In this document: one piece after another, positions 1 through 64,000 of the stretch
How positions within the stretch are numbered: position 1 is the stretch's first letter
How the letters are laid out: the number at the start of each line of letters is the position of its first letter
Origin: Cellvibrio sp. PSBB023
GTDB taxonomy: Bacteria > Pseudomonadota > Gammaproteobacteria > Pseudomonadales > Cellvibrionaceae
NCBI RefSeq assembly: GCF_002007605.1
Contig: NZ_CP019799.1
Span: 1,984,001 to 2,048,000 of the forward strand
Length of the DNA stretch: 64,000 bases
Direction of reading: 5' to 3'
The notes under the pieces: model-generated
Seen by the model: only the letters and a program-made list of their open reading frames with translations
What the model was told of the DNA's origin: nothing
The model's database searches: none
Translations under genes and position numbers: made by a program

Positions 1-232
1 CCTCGCCTTCCTGGATGTTACCGGTCGTGTCGCACGCACCCTGCTTGAGCTTTGCAAAGAGCCTGATGCCATGACTCACCCTGATGGTATGCAAATTAAA
101 ATTACCCGCCAGGAGATTGGACGCATTGTAGGCTGTTCGCGTGAAATGGTTGGCCGTGTACTAAAGACCCTGGAAGAGCAAGGTCTGGTGATGGTGAAAG
201 GTAAAACAATGGTTGTATTTGGCACCCGCTAA
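1..232 (+). CDS. crp: Crp/Vfr-family cAMP-responsive regulator, C-terminal part
   Basis: The window opens inside this gene; about 76 C-terminal residues are visible and the cAMP-binding domain lies upstream of the window. The visible part is the winged helix-turn-helix DNA-binding domain, with the recognition-helix region reading [20 protein letters not shown], which is characteristic of Crp and Pseudomonas Vfr, and a C-terminal wing ending in VFGTR. Its convergent position next to trpC matches the trpGDC-vfr arrangement known in Pseudomonas. It should act as a homodimeric global transcription regulator; whether it responds to cAMP cannot be judged from this fragment. Confidence 0.9.
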
Positions 233-255
233 ACCGACATCATTACCCAAATCAT

Positions 256-294
256 AAAAAAGCCCGCATTAACTTGAATAATGAGGGCTTTTTT
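256..294. terminator. Bidirectional terminator between crp and trpC
   Basis: A hairpin with perfect ten-base arms (A6-GCCC at 256-265 and GGGC-T6 at 285-294) has a T-tract on both strands. It lies between two convergent genes and can end both transcripts. Confidence 0.8.
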
Positions 295-311
295 ACTGCA
301 CTCAGATTAAA

Positions 312-1109
312 TCAGGCAAAAAAATTCGCCAAGGCAATGCCTGGCTCATCAGCGCGCATAAACGCCTCGCCCACCAAAAACGCATTTACATTTTTGCTGC
401 GCATGGCCTGCACATCGGCTGGTGCAAGAATTCCGCTTTCAGTAACTACAATGCGATCACTGCCAATTTTATCGAGCAATTTATAGGTCGTATCCAGAGT
501 CACATCGAAGGTGTGCAGGTTGCGATTATTAATGCCGATTAATTTGTTAGGTAATGCCAGCGCAATATCCAGCTCCTGCTCGTCGTGCACTTCCACCAAT
601 ACATCCAAACCAATACGTTGTGCCAGGCTATTCAGTTCTGCCAACTTTTCCGGAGAGAGTGCCGCGACAATTAGCAGAACGCAATCAGCTCCCATCGCCC
701 GGGCTTCATATATTTGGTACTCGTCTACCAGAAAGTCCTTGCGAATCACTGGCAAACTAACGGCAGCACGCGCCTGTTGCAGGTAAACATCAGCACCCTG
801 AAAAAAATCGACATCTGTCAAAACTGACAAGCATGCCGCACCACCCTGCTCATAGGAACGCGCAATTTCATCCGGCACAAAATGCTCGCGAATCACCCCC
901 TTACTGGGTGATGCTTTTTTAATCTCAGCGATCACACCTGCCTTGCCTTGCGCGATTTTATTTTCAATCGCTTTTACGAAACCCCGAGTCGGTGTTTGCT
1001 GAGCGGCTTGTATTTTTAACTGGTCCAGCGAAACCTGCGCCTTACGCTCGGCGATTTCTTCCCATTTGCGCGCAATAATTTTGCGCAGTACCGTTGGTGT
1101 ATCAGACAT
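312..1109 (-). CDS. trpC: Indole-3-glycerol phosphate synthase
   Basis: This enzyme closes the pyrrole ring of indole-glycerol phosphate in tryptophan synthesis. The 265-residue single-domain TIM barrel has family motifs: the N-terminal [15 protein letters not shown] segment, the catalytic-lysine segment KKASPSKG, the [11 protein letters not shown] strand and GINNRNL. It is not fused to TrpF. I chose the ATG at 1109 because GGAAG precedes it by five bases; an in-frame TTG at 1121 would add four residues but has no ribosome site. It is the last gene of the trpE-G-D-C run and starts 30 bases after the trpD stop. Confidence 0.96.
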
Positions 1110-1139
1110 GGAATCTTCCAAAAAACGTGTAACAAAAAG

Positions 1140-2171
1140 TTATTGCAGATATTGCGTAAATGCGGCTAATTCGCGAATTTTCTCGCCTGCCAAACTGCTG
1201 CCAATAGCATCGCGCGCCATTTCAACACCGTCGGACAAACTGCTCGCTACTCCGCTGACATAAATCGCAGCACCCGCATTAAGCGCAATAATATCGGCGG
1301 CTTTCTCTGCGTACTGACCACGGCGATTCCCCAGCGCATCGCGAATCAACAGCAGCGAATCTTCAGCATTGGAAACGCTCAAACCAATCAAGCTCTTGGA
1401 TTGCATACCAAAATCTTCCGGTTTGATGATGTATTCGCGAATTTCACCATTCTTCAACTCTGCGATTTGTGTTTCAGTCGACAGGCTAATTTCATCAAGG
1501 CCATCTTTTGCATGCACTACCATCACATGCTCACTGCCCAAACGCCCCAGCACTTCCGCCATAGGCTTGCATAGCTCGCCATTAAATACCCCTATCACCT
1601 GGCGCTTCACATTGGCAGGATTTGTCATAGGGCCAAGCATGTTAAAAATAGTACGCATACCCAATTCTTTGCGCGGCCCGATGGCATGGCGCATAGCGCT
1701 GTGATGTGCCGGGGCAAACATAAAACCAACACCAATTTCACGCACACAGCGCGCCACCTGCTCGGCGGTGATATCCAGCTTAATACCAGCAGCTTCCAAC
1801 ACATCAGCACTACCCGTTGAGCTGGAGACGGAGCGATTGCCGTGCTTGGCAACTCTTCCACCTGCAGCGGCGACCACAAAAGCACTGGCGGTTGAGATAT
1901 TAAATAAGTTGGCGCCATCGCCACCGGTACCACAGGTATCTACCAAATAATTCACATCAATATCGACTGGCGTTGCCAGTTCGCGCATCACCATTGCTGC
2001 ACCGGTAATTTCATCCAGTGTCTCGCCTTTCATGCGCAAGGCAACCAAAAAGCCGCCGATTTGTGCAGGTGTTGCTCCACCAGTCATCACAATACGCATC
2101 ACCGAGATCATTTCCTCTGTACTCAGGTCGATGCGCGCCACCAATTTTGTTAATGCTTGTTTGATATCCAT
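1140..2171 (-). CDS. trpD: Anthranilate phosphoribosyltransferase
   Basis: TrpD transfers phosphoribose from PRPP to anthranilate, the second committed step to tryptophan. The 343-residue protein carries the PRPP-binding motif CGTGGDG and the KHGNRSVSS segment of the family. It is a stand-alone enzyme, not fused to TrpG, as in Pseudomonas. The ATG at 2171 gives the canonical N-terminus [10 protein letters not shown]. It sits between trpG and trpC on the same strand and probably shares their transcript. Confidence 0.96.
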
Positions 2172-2255
2172 TGCCTTTTACCTTTTTAGAATTGGCGCCC
2201 CCAATCAACAGTGCGCCGTATTTGTTGTCAGTAAGTCAGGAGCGATAAATTCAAA

Positions 2256-2837
2256 TTAATATGCTGTCAAAAAGTTGCGCAGCATATCGTGACCATGTTC
2301 CGTTAAAATGGATTCAGGGTGAAACTGAACCCCTTCCAACGCGAGCGTTCTGTGCTTAACACCCATGATTTCAGCCACACTTCCATCGTCATTTTGCGTC
2401 CAGGCAGTAATCTCCAGACAATCGGGTAAAGACTCTTTTTCAATCACCAGCGAGTGGTAGCGCGTGGCTTGAAATGGGTTGGCTAACCCGCGAAATATAC
2501 CAGTGTTACTGTGATAGACCGGTGAGGTTTTACCGTGCATTACATAGGGGGCGCGAATCACTTTACCTCCCAATGCCTGCCCAATACTCTGGTGCCCCAG
2601 ACAAACCCCCAAAATCGGAATTTTTCCTGCGAAGGTTTGAATAGTCTCAACCGACACACCCGCTTCTGTTGGGGTGCAAGGCCCGGGAGAAATAACAATT
2701 TTTTCCGGTGCCAATGTCGCTATCTCATCCAAGGTGATCTCATCATTGCGCACAACCTTGATATCAGCACCCAGCTCACCGAAATATTGCACCAGGTTGT
2801 AGGTAAATGAGTCGTAATTATCGATCATTAAAATCAT
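2256..2837 (-). CDS. trpG: Anthranilate/aminodeoxychorismate synthase glutamine amidotransferase subunit
   Basis: This class I glutamine amidotransferase (193 aa) supplies ammonia to TrpE. The nucleophile cysteine is in GVCLGHQ, the oxyanion segment is PGPCTP and the catalytic His/Glu pair is in QFHPES. Its ATG overlaps the trpE stop by four bases (ATGA), showing translational coupling to its synthase partner. As no separate pabA is visible here, it may also serve folate synthesis with PabB, as is known for several bacteria; that is inference. Confidence 0.95.
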
Positions 2838-4327
2838 TTTGTATCACCTTTGAGACTTGGCTCACCGACCATATCAACCGCTTTGAAGATTGCCCGGGCT
2901 TTATTCATGGTTTCTTTCCACTCCAAGGCCGGCACCGAATCAGCAACAACACCTGCACCAGCCTGCACGTAGAGTTTGCCGTTCTTAATCACGGCTGTGC
3001 GAATGGCGATAGCCGTATCCATGTTGCCATTCCAGGCGATATAACCCACTGCGCCGCCATAGATACCGCGCTTTTCCGGCTCCAACTCATCGATAATTTC
3101 CATCGCACGAATTTTGGGGGCGCCGCTCAAGGTTCCCGCTGGCAGCGCTGCACGCAACACATCCATTGCCCGCAGCTCCTCTTTTAATGTCCCGGTGACA
3201 TTGGAGGTAATGTGCATCACATGGGAGTAACGCTCTACCACCATTTTATCTGTCAGTTTTACGCTGCCGATTTTGGCCACGCGCCCCACATCATTGCGCC
3301 CCAGATCGATCAACATTAAATGCTCGGCAATTTCCTTGGGATCATTGACCAGCTCAATTTCCAGCGCTTTATCTTCTTCTGCTGTGCGACCACGGCGACG
3401 GGTCCCAGCAATCGGACGCACAGTTACTTCACCATCTTCCAAACGCGCCAGAATCTCCGGGCTTGAACCTACAACGTGATGATCACCCAAATCCATGAAA
3501 TACATATAAGGCGAGGGATTCAGGTTGCGCAATGCGCGATACAGGTTAATTGGCTCACCTGCAAAATCAATAGACATACGCTGGGATACAACCACCTGCA
3601 TCGTATCGCCAGCCAAGATATAGTTTTTGATTTTATTGACGTAACCGTGAAAATTTTCTTCGCCGCAATTGGAAGTAAAATGAGGCTCGCTATCGCCATT
3701 GTTTCCGAGCGACAAACCAGGAGTTGCGGGAATTTCACCGCGCAGCTTCTGTTCCAGCTCATCCAGTCTGGCATTGGCTTTTACAAATGCGTTTTCAACA
3801 TCAGGATTGGCGTGAATAACAAAAATTAATTTGCCCGCCAAGTTGTCAAATACCAACACCTCATCTGACACGCTCAACAAAATATCAGGCGTACCTATCA
3901 CATCTTTGGGGGTACTCGCTTTTAAATGCGGCTCGACATAACGGATACAATCGTAAGCAAAGTACCCCACCAGACCACCGGTAAATCGTGGCAAGCCGGG
4001 TAGCTCTGGCGCGCGATAGCGCTCCTTAAAGGTCTCTACAAAAGCAAGCGCATCGGCACACTCATGGGTTTCAATAACCTCACCATCACGCTCTACGGTG
4101 ATTTGATCACCCAAGGCTTTTAATACTGTGCGTGCCGGCAAGCCAATCATGGAGTAGCGGCCCCATTTTTCACCGCCTTGTACAGATTCAAATAAGTAAG
4201 AGTAAGGACCGGCGGCGAGTTTGAGGTAAGACGAGAGCGGCGTATCCAAATCGGCCAGGACTTCGCGCATAACCGGAATGCGGTTGTAACCTTGCGCCGC
4301 TAATTGAGCAAACTGTTCGGAGTTCAT
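2834..4327 (-). CDS. trpE: Anthranilate synthase component I
   Basis: TrpE makes anthranilate from chorismate using ammonia from TrpG. At 497 residues it has the usual length. The N-terminal regulatory part has [10 protein letters not shown], resembling the serine-containing tryptophan-binding site of feedback-inhibited enzymes. The C-terminal chorismate-binding part has [17 protein letters not shown] and [10 protein letters not shown]. The chosen ATG (4327) has AAGG upstream; an in-frame TTG at 4363 has no support. In Pseudomonas the gene is preceded by rpe and gph; here rpe lies 325 bases upstream and gph is absent from the interval. Confidence 0.95.
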
Positions 4328-4652
4328 GGGATTACCTTTTGCTTGCCACCCAATCGTGTACAAGTCTTATCGTTATCGGAAATTCGATGTATTAATTTGA
4401 GTGCGCGGTTCCATTAACAGGAGCTCATTACGCAAACAGAGAGAAGGCAAGCCATACATCAACCTAAAAGTGACATATAGCAAGATGAACTAGCGGCGCC
4501 ATCGGGCGGCAAGGTGGGTAGCGCACTCTGTGATGATGGAAGTAGCGTTGTTCACGAGGATGGTTCCTGTTGATCGTGAGGGCAAGTGTACTGAATTAAT
4601 CTGCACATGCCTACCCTCATTCAACACCTTCATTCAACTTGGGAAACCCAAC
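4328..4652 (-). promoter_or_regulatory. trpE upstream region, no certain gene
   Basis: This 325-base interval separates rpe from trpE. On the minus strand a 47-codon reading frame runs from an ATG at 4633 to a TAG at 4490, or 21 codons from a GTG further in, and it ends in Arg-Trp-Arg-Arg. A leader-peptide role ahead of trpE is possible, but there is only one Trp codon and I see no clear terminator/antiterminator pair with a T-tract. The phosphoglycolate phosphatase gene that often sits here is not present. Confidence 0.3.
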
Positions 4653-5351
4653 TTAAACTTGCGCCAACTGTGCACGCATTTCTGCAATAACAGCCTTGTA
4701 ATCCGGCGCATTAAATATGGCTGAGCCAGCGACAAATGTATCTGCGCCAGCAGCAGCCACTTCGCCAATATTGGCAAGTCCAACACCGCCATCAACCTCC
4801 AGACGGATAGGCAAACCACTGGAGTCAATCAGGGTGCGTGCAGCGCGCAACTTATCCAGCACGTAGGGTATAAATTTCTGGCCACCAAAACCGGGGTTAA
4901 CAGACATTAATAACAGCATATCGAGCTTATCCATCACATAGTGAATCTGCTCCAGTGAACTGGCCGGGTTGAGCACCAAACCGGCCTTACAACCGCGATC
5001 TTTAATCAACTGCAATGAGCGATCCACATGGCGCGATGCCTCGGGATGAAACGTAATATAAGTTGCGCCAGCGTCTGCAAATTGAACGATAAGGTCATCA
5101 ACAGGCTCAACCATTAAATGCACGTCAATCGGTGCCGTTACACCGTAGTTACGCAGGGCCTTACATACCATTGGGCCGACAGTTAAATTTGGCACATAGT
5201 GATTATCCATCACATCAAAATGAATAAAGTCAGCACCCGCCTCCAATACAGCATCAACCTCTGCACCCAAACGTGCAAAGTCAGCTGAAAGAATGGACGG
5301 TGCAATTTTGTAATCCCGTTTAAAATCTTGCATACGACTCAAGTTCTTCAT
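4653..5351 (-). CDS. rpe: Ribulose-phosphate 3-epimerase
   Basis: Rpe interconverts ribulose-5-phosphate and xylulose-5-phosphate in the pentose phosphate pathway. The roughly 232-residue TIM barrel has [14 protein letters not shown], the metal-binding [33 protein letters not shown] and the phosphate-binding EVDGGVG. The ATG at 5351 is preceded by GGGAC at workable distance; a second ATG at 5333 is also possible. The gene lies upstream of trpE as in Pseudomonas. Confidence 0.95.
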
Positions 5352-5429
5352 AATTGTCCCGATATGTATCAACAGCAAGCCCTATTTTAGGCGAAAAGCC
5401 ACACAACCTACAGCATGCAAGGTCAAACC

Positions 5430-6548
5430 ATGCCATCAGCTCACCACCAAAGGCCAATTAGTTTCGCCAATTACCTTCTCAGCCTACTGCTTGGACTGAC
5501 ATTGTTAGCCGCTGATGGGCATACCCAAGAAACAGAAAATACGGCAGCGCAGAGCGACCCACAACAAAGCGAATCCCAAGCAAGCAGCAGCGTTTCATCG
5601 GAGGCACCACCTTATGAATCGCGCGCCATGCGCGACAGAACACTTATCGCCAATGCCCTACAAGATGAAAGCCTGTGGCTGGACACTGAATATGGAAAAA
5701 TATTGGCGATGCACCGTATCACAGAAGCCAAATCAACTCTCGGCGTATTGCTATTACTACATGCCGCGGAAGATCCTCAACACTGGCCACCAACGTTGGA
5801 AAACGTGCGCGCAAACTTGCCACGCTATGGCTGGGAAACTCTCGCCTTGGCCGTGCCGCCAAAAATAGCTCCCCCAATTCCAGCAAGACCCTCCTCATCA
5901 TCCTCAAGCCAAAGCGATGAGAGCAGTGACGAAAAAAATACTAATGAACCAAGCTCACCTGATGCTGCACCAGCAGCTAGCGCATCAAGCTCAAACTCAA
6001 GCTCAAGCTCAAGCTCAAGCTCAAGCGCATCAAGTGTTCCGCGGGAGCAACTGATCGCAGCGTATATAGATGCAGCACTCAACTATTTAAAAGAGAAAAA
6101 TCAATTCAACGTTGTGGTTCTGACCGATAACAGCAGCGCCTACCCTAGCCTACAAAAACTACTCCCTATGATTAATGACAACCCAAAGGATCCCAAGACT
6201 ATTGATGGCCCCCTCCAAGCACTCATCATTATCAACCTGCAACAGCAAGAGCCTTTAAACAGAGAGGAATTGGAGAGCATTTTTGACTCGAAACAACTAC
6301 CGGTAATGGATATTTTTTTTACACCAGATGATGCAGCACAACAAACGGCACGCAACCTTCATCGCGCAGTTGCCATGCGCAAAAAGCTGGATGACTATCA
6401 ACAATTGCAAATCAACAACCAACCGACCATCACCGAAACCGACTTTCAAAGTTTTCTATTGGGGCGAGTGCGCGGCTTTATGCAGAAAAAAGCCAGCGGG
6501 ATTGAACTGAAAAAAGAGGATGAAAAAACACCAGGGACCATAAACTAA
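5430..6548 (+). CDS. Exported DUF3530-family protein with serine-rich linker
   Basis: About 372 residues. The N-terminus has a signal-peptide-like hydrophobic stretch (NYLLSLLLGLTLLAADG), so export to the periplasm is likely. The rest resembles DUF3530 proteins, predicted alpha/beta-hydrolase-like proteins of unknown function: a GVLLLLHAAEDPQHW segment after the first conserved strand and a C-terminal helical end. A polyserine/charged insert (roughly residues 150-205) interrupts the domain, an unusual place for a linker of this type. I chose the ATG at 5430 because AGGT precedes it; an ATG at 5415 lacks a ribosome site. A catalytic triad cannot be assigned. Confidence 0.75.
   Translation: MPSAHHQRPISFANYLLSLLLGLTLLAADGHTQETENTAAQSDPQQSESQASSSVSSEAPPYESRAMRDRTLIANALQDESLWLDTEYGKILAMHRITEAKSTLGVLLLLHAAEDPQHWPPTLENVRANLPRYGWETLALAVPPKIAPPIPARPSSSSSSQSDESSDEKNTNEPSSPDAAPAASASSSNSSSSSSSSSSASSVPREQLIAAYIDAALNYLKEKNQFNVVVLTDNSSAYPSLQKLLPMINDNPKDPKTIDGPLQALIIINLQQQEPLNREELESIFDSKQLPVMDIFFTPDDAAQQTARNLHRAVAMRKKLDDYQQLQINNQPTITETDFQSFLLGRVRGFMQKKASGIELKKEDEKTPGTIN
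5987..6026 (+). repeat. In-frame hexanucleotide microsatellite
   Basis: Near-perfect tandem copies of the hexamer CAAGCT encode Ser-Ser dipeptides inside the DUF3530 linker. Slippage by whole units would change linker length by two residues without a frameshift. Confidence 0.8.
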
Positions 6549-6582
6549 AAAAGCGGTATCAGCACAAGCCGATACCGCTTTT
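6549..6582. terminator. Bidirectional terminator, DUF3530 gene / candidate sRNA
   Basis: Perfect 12-base arms (6549-6560 and 6571-6582) enclose a ten-base loop. The minus strand has six T residues after the stem and the plus strand four, so it suits a minus-strand transcript at least as well as the upstream plus-strand gene. Confidence 0.8.
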
Positions 6583-6750
6583 GGGTTACCCCCTCGACAA
6601 TGAACATCCTGTTCTCATCGAGCAACTTCCTTACTGCCTACCGAGTGAGTACTCATATTAGGCGCTTCCCTTGACCCTGCTTGGCCAACCTACCTTCCCT
6701 GACGACCTCCTTGTTAGATGCCATTCTCCAGTAAGGAAGCCTTTAGGAAT
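6549..6750 (-). ncRNA. Candidate CsrB/RsmZ-type regulatory RNA
   Basis: No protein is encoded between the DUF3530 gene and the DTW gene. Read on the minus strand, about 150 bases carry six GGA-type motifs (near 6730, 6710, 6700, 6669, 6630 and 6610). One hairpin (6593-6622) has nested arms CTCGA/TCGAG and GAAC/GTTC presenting AGGAT in its apical loop, the classic CsrA/RsmA ligand. A second hairpin (6636-6663) has GCCTA/TAGGC with an inner GAGT/ACTC. The strong terminator follows. Known CsrB/RsmY/RsmZ RNAs titrate the translational repressor CsrA/RsmA. The 5' end and the promoter are not defined and no GacA upstream site was recognised. Confidence 0.5.
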
Positions 6751-6839
6751 AGTCGCAAAGTTCACTGCTTTTTGTAGGAAATTGCCGCTAGCGCCTAGCC
6801 GTAATCGGCATGCTTGTGCGCGACATTAACAGCATCACC

Positions 6840-7571
6840 TCAGCGATAACCCAATATCTGCGCATGTAAATCACCAATAACAGGAGGCTGTGTCGCACGG
6901 GTAGCCAAATAATGCATGTTGAATAACTGAAAGTAGCCTAACAATCCATCTGCAGCACGTTGCTCACGAGCCATTTGCAAACATAAACCAGCTGCCTCCG
7001 CGGTAGACAGGTAATGCTCCTGATGCGACTTCCTAACCGCATAGCCACGCACAAGTGCCTCCGGCAGCTGTACGCAAGGCACAGTATCCAGCCAGCGACT
7101 GAGATGAAACATCCTGCCGCTTTGCTTCCATGTCCCATCCAAAAGGATAAAAGTTGTCAGTTTTCCATCTACCGGTAACTCTCGCACTACTTCACGCTGT
7201 ATTGAGGCGCTACCGGCAGCTTCTGCCGGAAATACAACAACGCAACGTCGCTGGGTATCATTCAGCAGCGCCAACAATGCAGGATCCGGTTCGGTTCGAC
7301 TCCAGCAAAATACATGGGTCTGCGCAGGCAATACATCAGCAATAAGCCGTCCGGTATTAGTTGGCTTAAAAACCTCATCACGATGCATCAAGAGCAGAAA
7401 CTCACAACTTGCCGCCAAGCGTGGTTGCCATGGGCAAATACAGGCAAATGCCGCAAGTTGACAGGCATCACAACGCACCACTGATTTTCCCCGCGCGAGA
7501 AACTCACGCGTAGATTCAGCAAGTCGTTGCGCACGTAAACGCAAGTACTGATTGGGATACTCACTTGTCAC
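6840..7571 (-). CDS. DTW-domain tRNA-uridine aminocarboxypropyltransferase
   Basis: The protein (about 243 aa) has the family's N-terminal zinc-type cysteines (RCDACQLAAFACIC), the LLMHRDEVFKPTNTGRL segment and the signature DGTW in LLDGTWKQ. TapT/YfiP relatives add an aminocarboxypropyl group from SAM to a tRNA uridine (acp3U); that activity is inferred by family. I prefer the GTG at 7571 because GGAG lies eight bases upstream; another GTG at 7589 extends it by six residues. It is a single gene between the candidate sRNA and tRNA-Leu. Confidence 0.85.
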   Translation of the reverse strand: MTSEYPNQYLRLRAQRLAESTREFLARGKSVVRCDACQLAAFACICPWQPRLAASCEFLLLMHRDEVFKPTNTGRLIADVLPAQTHVFCWSRTEPDPALLALLNDTQRRCVVVFPAEAAGSASIQREVVRELPVDGKLTTFILLDGTWKQSGRMFHLSRWLDTVPCVQLPEALVRGYAVRKSHQEHYLSTAEAAGLCLQMAREQRAADGLLGYFQLFNMHYLATRATQPPVIGDLHAQILGYR

Positions 7572-7637
7572 ATTGTTTACTCCAACCACTGCAGATTATC
7601 AGCAACAGCTACCAGATAAATAAAAATCACAGACGAA

Positions 7638-7665
7638 AAAAAAGCGCTCTTAGGAGCGCTTTTTT
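7638..7665. terminator. Terminator downstream of tRNA-Leu
   Basis: Twelve-base perfect arms (A6-GCGCTC at 7638-7649 and GAGCGC-T6 at 7654-7665) follow the 3' end of the tRNA on the minus strand. Confidence 0.8.
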
Positions 7666-7668
7666 ATT

Positions 7669-7753
7669 TGGTGCCCTGGGCCGGACTCGAACCGGCACAG
7701 CTTTCGCCACTACGACCTCAACATAGCGTGTCTACCAATTCCACCACCGGGGC
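7669..7753 (-). tRNA. tRNA-Leu (anticodon GAG)
   Basis: The minus strand folds as a class II tRNA of 85 nt with encoded CCA. The D arm contains GGTGGAATTGGTAGACAC, the anticodon stem is CTATG/CGTAG around loop TTGAGGT (anticodon GAG), the long variable arm is GTGGCGAAAGC-type and the T arm contains GGTTCGAGTCC. The acceptor stem GCCCCGG pairs with the 3' strand with one apparent mismatch. Its place beside secG matches Pseudomonas. Confidence 0.95.
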
Positions 7754-7765
7754 AAAGACCTTTAA

Positions 7766-8176
7766 TTACTCCTTTTTCTCTTCAGGCTGAGCAGCACTTG
7801 GAGCAGCTTCGCTCTGTACTGCAGGCACATCAGAAGGAGTTGTTGTAGCAGCTGGAATCTCACTCGCAGGTACATCAGAAGCCGCAGGAACTTCTTGTTG
7901 TTGTAACTCTGCCGGAACAACTAACCCTTTAGTTGCTACCTGAGACTGGTTTTTAGCAATAATCGCTAAACCAAAGCTGGTACAAAAGAAAATTGCTGCA
8001 ATAACTGCAGTAGCACGAGTAAAAAAGTTACCACTGCCTTCACTGCCAAATACTGTTTGCGATGCACCAGCACCAAACGAAGCACCAGCTGCTGCGCCTT
8101 TACCTTGCTGCAATAAAATCAAACCAATAATGGCGATTGCCGCAAGCGAATGAATAATGAGTACTAATTTTTCCAT
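7766..8176 (-). CDS. secG: Preprotein translocase subunit SecG
   Basis: SecG is the small stimulating subunit of the SecYEG channel. The 136-residue protein has two membrane segments (about residues 3-22 and 54-73) separated by the conserved loop GKGAAAGASFGAGASQTVFG. The C-terminal tail of about 60 residues is rich in Ala, Pro, Ser and Glu, longer than in the shortest homologues. It follows tpiA by about 34 bases and precedes tRNA-Leu, so a tpiA-secG-tRNA transcript is plausible. Confidence 0.95.
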   Translation of the reverse strand: MEKLVLIIHSLAAIAIIGLILLQQGKGAAAGASFGAGASQTVFGSEGSGNFFTRATAVIAAIFFCTSFGLAIIAKNQSQVATKGLVVPAELQQQEVPAASDVPASEIPAATTTPSDVPAVQSEAAPSAAQPEEKKE

Positions 8177-8210
8177 TGCAAAGCTCTCTTGAGCGCTTGA
8201 TGTAAAGTGC

Positions 8211-8972
8211 TTATTCAGCGGCCTTACAGATTGCTAGAAACTCGTCAGCATCGAGTGATGCACCGCCGAGCAAGGCACCGTCAATATCGCTTAACGCAAA
8301 TAACTGCTCTGCGTTGTGAGCCTTAACACTGCCACCATACAATATTCTTACATCTTCACCTATCTCACCCAGTTGGCTGCGCATATATTTATGCACTTCT
8401 TCTGCCTGACTCGGTGTTGCTGTTTTACCTGTGCCTACAGCCCAAACAGGCTCATAAGCGAGTACAGCATTGGAAAACATCGACTTATCGACTAAATCAA
8501 ACACAGCATCAAGCTGGCGACTAATAGTTTGTAGATGCATTCCTTTTTCACGATCTTCAAGAGATTCCCCTACACAGAGTATTGGAATCAAACCTGCCTG
8601 TTGAGCTTGAACAAATTTTTCTGCAACTTGAAGGTCAGATTCGCGCTGCATTCGACGGCGCTCATTGTGACCAATTATTACAAATTTGCAATTCAAATCT
8701 GCAAGCATTTCGGCAGAAACCTCGCCGGTATAAGCACCTTTTTCATATTCACTTACCGTTTGCGCGCCGATCATAATATCGAGGCCAGACAACACGGTTG
8801 CAGCATGAGCGAGATATGGGAAAGGAGGGCAAATTACAACATCAGCGTTACGCTGACCATGCCATCCGACGGCAATTGCTTTTAGTAGCACTGCGTTTTC
8901 ACGCAAATTACCATTCATCTTCCAGTTGCCAACCACAAGTTGGCGGCGCTTGGTGTTACTTGCTTTAGTCAA
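8211..8972 (-). CDS. tpiA: Triosephosphate isomerase
   Basis: TpiA interconverts dihydroxyacetone phosphate and glyceraldehyde-3-phosphate. The catalytic Lys is in GNWKMNG, the catalytic Glu in AYEPVWAVGTG, the phosphate-binding loop in YGGSV and the catalytic His in IGHNERR. The usual motif is GHSERR; here the conserved serine after the catalytic His is Asn (codon AAT). I chose a TTG start at 8972 because GGAGG lies eight bases upstream and gives a normal-length protein of 253 aa; an ATG at 9026 would add 18 residues without a ribosome site. Confidence 0.94.
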   Translation of the reverse strand: MTKASNTKRRQLVVGNWKMNGNLRENAVLLKAIAVGWHGQRNADVVICPPFPYLAHAATVLSGLDIMIGAQTVSEYEKGAYTGEVSAEMLADLNCKFVIIGHNERRRMQRESDLQVAEKFVQAQQAGLIPILCVGESLEDREKGMHLQTISRQLDAVFDLVDKSMFSNAVLAYEPVWAVGTGKTATPSQAEEVHKYMRSQLGEIGEDVRILYGGSVKAHNAEQLFALSDIDGALLGGASLDADEFLAICKAAE

Positions 8973-9171
8973 CAGCAATACCTCCCCCAAAGCGGGCGCT
9001 AATCTTAGCCAAGATGATTTCAACATACAACCAAATCTTGGCTTAACATCTGATTTTTATCTGTTTTTTTAAACTAAGCGGAGGAGTATTTTAACTCGTG
9101 AGCACAACTTAACCTGACCGGATACATTTTGCGCATTAATGCTGGGGCATATAGCCCCATTCACCTAGAAA

Positions 9172-10509
9172 TCAGTTGAGCGCAGCCTCAACAGTCGCCG
9201 CCAGTTCCTGCGCCAATTCCTTGACCTGTTTTTTGTCCTCGCCTTCAACCATGACGCGCACTACAGGCTCAGTACCCGATGGACGAAGCAGTACTCTGCC
9301 AGTACCCGCAAGCTTATCCTCAGTGTGCTTAACTGCAGATTGGATCGTCGTATTGCTACTCAAGTCAACGCGCTTTGACATATGCACATTGATCATCACC
9401 TGCGGCAACTTGGTCATTGCTTTTTTGAGGCGATGCAACGGCTCCCCCATAGTCGTTACTGCAAGCAGCACTTGCAGCGCGGCAATAATGCCGTCACCTG
9501 TCGTGGTCACATTGCTGCATACTATATGACCGGAGTTTTCACCGCCTAAACGCCAACCATTTGCTCTCATCAACTCAATAACATAACGATCACCCACCTT
9601 TGCCCGCGCAAAGGGAACATTGAGTTTTTTAAGCCCTAGTTCAAAACCAAAATTACTCATCAAGGTGCCGACAACACCATCGCAACCACCGGCGTATTCA
9701 TGCTGATAAGCCGCAATGATGTACAGCAATTCATCACCATCGACCAACTCGCCCTTGTGGTCTACAAAGACCACGCGATCGCCATCACCATCAAATGCAA
9801 TCCCCAAGTCTGCCCCCAGCTCAACAACCTTTTCTTGCAGGGCTTCTGGCTTGGTGGAACCGCAGCTACGATTGATATTTGTGCCGTTGGGTTCAACAAA
9901 TAAAGGGGTTATGCGTGCGCCCAGCTCAGTAAACACATCAGGCGCGATGTTATAGGTAGCGCCATTCGCGCAATCCAGAACGATATGCATGCCCTTAAGG
10001 TTAAATCCCCAAGGCATAGTGCCTTTGCAAAATTCGATATAGCGGCCAGATGCATCTGCAATACGGCGTGCCTTGCCCAGCTTTTCTGCTGTCGACATTT
10101 GCTGCTCAAGCTGCTGTTCGATGAGGCTCTCCAACTCATCTGGCAATTTACTGCCATTACCGCCAAAAAACTTGATGCCATTATCAACATAGCTATTGTG
10201 TGATGCGCTAATAACTATACCGGCCTGCGCCTTAAAGGTACGGGTCAAATAAGCAACTCCAGGCGTTGGCATTGGCCCCAACAGACCAACGTCTACACCG
10301 GCATTAATCAATCCAGCCTGCAATGCAGACTCAAACATATAACCAGAAATACGCGTATCTTTACCAATCAAAATCATATTTTGACCGTCGAAACGATCCT
10401 TCAATACACAACCAGCAGCCCAACCCAGCTTGAGCATAAAATCCGGGGTAATGGGGAACTCTCCCACCAAACCGCGAATACCATCTGTACCAAAATACTT
10501 GCGAGACAT
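9172..10509 (-). CDS. glmM: Phosphoglucosamine mutase
   Basis: GlmM converts glucosamine-6-phosphate to glucosamine-1-phosphate for UDP-GlcNAc synthesis, feeding peptidoglycan and lipopolysaccharide. The 445-residue alpha-phosphohexomutase has the phosphoserine loop [12 protein letters not shown], metal loop FDGDGDR, sugar-binding GGENSGH and phosphate-binding RPSGTEP. It starts [13 protein letters not shown] as usual for the family and follows folP by about 40 bases in the conserved ftsH-folP-glmM order. Confidence 0.97.
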
Positions 10510-10547
10510 ACTTCCTTACTCCGCTATCAATAGGTAGCTGAAACCAA

Positions 10548-11411
10548 TTATGGATTTACAGCAGCAAGAACTTTCAGGACATCAACCGTTTCAGCGACAT
10601 CATGAACACGAATAATAGATGCACCGCGCTCCGCGGCGAGCAGCGCCAGTGCCAAGCTTCCAGCCAAGCGTTGCTCAACTGGTCGACCAAGCAATTGGGC
10701 AACCATGGACTTGCGCGACATACCCACCAACAAAGGCAGCCCCAAGCGCGCGAATTCCGGTAAGCGCTGCAAAAGCGCGAGATTATGCGCGAGCGTTTTA
10801 CCAAATCCAAACCCAGGGTCGAGGAGGATTTGTTCGCGCGCTATTCCAGCAGCGAGACAATCCGTTATTCGCTGCTGCAGAAAACTGGACACCTGCTCAA
10901 CCACGTCACTGTAATGGGGATTTTCCTGCATAGTGTCAGGCTCACCCTGCATATGCATCAAACACACAGGCAAACCTGCCGCAGCAGCAGCTGCAAGCGC
11001 GCCATCACGTTGCAGCGCACGTACATCATTGATTAGGCCTGCGCCATGTCTGGCCGACTCACGGATGACCTGTGCCGAACTGGTATCCACAGATACCAAT
11101 GCACCTAATTTACCTGCAACCGCCTCAACTACTGGCACCACACGTTCCAGCTCCTCCTGCTCCGATACCACAGGGGCCCCAGGGCGGGTGGACTCACCAC
11201 CAATATCTATTATCTGCGCACCTTCCGCTAACATTTGTTCTGCACGGCGCACGGCAAGATCCAGTGATAACCGGTGGTTCTGGTAGTAGCTACCCCCATC
11301 CGAGAAGGAGTCTGGTGTTGTATTTAATATACCCATTACCACCGGACGACTCAGGTCCAATAGATGCTTACCACAGCGCAAGCTGGACACAGAAGAAAAC
11401 ATTGGTTTCAT
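10548..11411 (-). CDS. folP: Dihydropteroate synthase
   Basis: FolP condenses p-aminobenzoate with hydroxymethyl-dihydropterin pyrophosphate in folate synthesis and is the sulfonamide target. The 287-residue TIM barrel has both family signatures: GILNTTPDSFSDGG near residue 30 and DIGGESTRPGA near residue 68, plus LDPGFGFGKT. Start ATG at 11411. It is separated from ftsH by a strong hairpin, so it may be read from its own promoter or by readthrough. Confidence 0.96.
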   Translation of the reverse strand: MKPMFSSVSSLRCGKHLLDLSRPVVMGILNTTPDSFSDGGSYYQNHRLSLDLAVRRAEQMLAEGAQIIDIGGESTRPGAPVVSEQEELERVVPVVEAVAGKLGALVSVDTSSAQVIRESARHGAGLINDVRALQRDGALAAAAAAGLPVCLMHMQGEPDTMQENPHYSDVVEQVSSFLQQRITDCLAAGIAREQILLDPGFGFGKTLAHNLALLQRLPEFARLGLPLLVGMSRKSMVAQLLGRPVEQRLAGSLALALLAAERGASIIRVHDVAETVDVLKVLAAVNP

Positions 11412-11448
11412 AAAAAGGCGGATAGTTTGGTGGGTGGCTATTATAAAA

Positions 11449-11478
11449 CAAGAACCCCGAGCAAGCTCGGGGTTCTTG
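11449..11478 (-). terminator. Hairpin terminator between ftsH and folP
   Basis: Perfect 13-base arms (CAAGAACCCCGAG and its complement) with a four-base loop lie just after ftsH on the minus strand. The T-tract is only partial (TTCTTGTTTT), so some readthrough into folP is likely. Confidence 0.7.
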
Positions 11479-11495
11479 GTTAGCCTATAAAAGGA

Positions 11496-13418
11496 TTAAT
11501 GTGTATTGGCTGGACCACCGATAGGACCTGCCGGGTTATCCCCGGAACTGCCTTTTTCCTTTTCTTCCTTCTCGCGCAAGTGACTGTTGAAATCATCATC
11601 ATTCCAGTCGCGTGGTGGACGTACTTTACGGCGCGCCATCAGATCATCCACCTGATCAGCATCGATAGTTTCATACTCCATTAGTGCGTCTTTCATTGCT
11701 TCCAGAATATCGCGGTTATCTTCAAGGATTTTCTGCGCGCGCGCATAGCACTCTTCGATAATGCGACGAACCTCTTCATCAATATTTTTGGAGGTATCAT
11801 CCGAGTATTGCTGGCTAGCCATACCGGGGTACATTCCTTCTTCTTCACCATAATGAAGAGGCCCAAGCTTGGATGACAAGCCCCACTTGGTCACCATATT
11901 GCGTGCAATCGCTGTGGCACGCTCAATGTCGTTAGATGCACCGGTAGTAATACCGTCTTCACCAAGGGTCATCAATTCCGCAATTCGCCCACCAAACAGG
12001 GTACAAATACTCGACTCAAGCGCACGACGACTCAAGCTGTATTTGTCTGTCTCAGGCAGAAACTGGGTAACACCCAATGCGCGCCCACGCGGGATAATGG
12101 TCACCTTATGAACAGGATCATGCTCTGGCACTATACGACCAACAATGGCATGACCAGCCTCATGATAGGCTGTATTCTCTTTCTCTTTTTCGCTCATCAC
12201 CATGGTGCGACGCTCCGCGCCCATCATGATTTTATCGCGCGCCTTTTCAAAATCTTCCATTGTCACTAAACGCTTATTGCCACGAGCCGCCATCAGCGCC
12301 GCTTCATTCACCAAGTTGGCCAGTTCAGCACCCGAAAACCCTGGTGTGCCGCGAGCAATAACCGAAGCACTGATACGCTCGTCCAGCGGTACTTTGCGCA
12401 TATGCACTTTCAGGATTTGTTCGCGACCACGGATGTCCGGTAAACCGACATACACCTGGCGATCAAAACGACCTGGACGTAACAACGCCTTATCTAATAC
12501 ATCGGCACGGTTAGTGGCCGCAATAATGATCACGCCATCATTGCCTTCAAAACCGTCCATTTCGACCAATAGCTGGTTAAGGGTTTGCTCACGCTCATCA
12601 TGACCACCACCATGGCCACCACCGCGATGGCGACCTACGGCATCAATCTCATCGATAAAAATAATACAGGGGGCTTGTTTCTTTGCCTGCTCAAACATAT
12701 CGCGCACACGACTGGCGCCGACACCGACAAACATTTCAACAAAGTCCGAACCAGAAATGGAGAAGAACGGGACTTTCGCTTCGCCCGCTATCGCCTTAGC
12801 CAGCAAGGTTTTACCGGTACCCGGAGGGCCGACCATCAGTACACCACGAGGGATTTGACCGCCCAAACGCTGAAACTTGGAAGGATCGCGCAGGTATTGA
12901 ACCAGCTCTTGTACTTCCTCTTTGGCTTCATCGACGCCCGCAACATCGGCAAAGGTAGTTTTGATTTGATCCTCACCCAGTAAGCGTGCCTTGCTCTTAC
13001 CAAAGCTCATGGGGCCGCCTTTACCACCAGCACCGCCTTGCATTTGGCGCATAAAGAACCAGAACACCGCGATAATAATCAAAATGGGAAAACTGGCTAC
13101 CAATAGCTGGTTCAGCAGGCTGGGCTGCTCAACTTCACGACCTTTGATGGTCACGTTATGATTGTAGAGATCATCAATCAGCTTGGGGTCCTGAACTTGA
13201 GGGCGAATGGTCTTGAACGTAGAGCTATCTCTGTTAATACCTTCGATAACCAAACCATCAATGGTCACCTCTTTTACCCGGTCATCGCGCACACTGGCGA
13301 TAAAATCCGAGTAATTTAACGTGTTGCTCGCTGACTGCTTGTTGAAGCCCTCAAACACACTAAACAGGACTACGGCGATCACCAGCCAGAGCACGAGATT
13401 TTTGGTTATATCGTTCAA
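11496..13418 (-). CDS. ftsH: ATP-dependent zinc metalloprotease FtsH
   Basis: FtsH is the membrane-anchored AAA+ protease that degrades misassembled membrane proteins and unstable regulators. Two membrane segments (about residues 5-23 and 103-122) flank a periplasmic domain. The AAA module has Walker A GPPGTGKT (about 197-204), Walker [10 protein letters not shown] and the second region of homology; the zinc site HEAGH is near residue 420. Total 640 aa, normal length. The start is TTG at 13418, supported by GAGGA seven bases upstream. In Pseudomonas rlmE precedes it; here it does not. Confidence 0.96.
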
Positions 13419-13763
13419 GGAAAAATCCTCATAGTTACATCATCTTGGTGGAAGCATCTGTATCCAGCATAGCGCTACGACCTACAGAGTCCCAATGGAA
13501 TTCGCTAATTCTTACACATCTTTGACGTTAAATCGCCGGTTTTTTCCAAGTTTAACCCTTGGCATTTACCACCCATACTCACTTGGCAAAAGCATTGTAC
13601 GGGAGGGATGATTGGGGCCAGGGGCGCCAAAAACAAGGCCAACCGCCAATTATTGCCATGAAACACCCAGGCTTTCACCACTCCTGTGCCCAAATACAAG
13701 CCTTGATAACGAGAATGGAGTAGAATGCGCGCCATTATTTCTTCTATTACTTCAGGTAAGTGT
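13419..13763. other. Divergent intergenic region, ftsH/yhbY
   Basis: This 345-base interval holds the divergent promoters of ftsH (minus) and yhbY (plus). A TAGAAT box lies near 13731 upstream of yhbY. I see no open frame resembling the 23S rRNA methyltransferase RlmE that usually occupies this spot in Pseudomonas-like genomes. Confidence 0.5.
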
Positions 13764-14066
13764 ATGCCGATCAACACCGAGCGCAAAAAACAATTTCGTA
13801 CTATTGGCCACAAGTTAAACCCTATCGTTACCATCGCAGGCAATGGCTTGAGTGATGGCGTTATTGCCGAGCTGAATCGCGCCCTGGATGACCACGAACT
13901 GATCAAAGTAAAACTGGCGATTGCCGAGCGCGACGAACGCAAAGAGCTGGTTGCAGAGCTGCTTGGACTACCCAATGTTGAGTTAATTCAGGAGATAGGC
14001 AAAGTTGTTTTACTCTATCGCCACAATAAAAAAGCCAATCCGAAGCTGTCTAATCTGCATCGCTAG
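13764..14066 (+). CDS. yhbY: Ribosome assembly RNA-binding protein YhbY
   Basis: A 100-residue CRM (CRS1-YhbY) domain protein, known to bind pre-50S particles. Recognisable segments are the basic N-terminus with RKKQFRTIGHKLNPIV, the loop AGNGLSDGV and the C-terminal GKVVLLYRHNKK. I start it at the ATG at 13764 (MPINTERKK) with AGGTAAG upstream; an upstream in-frame ATG at 13725 has no family support. It is transcribed away from ftsH and converges on greA. Confidence 0.93.
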   Translation: MPINTERKKQFRTIGHKLNPIVTIAGNGLSDGVIAELNRALDDHELIKVKLAIAERDERKELVAELLGLPNVELIQEIGKVVLLYRHNKKANPKLSNLHR

Positions 14067-14070
14067 GAAT

Positions 14071-14098
14071 AAAAAAACCGCCCAAAGGCGGTTTTTTT
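14071..14098. terminator. Bidirectional terminator yhbY/greA
   Basis: Perfect 12-base arms (A7-CCGCC at 14071-14082, GGCGG-T7 at 14087-14098) and a four-base loop give a seven-residue T-tract on both strands between convergent genes. Confidence 0.9.
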
Positions 14099-14117
14099 AT
14101 AACTGTATGTCAGCAAA

Positions 14118-14597
14118 CTAGATGTGCTCAACCTTATCTATTTCATAGTCGACATCGCCACCCGGTGTTCTCACTACCACAACATCGCCCTCTTCTTTGC
14201 CGATCAAGGCGCGTGCGATAGGTGAATTCACTGAAATCTTGTTGGCTTTCACATCAGCTTCATCATCGCCCACGATTTGATAGGTCATCGCCTGATCTGT
14301 ATCCAGATTAATCATGGTGACGGTGGTACCAAACAGCACTTTACCGGTATGCGGAATCTTGGTGACATCAATAATTTGGGCATTGGAAAGCTTGCCTTCA
14401 ATTTCATTGATGCGCCCTTCACAAAAACTCTGCTGCTCACGCGCCGCTGAGTATTCTGCGTTTTCCTTCAGGTCACCGTGTTCGCGCGCCTCGGCAATAG
14501 CCTGAACAATACGCGGACGTTGAACCTTTTTCAGGTCTTCCAGCTCAAGGCGCAGTTTCTCTGCGCCTTGTTCGGTCATGGGAAATTTAGTGCTCAT
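14118..14597 (-). CDS. greA: Transcription elongation factor GreA
   Basis: GreA rescues backtracked RNA polymerase by stimulating transcript cleavage. The 159-residue protein has the N-terminal coiled coil with the acidic tip-type sequence ([17 protein letters not shown], about residues 39-55) and the C-terminal globular domain with [14 protein letters not shown]. It follows carB by eleven bases on the same strand, as in the carA-carB-greA operon of Pseudomonas. Confidence 0.97.
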
Positions 14598-14608
14598 GCC
14601 AGTTCCTT

Positions 14609-17600
14609 TTAAGAGATTCTGTTGTGCAAGTCTTGCAGACGACGCACTTCAATATCTTTCACTTCTTTGAGTGCCATACAAACCGCAAAGCCAGCCGCCA
14701 GGGTGGTGTTGTAATACACGCGATGGTTTTCGGCGCTGCGACGAATTGATGATGAATCGCGGGTAGCCTGACGACCTTCCACGGTATTGATAATCAAGTC
14801 GATTTCATCATTTTTAATCATATCAACAATGTGCGGACGACCTTCCTGCACTTTATTCACGATATGCACAGTCAATCCAGCCTTCTCGAGTACAGCAGCA
14901 GTACCACGGGTAGCAACCAGCTTGAAGCCGAGCTCGGCCAGATCCTGCCCTACGCTCACTATGCCGTCTTTATCCATGTCGCGAACGCTGATAAAGGCTG
15001 TTCCCGAGGTGGGAATACGGTTATTGGCGCCCAACTGTGACTTGCCATAGGCTTCACCGAAGGTATTGCCAACACCCATCACTTCACCGGTTGATTTCAT
15101 TTCTGGCCCGAGGATCGGGTCAACCGCCGGGAATTTGTTAAAGGGGAACACTGCCTCTTTAACACTGAAGTAGTCAGGAATAATTTCTTTGGTGAAGCCC
15201 TGCTCCGCCAATGACATACCTGCCTGACAGCGCGCAGCCACTTTAGCCAGCGACACACCAATACACTTGGAGACAAAAGGAACAGTACGGGATGCACGTG
15301 GATTCACTTCAATCACGTAGATCTTGCCGTCCTGATAAGCCAACTGGGTATTCATCAAACCAATAACACCCAATTCGATCGCCATTTGCTTCACTTGTTC
15401 ACGCATAGCGTCCTGCACATCAGCAGGTAATGAATAAGGTGGCAGCGAACAGGCGGAGTCACCAGAGTGAACGCCACACTGCTCAATGTGCTGCATGATG
15501 CCGCCGATAACCACTTGCTTACCGTCAGATACCGAATCGATATCTACTTCAATCGCGTTATTCAGGAAGTGGTCGAGCAACACCGGCGCATCTTCCGACA
15601 CCTGAACAGCGGTACGCATATAGGTGCGCAGCTCTTCTTCCTTATACACAATCTCCATCGCACGGCCGCCCAACACATAGGATGGACGTACAACCAATGG
15701 GTAACCGACTTTGTCCGCCGCGAGCAGTGCTTCTTCGAGAGAGCGCACAATCGCATTAGGCGGCTGTAACAAGCCCAGCTTGTGGATCATTTGTTGGAAG
15801 CGTTCGCGGTCTTCGGCTTTATCGATTGCGTCCGGGCTGGTGCCGATGATAGGTACACCTTCGGCCTCTAGCGCGCGAGCCAATTTCAGCGGCGTTTGAC
15901 CACCAAATTGCACAATCACGCCAACCGGCTTTTCTTTGTGGACGATTTCCAGCACATCTTCCAGAGTCACAGGTTCAAAGAACAGGCGATCGGATGTGTC
16001 GTAGTCAGTCGATACGGTTTCAGGGTTACAGTTAACCATGATGGTTTCGTAACCGTCTTCACGCATAGCCAGCGCTGCGTGCACACAGCAGTAATCAAAC
16101 TCGATACCTTGACCGATACGGTTAGGCCCACCACCGATAACCAGAATTTTCTTCTTGTCACTCGGGTTAGCTTCACACTCTTCTTCATAGGTTGAATACA
16201 TATAGGCAGTCGAGGTAGAGAACTCGGCGGCACAGGTATCCACACGTTTGTATGCAGGGCGAATATTTAAACCCTGGCGATAATGACGCACGGCTTTTTC
16301 AGTGGCGCCCAACAACAATGCCAAACGCTTATCCGAGAAGCCTTTGCGCTTCAGTCTGAACAGTTGCTCCGCATTCAAGTCGTTGAGTGACTTGCCACGC
16401 AGTGACTGTTCGATATCAATTAACTCTTTGATTTGCACCAGGAACCAGGGGTCGATTTTTGACAGGTTGAATGCATCATCCACACTCAGCCCCATACGGA
16501 ATGCATCGCCCACGAACCAAATACGCTCAGCACCTGGAGTTGCCAGTTCACGGCGAATCTTGGCTTGTCCTTCTTCGCTGGTCACATCTACTTTGGATTC
16601 AAAACCGGCAGAGCCCACTTCCAAACCGCGCAAGGCTTTTTGCAAGGATTCCTGGAAGGTGCGCCCAATGGCCATCACTTCGCCCACAGATTTCATTTGC
16701 GTCGTTAGACGTGCATCTGCTTCACCGAATTTTTCAAAGGTAAAACGCGGCACCTTGGTGACTACATAATCGATGGATGGCTCAAACGAGGCTGGTGTTG
16801 CGCCGCCGGTAATTTCGTTTTGCAGTTCATCCAGGGTGTAACCAATCGCCAGTTTTGCTGCGATTTTTGCAATAGGGAAACCCGTTGCTTTAGAGGCGAG
16901 AGCCGATGAGCGCGATACACGCGGGTTCATCTCGATTACCACCATGCGGCCATCAACCGGATTCACCGCAAATTGCACGTTGGAACCACCGGTTTCCACA
17001 CCGATTTCACGCAATACCGCAATCGATGCATTACGCATGATTTGGTATTCCTTATCGGTGAGGGTTTGCGCTGGCGCTACGGTAATAGAGTCACCGGTGT
17101 GCACACCCATGGGGTCAAAGTTTTCGATGGAGCAGACGATAATGCAGTTGTCGTTTTTGTCGCGAACCACTTCCATCTCGTACTCTTTCCAGCCGAGCAA
17201 GGATTCGTCGATCAACAATTCGTTGGTGGGAGACAGATCCAACCCGCGGGTACAGATTTCTTCAAACTCTTCCCAGTTGTAGGCGATACCGCCACCCGAA
17301 CCGCCCATGGTAAATGACGGGCGAATAATGCAAGGGAAACCAAATTCTTTCGGAACTTCTTTGGCCTCTTCCATGGTGTGAACGATTTTGGCACGCGCAC
17401 ATTCCAAGCCAATACGTTTCATCGCCTGGTCAAATAGATTGCGGTCTTCCGCCATGTTGATGGCTTCTTCTTTCGCGCCAATCAACTCCACATTGTACTT
17501 TTCCAACACACCGTTTTTAGCCAGCGCCAGTGCGCAGTTCAGTGCGGTTTGACCGCCCATGGTGGGCAGGATGACATCGGGGCGTTCTTTTTCGATGATC

Positions 17601-17827
17601 CTGGCAACGGTTTGCCACTCAATCGGCTCAATGTAGGTTGCATCTGCCATGGCAGGGTCGGTCATGATGGTGGCCGGGTTGGAGTTCACCAAAATAACGC
17701 GGTAACCCTCTTCACGCAGGGCTTTACAGGCTTGCGCACCCGAGTAGTCAAATTCACAGGCCTGGCCGATTACAATCGGGCCAGCACCGAGTATCAATAC
17801 ACTATTTATGTCTGTACGTTTTGGCAT
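14609..17827 (-). CDS. carB: Carbamoyl-phosphate synthase large subunit
   Basis: CarB makes carbamoyl phosphate from bicarbonate, two ATP and ammonia channelled from CarA, for pyrimidine and arginine synthesis. At 1,072 residues it has the two homologous ATP-grasp halves: the first begins [22 protein letters not shown] and the second begins around residue 556 with [19 protein letters not shown]-terminal MGS-type regulatory domain (about the last 140 residues) binds allosteric effectors in known homologues. It starts eleven bases after carA. Confidence 0.98.
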
Positions 17828-17838
17828 GTCTGCTCCGA

Positions 17839-18999
17839 TTAGGACGCCTTGCGCGCTTGCATCAATTCAATAAAGTGGTCGAATAAGGTATCGGCATCGT
17901 GTGGGCCGGGGCTGGCTTCGGGGTGACCCTGGAAGCTGAACGCGGCTTTATCGGTGCGATGAATACCCTGCAAGGAACCATCAAACAAGGATTTATGAGT
18001 CGCCTTGAGGTTGGCAGGCAAGCTGGATTCTTCCACCGCAAAACCGTGGTTCTGTGCGGTGATCATCACACGCTTGGTTTCCAGATCCTGCACGGGGTGG
18101 TTGCCGCCGTGGTGGCCAAATTTCATTTTGATCGTTTTGGCACCGGACGCCAGCGCCAGCAATTGGTGACCAAGGCAAATCCCGAATACCGGAATATCAG
18201 TTTCCAAAATGGACTTGATGGCCTCAATGGCGTAAGTACATGGCTCAGGATCGCCAGGGCCATTGGAGAGGAATACACCGTCCGGATTCAGCGCTAATAC
18301 GTCAGCGGCAGTGGTTTTGGCAGGCACCACAATGAGTTCGCAATCGCGATCAGCGAGCATACGCAGAATATTGCGCTTAACACCGTAATCGTAAGCCACG
18401 ACTTTGAATTTTTTCGCACCGGCCAACACCTTATGACCTTCGCCCAAAGTCCAGCTACTTTCATTCCAGGTGTATGACTCACTCACCGTCACTTCTTTAG
18501 CGAGATCGAGGCCTTTCAACCCACCGAATGCTTTGGCAGCAGCCAGCGCTTTGGCTTCATCAACGTCATCGCCCGCCATCAGGCAACCGTTTTGAGCACC
18601 TTTGTCGCGTAGGATACGGGTCAAGCGGCGGGTGTCTATATCGGCGATGCCGATGACATTACGCGCTTTCAGATAATCGGAGAGGCTTTCCTGATTGCGG
18701 AAGTTGCTGGCCAGCAGCGGCAGATCGCGAATCACCAGGCCAGTAGCCCAAATACGTTCGCATTCTTCATCTTCGCTGTTGGTACCGGTATTACCGATAT
18801 GGGGATAAGTGAGGGTAACAATTTGCTGGGCATAGGATGGGTCGGTAAGGATTTCCTGATAACCGGTGATCGCGGTATTAAATACCACCTCACCGACAGA
18901 TAAACCTTCAGCACCAATCGCGGTACCACGGAACACACTACCGTCGGCAAGGACCAAAATGGCCTTCTTCGGGGCAGGAAGGGATTCCTGAGTAGTCAA
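17839..18999 (-). CDS. carA: Carbamoyl-phosphate synthase small (glutaminase) subunit
   Basis: CarA hydrolyses glutamine and passes ammonia to CarB. The 386-residue protein has the N-terminal CPSase small-chain domain ([15 protein letters not shown]) and the C-terminal class I amidotransferase with nucleophile Cys in FGICLGHQ and His/Glu in [10 protein letters not shown]. The start codon is TTG at 18999, supported by AGGAGG five bases upstream. dapB, its usual upstream neighbour, is displaced by a DUF808 gene and a strong terminator, so carA must have its own promoter. Confidence 0.96.
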
Positions 19000-19145
19000 A
19001 ACAACCTCCTGAGCTGGTTGGGTTTTGGCTTGGAGAACACCGACAGCACCTTAACAATGGACTGCGGTAATACCCTTAAAGCAAGCTAATAAATCGTTAT
19101 GGATTCGTCACCAGATTCGCACAGACGTTCAGTTTTTTTGGGCTC

Positions 19146-19167
19146 AAAAAGTCAGTCGCACTGACAC
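19146..19167 (-). promoter_or_regulatory. Hairpin with short T-tract in the carA leader
   Basis: On the minus strand GTCAGT-GCG-ACTGAC is followed by TTTTT, about 150 bases upstream of carA. It has the form of a small intrinsic terminator or attenuator inside the leader, but the stem is only six base pairs. I see nothing else firm in the 19000-19240 interval. Confidence 0.3.
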
Positions 19168-19240
19168 GGATAAGGTGGGCGGCGCGATAAGTTATTGAGT
19201 ACAAAGGCAAAATTAATCTGGCTGTAAAACGTCTGGTTGT

Positions 19241-19280
19241 AAAAAAGCGAGATGAAACTCTAATCTCATCTCGCTTTTTT
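19241..19280. terminator. Bidirectional terminator between DUF808 gene and carA
   Basis: Perfect 15-base arms (A6-GCGAGATGA and complement) around a ten-base loop have six T residues on each strand. It closes the DUF808 transcript and insulates carA. Confidence 0.85.
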
Positions 19281-19400
19281 ATGTTCTTGTGCGAACCGTT
19301 TTGTATTCTGTGTCGCCCTATTTTTCAACCGGGCGCAATCTGACCGCGGATTCTACGGGACTCGCGCCTGCCTGTCCAATGGATATTGCCCTAATTAGAG

Positions 19401-20315
19401 TCAAGCACGCGACGGGCGAAATAACTTACCCAAAAGACTGACAACTGCCAGCACCAACGCACCAATCACCACACCTGCCAAGCCATTGAATAGCGACGAT
19501 GTTAGCCAGCCCAGGGGTTCCGTCGCCGCGGCGACAGATTCGACCCAGTGATGGAATAGCGGAATACTGTGAGTCACTATGCCACCACCCACCATAAACA
19601 TGGCAGCAGTGCCCAACACCGACAGTAATTTCATTAGTTTGGGGGCGGCAGCCAATAAAAACTGGCCAAGTAATTGTGCTGCGCCATTGGATTTTTTGCA
19701 CAGATGCGCGCCAAGATCATCCAGCTTAACGATAAGGGCAACAAAACCATAAACCCCAATCGTCATGATGGCGGCAATCGCGACTACCACAGCAGCTTGC
19801 TTGGCGAAGGTCGCGGCGGCAACCGTGCCAAGAGCAATAACGATAATTTCTGCTGAAAGAATAAAATCCGTGCGCACGGCACCTTTTATTTTTTCTTTTT
19901 CAAAGGCAACCATATCGATCGCAGGATTAGCAACAGCGGACATGAGTTCACGATTGCGCTGATCACTTTCCTCTTTGGGATGAAAATAAGTGTGCGCCAG
20001 TTTTTCAAAACCTTCAAAACACAAATAGGCACCGCCGACCATTAGCAGCGGCACAATGAGCCAGGGAATAAATGCACTGATTGCCAAAGCGGCAGGCACC
20101 AGAATTAATTTATTTACTGCCGAGCCTTTAGCGACAGCCCACACAACCGGTAATTCACGCTCCGCTCGCACACCGGCAACTTGCTGCGCATTGAGCGCCA
20201 AATCATCCCCCAAAACACCCGCGGTTTTTTTCGCGGCAACTTTGGTCATTACCGCCACATCGTCCAATACTGTGGCGATATCGTCGAGCAACATCAATAA
20301 GCTGGAACCGGCCAT
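19401..20315 (-). CDS. DUF808 family inner-membrane protein
   Basis: A 304-residue polytopic membrane protein with the family's N-terminus MAGSSLLMLLDDIATVLDD and conserved KTAGVLGDDLALN, then at least five hydrophobic segments. Homologues such as E. coli YedI are of unknown function. The ATG at 20315 matches the family start and has AAGG upstream. It sits between dapB and carA, which are adjacent in Pseudomonas, so it looks like an insertion into an old operon. It is followed by about 85 bases with no recognisable feature and then the terminator at 19241-19280. Confidence 0.85.
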   Translation of the reverse strand: MAGSSLLMLLDDIATVLDDVAVMTKVAAKKTAGVLGDDLALNAQQVAGVRAERELPVVWAVAKGSAVNKLILVPAALAISAFIPWLIVPLLMVGGAYLCFEGFEKLAHTYFHPKEESDQRNRELMSAVANPAIDMVAFEKEKIKGAVRTDFILSAEIIVIALGTVAAATFAKQAAVVVAIAAIMTIGVYGFVALIVKLDDLGAHLCKKSNGAAQLLGQFLLAAAPKLMKLLSVLGTAAMFMVGGGIVTHSIPLFHHWVESVAAATEPLGWLTSSLFNGLAGVVIGALVLAVVSLLGKLFRPSRA

Positions 20316-20330
20316 AACACACCTTGTCGT

Positions 20331-20397
20331 GTAGGTTGGGCAACAATGCCCAATAAGGCTTTTAAACATTTATGTCAGGCATTGCTGCCGAACCTAC
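20331..20397. repeat. Imperfect inverted repeat, REP-like element
   Basis: Arms at 20331-20350 and 20378-20397 (20 bases each) are complementary at 18 of 20 positions, beginning GTAGGTTGGGCA and ending with its near-complement. The 27-base loop is A/T-rich. The arms resemble small dispersed extragenic palindromes; it sits exactly between the DUF808 start and the dapB stop. Confidence 0.6.
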
Positions 20398-20403
20398 GCA
20401 AAA

Positions 20404-21231
<828 letters not shown>

Positions 21232-21286
21232 TTATAAAAATAGTCGCTGTGCTATATCAAAGTTGCATCAAAAAGATGTCAAAAAA

Positions 21287-21889
21287 TTATTCGTCGTCTT
21301 CACTGTTGAACAAATGCCCGAGCTTACCTTTTTTAGTTTCAAGGTATTTGGCATTGTGCGGGTTACGGCCGGTTTGATGGGGCAAGCGCTCAACAATATT
21401 AACGCCCATATCCTGCAAGGCTTTTACTTTGCGCGGATTATTGGTCAGCAATTTTAATGACTGGATATTAAGGTGTTCGATCATGGGCTTCAGGATCGAG
21501 TAGTCGCGCATGTCTGCACCAAAACCCAGTTGCTCATTGGCCTCCACTGTATCAGCCCCCTGATCCTGCAAATGATAAGCTTTGATTTTATTAAGCAAAC
21601 CTATGCCACGCCCTTCCTGGCGCAAATAAAAAATAACGCCGCGCCCAGCCAGTGCCACCTTATGCATGGCAGCTTGCAATTGTGGACCACAATCGCAGCG
21701 CATACTAAACAGTGCATCGCCGGTTAAACATTCAGAATGCACCCGTGCGAGCACAGGCTCGTCAGTGCTGACATCGCCCATGGTGAGCACTACATGCTCT
21801 TTGTCATTTTCGGCATCGCAAAAGCCATGCATGACAAAAATGCCCCAGGGGGTTGGTAATTTGGAAGATTCAACAAAACGAACGGTCAC
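21287..21889 (-). CDS. ribA: GTP cyclohydrolase II
   Basis: RibA opens GTP to start riboflavin synthesis. The 200-residue enzyme has the zinc-binding segment [15 protein letters not shown] with three cysteines, the [11 protein letters not shown] motif and [10 protein letters not shown]. Start GTG at 21889 overlaps the pgpA stop (GTGA), showing translational coupling. Because the GTP cyclohydrolase half of RibBA in this operon lacks the zinc cysteines, this gene is probably the only true GTP cyclohydrolase II here. Confidence 0.96.
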
Positions 21890-22371
21890 AGAAACCTCAC
21901 AAAATAGGCAAGCAGTTGCAGCACAATCAGTGCATAGATTCCGGCCAGCAGATCATCGACCATGATGCCAAAACCACCGTGAACTTTTTTATCCAGCCAA
22001 TTGATTGGCCAAGGTTTGATAATGTCGAAAAAGCGAAACAGTACGAAGCCAACGACAATCCAGATCCAACCGGCAGGCGCCATAAACATAGTCACCCAGA
22101 AGCCGACAAATTCATCCCACACAATACCGCCGTGATCGTGCACTCCCAGCGCTTTGGAGGAGCGTTCACACCAGAATACGCCCAGCGCAAAGGTGACTAG
22201 CAACCAACTGAGGTAAACCGGCCAGGTTAAATGTTGCAGCAATAAAAAAAATGGAATCGCTGCCAGAGTGCCAAAGGTACCTGGCGCTTTGGGAGCCAAA
22301 CCGCTGCCGAAACCAAAGGCGAACAGATGATCCGGATGGCTAAAAACCTGTTTCAAGCTGGGGGTATTCAT
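21886..22371 (-). CDS. pgpA: Phosphatidylglycerophosphatase A
   Basis: PgpA dephosphorylates phosphatidylglycerophosphate in phospholipid synthesis. The 161-residue membrane protein has [15 protein letters not shown] near its start, the acidic VWDEFVGFW and several hydrophobic helices. The ATG at 22371 ([10 protein letters not shown]) starts 13 bases after the thiL stop; longer frames would run into thiL. Confidence 0.94.
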
Positions 22372-22384
22372 AGTTTTTCTGACA

Positions 22385-23353
22385 TCACTCAAAGTGTTGG
22401 TACCCGGTTTTGGCGAGAACAAAGGGCTCGCCCTCCAATTCACAGACAACCTGATTACCGGGAATAATTTCGCCAATAACAGTTGCGTTTAATTTTCCCT
22501 GCGCAATTAACATAGCGATGTCGGCCATTTTTTCCGGCGGCAGGGTAAAACACAGTTCGTAATCATCGCCACCGCTGAGCGCCCACTGGTAAGCCTGTGA
22601 AGTATTATTCAAGGCTTTCACCGCAGGCGATAAAGGAATATTTTCCACATCGATTACCGCCCCCACATCGCTGGCATCACAAATATGTTGCAAGTCAGCC
22701 ACCAAGCCATCGGAAATATCCAGCGCACTGGTCGCCATGTCGCGAATCAATGCAGATTCTTGCAAGCGCGGCGTTGGGCGATAAAAACGGGACAATAAAT
22801 AATCCCGGTGTTCAGGCGCAAACGATTGTGTCTGCTGGATTACTGCCAAGGCGGCAGCACCATCACCCAGGGCATTGGTGACCAGAATAAAATCGCCGAT
22901 GTTGGCGCCATCGCGCCGCATCGCCTGATGCGCTTGCGTGGCGCCCATCACCTGAATCGTAATCGACAAGGGGCCAGAAGTAGTATCGCCACCGACCAGC
23001 GCAATTCCATAATCGCGCGCGCAGCTAAATAAACCGCGACTGAAACGGCGCAGCCACTCTTCATTGGCCTCAGGTAATGTCAGTGCAAGCGTAAACCATA
23101 AGGGGTCGGCGCCCATGGCAGCCAGATCGCTTAAATTGGTTCGCAATGCACGTTGGGCAATTAATTCCGGATCGGCATCTGCAGGAAAATGTACACCTGC
23201 AACCAGTGTATCTACCGACACGGCCAATTGTTTTCCTGCGGGAATTTGCAGGAGCGCACAGTCGTCGCCAATACCCAGCAATACCCCTTCGGCAGGCTGC
23301 TCGGCTTGCTCGCGCTGGAAAAATTGCTGGATTAATTGAAATTCACTGGGCAC
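22385..23353 (-). CDS. thiL: Thiamine-monophosphate kinase
   Basis: ThiL phosphorylates thiamine monophosphate to the cofactor thiamine diphosphate. The 322-residue protein has the PurM/ThiL fold motifs GIGDDCALL, NLSDLAAMGA, GGDTTSGP and SGGDDYELCF. The start appears to be GTG at 23353 (MPSEFQLIQQF), with no strong ribosome site; it lies about 70 bases after nusB in the usual nusB-thiL-pgpA order. Confidence 0.95.
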   Translation of the reverse strand: MPSEFQLIQQFFQREQAEQPAEGVLLGIGDDCALLQIPAGKQLAVSVDTLVAGVHFPADADPELIAQRALRTNLSDLAAMGADPLWFTLALTLPEANEEWLRRFSRGLFSCARDYGIALVGGDTTSGPLSITIQVMGATQAHQAMRRDGANIGDFILVTNALGDGAAALAVIQQTQSFAPEHRDYLLSRFYRPTPRLQESALIRDMATSALDISDGLVADLQHICDASDVGAVIDVENIPLSPAVKALNNTSQAYQWALSGGDDYELCFTLPPEKMADIAMLIAQGKLNATVIGEIIPGNQVVCELEGEPFVLAKTGYQHFE

Positions 23354-23425
23354 GGTAAGGGTCGGCGATGATGAGGCAGGAAAGAAAAAGGTGAGCAGGG
23401 CTCACCTTGGTCGTCACACACAATA

Positions 23426-23899
23426 CTAGCGGCTTTTACGCTCGGCATTCACTTCCAAAGAGCGCAACACAGCAGCAGTTTTATCCAACACACCGTTGAT
23501 AAATTTGTGGCTGTCTTCTGCTCCAAATTTTTTGGCCAGTGCTACTGCTTCATTGATAACCACTTTGTAGGGCACATCGATGCGGAATTTGAATTCATAG
23601 GTTGCCATGCGCAACAGCGCGCGGGTAATTGCATCCAACTCATCCAAAGAACGGTCCACCAAAAATGGAGTGAACATGGCTTCCAAATCACTGAGGTGCT
23701 CAGGCACTGCGTGCAAAATATCGTGGAAGTATTCAACATCCACTTTGCTCATATCGTTGTCGGTACGAAATTCCGCTTCAATGGCATTAATGCTGGAACC
23801 TGCCATTTGCCATTGGTAAAGCGCCTGCATGGCATAGTGGCGCGCCATGCGGCGAGTTGCAGCGGTGTGGCCTTTTTGCTGGCCTGAAGGAGTGCTCAT
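23426..23899 (-). CDS. nusB: Transcription antitermination protein NusB
   Basis: NusB binds boxA with NusE/S10 in rRNA antitermination. The 157-residue all-helical protein has RRMARHYAMQALYQW near the N-terminus and FINGVLDKTA near the C-terminus. I use the ATG at 23899; an in-frame TTG two codons upstream is unlikely. The gene follows ribH by about 60 bases as in other gammaproteobacteria. Confidence 0.95.
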   Translation of the reverse strand: MSTPSGQQKGHTAATRRMARHYAMQALYQWQMAGSSINAIEAEFRTDNDMSKVDVEYFHDILHAVPEHLSDLEAMFTPFLVDRSLDELDAITRALLRMATYEFKFRIDVPYKVVINEAVALAKKFGAEDSHKFINGVLDKTAAVLRSLEVNAERKSR

Positions 23900-23961
23900 G
23901 AACAATTACCTGATAAAGAACTTGAATGCAGAATTTGAATAACCGATACGATGATTAAAAA

Positions 23962-24432
23962 TTAAATTTTTCCAAACAGGGAAACCATTTCCAGGGCAGT
24001 AGAGGCAGCTTCAACACCTTTGTTGCCCGCTTTGGTACCGGAGCGCTCAATGGCTTGTTCAATGGAATCTACCGTCAATACACCGAAGGTTACTGGTACG
24101 CCGTATTGCAGGGACACTTGCGCCAACCCTTTGGTGCATTCACCAGCCACATAATCAAAATGCGGAGTGCCGCCGCGAATAACAGCGCCCAACGCGATGA
24201 TTGCATCGAATTCGTTTTTGGCCGCAATTTTTTGTGCGGTGAGCGGAAACTCAAATGCACCTGGTGCGTAATAAATGGTGATGTTTTCATCTTTAATGCC
24301 GTGGCGACGCAGGGTATCCAGAGCACCGTCTTTCAGGCTTTCTACAACAAAACTGTTCCAACGGCTCACGATCAGGGCGTATTTACCGGCTGATGCGGAA
24401 AAATCACCTTCAACTACTTTGATATTGCTCAT
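23962..24432 (-). CDS. ribH: 6,7-dimethyl-8-ribityllumazine synthase
   Basis: RibH joins the RibB and RibD products into lumazine, the substrate of RibE. The 156-residue protein has [37 protein letters not shown] and [13 protein letters not shown], all diagnostic. It forms shells of 60 or decamers in known relatives. About 110 bases separate it from ribBA upstream; no FMN riboswitch is visible there. Confidence 0.96.
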
Positions 24433-24543
24433 ATGCTTTTCTCTGTTCGATTAATTTTTCAAGGTGCGATGGGTAGCGCATGGCGTTACCCATAGTGCGA
24501 AAACTATTTTGGATTTATTCGCCTTCCGGACAAATATATTCCA

Positions 24544-25629
24544 CTACTTCCAAATCAAACCCGAGAGCGCGGAGTAGCGCATAGGGGCAGACATCACCCG
24601 CATTTTACGCACGCCTAAATCGCGCAGGATTTGCGAGCCGGTGCCCACTTGTTTGTAGAGGACTTCCGAGCTGCGGCGCATTTGTTTGCCGGAAATCAGC
24701 CAGTCGATACTGTCCTCCACTTCTTTCGTGGATTCGTCGTGGCAAATCAGCAACACAACGCCTTTACCTTCTTCACTGACCTTTTTCAGCGCATCCTGAT
24801 AGGTCCAGCTTTTGCCACCGGCAACCGAGGTGCGCTTCAGGCTTAATACGTCGCGCGCTATATCCATCACATGAACACGAACCAGGGTTGGTTCTGCGTC
24901 TATCTGGCCCATGGTCATCACAAAATGTAAATCGCCACGGGCAGTATCGCGATAGGTGTGCAAATCAAACTCGCCGAAGAGGGTCTCCACTTTGCGGCTG
25001 TTGATGCACTCCACGGTTTTCTCTTTAGTGGCGCGGTAGTGAATCAGGTCGGCAATGGTACCGATTTTCAGGTGATGTTGCTCGGCAAATCGCTCCAGGT
25101 CAGCGCGGCGCGCCATGGAACCGTCGGGGTTCATCACCTCCACAATCACCGCCGCCGGCTCAAAACCGGCCAGACGAGCCAAGTCACAACCGGCCTCAGT
25201 ATGCCCGGCACGGCTCATAACGCCACCGGGCTGAGCCATCAGCGGAAAAATATGGCCCGGCTGGACTATGTCGCTGGCTTTGGCATTAGCCTTGACAGCG
25301 GCGCGCACGGTTAACGCGCGGTCGGCAGCGGAAATACCGGTGCTGACGCCTTCTGCCGCCTCAATGGAGACGGTGAAGTTGGTGGTGTGCTGGGATTTGT
25401 TGTCGCTCACCATGAGAGGCAAATCCAATTGCTTGCAGCGCTCGGCCGTAAGCGTCAGGCAAATCAAGCCACGGGCATGGGTGGCCATAAAGTTGATGTC
25501 TTCCGGGCGCACCTGTTCGGCGACCATGATCAAATCGCCTTCATTTTCACGATCTTCGTCATCCATCAGGATAACCATCTTGCCGTGACGCAAATCTTCT
25601 ATCAGTTCTTCAATACTATTGAGTTGCAT
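24544..25629 (-). CDS. ribBA: 3,4-dihydroxy-2-butanone-4-phosphate synthase with degenerate GTP cyclohydrolase II half
   Basis: The N-terminal half (about residues 1-205) has the DHBP synthase motifs DDEDRENEGDL, HARGLICL and GHTEAGCDLARL and should make dihydroxybutanone phosphate from ribulose-5-phosphate. The C-terminal half is aligned with GTP cyclohydrolase II, but the zinc-binding cysteines seen in RibA are missing: the corresponding stretch reads RVHVMDIARDVLSL. It is therefore a RibBX-type fusion whose second domain is probably not catalytic. Start ATG at 25629 (MQLNSIEELI); 361 aa. Confidence 0.93.
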   Translation of the reverse strand: MQLNSIEELIEDLRHGKMVILMDDEDRENEGDLIMVAEQVRPEDINFMATHARGLICLTLTAERCKQLDLPLMVSDNKSQHTTNFTVSIEAAEGVSTGISAADRALTVRAAVKANAKASDIVQPGHIFPLMAQPGGVMSRAGHTEAGCDLARLAGFEPAAVIVEVMNPDGSMARRADLERFAEQHHLKIGTIADLIHYRATKEKTVECINSRKVETLFGEFDLHTYRDTARGDLHFVMTMGQIDAEPTLVRVHVMDIARDVLSLKRTSVAGGKSWTYQDALKKVSEEGKGVVLLICHDESTKEVEDSIDWLISGKQMRRSSEVLYKQVGTGSQILRDLGVRKMRVMSAPMRYSALSGLIWK

Positions 25630-25683
25630 AGAGAATCCCGAGTTACCAATGTCTGTTGGGGAATGCCTGTCAGGTAATATCAA

Positions 25684-26340
25684 TTACATAAAACCGTTTT
25701 TCGCCAAAAACTCCAGAGTGATGCCCTGCCCTTCACCCTCGGCGGCTTTTTCACCGAGCATTAAGCGCTCCAAATAACGCGCCAATACATCGACCTCCAG
25801 GTTGATTTTACTGCCCGCTTGATAGGACTCCATGATCGTCCATTTCAGGGTGTGCGGCACAATATTGAGCTCAAACTCGGCACCATCGACTTTGTTTACG
25901 GTAAGACTAGTGCCATCTACCGTAATTGACCCTTTATGGGCGATATATTTTGCCAATTCCTTGGGCGCGCGAATGCGGAAGCGCTCGGAGCGTGCATCCG
26001 GGTGACGACTGACTACTTCGCCCACACCATCCACATGGCCACTCACAATATGGCCGCCAAGGCGGGTTTGGGGAGTCAGCGCTTTTTCCAGATTGACGCG
26101 CTGGCCAATTTTCCAGCCAGGCAAAGTGGTGTTATCCAGGGTTTCGCGTGAGACATCCGCCCAGTAGCCGTCACCGGGTAAGTCGACAACCGTGAGGCAG
26201 ACACCATTAGTGGCGATTGAGTCGCCCAGGTGCACGTCTGCCAAATTCAGGTTGTGGGTTTTGATACGCAGGCGCAAGTCGCCATTTTTAGGCTGCAGCG
26301 CCACAACTTCGCCAATTGCTTCAATGATACCGGTGAACAT
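25684..26340 (-). CDS. ribE: Riboflavin synthase alpha subunit
   Basis: RibE dismutates two lumazines into riboflavin. The 218-residue protein is made of two similar lumazine-binding domains, starting MFTGIIEAIGEV, with GVCLTVV in the first and DGTSLTVN in the second. It lies 54 bases upstream of ribBA and 32 bases downstream of an inserted RDD gene. Confidence 0.95.
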   Translation of the reverse strand: MFTGIIEAIGEVVALQPKNGDLRLRIKTHNLNLADVHLGDSIATNGVCLTVVDLPGDGYWADVSRETLDNTTLPGWKIGQRVNLEKALTPQTRLGGHIVSGHVDGVGEVVSRHPDARSERFRIRAPKELAKYIAHKGSITVDGTSLTVNKVDGAEFELNIVPHTLKWTIMESYQAGSKINLEVDVLARYLERLMLGEKAAEGEGQGITLEFLAKNGFM

Positions 26341-26372
26341 AGGTGGCCTCCGAATTGCTGCCGTAAAAAGTG

Positions 26373-26915
26373 CTACACGATGATGCTGTCAGGTTTGCCC
26401 TGATGATGGCTCACAGGGATCTTCAAATCGATCACCTTGGTTTTGGCGATATGATCGTGGATACAACGCTTATCGTCGCGGAAAATGGCCAATACGTCGG
26501 CCAAGCGCAACAAGATACCAATGACGGGAACCAGCCCCATGAGCCACTGGGATACGTAGCGTTGCAGGATCAACGGCAAGAATGGCGGCTTTTGGTTATC
26601 CATGGTGACTATGGCGATACCAATAATGCGCTTGCCAATAGTCTGCCCATACTGGTGCAGCAGGAAACCGTGCAGGACAAAAAACATCATCAGCTGGAAT
26701 AACACCAGTTTCAGCGCCAGTTCCGGCGGAATAGTGCCTTGCTGTTCGGCGATTTCCATCAACCCCTGGTTTTGTGCAAAGGGGAAAATACACACCATCA
26801 TGATCACCACATCAATCACCATGGCCTGCAGGCGCTTGCCCAATGAGGCGGTGTTATCCACTACAGGACCGGTGGGTGGCTGGGTAAACGGGGACGATTG
26901 TTGTTCATCACTCAC
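26373..26915 (-). CDS. RDD family membrane protein
   Basis: A 180-residue membrane protein with three to four hydrophobic segments and the RDD-type pattern GKRLQAMVIDVVIMM at its first helix and GQTIGKRIIGIAIV later. The function of such small RDD proteins is uncertain. The start is probably GTG at 26915; an in-frame TTG at 26921 is also possible. It interrupts the ribD-ribE pair, which are adjacent in most related operons, and keeps short spacings, so it is probably co-transcribed. Confidence 0.8.
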   Translation of the reverse strand: MSDEQQSSPFTQPPTGPVVDNTASLGKRLQAMVIDVVIMMVCIFPFAQNQGLMEIAEQQGTIPPELALKLVLFQLMMFFVLHGFLLHQYGQTIGKRIIGIAIVTMDNQKPPFLPLILQRYVSQWLMGLVPVIGILLRLADVLAIFRDDKRCIHDHIAKTKVIDLKIPVSHHQGKPDSIIV

Positions 26916-26955
26916 AAGCAAAAACCTTTACTGGAAACAGGGTGGACGGGAAATA

Positions 26956-28080
26956 TTAATACTCGGTATCGGGCACTGCGGTCAGACGCCAATCGCGGCC
27001 GACGGCACGAATGTCTTTGATTTTTAATGCCAGCGACGAGGACATGGTATCCAGCGGCAGCTCAAAAATCGGGCGCGCATTGCTGCCGAGCAGTTTGGGC
27101 GCCATGTAGATAATGATTTCATCCAGCAGGCCGCGACGCAAAAAACTGCCCGCCAGGGTTGCGCCAGCTTCTACCAGCACCTCATTGCACTGGCGCTGCA
27201 CTAACTCGCGCAGCAGCGCGGTTAAATCGATACGGCCATCTTTGGCGGGGAGCGCCAGCAGCTCCACAAACGCTGGCCAGCCCTCGCACTGGGCGGCATC
27301 AACCGAGCCGTTATGCACCAACAAGATGGGGCTGGATTGTTTGAATAACAAGGCATTGCGCGGTAACCGCAGGGTGGAATCCAGAATGACACGCAGGGGT
27401 TGCCTGATAGCGATCTCCTCGGCATGGGGCAAGCCCAGTTCGTCGGCACGTACCGTCAGGGAGGAATTGTCCTGCAACAGCGAATCCACGCCGGAAATAA
27501 TGGCACAGGAGCGGGCGCGTAAGCGCTGTACATCGGCGCGCGCTTTGGGGCCGGTAATCCACTTGCTTTCGCCGCTTTCCATGGCGGTGCGACCATCCAG
27601 GCTCATGGCTAACTTGCAGCGCACCAGCGGTTTCTTGCGCTCCATGCGTTTGATAAAACCGGGATTCAGGGCGCGGGCATCGTCTTCCAGTACCGGGCCA
27701 TCCACCTCAACACCGGCGGCACGTAATAGCGCAATGCCATTGCCGGAGACCAGCGGATTAGGATCTTCCATGGCGTAGACAACCCGCGTCACACCAGCAT
27801 CAACCAGCGCTTGTGAACAGGGGCCGGTGCGGCCGGTATGACTGCAAGGTTCAAGGCTGACATAGACTGTTGCGCCGCGAGCATTCTCGCCAGCGATACG
27901 CAGTGCGTTAACCTCGGCATGGCCTTCACCGGCGCGAACATGCCAACCCTCGGCGATGACCTGTCCGTCTTTCACCAGCACACAACCAACACGGGGGTTG
28001 GGCATGGTGGTGTACAAGCCGCGTTCTGCCAAGCGGAACGCTTGGGCCATGTAGTCAAAATCAGTAGGGGTAAGCGCCAT
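26956..28080 (-). CDS. ribD: Bifunctional pyrimidine deaminase/reductase RibD
   Basis: RibD catalyses the second and third steps of riboflavin synthesis. The N-terminal deaminase (about residues 1-145) has zinc motif GHAEVNAL and PCSHTGRTGPC; the C-terminal reductase has KLAMSLDGRTA and EVLVEAGATLAGSF. 374 aa, ATG at 28080. It follows nrdR by about 58 bases. Confidence 0.96.
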   Translation of the reverse strand: MALTPTDFDYMAQAFRLAERGLYTTMPNPRVGCVLVKDGQVIAEGWHVRAGEGHAEVNALRIAGENARGATVYVSLEPCSHTGRTGPCSQALVDAGVTRVVYAMEDPNPLVSGNGIALLRAAGVEVDGPVLEDDARALNPGFIKRMERKKPLVRCKLAMSLDGRTAMESGESKWITGPKARADVQRLRARSCAIISGVDSLLQDNSSLTVRADELGLPHAEEIAIRQPLRVILDSTLRLPRNALLFKQSSPILLVHNGSVDAAQCEGWPAFVELLALPAKDGRIDLTALLRELVQRQCNEVLVEAGATLAGSFLRRGLLDEIIIYMAPKLLGSNARPIFELPLDTMSSSLALKIKDIRAVGRDWRLTAVPDTEY

Positions 28081-28138
28081 TGGGAGTTAGTTGTGTCCGG
28101 TTGCCGTTTGTTTTCAGATGAGTGTGTTTGTTTTCAAG

Positions 28139-28606
28139 TTAGAGTTCATTTTCAGGTTGCTGCTCAAGGCGATCTATTTCCTGACGGAATTCATTTAAAT
28201 CCTTAAAACGACGATAGACAGAGGCAAAGCGCACATAAGCGACTTCATCCAATTTCTGTAATTGCTCCATCACCTTTTCACCGACCAACAGGGCTTTGAC
28301 TTCGCGTTCGCCGGTGGCCTGCAGAAAATGTTTGATGTGGTTAATGGCGGATTCAATCGCCTCAATGCTCACCGGGCGTTTTTCCAGCGCGCGCAACAAA
28401 CCGGCGCGCAATTTATTTTCATCGAAGGGTTCGCGGGTGCCGTTTTGCTTGATGATGCGCGGCATCACCAATTCAGCGACTTCAAAGGTGGTAAAGCGTT
28501 CATGGCAGGATAAACACTCACGGCGGCGGCGAACTTGATCGCCCTCGGCCACCAGGCGGGAATCGATAACCTTGGTATCTTCCGCACTACAAAACGGACA
28601 ATGCAT
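28139..28606 (-). CDS. nrdR: Transcriptional repressor NrdR
   Basis: NrdR is the (d)ATP-sensing repressor of ribonucleotide reductase genes. The 155-residue protein has the N-terminal zinc ribbon (HCPFC and CLSCHERF) and an ATP-cone with RDGTREPF-type sequence [16 protein letters not shown]. The start MHCPFC at 28606 is canonical; an ATG two codons upstream (28612) is equally readable. In related genomes glyA lies directly upstream; here 12.6 kb of other genes intervene. Confidence 0.95.
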
Positions 28607-28737
28607 AATCATTAGCCCCAGCGATTAAAAACTGGCGCGCAGTCTAGCACAAACGCGGCATAAGCCTTAACACACGCCAAACCACTCCGCTGTGCCCGCT
28701 GGAAATTGTCGTTATCAGTCAATATTCGGTTCAGCAG

Positions 28738-29403
28738 TTACTTATGCTCGTGTGGTATTTCCATATGATCCTCCACACCGGGTTGGGATAGTTCAAACTC
28801 GGATGGATTTTTGTAGATCCAGCCACTGCCACTTACCGAGACCAGGGTGTAGCTTCCTTTGGGCGTAGTGACTGTGGCAAACACTGAGTTGGCGCCATAG
28901 GTCATCACCACCGGATAATCCGTTCCGTACCCATCCAGATAGCCGCGCCAGGAATAATCGCCATTAGGATTTTCATTGCTGCTGATGACGGTGGCATTCA
29001 CCAGAGCGCCTTCAGGTAATTCCAGCGCAACCTGCTCACCGGGCCCTGGAAACACCGGGGAATTCATATCGATAGTGACAGATTCATAGATCACCACACC
29101 TTCTGGTAAAGCGACAGCAGTTGAACCGGTATTGTTGCGCTGCCACGCCGGAACGGCACTTGATGCAGCTGCCGGTTTAACAGTTGGTTCAGTGATGTTT
29201 TCTGTGTTGGCGCTTGATACTGCTGCGCCAGAATGAACAGCAGCGGGAGGACGCTCACCGGATTGTGATTCAGCGGGCACTCTTGCCGGTGGCAATGCGC
29301 TGTAATCGCGCGGCGGCAATAAAAAATAGATGGCGCCAATAAGCACCAGAAGAATCAGTAAGAGCAAAAAATAACGGGGCTTGCCTTCAAATTGAGTTGT
29401 CAT
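28738..29403 (-). CDS. Membrane-anchored protein resembling a stand-alone M72 protease prodomain (copy A)
   Basis: The 221-residue protein has one N-terminal membrane segment (about residues 11-29), a Pro/Ala/Ser-rich spacer (30-100) and a conserved beta-rich block (105-208) with NPNGDYSWRGYLDGYG, YPVVMTYG, SVFATVTTP and GSGWIYKNP. The same block occurs in the gene at 40619-41347. From memory of the family, the block resembles the N-terminal propeptide of peptidyl-Asp (M72) metalloproteases, where W-x-G, a VVLTFG-type strand, VFG and GxxWL motifs precede the catalytic domain. No catalytic domain follows. I infer an inner-membrane-anchored periplasmic inhibitor or folding partner for the nearby proteases. 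Confidence 0.7.
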   Translation of the reverse strand: MTTQFEGKPRYFLLLLILLVLIGAIYFLLPPRDYSALPPARVPAESQSGERPPAAVHSGAAVSSANTENITEPTVKPAAASSAVPAWQRNNTGSTAVALPEGVVIYESVTIDMNSPVFPGPGEQVALELPEGALVNATVISSNENPNGDYSWRGYLDGYGTDYPVVMTYGANSVFATVTTPKGSYTLVSVSGSGWIYKNPSEFELSQPGVEDHMEIPHEHK

Positions 29404-29531
29404 CCGCGTCGTCCGTGTGTCATTACCAAATTAAAAAATAGAAAGGCCGCGCATTAAACACCGCCTTAAAAAATAGCAGCCTTAAAAAAATAGCCTAGCA
29501 GCAACATAGAATTGCGCAGGGGCGGCAACAT

Positions 29532-29554
29532 AAAAAAAGCGGCCCGAAGGCCGC
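29532..29554 (-). terminator. Terminator of the TSP3-repeat lipoprotein gene
   Basis: GCGGCC-TTCG-GGCCGC on the minus strand, a UUCG tetraloop stem, is followed by seven T residues, directly after the 29577 stop. Confidence 0.9.
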
Positions 29555-29576
29555 CTTTCTCTAGCCAGGCACCCAC

Positions 29577-32500
29577 CTATAAAGGTGGAGGCGCAACACA
29601 CAAGGCATGCACGTTCAAGTTGGCCAGCAAGCCCAGGACCGCGGCTTTTTCAATCTCCACCTGATTGAAGTTACTGGTGGCATTCATGTAGACCAACTGT
29701 TTGGTGGCGTCACCCGTGAGATTGAGCAATTGCAAACTCAACAAGCCACTGGACGCAGACGCTTGCTGCGGTACGCCACTCAAATAGGTAGTGACTTTCA
29801 AGTTGCTGAGCAAGCTCAGATCCAGCACGCCTACGGGTAGCGATACCAGGAACCCAACGCGTTTGGAACCGCTATAGGTTACCGGCGCCTGAACGCGACC
29901 CCATACCGAAGCGGCTACAGCTACCGGTGTCGCGAAGGTTGCTGCATCGTTAATGGTGGATGCCATATACGCCGGATTCGTCACGCCGCAGCCTATACAG
30001 AGCACGCCACGCAACCCTTGGGTTACGGTTGCACTACCCAACACTGGCTCGAACAGCTTGCCGGGTGCACAGGCGACATTTTCCAGCGTATCGCAGGCGT
30101 CACCAATGCCATCGCCATCAATATCGGACTGTGTCGGATTGGCAACCAATGGGCAATTGTCTAACGCGTTCAAGATGCCATCGTTATCGATGTCGGTATC
30201 GCACGCGTCACCGTAGGCGTCACCATCGGTATTCAGTTGGTCAGCGTTCGCCACCAGTGGACAGTTGTCCAGATTGTTGGGAACACCATCGCCATCCGAA
30301 TCCAAATCACAGGCATCGCCTATGCCATCACCGTCCGTATCCAACTGGCTGGGGTTGGCCACCAAGGGGCAGTTATCAATCAGGTTGAGTATGCCGTCGT
30401 TGTCCATATCCAGGTCGCACGCATCACCAATACCATCATGATCCGTGTCGGTTTGCGCCGGGTTGGCAATTAACGGGCAATTGTCTACATGATTGGCAAT
30501 ACCATCCCCATCATTGTCGGTTAGCGGGTCGCACGCATCGCCTATACCATCGCCATCCGTATCCAATTGGTTCGCGTTGGCATTGAGCGGACAATTGTCA
30601 GCGGCGTTGGTCACACCATCGCCATCAATGTCGGTATCACAGGCGTCGCCTATACCATCCTGATCTGTGTCTAACTGGCTGGGATTGGGGATCGCCACGC
30701 AATTGTCGAGCAGGTCGTTGACGCCATCACCGTCTATGTCGACCACACTATCGCAGGCATCGCCCACACCATTGCCATTGCTGTCCAACTGGTTGGGGTT
30801 GGCAATTAATGGACAGTTATCGGACACGTCCAATACGCCATCACCATCCTTATCGTGGTCGCACACGTTGCCTATACCATCCAGGTCAGTATCCAGTTGG
30901 TTGCTATTGGCATTGACCGGGCAGTTATCCACGGCATTTAACACACCATCACCGTCGACATCCGGGTCACAGGCATCGCCAACACCGTCGCCATCCAGAT
31001 CCAATTGGTTGCTGTTGGCGATCAATGGGCAGTTGTCCACCACATTGCTCACACCGTCGCCATCTATGTCAGGATCACACGCATTACCAACACCATCACC
31101 ATCGGTATCAGCCTGGTCAGGGTTGGCAACCAGCGGACAGTTATCACTGGAGTCATCGATAAGGTCGCCATCGCTATCCGTGTTGGCATCGCAGGCATCG
31201 CCTATGCCATCACCATCCGTATCTTGCTGCAATGGATTGGCAATGTTCGGGCAGTTATCCAGGACGTTCGGCACACCATCACCATCGCGGTCCGTGTCAC
31301 AGACATCGCCAATACCATCCCCATCGCTATCTGCTTGTGTGCTGTTGGGCATTGCAGGGCAATTATCGATGTTGTTGGGCACGTTATCGCCGTCCTGATC
31401 GTCGTCACAGAGGTTGCCAATGCCATCGCCGTCCATGTCGGCCTGATCCGGATTGAATACCTGCGGGCAGTTATCCACGGCATTGAGGATGCTATCGCCG
31501 TCGCGGTCGTTATCGCAGGCATCACCTATACCATCGCCGTCAGTGTCCTGTTGTGAGGCGTTGGCGACCAAGGGGCAATTGTCGATGTTATTCGGGATAC
31601 CATCGTTATCGTCATCCGTATCACAGGCGTTGCCTATGCCATCGCCGTCACTGTCCTCTTGCAATGGATTAGGCACAGCCGGGCAATTGTCCGTACCATC
31701 ATCAATACCATCGCCATCCGTATCAGTATTGTCATCGCAGGCATCGCCCAAACCATCCAAATCTGTATCGAGCTGGCTCGGGTTAGCAACAGAAGGACAA
31801 TTGTCGATGAGATTCAATACACCATCCCCATCGCGATCCGGGTCACAGGCATCACCGACACCATCGCCATCCTGATCAGCCTGGTTACTATTGGGCACCA
31901 GCGGGCAGTTATCTACACCGTTGAGCACAAGGTCACCGTCGATATCGTTATCGCAGGCGTCGCCTATGTCATCACCATCCTGATCCGCCTGGTTTGGATT
32001 CCCTACCAGGGGGCAGTTGTCGAGCACATTGAATACACCGTCGCCGTCGATATCGTTATCGCAACTATCGCCCACGCCATCCCCGTCTGAATCAAGCTGG
32101 CTGGGGTTGGCGATGGTGGGACAGTTATCCACCAGATCCAGGAAACCATCGCCATCCATATCCGGATCACAGACATCACCTATACCGTCACCATCGGCAT
32201 CGGCTTGATTGGCGTTCCAGATAAGCGGGCAATTGTCCAGGTTGTTGGCAATGCCATCGCCGTCGTTGTCGGTTAATACATCGCACACATCGCCAATACC
32301 GTCGCCGTCGCTATCCAACTGGTCAGCATTGGGGTTGAGTGGGCAATTGTCGGCGCCATTGGCAACGCCATCGCCATCCAGGTCGTTGTCGCAGGCATCA
32401 CCTATGCCGTCACCATCCGTATCCAACTGCGAGGGATTGGCGATGAGCGGGCAGTTGTCGAGCAGGTCATTCACACCGTCGCCGTCTATATCGACTACGC

Positions 32501-35429
32501 TGTCGCAGGCATCACCCACCCCGTTGCCATTGGTATCCAACTGGTTGGGGTTGGCAATCAGCGGGCAATTGTCGGAGATATCCAACACACCATCACCGTC
32601 GGCATCGCTGTCACACACATTACCAATGCCATCGCCATCGGTATCCAGCTGGTTGCTGTTGGCATTCACAGGACAGTTGTCGAGGGCGTTGTCCACGCCG
32701 TCGCCATCTATGTCGTTATCGCAGGCGTCACCTATACCATCACCATCCAGGTCGACCTGATTGCTGTTGGCGACTGATGGGCAGTTGTCTGCAACATTGT
32801 TAACACCATCGCCATCCAGGTCGTTATCGCAGGCATCGCCTATGCCGTCACCATCCGTATCCAACTGACTGGGATTGGCAATTAGCGGGCAGTTATCGGT
32901 GGCATCATCAATCAAGTCGCCATCAGTATCGGTGTTGGCATCGCAGGCATCACCAATACCATCGCCATCCGTATCCTCCTGAAGCGGGTTAGCGGTGATG
33001 GGACAGTTGTCTATGGCATTGTCCACACCATCACCGTCGCGGTCGGCGTCGCACACATCACCGATACCGTCACCATCCTGATCCGCCTGGTTGGTATTGG
33101 CAATGGCGGGACAGTTGTCGAGATTGTTGGTGACGTTATCGCCATCCAGGTCATCGTCACAGACATTGCCAATACCGTCGCCATCCAGGTCGGCCTGATC
33201 AGCGTTGGCGATTAACGGGCAGTTATCCACAGCATTGAGTATGTTGTCGCCATCCAGATCGGTATCGCAGGCATCACCAATACCATCACCGTCGGTATCC
33301 AACTGGCTGCTGTTGGCAACTAATGGGCAGTTGTCGAGGGTATTTGGAACACCATCGTTGTCATCGTCGTTGTCGCAAGCATTGCCGATACCATCGCCAT
33401 CGCTATCTTCTTGCAGGGGGTTGGCAATGTTGGGGCAATTATCCACGCCATCATCAATACCATCGCCGTCAGTGTCGAGGTTGCTGTCGCAAGCATCACC
33501 AATACCGTCGCCATCGGTATCCAACTGGTTGGGATTGGCTAGTGTTGGGCAGTTATCGACGTTATTGAGCACGCCATCGCCGTCACTATCGCTGTCACAG
33601 GCATCACCAATACCGTCACCATCCTGATCGGACTGGCTGCTATTGGAGACCAACGGGCAGTTATCCAGCGCATTGAGCACATTGTCGCCATCGACATCGT
33701 CATCACAGGCATCGCCAATGCCATCGCCATCCTGATCCGACTGGGATACGTTGCCCACCAGCGGACAGTTGTCGAGTGCATTGAATACGCCATCGCCATC
33801 CATGTCGTTATCGCAGCTATCACCTACACCATCGCCATCGGTATCCAACTGGTTGGGGTTGGCTATTGCCGGGCAATTGTCGAAGCCATCATCAATACCG
33901 TCGCCATCGGTGTCGGTATTGGTGTCACAGGCATCGCCTATGCCGTCTGCATCGCTGTCGATTTGTGTAGGGTTAGCGACTGTCGGGCAGTTATCGACCG
34001 CATCCAAAATGCCATCATTATCCCGGTCGTCATCACAGACATCGCCTATACCATCACCGTCCTGATCGGCCTGATTACTGTTGGATACCAGAGGACAGTT
34101 ATCGAGTGCATTGAGCACACTGTCGCCATCGATATCATCATCACAAGCATCACCAATGCCGTCGCCATCCTGATCTGACTGGGATGGGTTTGCGATTAGC
34201 GGACAGTTATCCAACGCATTCAATCTGCCGTCACCGTCGCTATCGCCATCACAGACATCGCCAATACCATCGCCATCCGCATCTTCCTGCAGTGGATTCG
34301 CCACGGCGGGGCAGTTGTCGACACCATCATCCACGCCATCCGCGTCGGTGTCAGTATTGTTATCGCAGGCATCACCTATTCCATCGCCATCGCCATCGGC
34401 CTGATTGGCGTTCGCGACGGCAGGGCAATTATCAAGGTCATTGAGCACGCCATCGCCATCCCGGTCGGCATCGCACACATCACCAATACCATCACCATCA
34501 GAATCCAATTGATTGGCGTTAGCGGTGACAGGGCAATTATCGACATCATTCAATACACCATCGCCATCCAGATCGTCATCACACACATCGCCAATGCCAT
34601 CGCCATCCAGGTCTGCCTGATTGCCATTGGCTGCATTCGGGCAATTATCCAGGGCGTTGAGCACACCATCGTTATCATTGTCATTATCACAGGCATCGCC
34701 TATGCCATCGCCATCAACATCTTCCTGCAGTGGGTTCACATTGAACGGGCAATTATCAACACCGTCATCAATGCCATCGCCATCAATATCTGTGTTGCTA
34801 TCGCAGGCATCGCCTATACCATCTGCATCGGTATCGGCCTGATCGGTATTGGCAATTAACGGGCAATTGTCATTGGCATTCAGCACAGTGTCGCCATCGC
34901 GATCCGCATCGCAAACATCACCAATGCCGTCATTGTCCAAATCGGCTTGATCAATGTTGGGAACAGCAGGACAGTTGTCGAGCGCATTCACAACAGTGTC
35001 GCCATCAATATCGCTATCGCACGCGTCACCGACACCATCATTATCGGTATCCAACTGATCGGCGTTAGCAACATTGGGACAATTATCCTGCCCATTGGGC
35101 ACACCGTCATTATCACTATCGCTAAAAGGTTGTTCGCCCGGTTCTGTAATCACCGAAGAAGACGCGCTACTTAACGACGAACTGCTTAACGACGAACTAT
35201 TTGAGGATGAGAATGAGCTAGGCACCTCACCGGGATTAGTAGGAGGCAAAGAAGAACTCGTTGATGACGAAACAGATGAAGCAGAAATAGATGAAGGAAT
35301 TGAAGAGGCAACAGTCGTTGAAGATGCCACCTGACTCGAATTATTTTTAGGGAAGCCATTGCCATCACCACCGCACGCCGTCAACCCGAGCATCGACACC
35401 AACAACGAAAACAATAGTATATTTTTCAT
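29577..35429 (-). CDS. Giant lipoprotein with 46 thrombospondin type 3 repeats
   Basis: About 1,950 residues. The N-terminus is a lipoprotein signal with lipobox LTAC (Cys near residue 19), followed by a Ser-rich linker to about residue 95. Residues roughly 104-1780 are 46 tandem thrombospondin type 3 repeats of about 36 residues, consensus DGDGVxNxxDNCPxxANxxQ then [12 protein letters not shown]; 45 have DNCP and one has DNCV. TSP3 repeats bind calcium and are rigid when loaded. A C-terminal domain of about 170 residues follows, with cysteines (CIGCG, ALCV), which I do not recognise. Likely an outer-membrane-anchored, calcium-stiffened stalk. The ATG at 35429 gives the best signal peptide; one at 35441 adds four residues. 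Confidence 0.9.
30090..35120 (-). repeat. TSP3 repeat array with nested 438-bp and 1,752-bp periods
   Basis: The coding repeat has three levels. The basic unit is about 36 codons. Every fourth unit in the 5' half carries an insertion of the [12 protein letters not shown] type, giving blocks of 438 bases: equivalent bases fall at 34750, 34312, 33874 and 33436. Sixteen units form a block of exactly 1,752 bases: 33874, 32122 and 30370 are equivalent positions. Protein units 12-27 match units 28-43 one by one, including the rarer variants [13 protein letters not shown] and [11 protein letters not shown]. Confidence 0.9.
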
Positions 35430-35465
35430 AACAGCCACCATGCGTATTGAATAGTTTAAAAACCA

Positions 35466-36500
35466 CTACCGAGTTTTAGCGCCAGAAATGACAAACTCGA
35501 CTCGTCGGTTTTTTGCCCTACCCTCTTCCGTTTGATTGTCTGCTACAGGCTGTTCCTCACCCATGCCATGCACAGTGATGCGATTAGCCTCAATGCCTTT
35601 TGACTGTAAATAATGTGCCACCACCTTCGCGCGCGTCTCGGACAAGCGTTGGTTGTACGCCGTCGCACCTCGCGCATCGGTATGCCCTGTGATGCTCACA
35701 ACCAGTGATGGATGCTGAATAAGTTGCGCAACAACCGGATCAATAGCCGCAGTGTTGCGGATAACGGATTTATCAAAATCAAATAAAGGACCACCGACCT
35801 GCTCATCAACAATAATGCGCTGATCTGCAACAGGCTCAGGCGCTGCTTGAACAGGTTGCACTTGTGGTGCCGGTTCAGGTGCAGCAACGACAGCCTCAGG
35901 TGTTTTGCGCAGGCGAGATGCAAAATTCCACACCAATGACAGGCCAACAAAATTGGCATTAGCACGCCCCATTTCGCTATCGCCCACTTGATCTATGTAT
36001 TGATATTCCAAACGAGTAGTCCAGCGATCTGACAGCGGTAATTCAATACCGCCACCAATTAACGGGCGCACACCTGAGCCATCAAGTTTGGTGGCACCCC
36101 CGGTTACTTCACCATCCCAATAGGCTGCACCGAGTTTTCCGTAAATACGGGTTTTCTGATAAAGCGGGTAAGATACCTTTAACGCCAAATCAATCTCGCG
36201 CAATTCTCCTTCCATAGTCGCACCGGGATATTTCGCCACAGAATCGCCGATATCATTCACGGACAATTCCAGAGCAAGGCGGCGATTAAAATCATATCCG
36301 GCAAAAACACCGTAGGCTGCTTCGTCTTTATCGCACACAAGCGCGGTATCGAGGCAGGAATTATCATTGTGTGAATAGCCAATACGCGCCCCCAAATAAC
36401 CGCTCGAATAAGGCTCAGTGCTATCAGAAAAAGCAGCATTCGATAAACCCAGCAATGCCACCCACGCAAAACACACTCTGGCCGAATATACATTTTTCAT
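35466..36500 (-). CDS. OmpA-family outer-membrane protein
   Basis: About 344 residues: a signal peptide (cut near residue 24), an N-terminal eight-stranded-type barrel starting GYLGARIGYSHND (about 28-195) and ending LSLVWNF, a Pro/Ala-rich hinge (APEPAPQVQPVQAAPEP), and a C-terminal OmpA peptidoglycan-binding domain from about residue 235 with LFDFDKSVI, ITGHTDARGATAYNQRLS and RVEFVISG. It lies 36 bases upstream of the TSP3 lipoprotein gene on the same strand, so the two are probably co-transcribed. ATG at 36500 with GGAA upstream. Confidence 0.92.
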   Translation of the reverse strand: MKNVYSARVCFAWVALLGLSNAAFSDSTEPYSSGYLGARIGYSHNDNSCLDTALVCDKDEAAYGVFAGYDFNRRLALELSVNDIGDSVAKYPGATMEGELREIDLALKVSYPLYQKTRIYGKLGAAYWDGEVTGGATKLDGSGVRPLIGGGIELPLSDRWTTRLEYQYIDQVGDSEMGRANANFVGLSLVWNFASRLRKTPEAVVAAPEPAPQVQPVQAAPEPVADQRIIVDEQVGGPLFDFDKSVIRNTAAIDPVVAQLIQHPSLVVSITGHTDARGATAYNQRLSETRAKVVAHYLQSKGIEANRITVHGMGEEQPVADNQTEEGRAKNRRVEFVISGAKTR

Positions 36501-37212
36501 AAGTATTCCCTCAGAACAGGCAAAGCAATGCCATGACGAAAATTCGCCAAAAAAATAAAAACCCAAAAAAAACTGGTTCAGAAAAACCCAACAAACGCTA
36601 TTGAAAAATCACCGGACAACATTTTTATTAGCAGGCAAGGTTTTTCCGGGCATCAAAAAATCAGGAAGAAGAAAAACAGGAAATCGAGGAAAAGCACGAA
36701 AAGGAAGTACAAAAGAAGTATTTTTTTAGAATAAGAGGAAACGATCTATTCACGTCAGTCACTCCTTACAATCCAGATTGCAATAACACCGCAGAGAAAA
36801 AATAAAAAACTCTGCAATCTTCCAAGACACAGAAATCATTGCTTTCAATTAGGAGACTAGCAATGGAGAAACACAAAGCAACCATGCAGATAGATCATAT
36901 TTCTATAAAAAAATAAAACCTTAAATTACATAACTAAAGAAATTAGCCAAAAAGGAAAATTAAACGACAAATTAAATAATTTTAAAATTAAAAAAATAAT
37001 TTAACTTTTTAATTTATCGAATGAGATTTAACAGCGAGGCGCGAAAAACATAAAACAGGATGTCGCCAAAATAAGAAAAACCATCGACATTAAAAATAAA
37101 AAAATAAATTACATCACCTTACAGAAAAACAACGAAGCTCTGTTGGCACATAAAATAATCACAAAGCAGCTTATAACAGCGCCCATAAAATATGGGCGCG
37201 TCATTTATTAAT
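36501..37212. other. AT-rich intergenic region upstream of the OmpA gene
   Basis: About 710 bases, clearly richer in A and T than its surroundings. It holds a hairpin at about 36792-36815 (GCAGAG/CTCTGC with an A-rich loop), a 17-codon plus-strand frame at 36863-36916 with AGGAG seven bases upstream, and a 9-bp perfect hairpin at 37179-37199 after the protease gene. I see no conventional gene. Confidence 0.5.
37179..37199 (-). terminator. Hairpin after protease A gene
   Basis: Perfect nine-base arms GCGCCCATA/TATGGGCGC with a three-base loop lie just downstream of the 37213 stop. There is no good T-tract, so its efficiency is uncertain. Confidence 0.45.
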
Positions 37213-38259
37213 TTATGCAGAAACCGGAACCCTGGCGCGGCGCGCAAATACCAATACACTCAACAACAGCGTTAAAAAGAGAGGGAATGCACCGCCTCCA
37301 CCACCTGAGCTGCCGCCACCTGAACCTCCGCTTACCGCGCCACCTGTCGCTACTGAAGAGGTAGCACTGGGCAGGTTATCGCCGGTGGCATTTGCTGCAC
37401 GGCTGGAAGACTGCATTGAACTGGTTGCCACACTCGAAGCAGAGCTTGCACTTGCAGCCGCTGCAAAAAATTTCGCAATTTGCGGGCCGGTAATATTCAA
37501 TACATACACCGCATCTGCGCCGCTTGCAGTATTAGTACGATCGACACCGCAAGGTGAACCCTTACAGTTCAGCGTCGGGCTGGAAAATTTGTAAACCTTG
37601 CCGTCCCAATAATCCACATTAAATGCGCTTTGATAAGCCATGATGGTTGTGAATTTATTGTCTTCACCGTGCCCCAATGCGTAATCAAACGTGGCGCCTT
37701 TACCATCCTGTTTGCGCGAATGACGCAACCCCATGTTGTGCCCCAACTCATGCGCAGTCATAAAATCGCCACAACCATCAAAGGCAATATGGGCAAACAT
37801 GAAGTCTTTGAGTGAGGGATCAGAAAAGTCCCCTTGGGTATCCGTGCCGCCAGTCCAGGCCAAACCGCAATTGCCATGGATCGCCTTATAAGGGCGATAC
37901 AGAATCACCATATCGGCATTGGCCTGCGCACGCGCAGCAGCTACCGGGTTAAAAGCCGGGTCGCGATTGAAAGTAATATCCTGCAAGGCCGTTTCTGCAG
38001 AGTTTTCATCGGTGTAATCCACCATTAAGGTGCTGGCGACACGCACCTCAAGATCGACACCACTGTCCAGGTAAATTTGGTTGGTAACCTGAAAGAGTTG
38101 ATTGATGCGTGTAGTAGGGTCACCGCCATAGTTGTCGGCCGTGCCCTTGGTGTAGACCACCAGTACATCAATCACATTGTTGGCAGCGAAAGCAGGAACA
38201 GCAATCAAAACAAAAAAGCTCGCCATCATATGCGTAACGCTTTTCAGGATAGTGCGCAT
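37213..38259 (-). CDS. Secreted M72/reprolysin-like metalloprotease with GlyGly-CTERM tail (protease A)
   Basis: 348 residues. A signal peptide (about 1-25) is followed at once by the catalytic domain starting NVIDVLVVYTKG; the long pro-region usual for peptidyl-Asp metalloproteases is absent. The zinc site HELGHNMGLRH is at about 170-180 and the Met-turn is in TIMAYQS near 208. A Ser-rich linker leads to a Gly-rich stretch, a hydrophobic helix (FPLFLTLLLSVLVFA) and an RRAR tail, which together form a GlyGly-CTERM signal processed by rhombosortase in other gammaproteobacteria. Catalytic domain is paralogous to the gene at 38969-40465. Predicted surface-anchored or released protease; cleavage specificity is unknown. 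Confidence 0.85.
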   Translation of the reverse strand: MRTILKSVTHMMASFFVLIAVPAFAANNVIDVLVVYTKGTADNYGGDPTTRINQLFQVTNQIYLDSGVDLEVRVASTLMVDYTDENSAETALQDITFNRDPAFNPVAAARAQANADMVILYRPYKAIHGNCGLAWTGGTDTQGDFSDPSLKDFMFAHIAFDGCGDFMTAHELGHNMGLRHSRKQDGKGATFDYALGHGEDNKFTTIMAYQSAFNVDYWDGKVYKFSSPTLNCKGSPCGVDRTNTASGADAVYVLNITGPQIAKFFAAAASASSASSVATSSMQSSSRAANATGDNLPSATSSVATGGAVSGGSGGGSSGGGGGAFPLFLTLLLSVLVFARRARVPVSA

Positions 38260-38968
38260 AAAAATATTCTCGTAACGTTAAGTAAATGAGCCCTCCTTGA
38301 TGTGTTGGTGAATGCCTGGGCTGTGTCTCACTCGTCTCTGAGGCACAGCGGTGCTTTTTTTGGCGCGCAGAAGCCCGTCCCAAAAAGCGTGAAAACTTTT
38401 GAGTGATGCGAATGTTCTTTCCGAGGGTTTGACGAGCAGCTATAGCGACGGGACAACCTTACATTCTGGCTATAGCGATACCACAGGGATCGACAGTGAT
38501 TCCTGATAGTCCTTATGACGCTGGGGGAAAATCTTCAGCAGCAAGTGCCTTTTGTGCGAGAGCCTTTCGGCTTCCATTTTGATAGGCGAAAACCTACGCC
38601 AGCTAGTCGGCAAATTTCGGTATTGCGGCATAGCCTTCGCGCGCAAATTACCGAAAAACAACAACCTCACTTGCAAGCACCACAAAAACACAACAGCTCA
38701 CAAGTTAATCAAATTGTAGAGGATTTATGCGCCAAAATCCATTTTTTATTACTTATCTAAAAATAAAATCTATTTGTAAGAGTTTTTTTGCTGTTTTGTT
38801 ATAAGAATAGTCAATTGTAGGTAGAAATACTCATCGCGAAAAAATATAAGGCGTAGTTATACGAAGGCGGTAAATTTTGGCTCACTTGGCGCCTTAATTT
38901 TTTTATTGCAATAAAAAACCCGGCCTGAGCCGGGTTAAGACAAAGTTGCACGCAGGTTCAAACGGGTA
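38260..38968. other. Intergenic region between the two protease genes with palindromic sequence
   Basis: About 710 bases. Contents: a hairpin at about 38319-38349 (GCTGTGTCTCA paired with TGAGGCACAGC) in the protease A leader; a ten-base direct repeat GCTATAGCGA at 38439-38448 and 38469-38478; an inverted repeat TTTCGGTA/TACCGAAA at 38615-38622 and 38649-38656; and a terminator at 38912-38937. Short frames on both strands (73-81 codons) look like translations of a non-coding element. No gene is called. Confidence 0.5.
38912..38937 (-). terminator. Terminator of protease B gene
   Basis: AACCCGGC-CTGA-GCCGGGTT forms an eight-base stem with a T6 tract on the minus strand, about 30 bases after the protease B stop. 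Confidence 0.85.
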
Positions 38969-40465
38969 CTATTTTTTAGGCATGGCTTTCAAGGCAGCTT
39001 TGTATTGTGCTTGCAAGTTATTGTAAATCGCCAGGGCGTTAGCAACAGCGGCAGTCAGGCCCGCTGTTCTGGCTTTTTCAGTGGCCAAGGCAATAGTCGC
39101 GGCATTGGCTTTTACTGTCGCTGCATTTACCGCGTTAGTGGCGGGAACCAATTGTTGCTGGGCAGCGAGGGTATCGGTGCGCGCTTTCACCGCTTGTTCC
39201 AGCAAGAGGTTGTAACTCTTGACCTGATTGTTGTACTGATTCAGCTTGGCCGATTTAGCCGCCGCCGTAGTGGCCGTGAGATAGGCCGATAAGCTGGCAT
39301 TCAACTGCACCTGCAGAGCATTCAGGCGTGCCACCAGCGAGTTGTAGTTGGCGAGAGCTTTCTCATAATTTTTAGTGGCAGTAGTCAGCGCAGTGGTGGC
39401 AGCCGTCAGCGCTGTTTTTGCTGTCCGCTCAGCGGCTGTTTTTTCGGTAATGGCCAGCTTATTGGCATTGAGGGCGGCCACTGCCGCAACATGATTCAAG
39501 CGTGCGGATTCTACTTTTGCCGCTAATTCGGCCAACCCTGTACCAGAAACACTACTGGCCGAACTCGAAGACTTTGACGATGAACTGGCCAGACTTGAAC
39601 TCGACAGGCTTGAACTGGATAGACTTGTACTCGAGCTGGTCGCTGAGGACGAGCTGGCGGGCGCACCTGCATAATAGGCCGCGATCTGGGGTGCAGCTAT
39701 ATTCAGCGCATAACGCGCATCGGCACCGGTTGAGGTATTGTTGCGATCAACACCGCAAGGCTGATTCTTGCAGGTCATCAAATCCGGGTTGGAAAATTTG
39801 TAGACCTTACCATCCCAGTAATCCACATTGAATTCGCTTTGGTAGGCCATGATTGTGGTGAAGGAATTCATCACCCCATGCCCCAATGCATAGTGGAAAG
39901 TACCACCTGCGCCATCCTGTTTGCGCGAATGTTTTAACCCCATGTTGTGCCCCAACTCATGGGCAGTCACAAAGTCGCCACACGAATTTATCGCTACGTG
40001 GGCAAACATATAGGCTTTATGGCCAGCAATGAACACGCCATTGGCACTGCCAGCAACCCAGGCGACACCACAACTCCCATGGGAGTTCATATAGGGGCGA
40101 TAGAACACCACCATGTCCGCTTTCGCTTTTTCGCGCGCGGCGGCTACACCATTAAATGCGGGGTTCTGGTTGTAGGTAATATCGTTCAAGGCTGTTTCAG
40201 CATTGTTATCGTCGGTGTAGTTCACCTGCAAGGTGGCAGCTACGCGAATTTCCAAATCCACGCCGCTGTCTGCGTATATCTGGTTGCTGACCTGAAAGAG
40301 TTGGTTGATCCGGGTTGTTGGATTACCGCCATACAAATTGGCGACTCCGTTGGTATAGACCACCAGCACATCGATAACATTGGAGGCGGCCAGCAGCGAG
40401 GGTGACGCAGCGGATATCAGGGCGATAGCCGCTACGCGAATAAGGTTTTGCACTGTTGTTTTCAT
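38969..40465 (-). CDS. Secreted M72/reprolysin-like metalloprotease with C-terminal alanine-rich coiled coil (protease B)
   Basis: 498 residues. Signal peptide (about 1-27), then the catalytic domain starting NVIDVLVVYTNG without a prodomain; zinc site HELGHNMGLKH at about 169-179 and Met-turn TIMAYQSEF. A Ser-rich linker (about 275-305) leads to about 190 residues of Ala/Thr/Leu/Lys-rich heptad-like sequence (for example LAELAAKVESARLNH, LVARLNALQVQLNASL) predicted as coiled coil. The catalytic domain is closely similar to protease A, but the tail is entirely different. The upstream neighbour at 40619 encodes a prodomain-like membrane protein, so the two may be expressed together. Confidence 0.85.
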   Translation of the reverse strand: MKTTVQNLIRVAAIALISAASPSLLAASNVIDVLVVYTNGVANLYGGNPTTRINQLFQVSNQIYADSGVDLEIRVAATLQVNYTDDNNAETALNDITYNQNPAFNGVAAAREKAKADMVVFYRPYMNSHGSCGVAWVAGSANGVFIAGHKAYMFAHVAINSCGDFVTAHELGHNMGLKHSRKQDGAGGTFHYALGHGVMNSFTTIMAYQSEFNVDYWDGKVYKFSNPDLMTCKNQPCGVDRNNTSTGADARYALNIAAPQIAAYYAGAPASSSSATSSSTSLSSSSLSSSSLASSSSKSSSSASSVSGTGLAELAAKVESARLNHVAAVAALNANKLAITEKTAAERTAKTALTAATTALTTATKNYEKALANYNSLVARLNALQVQLNASLSAYLTATTAAAKSAKLNQYNNQVKSYNLLLEQAVKARTDTLAAQQQLVPATNAVNAATVKANAATIALATEKARTAGLTAAVANALAIYNNLQAQYKAALKAMPKK

Positions 40466-40618
40466 GGAATGATTTCTCTGTTGACTTTACTGAAAACCCT
40501 CCGTGATTGACAAACCCGGAACCCACCGGGAGTTTGCGCGTATCCATCAAAGCCTTGCCTTACCGTTTTAGCCTTTCATCATGACTCCTCGCCTCGCAGC
40601 GATTAACACCACAGAGAA

Positions 40619-41347
40619 TCAAGGGTGATCCTGTGGAATTTCAAGATAATCCCTGGCACCCGGCGTAGATAACTCAAATTCCGAGGGATTTTTATAAATC
40701 CAGCCACTTCCCTTAATCGACTCCAGGGTATAGCTGCCCGAGGGAGTAGTGACGGTGGCGAACACCGAACTACCGCCATAGGTCATCACTACTGGATACT
40801 CATCGGCGCCATAGCCATCAAGATGGCCGCGCCAGGTGTAGTCGCCGTTGGGGTTGGTGGTACTGGTTTTGACATTCACTTTCAAGCGCTCACCGCCCGG
40901 TAAGGTCAGGGTGGTTTGCTGCCCTGCCTCGGGAAATACAGGGTTATCCATATCGACCGACACAGGTTCATACAGAGATACGCCGTTTGGCACAGGCATA
41001 GACGGGGTGGCGGCAGTCGAATCTGCCATGCGCCAGGCATCGGGCGCGGTAGTCTGATCTGGTCGTGGAGGCTCCGCCGGCGGAGCGGGTTTAGTGGCTG
41101 GCGCAGCCAGAATACCTTGGGCACGCGCCAATTCTTTTCTGGCATCCGCTAACAGGGGATTGGCAGCGGGATCGGTCATCAAGGGGGGCGACTCTTCCAG
41201 CATTTGCTGCAGCCGTTGATCTGGGACTAACAAAGTCTCTTCACGGGTGATGCGATGCACCACAAACAACAATACAAACAACACCAAAAAAACCACTGCA
41301 ACCACCAAGGAGGGGCGCATAAGATTACCGGGAAGGAAGGTTTTCAT
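40619..41347 (-). CDS. Membrane-anchored protein resembling a stand-alone M72 protease prodomain (copy B)
   Basis: 242 residues: one N-terminal membrane segment (about 12-31), a charged and Pro-rich spacer (32-120), and the conserved block (125-230) with NPNGDYTWRGHLDGYG, EYPVVMTYG, SVFATVTTP, GSYTLES and GSGWIYKNP. It is a paralogue of the gene at 28738-29403. The motif order matches what I recall of M72 propeptides, but no peptidase domain follows. It lies about 150 bases upstream of protease B on the same strand. ATG at 41347. Confidence 0.7.
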   Translation of the reverse strand: MKTFLPGNLMRPSLVVAVVFLVLFVLLFVVHRITREETLLVPDQRLQQMLEESPPLMTDPAANPLLADARKELARAQGILAAPATKPAPPAEPPRPDQTTAPDAWRMADSTAATPSMPVPNGVSLYEPVSVDMDNPVFPEAGQQTTLTLPGGERLKVNVKTSTTNPNGDYTWRGHLDGYGADEYPVVMTYGGSSVFATVTTPSGSYTLESIKGSGWIYKNPSEFELSTPGARDYLEIPQDHP

Positions 41348-41522
41348 GGATCAATCAACTTGTTGCCTTAATTGTTTAAAAATGCGCCAAAATGATCAAA
41401 AAATCCAGTTTTTATTACTCTTTGTGAAAACAAAGTCTAATTTGCACAATTTTTTAAAAGAAAAGAAATAACAGAATCAGAAGCGGATAGGAATATTCTG
41501 GGTTGGTGAATGCCGTAATAAC

Positions 41523-41551
41523 AAAAAGGCAGCCACAGGGGCTGCCTTTTT
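41523..41551. terminator. Terminator downstream of glyA
   Basis: Perfect 12-base arms (A5-GGCAGCC and complement) with a five-base loop and T5 on both strands lie about 50 bases after the glyA stop. Confidence 0.85.
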
Positions 41552-41599
41552 GCTACCGGGAAGCATTTGCTTCCAGCACTACCGATAACGCGGGCTAGA

Positions 41600-42865
<1,266 letters not shown>

Positions 42866-43292
42866 AGATAGTTCCTGAGTTAACCGCGCACCATGAGTAT
42901 GGCCGAGGTGTTGATGGGAAGGTGAAAAAGGGAGGCGCGCATTGTACACCATGCCCCCAAATAGCTTCCATGCAAAAAACTCATACACAGCGTTAAATCG
43001 ATTCATGCCAGTGCCTGATGTACTATCACCCGACGAGTCGCAACGCACCAAAAGAGCACAAAAACCCGTTATTTTCGGCGAAAACGACCCTGTGTCACCC
43101 CCTGCCATAGCCGACCAGAATCACTAAACATCGGCGATATGACGCCAAAAACAACATTATTTGCGCCCTACTCTGCATTTCCGTGAATTTTTAGCGATAA
43201 CACGCCACTTGGGCCTCGCTTTTGCAACACAGGTAACAGCTACAGGTTTTATTCCTCGTGATCCGGGGTATAGATCATTAAGGACAGTACAC
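42866..43292. other. Divergent promoter region, glyA/exopolysaccharide operon
   Basis: About 430 bases between glyA (minus) and the Wza-type gene (plus). A possible sigma-70-type box TATAGAT lies near 43270, 16 bases after TTTTAT, ahead of the exopolysaccharide operon. I see no recognisable riboswitch upstream of glyA and no gene. Confidence 0.35.
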
Positions 43293-44123
43293 ATGATGCG
43301 TTGTTATCCCCTTGGCCGCTTTTGTTTCTCCCTCACCACAGCCCTTCTGCTGCTGTGCAGCGCGCTGGTATGGGCAGAAACCTCAACCGCTCCGCGCAGC
43401 TATGTGATTGGCAGCGGCGATGAAATTCGCATTACGGTATTCGGCCAACAAGAGCTCACCGCTGAAGTTCAAGTCAGTGCCGCTGGCACAGTGCAAGTTC
43501 CTCTATTAGGCACACTGGCGATTGCCGGTAAAAATGCTGCCGACGCCGCACAAATGATCGCCGGGCGCTATGAGGCCGGTAACTTTCTCAAAAATGCCCA
43601 GGTCAACCTGCTGGTCACCAAGTATCGCAGCCAGGTGGTGGCCATCCTCGGCCGTGTCAACAGCCCCGGGCGATTAGTATTGGAAGGCCCTACCAGCTTG
43701 ACCCAGGCACTGGCATGGGCCGGTGGTATCGCCCCCAGCGGCAGCGAGCGCCTGATCCTCACCCGCCCCCTTGCCAATGGCCGCCAGGAGCGCACCGAAT
43801 ACGATTTACAGCAGATGCTCAATTACGACGCCGGCCAGCAACCAACAGTCTGGCTGCGGGATGGCGACACGATTTATGTCCCCAATGCGGGCCGCTTTTA
43901 CATTAATGGCGAGGTGCACTCGCCGGGTATGTATCCCTTGGATCGCCCGCTGAATATCCGACAGGCACTCAGTGCTGGCGGCGGCCCTACCGCCCGTGCC
44001 AGCGATAGCAAAGTGAAGGTATTTCGGCAGGCAGCGGACGGTTCGGTGCAGGAGTTAACCGCCAAACCCAATGATCAGGTGATGGATGGCGATGTACTGG
44101 TCGTGAGGGAAAGCTTGTTCTAG
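43293..44123 (+). CDS. Wza/GumB/EpsE-type polysaccharide export protein
   Basis: First gene of the exopolysaccharide operon (about 276 aa). A signal peptide (CFSLTTALLLLCSALVWA) precedes a Poly_export domain (YVIGSGDEIRITVFGQ, LLGTLAIAGKNAADAA) and two SLBB domains (VAILGRVNSPGRLVLEG and FYINGEVHSPGMYPLD). Such proteins form the outer-membrane secretion channel for capsule or xanthan-type polymers; no lipobox cysteine is obvious. ATG at 43293 (or 43296) with AGGA upstream; the longer frame to 43161 has no support. Confidence 0.92.
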   Translation: MMRCYPLGRFCFSLTTALLLLCSALVWAETSTAPRSYVIGSGDEIRITVFGQQELTAEVQVSAAGTVQVPLLGTLAIAGKNAADAAQMIAGRYEAGNFLKNAQVNLLVTKYRSQVVAILGRVNSPGRLVLEGPTSLTQALAWAGGIAPSGSERLILTRPLANGRQERTEYDLQQMLNYDAGQQPTVWLRDGDTIYVPNAGRFYINGEVHSPGMYPLDRPLNIRQALSAGGGPTARASDSKVKVFRQAADGSVQELTAKPNDQVMDGDVLVVRESLF

Positions 44124-44149
44124 CCCTCATCAACACCCGGGAGCAAGGC

Positions 44150-45493
44150 ATGAATCTGAATAGCTTGATAGGCATTTTACTGGCGCGGAAGTGGGCGATT
44201 CTGGCCAGTTGTGCACTCGCCTTAGTCGCTGCGCTGGCGATTATCCTGCTCACCCCCAAATCCTACACGGCGACGATTGACCTGCTGGTGGACAGCCGCG
44301 GGCTTGATCCGATCAGCGGCCAATCGCAACCGACGCGCATGACCGGCGCTTACCTAGCAACCCAGAGCGACATCATCCGCAGCCGCAATGTAGCCAGCAA
44401 AGTGATCGAGCAACTGGCGCTGGGCAGCTCCCCGGCGATGATCAGTGCCGCTCGGCTGACCGGCAACCCGGAGAGCGATCAGCGCCGTATGCTCAGTTTT
44501 CTGGCCAAAGGGCTGGTAGTGATCCCCAAACGCGACAGCAGTGTCTTGAGCATTGCCTTCAAGGCACAAGACCCAACCCTGGCCGCCCAGCTCGCGGACG
44601 CCTTTGCCGAGGCTTATATCTACACCAACCTTGAGCTGCGCATTGAACCCGCGAAGCAGACCAGCCAGTGGTACAACCAGCAACTTGCCGCACTACGGCA
44701 AGAGTTGATCGACAAGCAAAATGCGCTTTCCACCTATCAGGAAGAGCACGGCATACTCGCCTCCTCTGACCGACTGGATCTGGAATCCAGCAAGCTCGCC
44801 GATCTGTCGTCCATGCTGATGGCGGTACAAAACGAGCGTTTGAACTCCCAAAGCCGCAGCGACCAGATTGCCAACACCAAGCGCGGCCAACTGGAGACCC
44901 GCGCGCTGGATAACCCCCAAATGCAAAAGCTGGCAACCGACCTGGCGCAGGCGCAGGCGCGCCTGACCGAGTTGGCAACCCAGGTGGGCGAAAACCACCC
45001 CCAATACCGCCAGGCGCTCAGTGAAGTGGGTGCACTCAAGCAGCAAATGAACCGCATGCTGGAATTGATTAGCAGTAGCTTGCAGTCGTCGGTTGAGCTG
45101 TCCCAAGCCCGCGCTGATCAATTAAAAGCCGAGCTGGCGCAGCAAAAGGAGCTGGTACTGCAACTCAGCCGCAATCGCAATGAGCTGACCCTGCTCAAGC
45201 AGGAGGTGGATAACACCCAGGCCGCCTATGACGCCGCGCTCGCCCGTTCGGTACAAACCCGACTGGAGAGTCAAATCGCCGCGACTGACATAGCTGTACT
45301 CAACAGCGCGCTGGTGCCAACACAACCAACCTCCCCCAAACCCCTGCTGATCACCCTGCTTGCCACTCTGGCAGGCTTGTTGTTTGGCATTGCGATGGCG
45401 CTGTGCTGGGAGTGGCTGGATCAACGGATTCGCAGTGTGACGGACCTTGAACAGGGGCTAGGCCTACCGGTACTTGCCTATATCCCTCGCTGA
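44150..45493 (+). CDS. Wzz/GumC/EpsF-type chain length determinant
   Basis: The 447-residue co-polymerase has a cytoplasmic/inner-membrane N-terminal helix (about 14-33), a Wzz domain (TATIDLLVDSRGLDP), a long periplasmic coiled-coil region (about 170-380) and a second membrane helix (about 408-428) preceded by PTSPKPLL. In Wzx/Wzy systems this protein sets chain length and connects to the Wza channel. It ends shortly after the second helix, with no fused kinase; the kinase-like gene follows. Confidence 0.92.
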   Translation: MNLNSLIGILLARKWAILASCALALVAALAIILLTPKSYTATIDLLVDSRGLDPISGQSQPTRMTGAYLATQSDIIRSRNVASKVIEQLALGSSPAMISAARLTGNPESDQRRMLSFLAKGLVVIPKRDSSVLSIAFKAQDPTLAAQLADAFAEAYIYTNLELRIEPAKQTSQWYNQQLAALRQELIDKQNALSTYQEEHGILASSDRLDLESSKLADLSSMLMAVQNERLNSQSRSDQIANTKRGQLETRALDNPQMQKLATDLAQAQARLTELATQVGENHPQYRQALSEVGALKQQMNRMLELISSSLQSSVELSQARADQLKAELAQQKELVLQLSRNRNELTLLKQEVDNTQAAYDAALARSVQTRLESQIAATDIAVLNSALVPTQPTSPKPLLITLLATLAGLLFGIAMALCWEWLDQRIRSVTDLEQGLGLPVLAYIPR

Positions 45494-45541
45494 TAAACAC
45501 AAGATGCTGACACCCATAGGAAGTACCCAGGAGGTCGCAAG

Positions 45542-46429
45542 ATGAATGATCGCTTACAGATACTGGACCAGCAGACGCTCGCCACAACCACCGCACTGAG
45601 CCAGTCCACGCGCATGGGGCCTATGCTGGTCGCCATGGGCAAGCTCAGCCCCGCTGACCTGAATGCCATTCTCGCGATGCAAAAGAAACAGGGACTGCGT
45701 TTTGGCGATGCGGCCTTGCATCTGGGTTTGGTCAGCGCCGACGACATTAATGCCATTCTGGCCGAACAGTTTGCCTATACCCAGACACCGGCAGCCTCCA
45801 GCAAACTCGACCATCGCCTGAGCGCGCTGTTCCAACCGGATAGCAACCAGGCCGAAGCCCTGCGCAGCCTGCGCAGTGAACTGATGCTGCGCTACTTTAA
45901 TCCCCAGCCGCAGCGCGCTGTGGCACTGGTGAGCACCGAAGATGCCGAGCGCACAGCACTCACCACTGCCAACCTGGCCATCAGTTTTGCGCAACTTGGG
46001 CTGCGCACCTTGCTGATCGACAGCAACCTACGCGCCCCGCAGCTCAACCGGTTATTTCATTTACCCGAGCACGCGCCAGGGCTATCGGACTGGATTGCCG
46101 AGCGCACCTCCGTCGCCCCCAGTGCCATAGAGCAGGTGCGTTCACTGTGGGTGCTCCCCGCAGGCACCCGCGCACCCAACCCCCAGGAGTTATTGGCCAG
46201 CAAGCACTATCAGGAGCGGGTTAATCCGCTGATACAGCAGTTTGATATCACCCTGATCAATACCGCGCCCATGGATTCCAATCGCGATGCCCAACTGGTC
46301 GCTGCCCAAGCCGGGGCGGCGCTACTCATCGCCCGGCAACACGTCACCCACACCAAGGCCCTGCTCGCTATTAGCAGCCGCTTCCGTGAATTGGGCGTAC
46401 GCCTGCTGGGCACAGCCCTGCTCGGTTAA
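45542..46429 (+). CDS. EpsG/CapB-like ParA-fold protein with N-terminal MshEN-like domain, apparent pseudokinase
   Basis: 295 residues. Residues about 25-82 look like a type II secretion ATPase N-terminal (MshEN-like) domain: LGPMLVAMGKLSPADL followed by LGLVSADDINAILAEQF. The rest resembles bacterial tyrosine kinases of the EpsG/Wzc family, but the nucleotide motifs are degenerate: Walker A reads VSTEDAERTALTTANLA with no GKS/T, the A' motif is LLIDSNLRAP, and Walker B is LINTAP with Asp replaced by Asn. There is no C-terminal tyrosine cluster. It probably keeps a structural or signalling role. Strong ribosome site GGAGG. Confidence 0.82.
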   Translation: MNDRLQILDQQTLATTTALSQSTRMGPMLVAMGKLSPADLNAILAMQKKQGLRFGDAALHLGLVSADDINAILAEQFAYTQTPAASSKLDHRLSALFQPDSNQAEALRSLRSELMLRYFNPQPQRAVALVSTEDAERTALTTANLAISFAQLGLRTLLIDSNLRAPQLNRLFHLPEHAPGLSDWIAERTSVAPSAIEQVRSLWVLPAGTRAPNPQELLASKHYQERVNPLIQQFDITLINTAPMDSNRDAQLVAAQAGAALLIARQHVTHTKALLAISSRFRELGVRLLGTALLG

Positions 46430-46452
46430 CCGCAACGCCATACGAGGTAAGG

Positions 46453-47745
46453 ATGAATTACCAGCAGGCCTACCCACCCCTTCCACCACTGCCCGCCAGT
46501 ACACAGCGGGTGCAGGACCAGCCCTGGCTGAGCGACCAGCGGCTGATCACGTTTATTGTTGTCGCCAGCGTTGGTTACCAGTTGGTACTCTGCCTGCTCA
46601 ACACCCAGTTATTACCTATGTCGCGCGCGCTGGTGGGCCTTGCTGAAGCCATTATCCTGCTGGCCTGCGTACCCTTTCTGATGCGCCGTTTACTGCCGGG
46701 TGTGCTGATCCTCGCCTGCCTTTCTGCCGCCATGCTCTGCCTGTTGGGCATAGCCAATGAGCAGCTCAATATCAAAGCCTTCCGCGATATTGCCATCCCC
46801 CTGTGTTACTTCTGGCTGGGGTGCAATATCGGACGGCTGGACCTGGCTGACCGCGCGCTCAAGGTCGCGATTAGCCTGGTGCTGGCGATGGGTATGTTTG
46901 AGCTACTGCTGCTGGATACCTATACCCGCTGGTTCGATATCTTTAGCTATTACGTCAATATCGGTTCACTCGACCCCGCCGTGGGTTTTGTGCGCGAGGA
47001 TCGCCTGCAAGCCAACGGTATGCGCCCGGAAGGCATAGGCCGCACCCTGCTGCCCGGTTTGCTCGGCCCCCACCGGGTCTCCTCGGTATTCCTTGAGCCG
47101 GTATCCCTCGGCAATTTTGCCAGCCTCTGTGCCGCCTGGGGCCTGGCCCGCAGCCACTGGCGTGAAGGGATATTTTTTGTACTGGCTGCGGTAGTCATGA
47201 TGGTGCTGTCCGACTCGCGCTTTGCGCTGATGACCGTCACCGGCTTTGTTGTGTTGCGGCTGCTAGTGCGTGGCGCCCTGCTGAACCTCTGTGTACTGGC
47301 ACCGATTGCCGCCATTGTGCTGTTGCTGATCATCGGCCATTACACCCCCAATGAGACAGGCCGTATCCTCAATGATGACCTGCAAGGACGGCTGGCCTAC
47401 AGCGGCTGGGCGCTACTGCAATTTGATGCCTTAAAGCTGCTCGGCATAGGCCATACCCGTGTCTATTACGACGAGGGCTACGCCCATACCCTGGCCACTT
47501 TTGGCCTGCCGATGACCCTGGTGTTTTGGGGCAGCTTCTGGCTGTTGCCGATGGAATCCGCCACAAGCCAGCGCTTTCGCGCCATGGTTTCGCTCTACAT
47601 TGCGCTGATTCTCTGCATCAGTGGCTTCTCGTTTTTTGCACTCAAAAGTGCCGGCTTACTCTGGTTTTTAGTGGGCTGCAGCCTGCAGCAACCTGCGGCT
47701 ACCCCCGGGCCACTCACCCATCCCGGAGGCCGTTATGCCCCTTGA
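46453..47745 (+). CDS. Wzy/GumE-like polysaccharide polymerase (O-antigen ligase-like membrane protein)
   Basis: The 430-residue protein has about ten to twelve hydrophobic segments and a large periplasmic-type loop in the middle (DTYTRWFDIFSYYVN onward) containing LGPHRVSSVFLEPVSLGNF, and DSRFALMTV later, as in Wzy/WaaL proteins. In this operon it is the best candidate for the polymerase joining repeat units. Its 3' end overlaps the next gene by eleven bases. Confidence 0.8.
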   Translation: MNYQQAYPPLPPLPASTQRVQDQPWLSDQRLITFIVVASVGYQLVLCLLNTQLLPMSRALVGLAEAIILLACVPFLMRRLLPGVLILACLSAAMLCLLGIANEQLNIKAFRDIAIPLCYFWLGCNIGRLDLADRALKVAISLVLAMGMFELLLLDTYTRWFDIFSYYVNIGSLDPAVGFVREDRLQANGMRPEGIGRTLLPGLLGPHRVSSVFLEPVSLGNFASLCAAWGLARSHWREGIFFVLAAVVMMVLSDSRFALMTVTGFVVLRLLVRGALLNLCVLAPIAAIVLLLIIGHYTPNETGRILNDDLQGRLAYSGWALLQFDALKLLGIGHTRVYYDEGYAHTLATFGLPMTLVFWGSFWLLPMESATSQRFRAMVSLYIALILCISGFSFFALKSAGLLWFLVGCSLQQPAATPGPLTHPGGRYAP

Positions 47746-48907
47746 TTCCCCCGTCAAAGTCACCCACATAGTGCGCCAATACCTGCCGTCCATCGGCGGG
47801 ATGGAAGAAGTAGTACGCAATATCGCGCACCACCAACTGCGTCGGGGACAAGACGCTACACGCATCATTACCCTCAATCGCTTGTTCCGTCAGTCAAGCC
47901 AGCAACTGCCAGCGCAGGAATGGATAGATGGCATAGAGGTCATACGCCTCCCCTATGCAGGCTCCAGCCGCTACCCACTGTGCCCCGCCGTGTTCAAATA
48001 CCTAAGGGACGCCGACGTGATTCATGTGCACGGCGTGGACTTCTTCTACGATTTCCTCGCCGCCACCAAATGGCTGCATCGCCGACCCCTGCTGCTCTCC
48101 ACCCACGGCGGCTTTTTTCATACCCGCTTTGCCTCCCGCGCCAAACAGGCCTATTTCCACAGCATTACCCGCCTCTCAGCCAATGCCTACAACCAGGTGG
48201 TAGCCACCAGCGCGAATGACGGCGACCTGTTTGGGCAGATCATAAGCCCACTGAAATTGCAGGTGATTGAGAACGGGGTGGATGTGGAAAAGTACGCAGG
48301 CAGCGCCGCCCCCCAGCTCACGCCAACCCTCATGTACTTTGGGCGATGGTCATCCAACAAAGGGCTATTGCCCACCTTGAAATTGTTTGCCGCCTTGCTC
48401 AGGCAGCACCCTGAGTGGCGCCTGATTATCGCCGGGCGCGAGTACGATCACAGCCTCGCCGAGTTACAGGAAGTCACCCGTGTGCTGGGAATCAGCCACG
48501 CCGTCACCCTGGCCGCCAACCCCAGCGATGAGCAGATCAAACAACTGTTGGCACAAGCCAGCTACTTCATTTGCCTGTCAGATCACGAAGGCTTTGGCAT
48601 AGCGCCCATAGAAGCAATGAGCGCTGGGCTTACGCCCATTCTCAGCGGGATTCCACCCTTTCAGCGGCTGCATAACGAATCCGGCCTGGGCATCTGCATT
48701 GAACCATCAACTCCCATACCCGCCGTGATTAGCCGTTTGCTGGATTTGCACCATCAGGGCGAGGCCGCCTACCAGGGGCGTGTGAAAGCCGCGCAAGGAT
48801 TCTCCTCCCGCTACGCCTGGCCACAAGTGGCGGATCGCTATCTCGCACTCTACGAACAACTAAGACGCGACCAGTTACCACAAGAGCAAGGGAGGAGCGC
48901 ACAGTGA
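47735..48907 (+). CDS. gumH: GumH-like GT4 glycosyltransferase
   Basis: 390 residues, GT-B fold. It closely matches what I recall of the xanthan alpha-1,3-mannosyltransferase GumH: VTHIVRQYLPSIGGMEEVV at the start, VIHVHGVDFFYDF, STHGGFFHTRFASR, FGRWSSNKG, the donor-site DHEGFGIAPIEAMSAG. In xanthan GumH adds mannose to the cellobiose unit; the sugar here is inferred. Overlaps both neighbours, so translation is coupled. Confidence 0.82.
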   Translation: MPLDSPVKVTHIVRQYLPSIGGMEEVVRNIAHHQLRRGQDATRIITLNRLFRQSSQQLPAQEWIDGIEVIRLPYAGSSRYPLCPAVFKYLRDADVIHVHGVDFFYDFLAATKWLHRRPLLLSTHGGFFHTRFASRAKQAYFHSITRLSANAYNQVVATSANDGDLFGQIISPLKLQVIENGVDVEKYAGSAAPQLTPTLMYFGRWSSNKGLLPTLKLFAALLRQHPEWRLIIAGREYDHSLAELQEVTRVLGISHAVTLAANPSDEQIKQLLAQASYFICLSDHEGFGIAPIEAMSAGLTPILSGIPPFQRLHNESGLGICIEPSTPIPAVISRLLDLHHQGEAAYQGRVKAAQGFSSRYAWPQVADRYLALYEQLRRDQLPQEQGRSAQ

Positions 48908-50022
48908 ACCGCCAAGGGCGCCAGCAGCAGGTACCTGTCATCGCCATGCTCACCGGCGCGCTACTGCTCTTGCTTCATGCACAGTTACAGGCGGGCTGTT
49001 TGGATAAGGCACGGCTGACCGGCGTCAATCTGGCCGGTGCCGAGTTCAATACCAAAGCCCTACCCGGTATTGCCTTCAAGGATTACACCTACCCCAGCGC
49101 CGCCGAGCTGAATTACATCGCCGCCCAGGGCGCCAATATGATTCGCCTGCCATTTCGCTGGGAGCGGCTGCAACAATCACTCTACGGCGCGCTTGATGGG
49201 GCTGAACTGGGGCGCCTGCGCACGGCGGTCAATAACGCCAGCGCTGCCGGTTTGTGTGTGCTGCTGGATGTTCACAATTACGCCAAATACCGCCAATACA
49301 AACTGGGTGACCCACTGCCCGAACCGGCACCCGCTGGCAGTACCCTGAGCGATATGTTTATCGCCTTCTGGCTGACACTAGCTACTGAATTTCCCGACGC
49401 CAATCAGGCTGCCTTCGGGCTGATGAACGAACCGGCTAACATCCCATTGAGCCAGTGGGCCGTCATCGCCAAACAAACCCTTGCCGCCCTGCGCGCGGCC
49501 GATGCCAGCAATCTGGTGTTTGTCAGCGGCGGCCGTTGGAGCGGCGTACACGATTGGTTTTCCGGCTTGCAATACAGCAACGCCAGCGAGTTTGATGACC
49601 TGCAAGACCCACTTAAGCGCGCCATTATCGAGGTGCACCAGTACACCGACAGCGACTATTCCGGCACCCACACTGCAAAGACAGGAGCAGGTTGCCGCGC
49701 CGCCGCTGACTTTACCGCCAAATTCGAACGCATCACCGCCTGGGCAAACAGCCATCAGCAAACCCTGTTTTTGGGGGAGTTTGGTGTACCACCCGACAGC
49801 GAATGCCTGCTCACCCTCACTCACTTATTAAGCCTGATGGAAAACAGCACCTGGCGCGGTTGGAGCTACTGGGCCGCAGGCAGTTGGTGGGGAAATTACC
49901 CGCTGGCGCTGAGCGGTGCCAATCAGCCGGTTGCCCCCCAATGGGAACCGTTAAAACATTTTTTCTACTCAGACCCTGGCAGCGACAACAGCCCACCCGA
50001 ACCACCAACGCCTCACCCCTGA
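48904..50022 (+). CDS. Secreted GH5 family endo-beta-glucanase
   Basis: 372 residues with a GTG start overlapping the previous stop (GTGA). Signal peptide about 1-31, then a single GH5 domain: GVNLAGAEF, ANMIRLPFRWERLQ, LDVHNYAKY, acid/base Glu near 176 in GLMNEP, VHQYTDSDYSG, nucleophile Glu near 292 in LGEFGVP, and WSYWAAG. There is no carbohydrate-binding module and no polyserine linker, unlike typical plant-wall cellulases of this group. Position in the operon suggests it trims or releases the polymer whose backbone should be cellulose-like. Confidence 0.92.
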   Translation: MNRQGRQQQVPVIAMLTGALLLLLHAQLQAGCLDKARLTGVNLAGAEFNTKALPGIAFKDYTYPSAAELNYIAAQGANMIRLPFRWERLQQSLYGALDGAELGRLRTAVNNASAAGLCVLLDVHNYAKYRQYKLGDPLPEPAPAGSTLSDMFIAFWLTLATEFPDANQAAFGLMNEPANIPLSQWAVIAKQTLAALRAADASNLVFVSGGRWSGVHDWFSGLQYSNASEFDDLQDPLKRAIIEVHQYTDSDYSGTHTAKTGAGCRAAADFTAKFERITAWANSHQQTLFLGEFGVPPDSECLLTLTHLLSLMENSTWRGWSYWAAGSWWGNYPLALSGANQPVAPQWEPLKHFFYSDPGSDNSPPEPPTPHP

Positions 50023-50061
50023 TGCCGCGAGTGAAGGCCTGATGTACTGAAGGAGAGCATT

Positions 50062-51228
50062 GTGAACACAACAGAATTTCTTAGCCGGACCAATGAATCC
50101 GCATTGACCGACACCGCCTGCGCAGCGCAACAGAAATACCTGCTGCTCTCCGCACACGACTACCGTTCGCCGCGCAAAGCAGGCATTCATTTTGTGGCCA
50201 GTGAATTAGCCAAAATGGGGCCGACGCGCTTCTTCTCGCTGCGCTACAGTTTTTTATCGCGCTACAAACACGACCCGCGCCTGTCGCTGGATGACCAGGC
50301 CAACAAAATCGTGACGCATCAGGGTGTCGACTGCTATTTGTGGAAAACACTGATTCACCCCATTCGCATTCGCCCGTTTGAATCGCTGATGTATCACCTC
50401 TACAGCTTCGGTTTTAATCGGGTATTGCGGCGATGGATTCGCGAATCCGATGTGATTATTTTGGAGAGCGGTGTCGCGCCGATTTTTTTCGATTTAATTA
50501 AACACTTAAATCCGCGCGCAAAAATACTTTACCGCGCCTCCGATGCACTCGACACCATTGATGCTGCCGTTTATATCCGCAACACCTTTGCGCGTATCGC
50601 CAAAGACATAGACACCATCGTCATGCCCTCTAAAGCACTCGCCGACTCAATGCCATCAACCCACAACCTGGCGTTTGTGCCGCAGGGAATTGATTATTCT
50701 GTTAATGAAAAAGCCAACCCATCACCCTATAGCGAAGGTATACATGCGGTGTCGGTAGGTTCCATGTTATTTGACCCACACTTTTTTGTACTCGCCAGCA
50801 AACGTTTTCCGCAGATTCATTTTCATATTATCGGCTCCTGCCAACCGCGCCACCCGGACTATGGCAACAATGTCAGCGTATACGGTGAAATGCCGTTTGA
50901 TAAAACGCTGCCCTACATCAAACACGCCACACTCGGCATTGCGCCCTACTCCAGCGTTAACCTGCCCGCCTATTTGCGCGATACCTCACTCAAACTCACG
51001 CAGTATGAATTTTTTGGTTTGCCCGCCATTTGCCCGCATTTTATTGCCGCCGATTACCCCAGCCGTTTTGGTTATGACATTGGCGATGAAGATTCTATTG
51101 CACAAGCCATTTCCCGCGCACTGAACCCACCGCAGCCCTTTAGCAAACGCACTGTACTGGATTGGGCACAAGTCACCGCCCGCATGCTCGCCCCCAAACA
51201 ATTCAGCGACACCGAGGTATTTGCCTGA
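50062..51228 (+). CDS. gumK: GumK-like GT70 beta-glucuronosyltransferase
   Basis: 388 residues, GTG start with AGGAG upstream. Characteristic segments: YLLLSAHDYRSPRKAGIHFVA, FFSLRYSFLSRYKHDPRL, ESGVAPIFFDLIKHLNPRAK, LYRASDALDTI and the late GMEMP-type FGLPAICPH. They match my memory of xanthan GumK, which adds glucuronic acid from UDP-GlcA to the side-chain mannose at the inner membrane. It predicts an acidic polymer. Confidence 0.85.
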   Translation: MNTTEFLSRTNESALTDTACAAQQKYLLLSAHDYRSPRKAGIHFVASELAKMGPTRFFSLRYSFLSRYKHDPRLSLDDQANKIVTHQGVDCYLWKTLIHPIRIRPFESLMYHLYSFGFNRVLRRWIRESDVIILESGVAPIFFDLIKHLNPRAKILYRASDALDTIDAAVYIRNTFARIAKDIDTIVMPSKALADSMPSTHNLAFVPQGIDYSVNEKANPSPYSEGIHAVSVGSMLFDPHFFVLASKRFPQIHFHIIGSCQPRHPDYGNNVSVYGEMPFDKTLPYIKHATLGIAPYSSVNLPAYLRDTSLKLTQYEFFGLPAICPHFIAADYPSRFGYDIGDEDSIAQAISRALNPPQPFSKRTVLDWAQVTARMLAPKQFSDTEVFA

Positions 51229-52004
51229 TGGACACTCCAATTCATGCAACACGCCCCCATGACATTATTGCCCTCGGTGGCTTTCCTATAATGCGCACCA
51301 CAAGTGCTGCGCTAATTCCACTGTTGCAACAAAAAATGCAACAGCAACAAATCGCGCTGTGTTTTGCCAATACCAACTTCATTGTGAAATGCCAGGCAGA
51401 ACAAGCGGCGTTAACGGGCAACGACACCATTATTGTCAACGATGGGATTGGTATTGATATAGCCACCTGGTTAGTGCATCGCCAGCGCTTTACTGAAAAT
51501 TTAAACGGCACGGATTTTACACCGCAACTGCTACAACAGTTGGGAACCAGCGCGCGCGTATTTTTACTCGGCGCCAAGCCTGGTATTGCCCAGCGCGCGG
51601 CACAAACCCTGTCCACGCAATATCAGGTAAATGTGGTGGGCGTGCGCAATGGTTACGAAGAAGCACGCAACGCTGAAATGCTGATCAGCGCCATTAATAC
51701 CAGCCATGCCAATGTAGTTTTAGTCGCTATGGGCAACCCCTATCAAGAACAGTGGATTCTCAAACATCGCCACCAACTGAACGCCACGCTCTTAATGGGT
51801 GTAGGTGCGCTGTTGGATTTTTTAGCAGGCGATAAAACACGCGCACCGGCATTGGTACAACGCTTGCGACTGGAATGGTTTTATCGGCTCTGCCTTGAAC
51901 CTTCGCGTTTATTGCGGCGCTATACGCTGGATATTGCGCAATTCCTGCTGCTCTGTGTACGCAGCGGCGATCGCATTCATCACCTGCGTCACTCCGGGGG
52001 ATAA
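51228..52004 (+). CDS. gumM: GumM-like GT26 (WecG/TagA/CpsF) glycosyltransferase
   Basis: 258 residues; ATG at 51228 shares one base with the previous stop (TGATG). GT26 motifs: CFANTNFIVKCQ, NDGIGIDIATWL, LNGTDFTPQLL, VFLLGAKPGIA, VLVAMGNPYQEQWI and GVGALLDFLAGDK. In xanthan GumM adds the second glucose beta-1,4 to Glc-PP-undecaprenol, making the cellobiose backbone unit. Confidence 0.88.
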   Translation: MDTPIHATRPHDIIALGGFPIMRTTSAALIPLLQQKMQQQQIALCFANTNFIVKCQAEQAALTGNDTIIVNDGIGIDIATWLVHRQRFTENLNGTDFTPQLLQQLGTSARVFLLGAKPGIAQRAAQTLSTQYQVNVVGVRNGYEEARNAEMLISAINTSHANVVLVAMGNPYQEQWILKHRHQLNATLLMGVGALLDFLAGDKTRAPALVQRLRLEWFYRLCLEPSRLLRRYTLDIAQFLLLCVRSGDRIHHLRHSGG

Positions 52005-52007
52005 GCC

Positions 52008-53090
52008 ATGAAACTATTTGCCGCACCGGCCTTCAGCAATGAAAAGGTTAACCCTTACAACGCACTGCTCTACCGCGAACTGCAACAACTGGGGGTTGAG
52101 GTTGAAGAGTATCGCCACAGCAAAGCCCTGCGCACTCCGGCTGACATAGTGCATTTTCACTGGCCGGATGGTGATATTAATCGCGCAAGCCTCGGCAAAA
52201 GCTTGCAGCGCATGCTGCTCATGATTGCGATGGTGTGCCTGTTCAAATGGCGGGGCACTAAAATCCTGTGGACTGTACACAACACCGCACCACACGATGC
52301 GCGCCGCCCTCAGCTATCAAATACGTTTATGCAGTGGTTTGCTCGCCGTTGCGACGGTTTTATTTTTATGAGCGAAGCCAATCGCGCTGCATTTTACCAA
52401 CACTACAATCCCTCACCCCACAGCCATTACGCCATTATTCCCCACGGTCATTATCGCAGCTGCTATCCACCAGCCATTGATTCGCTCTCCGCCAAAACAC
52501 GATTGGGATTGGACCCGACCAAAAAAGTATTGTTATTTATCGGCATGATCAAACCCTACAAAAATATCGATGGATTAATGCAGGCGTTTAATCAAATCGC
52601 GCTGGGGGATTACCAACTGGTTATCGCTGGTACCGCCGACACAGCCCCGCCCGAACTGCGCAGCGCTTTGGAAACCTTAAAAAATAATCGCACACAATTA
52701 TTTTTGCGCTTTATTCCCGATGACGAGCTAGCTGTTTTTATGAGCGCGGCCGACACAGTGATCTTGCCCTACAAAGCCATTCTCAATTCCGGTGCCCTGT
52801 TATTAGCACTGTCTTACAACCGCCCGGTGATTGCACCGCATATGGGCGCAGTCGCCGAACTGCAAAAAAAATTAGGGCGGCAATGGATTTACGGCTACGC
52901 CAGCGACTTAACACCAACCAGTTTGACCCATGCACTGCTCGCCCTTGAACACAGCAGCCGCCCGGAGGTGTGCCCATTGGATAGTTACAGCTGGGACAAA
53001 CTCGCTGCACAAACGCTGGATTTTTATCGCCAATCCGGTACACCAGCCCACACGGCGGCTACCGCTACACCTTCCGACAAACCACACTGA
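52008..53090 (+). CDS. GumI-like glycosyltransferase
   Basis: 360 residues, GT-B fold. Shared with xanthan GumI as I recall it: an N-terminal VNPYNALLYREL, IVHFHWPDGD, LWTVHNTAPHD, IPHGHYRSCYP, MIKPYKNIDGL and ILPYKAILNSGALLLALS. GumI adds the terminal side-chain mannose beta-1,4 to glucuronic acid; the donor here is not determined. Spaced three bases after gumM. Confidence 0.75.
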   Translation: MKLFAAPAFSNEKVNPYNALLYRELQQLGVEVEEYRHSKALRTPADIVHFHWPDGDINRASLGKSLQRMLLMIAMVCLFKWRGTKILWTVHNTAPHDARRPQLSNTFMQWFARRCDGFIFMSEANRAAFYQHYNPSPHSHYAIIPHGHYRSCYPPAIDSLSAKTRLGLDPTKKVLLFIGMIKPYKNIDGLMQAFNQIALGDYQLVIAGTADTAPPELRSALETLKNNRTQLFLRFIPDDELAVFMSAADTVILPYKAILNSGALLLALSYNRPVIAPHMGAVAELQKKLGRQWIYGYASDLTPTSLTHALLALEHSSRPEVCPLDSYSWDKLAAQTLDFYRQSGTPAHTAATATPSDKPH

Positions 53091-53093
53091 TCA

Positions 53094-54314
53094 ATGATGA
53101 AAAATCTCGCGCGCCATATTTATCGTCGCATTCGTGCACAGTTATTACAGCGCATGATTCCCAAAAGCCATGCGTCACTGCCCACCAAGATGGACGAACT
53201 GTGCATCGAAGTAATCGGTTTTTTTCACAGCATTTCCGGCATTGGGGAATCTGCCCGTTTGTGTGCACAACAATTAGCGGCTGACGGCTATCGCGTTCAC
53301 TGCACCAGTGTGGAAACATTTTTTCGCAAACCAAAAATATTGCCATGGGATTGGCCAACACCTGCAACCCACCCTGGCGATACACCAGCCATTAATTGCC
53401 GCATCTACCATTTAAATCCGCCCATGTTGCCGCCAGTCATTTTGCAAATGGGCATCGCCCAGTTTAAGCAAACCTACAATATTGGTTACTGGGCATGGGA
53501 GCTGGAAGCCATACCTGACGAATGGATAAATGCGCTTCGTTATATGAACGCCATTATTACGCCATCGCATTTCACTACCCGGGTTATTCAGCGCTATACC
53601 GACTCACCGGTGCTCACCGCCACTCACCCGGTAACCTGCGGCGCTACTAGCAGCGATATACGTACACGACTGAATATTCCTGCGCAGGCATTTGTGGTGT
53701 CCAGTATTTTCAGTTTTGGCAGTGCCATGGAACGCAAAAATCCGCTAGGGCTGATTGCCGCCTTTAAAGCCGCCTTGGCACACAAGCCCGATGCTTACTT
53801 GATATTAAAAGCCAATGCCGGTGGTGACTCGCCGGAAAAAAAACAATTACTCGATGCCATCGCCGGGCATCCGACCATTTTGTTAATCGACCAACAATGG
53901 AGCCATGCCGATATACTCGGATTAATCCAATGTTCGGATCTCTATGCCTCATTACATCGCTCGGAAGGTTTTGGCTTAACCCTTGCAGAAGCCATGTTGC
54001 TGCACACCCCCGTATTAACAACGGCCTGGTCAGGCAATATGGATTTTTGTAACGCCGACAACAGTTTTTTAGTGCCCAGCAAACCCATCGCGGTAAATTC
54101 CAGCCATCCGGAATTCAGCGATTTTGAACAAGCAACCTGGGCCGATGCAGACATTTCAGTAGCAACACAATGGCTAACGGATATTTATCAGGATCGCCGC
54201 CTGCTCGCGGCAAAAAAATCCTGCTGCGCGCAGCAAATGCAAGCCTGTATTGATCGCCACAAATACCAACACGCGTTGCAACACTTGGTTAACTCACAAG
54301 GCAATTCCTTATGA
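53094..54314 (+). CDS. GT4-type glycosyltransferase, not in the xanthan set
   Basis: 406 residues. The start domain has IEVIGFFHSISGIGESARL, followed by YNIGYWAWELEAIPDEW, FSFGSAMERKNPLGLIAAF and the donor-binding SEGFGLTLAEAMLLHTPV. It belongs to the GT4-like superfamily; the acceptor and sugar are unknown. Xanthan needs five transferases including GumD, so this sixth suggests a longer or different side chain. Its stop overlaps the flippase start by four bases. Confidence 0.8.
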   Translation: MMKNLARHIYRRIRAQLLQRMIPKSHASLPTKMDELCIEVIGFFHSISGIGESARLCAQQLAADGYRVHCTSVETFFRKPKILPWDWPTPATHPGDTPAINCRIYHLNPPMLPPVILQMGIAQFKQTYNIGYWAWELEAIPDEWINALRYMNAIITPSHFTTRVIQRYTDSPVLTATHPVTCGATSSDIRTRLNIPAQAFVVSSIFSFGSAMERKNPLGLIAAFKAALAHKPDAYLILKANAGGDSPEKKQLLDAIAGHPTILLIDQQWSHADILGLIQCSDLYASLHRSEGFGLTLAEAMLLHTPVLTTAWSGNMDFCNADNSFLVPSKPIAVNSSHPEFSDFEQATWADADISVATQWLTDIYQDRRLLAAKKSCCAQQMQACIDRHKYQHALQHLVNSQGNSL

Positions 54315-55801
54315 GCCTGAAAAAAAACTTTGGTAAAAGCACTGTGTGGATGAGTACTGCTGCCAGCGGCAACAGCCTTATCAGCTTTGTGATTTTTATT
54401 ATCCTGTCGCGCTTGTTAGCACCTGAAGATATAGGCCTGGTCGCCTTTGCCTTGATTGTGGTGGAGCTGGGAAAAATAATCGTCAATGCCGGTTTTTCGC
54501 AAGCGATTGTGCGTCACACCGAGTGGGATGAACGCTATGCTGCCACCTGTTTTTATCTCAACCTGTTGCTGGCCGTACTGGTTACAGCAGTGGCGTTTTG
54601 GGTAATCGCGCCGCTGGTGGCTTACTATTACGACACCCGTGCCGAATTGCTGGTGCAGGTGCTTTCCATTATCTTTTTATTGGAAGGCGCCAAAGCCGTA
54701 CACGAAGGAAAACTCAAACGCGATTTTAATTTCCGCGCTATTGCATTGCGCACCATTATTGCCAGCCTCCTCTCTGGTACACTGGGTATCCTATTGGCCA
54801 TACAAGGCTATGGCTTATGGGCATTGGTGTGGCAACAACTGCTCAATCAACTCCTCATCACCCTTATCACCTGGTACAGCGCCCACTGGTTTCCCGGCTG
54901 GCATTTTTCCTTCGCACACAGCCGTTCACTGTTGCGCTTTTCCGCACCACTCACACTGGCGCAACTGGTGAGCAACTTGGCCACCAAAATATATGAAATG
55001 TTAATTGGCATCTTAATTGGCCCTGCGGCATTAGGGTTTTTCCGGGTGGGCGGTCGCGTATTATTTATCATGCAGGAAATTGTTATAAAACCCTTTGAAC
55101 AGGCGCTGCTGCCCGCACTGTCACGCTTGAATGAAACCCAGGCACGCGCGCAGGCCACCTTGCGGGTCATGCGCATCAGCGCCTATTTCACCTTTCCGAT
55201 TTTTTTTGGCGCCGCCGCACTGGGGCCAGAATTTATTCAACTCGCTTTTACCGACAAATGGGCACAAAGCGGCCAGGTCATGACTATGCTTGCCTTGGGT
55301 ATTGCACCCCTGGTGATCAGTACGCAAGTTAATTCTGCACTCACCGCCAGTGGCCACACTCACTACGTGATGATACTGGCAGGCATTGCATTCGCATTGA
55401 ATTGTCTGCTGGGCTTTCTGCTGGTGCCCTTCGGTATAGTCGTTGCAGCAGCGGGCTACGCACTGCGCGCCTACCTCAGCATTATTTTTAATATGTTATT
55501 TTTCAAAAAAATATTTCAGGTGGGCCTATTGCAACAACTGCGTGTTATAGCGCCCACTTTCAGCGCCGCACTGATTATGTTCGCACTGGTGCAGGCAACC
55601 AAACTACTCTTACCGACAGACTGGGCGCTTGGCTTACGTCTACTCGTGCTCGCGGGTTTTGGTGGACTGATTTATGTGCTGATAATGTCCTGCATTTTCC
55701 GCCATGAAACAAAACATTTTTTAGGTGAGAGCGCCGCCATGGCTCCCACCAAAGCAAAACCATTTATCCATTATGTGCAGCGGTTGTTGCGCCTTGCCTA
55801 G
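54311..55801 (+). CDS. Wzx/GumJ-type polysaccharide flippase
   Basis: 496 residues with about twelve to fourteen membrane helices, MATE/MOP-type: KNFGKSTVWMSTAASGNSL, ILSRLLAPEDIGLVA, GFSQAIVRH, FRVGGRVLFI and YALRAYLSIIFN. It should move the lipid-linked repeat unit across the inner membrane. Last plus-strand gene of the operon; it converges on the pyruvyl transferase gene with nine bases between stops. Confidence 0.9.
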   Translation: MSLKKNFGKSTVWMSTAASGNSLISFVIFIILSRLLAPEDIGLVAFALIVVELGKIIVNAGFSQAIVRHTEWDERYAATCFYLNLLLAVLVTAVAFWVIAPLVAYYYDTRAELLVQVLSIIFLLEGAKAVHEGKLKRDFNFRAIALRTIIASLLSGTLGILLAIQGYGLWALVWQQLLNQLLITLITWYSAHWFPGWHFSFAHSRSLLRFSAPLTLAQLVSNLATKIYEMLIGILIGPAALGFFRVGGRVLFIMQEIVIKPFEQALLPALSRLNETQARAQATLRVMRISAYFTFPIFFGAAALGPEFIQLAFTDKWAQSGQVMTMLALGIAPLVISTQVNSALTASGHTHYVMILAGIAFALNCLLGFLLVPFGIVVAAAGYALRAYLSIIFNMLFFKKIFQVGLLQQLRVIAPTFSAALIMFALVQATKLLLPTDWALGLRLLVLAGFGGLIYVLIMSCIFRHETKHFLGESAAMAPTKAKPFIHYVQRLLRLA

Positions 55802-55810
55802 CTAACAGGA

Positions 55811-56626
55811 TTAATCCCACAAATAGTAGGGAAAGGCATTCAATAACGGGCGATAATCAAAACGCAATCCGGGCATGCCCCCCATCTCCTTGCCTTCATC
55901 AATGGAACTGGCAAATTGCAATTCCGCTTCCACGCGACCGGAACCCAAATAATAATCGTTGTATTTGAAAGGATCTTCCGTTTGCGAGAGACGTACATAG
56001 CGTGCGGGAATACCGTAGGCTTCGGCAATAATCAGCCCGTGCAGTGAACTGGCCAATACCAATTTGGCTTGCAGGATTTGTTCAATAACCCGATTCCAAC
56101 CTTGCAGGGGCGAAATCACATGGGGAGTATTGGGCGGCAGTATGGAGAGATCGTGCAAGTTAGGCACGAATACATAATCGCGGCTGGGGTTAGCTGTAAA
56201 ACGCCCGGAGAATAAATGCGGCACTAACAGCGCAGGATCTCCATAAATATCGGGGACTGCAAAACCACGGCGCTGTAAAAATTCAGCGGTCAAGGGGCCA
56301 CGCACAGCATGCAAGTTAAGCCGTCGGGATTTGAACATCACCTCCGGCACCTTGCCATTCCAACCGGTTCCCCAAATATGATCGTCGTCTGCACTGTATT
56401 GCAACACCGAACCTATAGCCAATAATCGCGCACTTTTACTGACTTGCTGATCCAAACTTAACCCCTGTAACGCCAACACCTGACGCGTCACAATTTCGGC
56501 GAGGTGATCGCCAAAATTCACGCGCCCATCGCTCGGCATCCAGTTGTATAAATCCACATAGGGAAAAGGCAAGCGCGGTTTATACTCAACCGCAGGTTCC
56601 AGGTAAGCAGCCAGACGTTTAAACAT
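55811..56626 (-). CDS. GumL-like polysaccharide pyruvyl transferase
   Basis: 271 residues from the ATG at 56626 (GGAG five bases upstream; an in-frame GTG at 56632 touches the ribosome site). Family motifs: VNFGDHLAEIVTRQVL, LLAIGSVLQYS, VRGPLTAEFLQRRG, YGDPALLVP and SSLHGLIIAEAYGIPARYV. Xanthan GumL adds ketal pyruvate from phosphoenolpyruvate to the terminal mannose. It predicts pyruvylated, negatively charged side chains. Confidence 0.85.
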   Translation of the reverse strand: MFKRLAAYLEPAVEYKPRLPFPYVDLYNWMPSDGRVNFGDHLAEIVTRQVLALQGLSLDQQVSKSARLLAIGSVLQYSADDDHIWGTGWNGKVPEVMFKSRRLNLHAVRGPLTAEFLQRRGFAVPDIYGDPALLVPHLFSGRFTANPSRDYVFVPNLHDLSILPPNTPHVISPLQGWNRVIEQILQAKLVLASSLHGLIIAEAYGIPARYVRLSQTEDPFKYNDYYLGSGRVEAELQFASSIDEGKEMGGMPGLRFDYRPLLNAFPYYLWD

Positions 56627-56669
56627 AGGCACTCCGTTAGCATCAATTCACAAGTCATGCATCGCGTAT

Positions 56670-57890
56670 TCAAAATACCAAAGCGATACCAAGGCTGGCT
56701 TGTACATAATCATAATCGCGATACACCAGCGGCGATTGGCGATCCACCCATTGGGTATCAAGACGAATCCTGAGTAAGTCACTAAGCTGATAAGTCAGCG
56801 CCAATGGACTAAAAGTAGTAATCGTTTCATCGCGCGCAGGTTCTATCAATCGCTGCGCATAAGCCTGTTTACTGTAACCTGCGGCGGCAGTGAACAACCA
56901 TTTTGATCGTGGCTCCCACCCAAGTATCAATTTACCCGTGCGCACAGAAGACGGTGAATCACTTGTCTCACCAACAGCCGGCTCACTTTGGCTGTAATTG
57001 AGCGATAGCGTCATTTTTTCACTCATTGCCCAACGCAAATCGATTAACGCTTGCGTACCCGTGCCCGCATTCACGTCCCCTTCGCGTTTAAAACGCCCTA
57101 AGGTAAAACCCAATTGTGTTTTGCGTGTCAGCGCCCAGGAACCTTCTATTTCCAATTGGCGATAATCAAAATCCAGCACCGCCACTGCATTAGGTACAGG
57201 GTTCACATAGTCACGCGAACCTTCGCGCAAACGCAGGCTCAGTGACGATTTATTGGCCGTGCTGTAGCTACTCGCCACAAACCATTCATCTTCATCAAAA
57301 TCCAGGTAATCGCGCAATTTATTGGAATGGGTTTGCGCCACTTGTCGCGCACCTAGAGTGAGACCAAGGTATTTGCCCATACCCAGTGTTAACTCGCCAC
57401 TTGCATCATCCCGTGCAACAACATCTTTATCGGCGAATTCCAAACGATCCACGGCATAGGCATCGCGCGCCCAGGCAAATGCGGTTTTTACGCGCGAATT
57501 CCAATCGCTGCGCCAACGCGCTTTGCCCTCGTAAAAACTCACATCCAAGTCATCGCGCTGCGCATAAGCGTAGCGACTACCACTCACACCCAAAGCAATA
57601 TCCTGTTTACTCCAGCGCTCATGCAGTGCAACAGATGCAGTGGCGCGAGTGTAATGCTCTGAATCCACCTCGGCATTGCGCGCAAAATTACTGTCCCAAT
57701 GTTCCTGCGCACCTAACATCAAGGTAAAACGATCTTCTGCCACAGCATGGCTAGCACTGAGTGCTACACCTGCTAGCGCCATCATCGCACTACTTGTCCA
57801 AGCACAACTCACCGATAAACAACTCTGCAAGCTACCGCTAAAAAAGCGGCGGAAGATACTCACACTCACACGGCCAGAATTAATACACAT
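56670..57890 (-). CDS. EpsL-like outer-membrane beta-barrel protein of the exopolysaccharide locus
   Basis: About 406 residues. The likely ATG at 57890 overlaps the 3' end of the GumD-like gene by eleven bases. A signal peptide (SSAMMALAGVALSASHAVA) is followed by many alternating amphipathic strands and a C-terminal phenylalanine (ASLGIALVF), the outer-membrane barrel signature. Exopolysaccharide loci of the methanolan type contain such EpsL barrels; the role is unknown, perhaps polymer passage or anchoring. The longer upstream frame lies inside the GumD-like gene and is not used. Confidence 0.75.
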   Translation of the reverse strand: MCINSGRVSVSIFRRFFSGSLQSCLSVSCAWTSSAMMALAGVALSASHAVAEDRFTLMLGAQEHWDSNFARNAEVDSEHYTRATASVALHERWSKQDIALGVSGSRYAYAQRDDLDVSFYEGKARWRSDWNSRVKTAFAWARDAYAVDRLEFADKDVVARDDASGELTLGMGKYLGLTLGARQVAQTHSNKLRDYLDFDEDEWFVASSYSTANKSSLSLRLREGSRDYVNPVPNAVAVLDFDYRQLEIEGSWALTRKTQLGFTLGRFKREGDVNAGTGTQALIDLRWAMSEKMTLSLNYSQSEPAVGETSDSPSSVRTGKLILGWEPRSKWLFTAAAGYSKQAYAQRLIEPARDETITTFSPLALTYQLSDLLRIRLDTQWVDRQSPLVYRDYDYVQASLGIALVF

Positions 57891-59337
57891 TCTGCCCGAC
57901 AAAGCCTTTAAAAATAGTTTTCCATAAAATTTTAATATCCAACAAAATCGACCAGTTGCGAATGTATTCCAAATCATAGGCAATGCGGCCGGACATTTTG
58001 TCCAGCGTTTCTGTCTCACCGCGAAAACCATTGACCTGTGCCAAGCCAGTAATGCCGGGTTTGACTTTGTGACGCAACATATAGCCTTTAATCTGGCCGC
58101 GATAAAACTCATTGTGCGCCACCGCATGAGGGCGAGGCCCTACCAGAGACATGCTGCCCGACAACACATTAAACAATTGCGGCAATTCATCCAGTGAAGT
58201 GCGCCGTAAAAAATTCCCAAAGGGAGTAATGCGCGGATCAGCGCGCGTGGCTTGCGCTACATCCTTGCCGTCCTCACACACAGTCATGGAGCGAAACTTC
58301 CACACTTTTATTTTTTCGCCACCCATTCCGTAGCGCGTCTGTTTAAAAAAGATCGGGCCAGGCGATGTCAGTTTTACGCCAATCGCAACCGCCAACATAG
58401 GAATTGCCAGTAGCAATAAAATACCGGTACCGAGTACCACATCCTCCAAGCGTTTTGCCCAACCGTTATCCACCAGTGGGGAATCGTAAATACTGAGCGC
58501 GGGAATCCCTTGCAAACAGGTGAGGCGCGAATGCAATAAATCAAAACTGAATACATCGGGAATCACATAGGGCGAGACAGTGGTATCCGCAAGGCGATCA
58601 ATCACCGTGTGCATACGCAACTCAGCACGCATGGGCAATGCCACAAAGACCATGTCCAATTTACCGTCGTGGGCGTCCTGGTATAACTGCTCCAATCCAC
58701 CTTTTACTTCAATATTGTTGCCAATCAACCGTCGCCCTACGTCATTGGACGGCGAGCGGTCATCATAAAAACCCATCACCTTGTAACCCAACCAAGGCAT
58801 AACTTTCATGGAGTTAATCAAACGCAAACCCAATTCATTTGCGCCTACAATTGCCACACGCCGCGGCTCGGTGGGGTTAGCGCGCAATTTCGCCAGCAGT
58901 AATCGTCGGCCCAAATGCATAGCCACCATCAAGCCTGGTGTGGCAATTAACCAACTGGCAAGTACCCATAAACCCAGTGAGGCAAATGGATAAACCAGCA
59001 GCGCAACCAACGCAATAAAAATGGCTGTTATGAACCAAGCTAGTAATAGTCGCGCCGCTAAATCCAACATAGAATGCCCGCGCCACAAATAATAAACCTC
59101 ATTACCTTCGGCAAAAAAACCAAAAATAATAACGGCGGCAATCGCAAACGCGGTATAGAGATTTGTCCACTCAAGCCCAAAAAATGCCAGCCCGAGCCAA
59201 AGAATTGAAACAATGAGTGCGCTATCAATCGCGCGAAATAGCGCAAGAATTTTTGAATGGTGGAACCGTATAACCGGTGGTTGATTAGACGAAGTTACTG
59301 GGCTCACCAAAGCCCCTTTCACAGACAGATTGCTCAT
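57880..59337 (-). CDS. gumD: Undecaprenyl-phosphate glucose phosphotransferase (GumD/WcaJ type)
   Basis: 485 residues; ATG at 59337 has GGAGGT upstream. Four to five N-terminal membrane helices, a CoA-binding-like/Rossmann central domain (VAIVGANELGLRLINSM) and a C-terminal bacterial sugar transferase domain (KVWKFRSMTVCEDGKD, FLRRTSLDELPQLFNVL, SLVGPRPHAVAHNEFYRGQI, KPGITGLAQVNGFRGET). It starts repeat-unit assembly by loading glucose-1-phosphate on undecaprenyl phosphate. It leads the minus-strand gumD-epsL-gumL unit. Confidence 0.95.
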   Translation of the reverse strand: MSNLSVKGALVSPVTSSNQPPVIRFHHSKILALFRAIDSALIVSILWLGLAFFGLEWTNLYTAFAIAAVIIFGFFAEGNEVYYLWRGHSMLDLAARLLLAWFITAIFIALVALLVYPFASLGLWVLASWLIATPGLMVAMHLGRRLLLAKLRANPTEPRRVAIVGANELGLRLINSMKVMPWLGYKVMGFYDDRSPSNDVGRRLIGNNIEVKGGLEQLYQDAHDGKLDMVFVALPMRAELRMHTVIDRLADTTVSPYVIPDVFSFDLLHSRLTCLQGIPALSIYDSPLVDNGWAKRLEDVVLGTGILLLLAIPMLAVAIGVKLTSPGPIFFKQTRYGMGGEKIKVWKFRSMTVCEDGKDVAQATRADPRITPFGNFLRRTSLDELPQLFNVLSGSMSLVGPRPHAVAHNEFYRGQIKGYMLRHKVKPGITGLAQVNGFRGETETLDKMSGRIAYDLEYIRNWSILLDIKILWKTIFKGFVGQNVY

Positions 59338-59594
59338 ACGACCTCCATGCATGTTACTTCATCATGCCAAAAACATTCTGCGTCTTATTTGTACAGAGCA
59401 TTTTCCAGGCCAAAAAATAACCTGCACGAAAATCCTGCAAAATTTTGTGAGGGAATTCGATCAATCTTCGCTTTGTGTCGCCAAAAGCAACAGATTACTG
59501 CTATTTAGCGAATAACAGAAAATCCAAAAAACACAGTGACTGCCCCAAGACAACGCATGCTTTTTGCGAAAGCACTGCACTATGGCAGCCAGAG

Positions 59595-59646
59595 GTGAAT
59601 ATCATTCACGGCGGTAAGCCTTTATAATCCGTTTTCATCGGATTTA
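59595..59646 (+). promoter_or_regulatory. Promoter with palindrome upstream of the YgjP gene
   Basis: A perfect TATAAT at 59623-59628 lies about 30 bases before the ATG. A perfect palindrome GTGAAT-ATC-ATTCAC (59595-59609) overlaps the expected -35 area, and AATCCG/CGGATT (59626-59644) forms an inverted repeat at the start of the message. The rest of the divergent 59338-59594 interval, which must hold the gumD promoter, shows nothing I can name. Confidence 0.45.
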
Positions 59647-59657
59647 TTTGCCAGCAT

Positions 59658-60164
59658 ATGACCACACTTAAATATCTGGGCGGTTACTCGCCAGAGACAC
59701 TGCAGAAAGTACAGACACTGATTGAGGAAGACCGCTTGGCGGAGGTATTACGCGCACGCTATCCGTCCGTACATGCAATACGTACCGACAATGCGCTCTA
59801 CCAATATGCACAGCAACTCAAAGCCGACTTTATGGGAAAAACCCAGCCGCTCAGCCGCGTTAGTTACGACAGCAAAATAAAAGTGATCCAGCATGCGCTG
59901 GGGCAGCACCATTACATTAGCCGCATTCATGGCGGGAAACTTAAAACCGTCAACGAAATCAAAATCGCCAGCGTCTTTCGCAAAGCACCCGAAGCCTTTT
60001 TAAAAATGATAGTGGTGCATGAATTAGCCCACTTTAAAGAAAAGGAACACAACAAAGCGTTTTATCAACTGTGCTGCCACATGGAACCCAACTACCATCA
60101 ATACGAATTTGATTTACGTTTGTATCTGACGTATTTGGATTTGAAAGGGGATCTCTATGTGTAG
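59658..60164 (+). CDS. YgjP-like (DUF45/M48) metallopeptidase
   Basis: 168 residues. Zinc-site motif VVHELAHFKEKEHNKAFYQL near residue 118-137 and downstream MEPNYHQYEFDLRLYLTY, typical of the small YgjP/SprT-like cytoplasmic metalloproteins. No signal peptide. Its substrate is unknown. It is divergent from the GumD-like gene and convergent with the GH115 gene. Confidence 0.85.
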   Translation: MTTLKYLGGYSPETLQKVQTLIEEDRLAEVLRARYPSVHAIRTDNALYQYAQQLKADFMGKTQPLSRVSYDSKIKVIQHALGQHHYISRIHGGKLKTVNEIKIASVFRKAPEAFLKMIVVHELAHFKEKEHNKAFYQLCCHMEPNYHQYEFDLRLYLTYLDLKGDLYV

Positions 60165-60236
60165 GGCGATAGCTTTTTTATTCTTTAGATAGACGGGGGG
60201 ATTTTCCCTCTCCCCCCCAAATCTTAAGCACTCTTC

Positions 60237-63233
60237 TTAATCAATATTCACTGTCAGTGAATCCAAAACCACACCTGCATCGACCATCCAGATCTTAATA
60301 TTCTGTATCCCCGGCGCTGTAATTTCATGTTCGGAAATTCCAATAGCGGCGGCCCTCAAAGTATTCACATTCCACGCTTCTGAGTACTCATTTGCATGAA
60401 TATCAACAATGCGAGGCTTGTCTCCGTTTAACGATATTGCATAACGCAAGCCAGAATGTTCAGACGTAATTTTGTGTGTCGGTAAACACTGGGTATGAAT
60501 TTTCACCTGACCGGTGCTGAATGAATAAAAACTATACGTCAGCGAAGGGCTATCTTCAGCCAGACGAACCAAATCAATACTCGCGGCTGTGACAGGCTGG
60601 ATAGTCATGCCGTCACCGGTTGCGGTTGCCCGATTAACACGGTGCCAACCAGTACCGTTGTTAAGATCATGGTGCGCTATGTAGTCAACCGCGGCAATTT
60701 TGACTTCACTGTTATTTTCTACCGCGCTTGGCAGTGCCGCTACATCAAGCCCTTCTGGATTAAACACCCTTAGATCAACTCTTCGCTCCGTGCCTGCACC
60801 TGCAAGGGTAATAAATCCGGCAACAGCATCTCCGTAAGGTGCCTGCTGCCAATCAATACTCACTACGATACGAGCATCTCCACTGGCGCTAGCCTGACTC
60901 AACAGTATCCATGGAGCACTGGGTTTGGCTGTCCATTTCAAATCACCTGCACCTTGATTAAAAATATCGATAAAAAATTTGGAATTGGCAGGGCGATTAA
61001 AGATAGGAAGCACCCCTACCGCATTCACGCCGAGAGGATCGACAGCGCCTTCAACCACTACACCAAGGTTTGCTTGCGGCAGCGGTGTGTAATCACCTAC
61101 CTCTGGCATCACCCAAGCACGTTGGGTGTCATGGGCCCAAGTGGGCAGTTGCGATAACGGCATGGGATTAGCCATATAATTCCATTTTCCATCAGCATTT
61201 TTTTCGTTGTAAAAACGCACCTCTTCAAGTAATGCTTTTTGGGCAGAATGTGCCTGCGCGGCAAGTGATGCTGTGGCAGCACGCTGTTGATGCGCCCAAA
61301 GGCGGCTACGCTCTGCCAGTAAAACCTTGTGGTTGATCAGGGAGGAAGCGCGAACGGCGTAAAGCACCATTTCGTAAAATGCCGGCTTGTGTGAATCGGG
61401 AAGCTGTTTATAAATAGCATCGGCAGATTCGGTTAAGGCTGCGAAAGTATCCAAGCGCTGCTGTGCTTCATCCCCTTTAGCGACAAGGCTAAAACCACTG
61501 TCGATTAAATCGAGTTGTTCCGGGCGTTTTTTAATATTCAGGCTGAGGTAATTTTCAAGCACATCCGCAATGGCATCAGCGTGCTCAGCGCCGAATGTGT
61601 AGGCTGCCCACTGCGTGAGATAAATTCTTTGATCAAAGTTTCGGAAGGCCTCCGGGTTGCGCGCAAGGCGCATAAAAAAGTCAGTGCCAATTTCGTAAGG
61701 CTTGATGTCACCAACATTGACGATCCAGATTTTATTCGCGTTAAAGTCCCACGCCTTTATCATTTCTGACTGTGTCATTCCCAAGGGTGTAGTGTAAAAC
61801 CACAAATAACTGCGGGGGACACCCCAATATTGCAAGTGGTAGTAAACACCCGATCCACCGGAGCGCGCATTCTCGACAGGCGTAGAAAGCTGACGGATGT
61901 AACCGTGATTATCATCAGGCCAAACAATGGTGACATCATCCGGCAAGGTTAGGCCAGACTGGTATTGAACCAATGTTTCTTTGTACGGGATAAAAATTTG
62001 TGGGATCCCGGCAGGATCCACATGTAAATGATCAGCAATCATCTGGCGCTGATCTGGAATAATCGCATGCTGGATTTTTGCCGCTTTTTCTTCATTGGTT
62101 GTTTCCTCAGGAGCCATCATTCCTTCATCACGGCGCCCACGCATGCCAATGGTATAAATATTTTCATAGCTGGCCGATTCTTTTACACGATTCTCCCAGA
62201 ACTTATAAATACGCTCGCGATTGTTCCAGTAATCGTATGGGCCGTGAACAGCTTCGTCGTATTCATGGCTATTTGTCAGCATAGGCTCGTGATGGGAAGT
62301 ACTGATAACAATCGCATAGTTATCTGCAACGATTTTATTCTCGGGAATCTCATAGAAAGGTGTACTCTTCACCGGAAATTCATGCATCGCTGGCCAAATG
62401 ACATTGCCATGGAGGCGCAGTAGTAACTCAAATATGGTGGCGTAGGTTTTGGAACCAATATTTCCGACTTCTGGCTCAAATGTGTTTGCAGCCCAGGGCT
62501 GTATGCCCCAATCCTCATCGTTAATAAAAATTCCGCGATATTTAACCCCGGGTGATTGCTGGGTATGGCTGCCAGCAATATAGAGCGCGTCTTTTTTCGC
62601 AACAGGTACATCACCCCAAAAATGCCAAGGGGAGATGCCTATGGATTCAGATAAACCAAACACACCAAAAGCGGTTCCGCGTCGATCACTGCCGACGATG
62701 ATGAGACCTTGTTCTACATCGGGCAGAGGGTTACTTACCACAGCGGCAACATAGGCCTCCCATTTACCTCGAATGGCAGACACATCAATCTTGCCGGCTT
62801 TAACCAAATCATCAATCAGTGAACTCTGACCGAGAGTTCCAATCAAAATAGCGCGAGGTACGTGCGGTGTTCCCGTGCTTACCTCAGGTAGGAGACCTGT
62901 CACACGCTGAATATCATCGCGCAATGCCTCTGCGGCAAGCTGTACAACTTTGGCGTCCTCCATACTGTAATAAATAGCGGCAACATGGCTTTCAGCAGCA
63001 AGTATCATGGCCTCGTCTATTGGCGATTCTGATACAGGCATAAACGGTGGTGCGAAATAATTTGGTTGACTGGAAATTGCCGGATTCATTCCGTCGTAGG
63101 GCTTCCATACGCTGCCCATACTGCGTGGAGGCTCTACGTCATCCCGCCCAATTGTTGTCAGAACCAATACTGCCGCCACAACAACCAGCACAGAAACTAC
63201 CATGATCTTTCTTATTGGATAACTCATACGCAT
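60237..63233 (-). CDS. GH115 family alpha-glucuronidase
   Basis: About 998 residues. GH115 enzymes remove (methyl)glucuronic acid side groups from xylan and some other polymers. N-terminal signal anchor (IMVVSVLVVVAAVLVLTT), then the family segments GIIVGSDRRGTAFG-type LIIVGSDRRGTAFG, VKYRGIFINDEDWG, HGNVIWPAMHEF, VWPDDNHGYIRQLS and a helical C-domain; the end is a beta-rich domain of about 150 residues. The ATG at 63233 has GGGA upstream; an ATG at 63227 is also possible. It is next to, but not in, the exopolysaccharide locus. Confidence 0.92.
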   Translation of the reverse strand: MRMSYPIRKIMVVSVLVVVAAVLVLTTIGRDDVEPPRSMGSVWKPYDGMNPAISSQPNYFAPPFMPVSESPIDEAMILAAESHVAAIYYSMEDAKVVQLAAEALRDDIQRVTGLLPEVSTGTPHVPRAILIGTLGQSSLIDDLVKAGKIDVSAIRGKWEAYVAAVVSNPLPDVEQGLIIVGSDRRGTAFGVFGLSESIGISPWHFWGDVPVAKKDALYIAGSHTQQSPGVKYRGIFINDEDWGIQPWAANTFEPEVGNIGSKTYATIFELLLRLHGNVIWPAMHEFPVKSTPFYEIPENKIVADNYAIVISTSHHEPMLTNSHEYDEAVHGPYDYWNNRERIYKFWENRVKESASYENIYTIGMRGRRDEGMMAPEETTNEEKAAKIQHAIIPDQRQMIADHLHVDPAGIPQIFIPYKETLVQYQSGLTLPDDVTIVWPDDNHGYIRQLSTPVENARSGGSGVYYHLQYWGVPRSYLWFYTTPLGMTQSEMIKAWDFNANKIWIVNVGDIKPYEIGTDFFMRLARNPEAFRNFDQRIYLTQWAAYTFGAEHADAIADVLENYLSLNIKKRPEQLDLIDSGFSLVAKGDEAQQRLDTFAALTESADAIYKQLPDSHKPAFYEMVLYAVRASSLINHKVLLAERSRLWAHQQRAATASLAAQAHSAQKALLEEVRFYNEKNADGKWNYMANPMPLSQLPTWAHDTQRAWVMPEVGDYTPLPQANLGVVVEGAVDPLGVNAVGVLPIFNRPANSKFFIDIFNQGAGDLKWTAKPSAPWILLSQASASGDARIVVSIDWQQAPYGDAVAGFITLAGAGTERRVDLRVFNPEGLDVAALPSAVENNSEVKIAAVDYIAHHDLNNGTGWHRVNRATATGDGMTIQPVTAASIDLVRLAEDSPSLTYSFYSFSTGQVKIHTQCLPTHKITSEHSGLRYAISLNGDKPRIVDIHANEYSEAWNVNTLRAAAIGISEHEITAPGIQNIKIWMVDAGVVLDSLTVNID

Positions 63234-63515
63234 CAATTCCCAACTATCTTGTATACAAGTATTTCAGACAATCTAGATTAGGGCTTGATAGTGCAGAAAT
63301 CAACTCCAGAGAACCTCTGCTTGGCAATACTCAAGAAAGAAGCCATATCGGCAAGTCAACACAACGAATTAAAAACACATTTTCCTTTACATTCAATGAG
63401 TTATATTGTTCACTTTTAAACAATATAAACGCAACTGAACTTTTTGGAGACATTTACACCCAAGCCTCACGCGGTTTAAGGCCGCCACAATGATAGACAG
63501 GAGAATGACTGCCTT
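63234..63515. other. Divergent intergenic region, GH115 gene/MscS-type gene
   Basis: About 280 bases that hold the promoters of both genes. A five-codon frame (ATG ACT GCC TTA TGA) directly overlaps the start of the downstream gene and sits under the GGAG ribosome site; it may only shift the spacing. I see no gene. Confidence 0.35.
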
Positions 63516-64000
63516 ATGAAAGAACTTATGCAAAACCTGCTGACGCAGCTTGGTATGGGCGATAACGACTATATTTACGCATCAGCGGTGATAATACTGA
63601 TTGTGCTGATATCACTTATTATCCACTGGCTATTTCACAAGGTTGTGATGGGGTTTTTACGGAAAAACGCCAACAACTCCGAGCAGCAATGGAAGCATTC
63701 ACTGTATAAAAATAAACTGTTTCCTCGTATCGCGTTAACCTTGCAAGGCATTATTATTTTTGTGCAAGCGCGACTCTGGCTGAATGCCGATGATAACGCG
63801 TTACCTGTTATTGAAGTGATAACCCACTTATGGATTTTGTTGTATGGTTTGTTGTCAGTGTACTCGTTGCTGGATACGCTGGAGGACATTTCCAATAATA
63901 GCCCAACCGGCAAGCGCCTTCCCTTACGCGGTATTTTTCAAAGCATTAAATTAATTGGCGCTACGGTTGCTATTATTTTTGCGATTGCGTTATTGATTGG
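63516..64000 (+). CDS. Mechanosensitive channel of the MscS/YbdG type, N-terminal part
   Basis: The window ends inside this gene; about 161 residues are visible. It starts MKELMQNLLTQLG at 63516 and has a first membrane helix (AVIILIVLISLIIHWLF), then QGIIIFVQARLWL, a third hydrophobic stretch ILLYGLLSVYSLLDTL and a fourth at the window end (IKLIGATVAIIFAIALLIG). The pattern resembles the YbdG/MscM branch of MscS channels; the pore helix is beyond the window. Confidence 0.7.
   Translation, partial: MKELMQNLLTQLGMGDNDYIYASAVIILIVLISLIIHWLFHKVVMGFLRKNANNSEQQWKHSLYKNKLFPRIALTLQGIIIFVQARLWLNADDNALPVIEVITHLWILLYGLLSVYSLLDTLEDISNNSPTGKRLPLRGIFQSIKLIGATVAIIFAIALLI

Follow-up and report, generated by a model that had tools for sequence, protein, structure and literature searches.

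The window analysed here, 64,000 nucleotides of the Cellvibrio sp. PSBB023 genome, carries genes for two metalloproteases (A and B) and two small proteins (A and B), all four confirmed as open reading frames on the minus strand at the positions first given (Table 1). A reading of the sequence alone had proposed that the propeptide of these M72-like proteases has become a separate inner-membrane protein acting in trans. Are the small proteins the detached prodomains of the two proteases?

Table 1. Features of the two protease loci, by position in the window
Feature	Position	Strand	Description
Small protein A	28738..29403	-	putative membrane-anchored trans prodomain, closes the protease A cassette
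Conserved tail Asp D212, small protein A	28768..28770	-	candidate switch residue; role inferred
Beta domain, small protein A	28804..29094	-	CpaB fold, candidate metzincin prodomain fold; structure model, fold search
Membrane anchor, small protein A	29320..29379	-	predicted helix 9-28; structure model and hydrophobicity
Lipoprotein-like protein	29577..35441	-	46 thrombospondin type 3 (TSP3) stretches; protease A cassette; lipobox by eye
OmpA-family outer-membrane protein	35466..36566	-	belongs to the protease A cassette
Protease A	37213..38259	-	Mep72-like M72 metzincin domain between a signal peptide and a GlyGly-CTERM-like tail
GlyGly-CTERM-like tail, protease A	37216..37311	-	Gly run, hydrophobic stretch, basic residues; by eye
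Zinc-binding motif, protease A	37720..37752	-	HELGHNMGLRH
Protease B	38969..40465	-	Mep72-like M72 metzincin domain after a signal peptide, then a Ser-rich linker and, by eye, a coiled-coil-like tail
Zinc-binding motif, protease B	39929..39961	-	HELGHNMGLKH
Small protein B	40619..41347	-	putative membrane-anchored trans prodomain, immediately upstream of protease B
Conserved tail Asp D233, small protein B	40649..40651	-	candidate zinc-facing switch residue; role inferred
Prodomain-like beta domain, small protein B	40682..40987	-	alignment to small protein A only
Membrane anchor, small protein B	41258..41314	-	about residues 12-30; hydrophobicity

Proteases A and B are 66% identical over 270 aa. 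Both are M72/Mep72-like, with a Reprolysin-type catalytic domain, an intact HExxHxxGxxH motif and a Met-turn. As first described, they lack a prodomain: the Pfam domain Reprolysin_5 begins at residue 27/28. The Mep72 model matches both over its catalytic part (E 7.2e-55 and 1e-53). Only positions 1-250 of the 573 in this profile align, and the scores (186.6 and 182.8 bits) do not reach the 645-bit cut-off of the Mep72 equivalog NF052434. GlyGly-CTERM-like tails similar to that of protease A were recognized by eye in four of its orthologues; no GlyGly-CTERM domain model is among the matches listed for protease A in the NCBIfam scan. The genome also encodes a type II secretion system and a rhombosortase (TIGR03902, above cut-off).

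The two small proteins align over residues 81-220 and 99-241 (59% identity over 143 aa, E 1e-59), slightly more than the shared block first noted. The other features initially ascribed to them are present as well: an N-terminal membrane anchor (hydrophobic 19-mer, mean KD 2.96 and 3.18) and no peptidase domain in Pfam. Small protein B has weak Pfam matches, among them Big_3 (E 0.09 at best), which were taken as chance.

The domain that they share is homologous to M72 prodomains and has the CpaB fold. The suspected propeptide homology is recovered by profile-profile comparison (E 5.7e-12), by HMM searches with controls and by fold, and the significant sequence match to prodomains lying in cis with a catalytic domain places the small proteins in the M72 prodomain family. 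The hhalign negative control, the small-protein profile against a catalytic-domain profile, gives a probability of 0.7 (E 0.08), and a more distant single-chain protease (L033) reaches only a probability of 3 (E 0.015). The assignment of the window proteins to PF27177 goes via two relatives bearing this precomputed label, which share 96% (P0001) and 90% (P0002) identity with small protein A. The prodomain fold of profragilysin-3 and ADAM17 alone superposes weakly on the small protein, and the prodomain and catalytic domain of these zymogens superpose together on a single-chain relative. CpaB was found in the PDB by fold search only, a comparison in which a fold missing among the matches listed is not thereby excluded; PDB sequence searches missed it, whether the query was one small protein or the A4 profile.

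Gene neighbourhood associates the small proteins with the proteases. A third protease/small-protein pair is located at another site in the genome. The gene of small protein A is an exception to adjacency, lying 7.8 kb away from its presumed protease because of the intervening cassette, whose OmpA-family gene starts more likely at ATG 36500 than at TTG. Small protein A therefore comes after the OmpA and TSP3 genes and not after the protease, an order kept in two other genomes (G281 and G289), as might be expected if the neighbourhood were coincidental and the small proteins served another function, for example with these surface proteins. This is extremely improbable, since small protein B, the one adjoining protease B, shares 59% identity with small protein A, and 36 of the 39 small-protein matches in the genus have a protease match no more than 2 kb away. 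Moreover, both partners are present in 19 of 21 genomes and both absent in the remaining 2. Small proteins in genomes lacking the proteases, which would have spoken against the initial proposal, are not frequent in the sets searched, and co-occurrence is borne out.

Five proteases with a short N-terminus and no HMM-detected partner were inspected individually. Two of them (L088) have BamI partners above cut-off (253 and 225 bits), the neighbour of a third (L117) matches the CpaB model with a score under the cut-off (E 6.2e-6), and a fourth (L084) adjoins a 177-aa ORF that is similar by eye with no library match. No partner was found in the retrieved stretch of the fifth, an A-type cassette (L073). 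A match of the small-protein profile in G029 (E 2.3e-4) was not counted as a partner because it is confined to positions 12-89, which cover the linker and not the beta domain.

The distribution is also complementary to that of cis prodomains: cis and trans forms never occur together in 92 frames. This bears on the view that the small proteins are immunity-type inhibitors without prodomain descent, recruited beside protease genes as AprI for AprA. Such an origin would fit the neighbouring genes and the AprI analogy drawn by the authors of the BamI study (PMC4334185), but it is very improbable given this mutual exclusion and the fact that, by sequence, the small proteins group with prodomains that this protease family carries in cis.

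The sequence-only reading knew of no described M72 case. This does not hold: BamI-Mep72 (PMC4334185) and CpaB-CpaA (PMC4713064, PMC7542363, PDB 6O38) are such pairs, CpaA of Acinetobacter being listed as MEROPS M72 (PMC7542363). The arrangement has precedents, in broad outline, in these two other bacterial pairs. Judged by sequence comparison, the window small proteins are remote relatives of BamI and CpaB. They do not reach the cut-offs of the CpaB equivalog NF033512 (27.9 and 22.4 bits, 55.7 for the third small protein; cut-off 90) or of the BamI equivalog NF052435 (22.3 and 21.0 bits; cut-off 180). The link to BamI rests on intermediates because hhalign of two BamI sequences alone is weak (probability 4, E 0.0099). 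They nevertheless share with a wider CpaB/BamI-like class an N-terminal membrane helix, a periplasmic beta domain and a gene beside a prodomain-less M72 protease. In Pseudomonas aeruginosa, as at the protease B locus, the partner gene is immediately upstream of the protease (PMC4334185), and the P. otitidis BamI-Mep72 pairs, above their cut-offs, have the same gene order. Unlike the window proteases, however, Mep72 carries two C-terminal carbohydrate-binding domains (PMC4334185). The CpaA catalytic domain occupies the C-terminal part of the protein (model positions about 375-575 of 575), whereas that of the window proteases sits in the N-terminal part, ahead of a GlyGly-CTERM-like or coiled-coil-like tail. 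Single-chain M72-like zymogens (PF27177 plus Reprolysin; named matches include Arenicella and Methylococcaceae) combine the same prodomain and catalytic families as the window, but in one chain with no separate partner gene.

The small proteins might, like lipase-specific foldases (Lif), be only secretion and folding chaperones that do not inhibit. Lif have an all-helical fold and a client other than the window proteases. The likeness would lie in function: Lif are membrane-anchored steric chaperones for a type II substrate (PMC4713064). CpaA secretion requires CpaB (PMC4713064), which NCBIfam names a secretion chaperone, and substrate is assumed to push the CpaB tail aside (PMC7542363); the membrane anchor and the type II system would suit such a role. 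We regard it as unlikely, since the homology to zymogen prodomains, a tail motif conserved beyond the beta domain and the CpaB tail reported in the CpaA active site (PMC7542363) point to blocking of the cleft as well. In addition, BamI forms a complex with its protease and relieves its toxicity (PMC4334185).

We therefore favour, with good confidence, the small proteins as metzincin zymogen prodomains that have genes of their own and an inner-membrane tether, and that would help the protease fold and keep it silent until export. Each protease would enter the periplasm without a prodomain of its own. Its partner would dock on the catalytic domain as the cis prodomain does in relatives, aid folding, and keep the cleft closed with its flexible C-terminal tail. 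The tail aspartate, in a column invariant across an 85-row alignment (D212 in small protein A), may act as the switch. Profragilysin is an aspartate-switch zymogen. A cysteine switch is disfavoured because no Cys is conserved in the small proteins. The partner would not accompany the protease through the type II system; protease A would perhaps then be surface-anchored via its GlyGly-CTERM-like tail, and protease B released. Activation would consist of spatial separation, not propeptide cleavage. The prodomains of profragilysin-3 and ADAM17 lie in cis and are removed by proteolysis.

We lean slightly towards extending this to the whole CpaB/BamI class, as metzincin prodomains akin in fold to those of ADAM17 and fragilysin, with several moves between cis and trans, an aspartate switch in the trans tail, and activation by leaving the membrane-bound prodomain behind instead of by proteolysis. 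In the descriptions cited, CpaB is an SRPBCC/Aha1-like chaperone and BamI an AprI-like inhibitor. Among the matches listed, no paper links either to prodomains except for one sentence of PMC7542363 ("similar to zymogens"), although the fold comparison may have been published already. This wider reading would unite CpaB, BamI and cis prodomains, three subjects treated apart in the passages cited, and would predict which secreted metalloproteases cannot be expressed without a separate partner. It provides a testable rule: for a protease without a cis prodomain, a membrane-anchored one should be sought. It would also offer a zymogen activated by location and not by cleavage.

The small proteins of the cluster belong to a domain family that occurs both alone and in protease chains. 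A homologue search with a small protein (7997 candidates scored, those sharing most words) gave 262 proteins, and all 120 listed carry PF27177. The protease B search yielded 650 proteins, with this domain absent from all 120 listed, while a search with the single-chain relative L018 gave 150, of which 65 of the 120 listed combine PF27177 with Reprolysin models (counted from the table). The small-protein and L018 searches thus place one curated domain both alone and in cis. The propeptide likeness proposed from sequence was borne out by profile-profile comparison with cis prodomains (E 5.7e-12, 98 columns), the match extending to a conserved Asp region. An HMM built from 85 trans proteins only matches 68 of the 120 listed L018 relatives at E < 1e-3; 65 of these matches precede an HExxH motif (text pattern) and the other three proteins lack the pattern. 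At the same threshold no match was found among 120 shuffled sequences, 120 reversed sequences and 120 prodomain-less proteases, the last giving 26 matches at E < 1 (best 0.012). Genome G249 encodes prodomain and protease as one 698-residue frame (hhalign E 9.8e-9); the hhalign comparison gave probability 68 and E 4.9e-5 with L018 and was weak with L033 (E 0.015).

Coordinates of the genes and frames discussed
Feature	Location	Coordinates	Strand	Description
Small protein A	window	28738-29403	-	membrane-anchored, prodomain-like
TSP3 protein	window	29577-35441		lipoprotein-like, 1954 aa, 46 thrombospondin type 3 stretches; C-terminal part conserved among relatives
OmpA-family protein	window	35466-36566		between protease A and TSP3 protein; adjacent to protease A in the genomes of four relatives
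Protease A	window	37213-38259	-	M72, prodomain-less
Protease B	window	38969-40465	-	M72, prodomain-less
Small protein B	window	40619-41347	-	membrane-anchored, prodomain-like
Polysaccharide export / chain-length type genes	window	43161-46429		begin past glyA; Wza/Wzc-like by eye
Single-chain M72 protein of G249	L020	1330-3411		N-terminal extension, prodomain, long coiled-coil-like insert, M72 domain
M72 gene, Candidatus Endonucleobacter	L078	4511-5738		over two frames, beside short prodomain-like frame; looks decayed
BamI-Mep72 pairs, Pseudomonas otitidis	L088	2774-3442, 4183-4917		two pairs side by side, divergent; 4/4 genes over NCBIfam cut-offs

The positions initially read for the four genes match the sequence. 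Both proteases begin their catalytic domain straight after the signal peptide, as had been noted (residue 27/28), and the proposed membrane anchor corresponds to a strongly hydrophobic N-terminal stretch in both small proteins. The two proteases share 66% identity across 270 residues and each has a complete metzincin signature; the small proteins share 59% identity across 143 residues. In the predicted structure of small protein A, the one modelled, a helix at 9-28 is followed by a low-confidence linker and a beta domain that is well modelled over roughly residues 101-200 (pLDDT blocks 85 to 96).

The minus-strand order is glyA, small protein B, protease B, protease A, OmpA-family protein, TSP3-repeat protein, small protein A, nrdR and ribD (glyA, nrdR and ribD identified by eye). 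The cluster was compared with ten loci of relatives. The succession protease A, OmpA, TSP3 protein and small protein recurs in G281 (L144) and G289 (L147). In G275 the protease-OmpA-TSP3 segment is located elsewhere, with no match nearby to the small-protein profile run on the genomes of the genus, and a solitary small protein is flanked by nrdR and glyA. The TSP3 frame of G282 ends abruptly on one contig, and another contig opens with the tail of this frame together with a small protein and protease B, perhaps because the assembly is broken there; L073 seems to represent this same region. Because of this cassette arrangement, small protein A is assigned to protease A despite the 7.8 kb gap. 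In G289 a single small protein stands where cassette A adjoins protease B, so the two proteases may share one partner. The C terminus of protease A, like that of four orthologues, shows a run of Gly followed by a hydrophobic segment and basic residues; the NCBIfam scan lists no GlyGly-CTERM model for protease A, and the genome has above-cut-off matches to rhombosortase and to the GspD secretin. In the single-chain M72 relatives L018 and L021 the protease chain itself ends in TSP3 repeats, which hints at a common surface role. The OmpA-family gene probably starts at ATG 36500, the listed TTG being too early. Polysaccharide-type neighbours similar to those of the window adjoin glyA in L147, L148 and L069.

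The expected co-occurrence was found in the genus: 19 of 21 genomes have small proteins and 19 have Reprolysin_4 proteins, G277 and G278 lacking both. Within 2 kb and on the same strand, 36 of 39 small-protein matches have a protease match, and 36 of 45 protease matches a small protein; the nine unpaired comprise five A-type cassettes, two weak matches (E 1e-4, 2e-4), G291:C180 and G286:C17. The genome itself has three Reprolysin_4 matches and three full small proteins (a fourth match, E 0.06, covers profile positions 1-65 only). The third pair (L004), away from the window, has the protease first, with a CBM6 tail, then the small protein. Among 274 genomes sampled from the class, 40 have Reprolysin_4 and three the small-protein profile: this one, G249 (where it is in cis) and G029 (a match confined to the linker).

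Of at least 139 relatives in named genomes, 80 loci were retained. With the window, L004 and L018, L020 and L021 (chosen for their cis prodomain), and dropping frames with only the later part of the domain, they yield 92 catalytic frames: 35 have the prodomain in cis (some calls near E 0.01), 18 have a trans neighbour no more than 3 kb away (protease A being scored through small protein B, 2.3 kb off), none has both and 39 have neither. Long N termini in 28 of the 39 may hold prodomains too remote for the HMMs. For frames away from contig ends, with starts chosen by script, a trans neighbour accompanies 12 of 18 short N termini vs 4 of 62 long ones (Fisher p 4e-7, rows not independent). Among the short rows, L110 shows a cis match and probably a misplaced start. 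Library matches supply partners for three of five short frames without a detected one (L088 twice, L117); a fourth has a look-alike. In Planctomycetota (L079, L090) a prodomain-like frame adjoins the M72 protease, so the split form is not limited to Gammaproteobacteria. A catalytic-domain tree of 52 frames (34 cis, 17 trans, one unlabelled; 'neither' rows, L078 and short rows excluded) requires at least five changes between states; as it is unrooted and weakly supported at many deep branches, these changes may have run in either direction.

According to the text available from PMC4334185, bamI and mep72 share one transcript, BamI binds Mep72 and relieves the toxicity of its expression in E. 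coli, the Xcp type II system exports Mep72, and generic substrates revealed no activity; that from PMC4713064 states that CpaB is required for CpaA secretion. By analogy with these pairs, the small protein would dock on the protease, its tail would plug it and export would free the enzyme. The tail Asp column (D212) is invariant in the alignment of 85 rows; Asp is present in 85/85 trans tails and 75/77 cis segments. The motif D-x(0,1)-[LIMVF]-x(1,2)-P, defined after inspecting the tails, occurs in 85/85 and 66/77 respectively, above every shuffle. Neither set has a conserved Cys, so a zinc ligand from the prodomain, if any, would more likely be this Asp, or a nearby His in trans tails, than a Cys.

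Both small proteins match the NCBIfam models of CpaB (E 2e-6, 1e-4) and BamI (9.6e-5, 2.5e-4) under the equivalog cut-offs, as does that of L004 for CpaB (6.1e-15). The BamI model matches partners in L068, L086, L111 and L064 at 1e-8 to 2e-10, and the trans HMM matches those of L068 (1e-22), L064 (3e-34) and L071 (3e-16); the link between the small proteins and BamI runs through these relatives. When two BamI and four such partners are combined in one profile, it aligns with the small-protein profile at 1.2e-22 and with the cis profile at 2.1e-10, the two BamI alone reaching only 0.0099 with the former. The biology of the split-zymogen reading was largely right and its view that no described M72 case was known wrong, since CpaB/BamI-like partners are such cases. 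In the portions of the literature searched, which leave aside the key structure paper, this class is not explicitly described as severed prodomains. Judged by sequence, the small proteins are a subfamily, below both equivalog cut-offs, of CpaB/BamI-like partners for prodomain-less M72 proteases, and the cluster brings together two such proteases, one of them probably surface-anchored.
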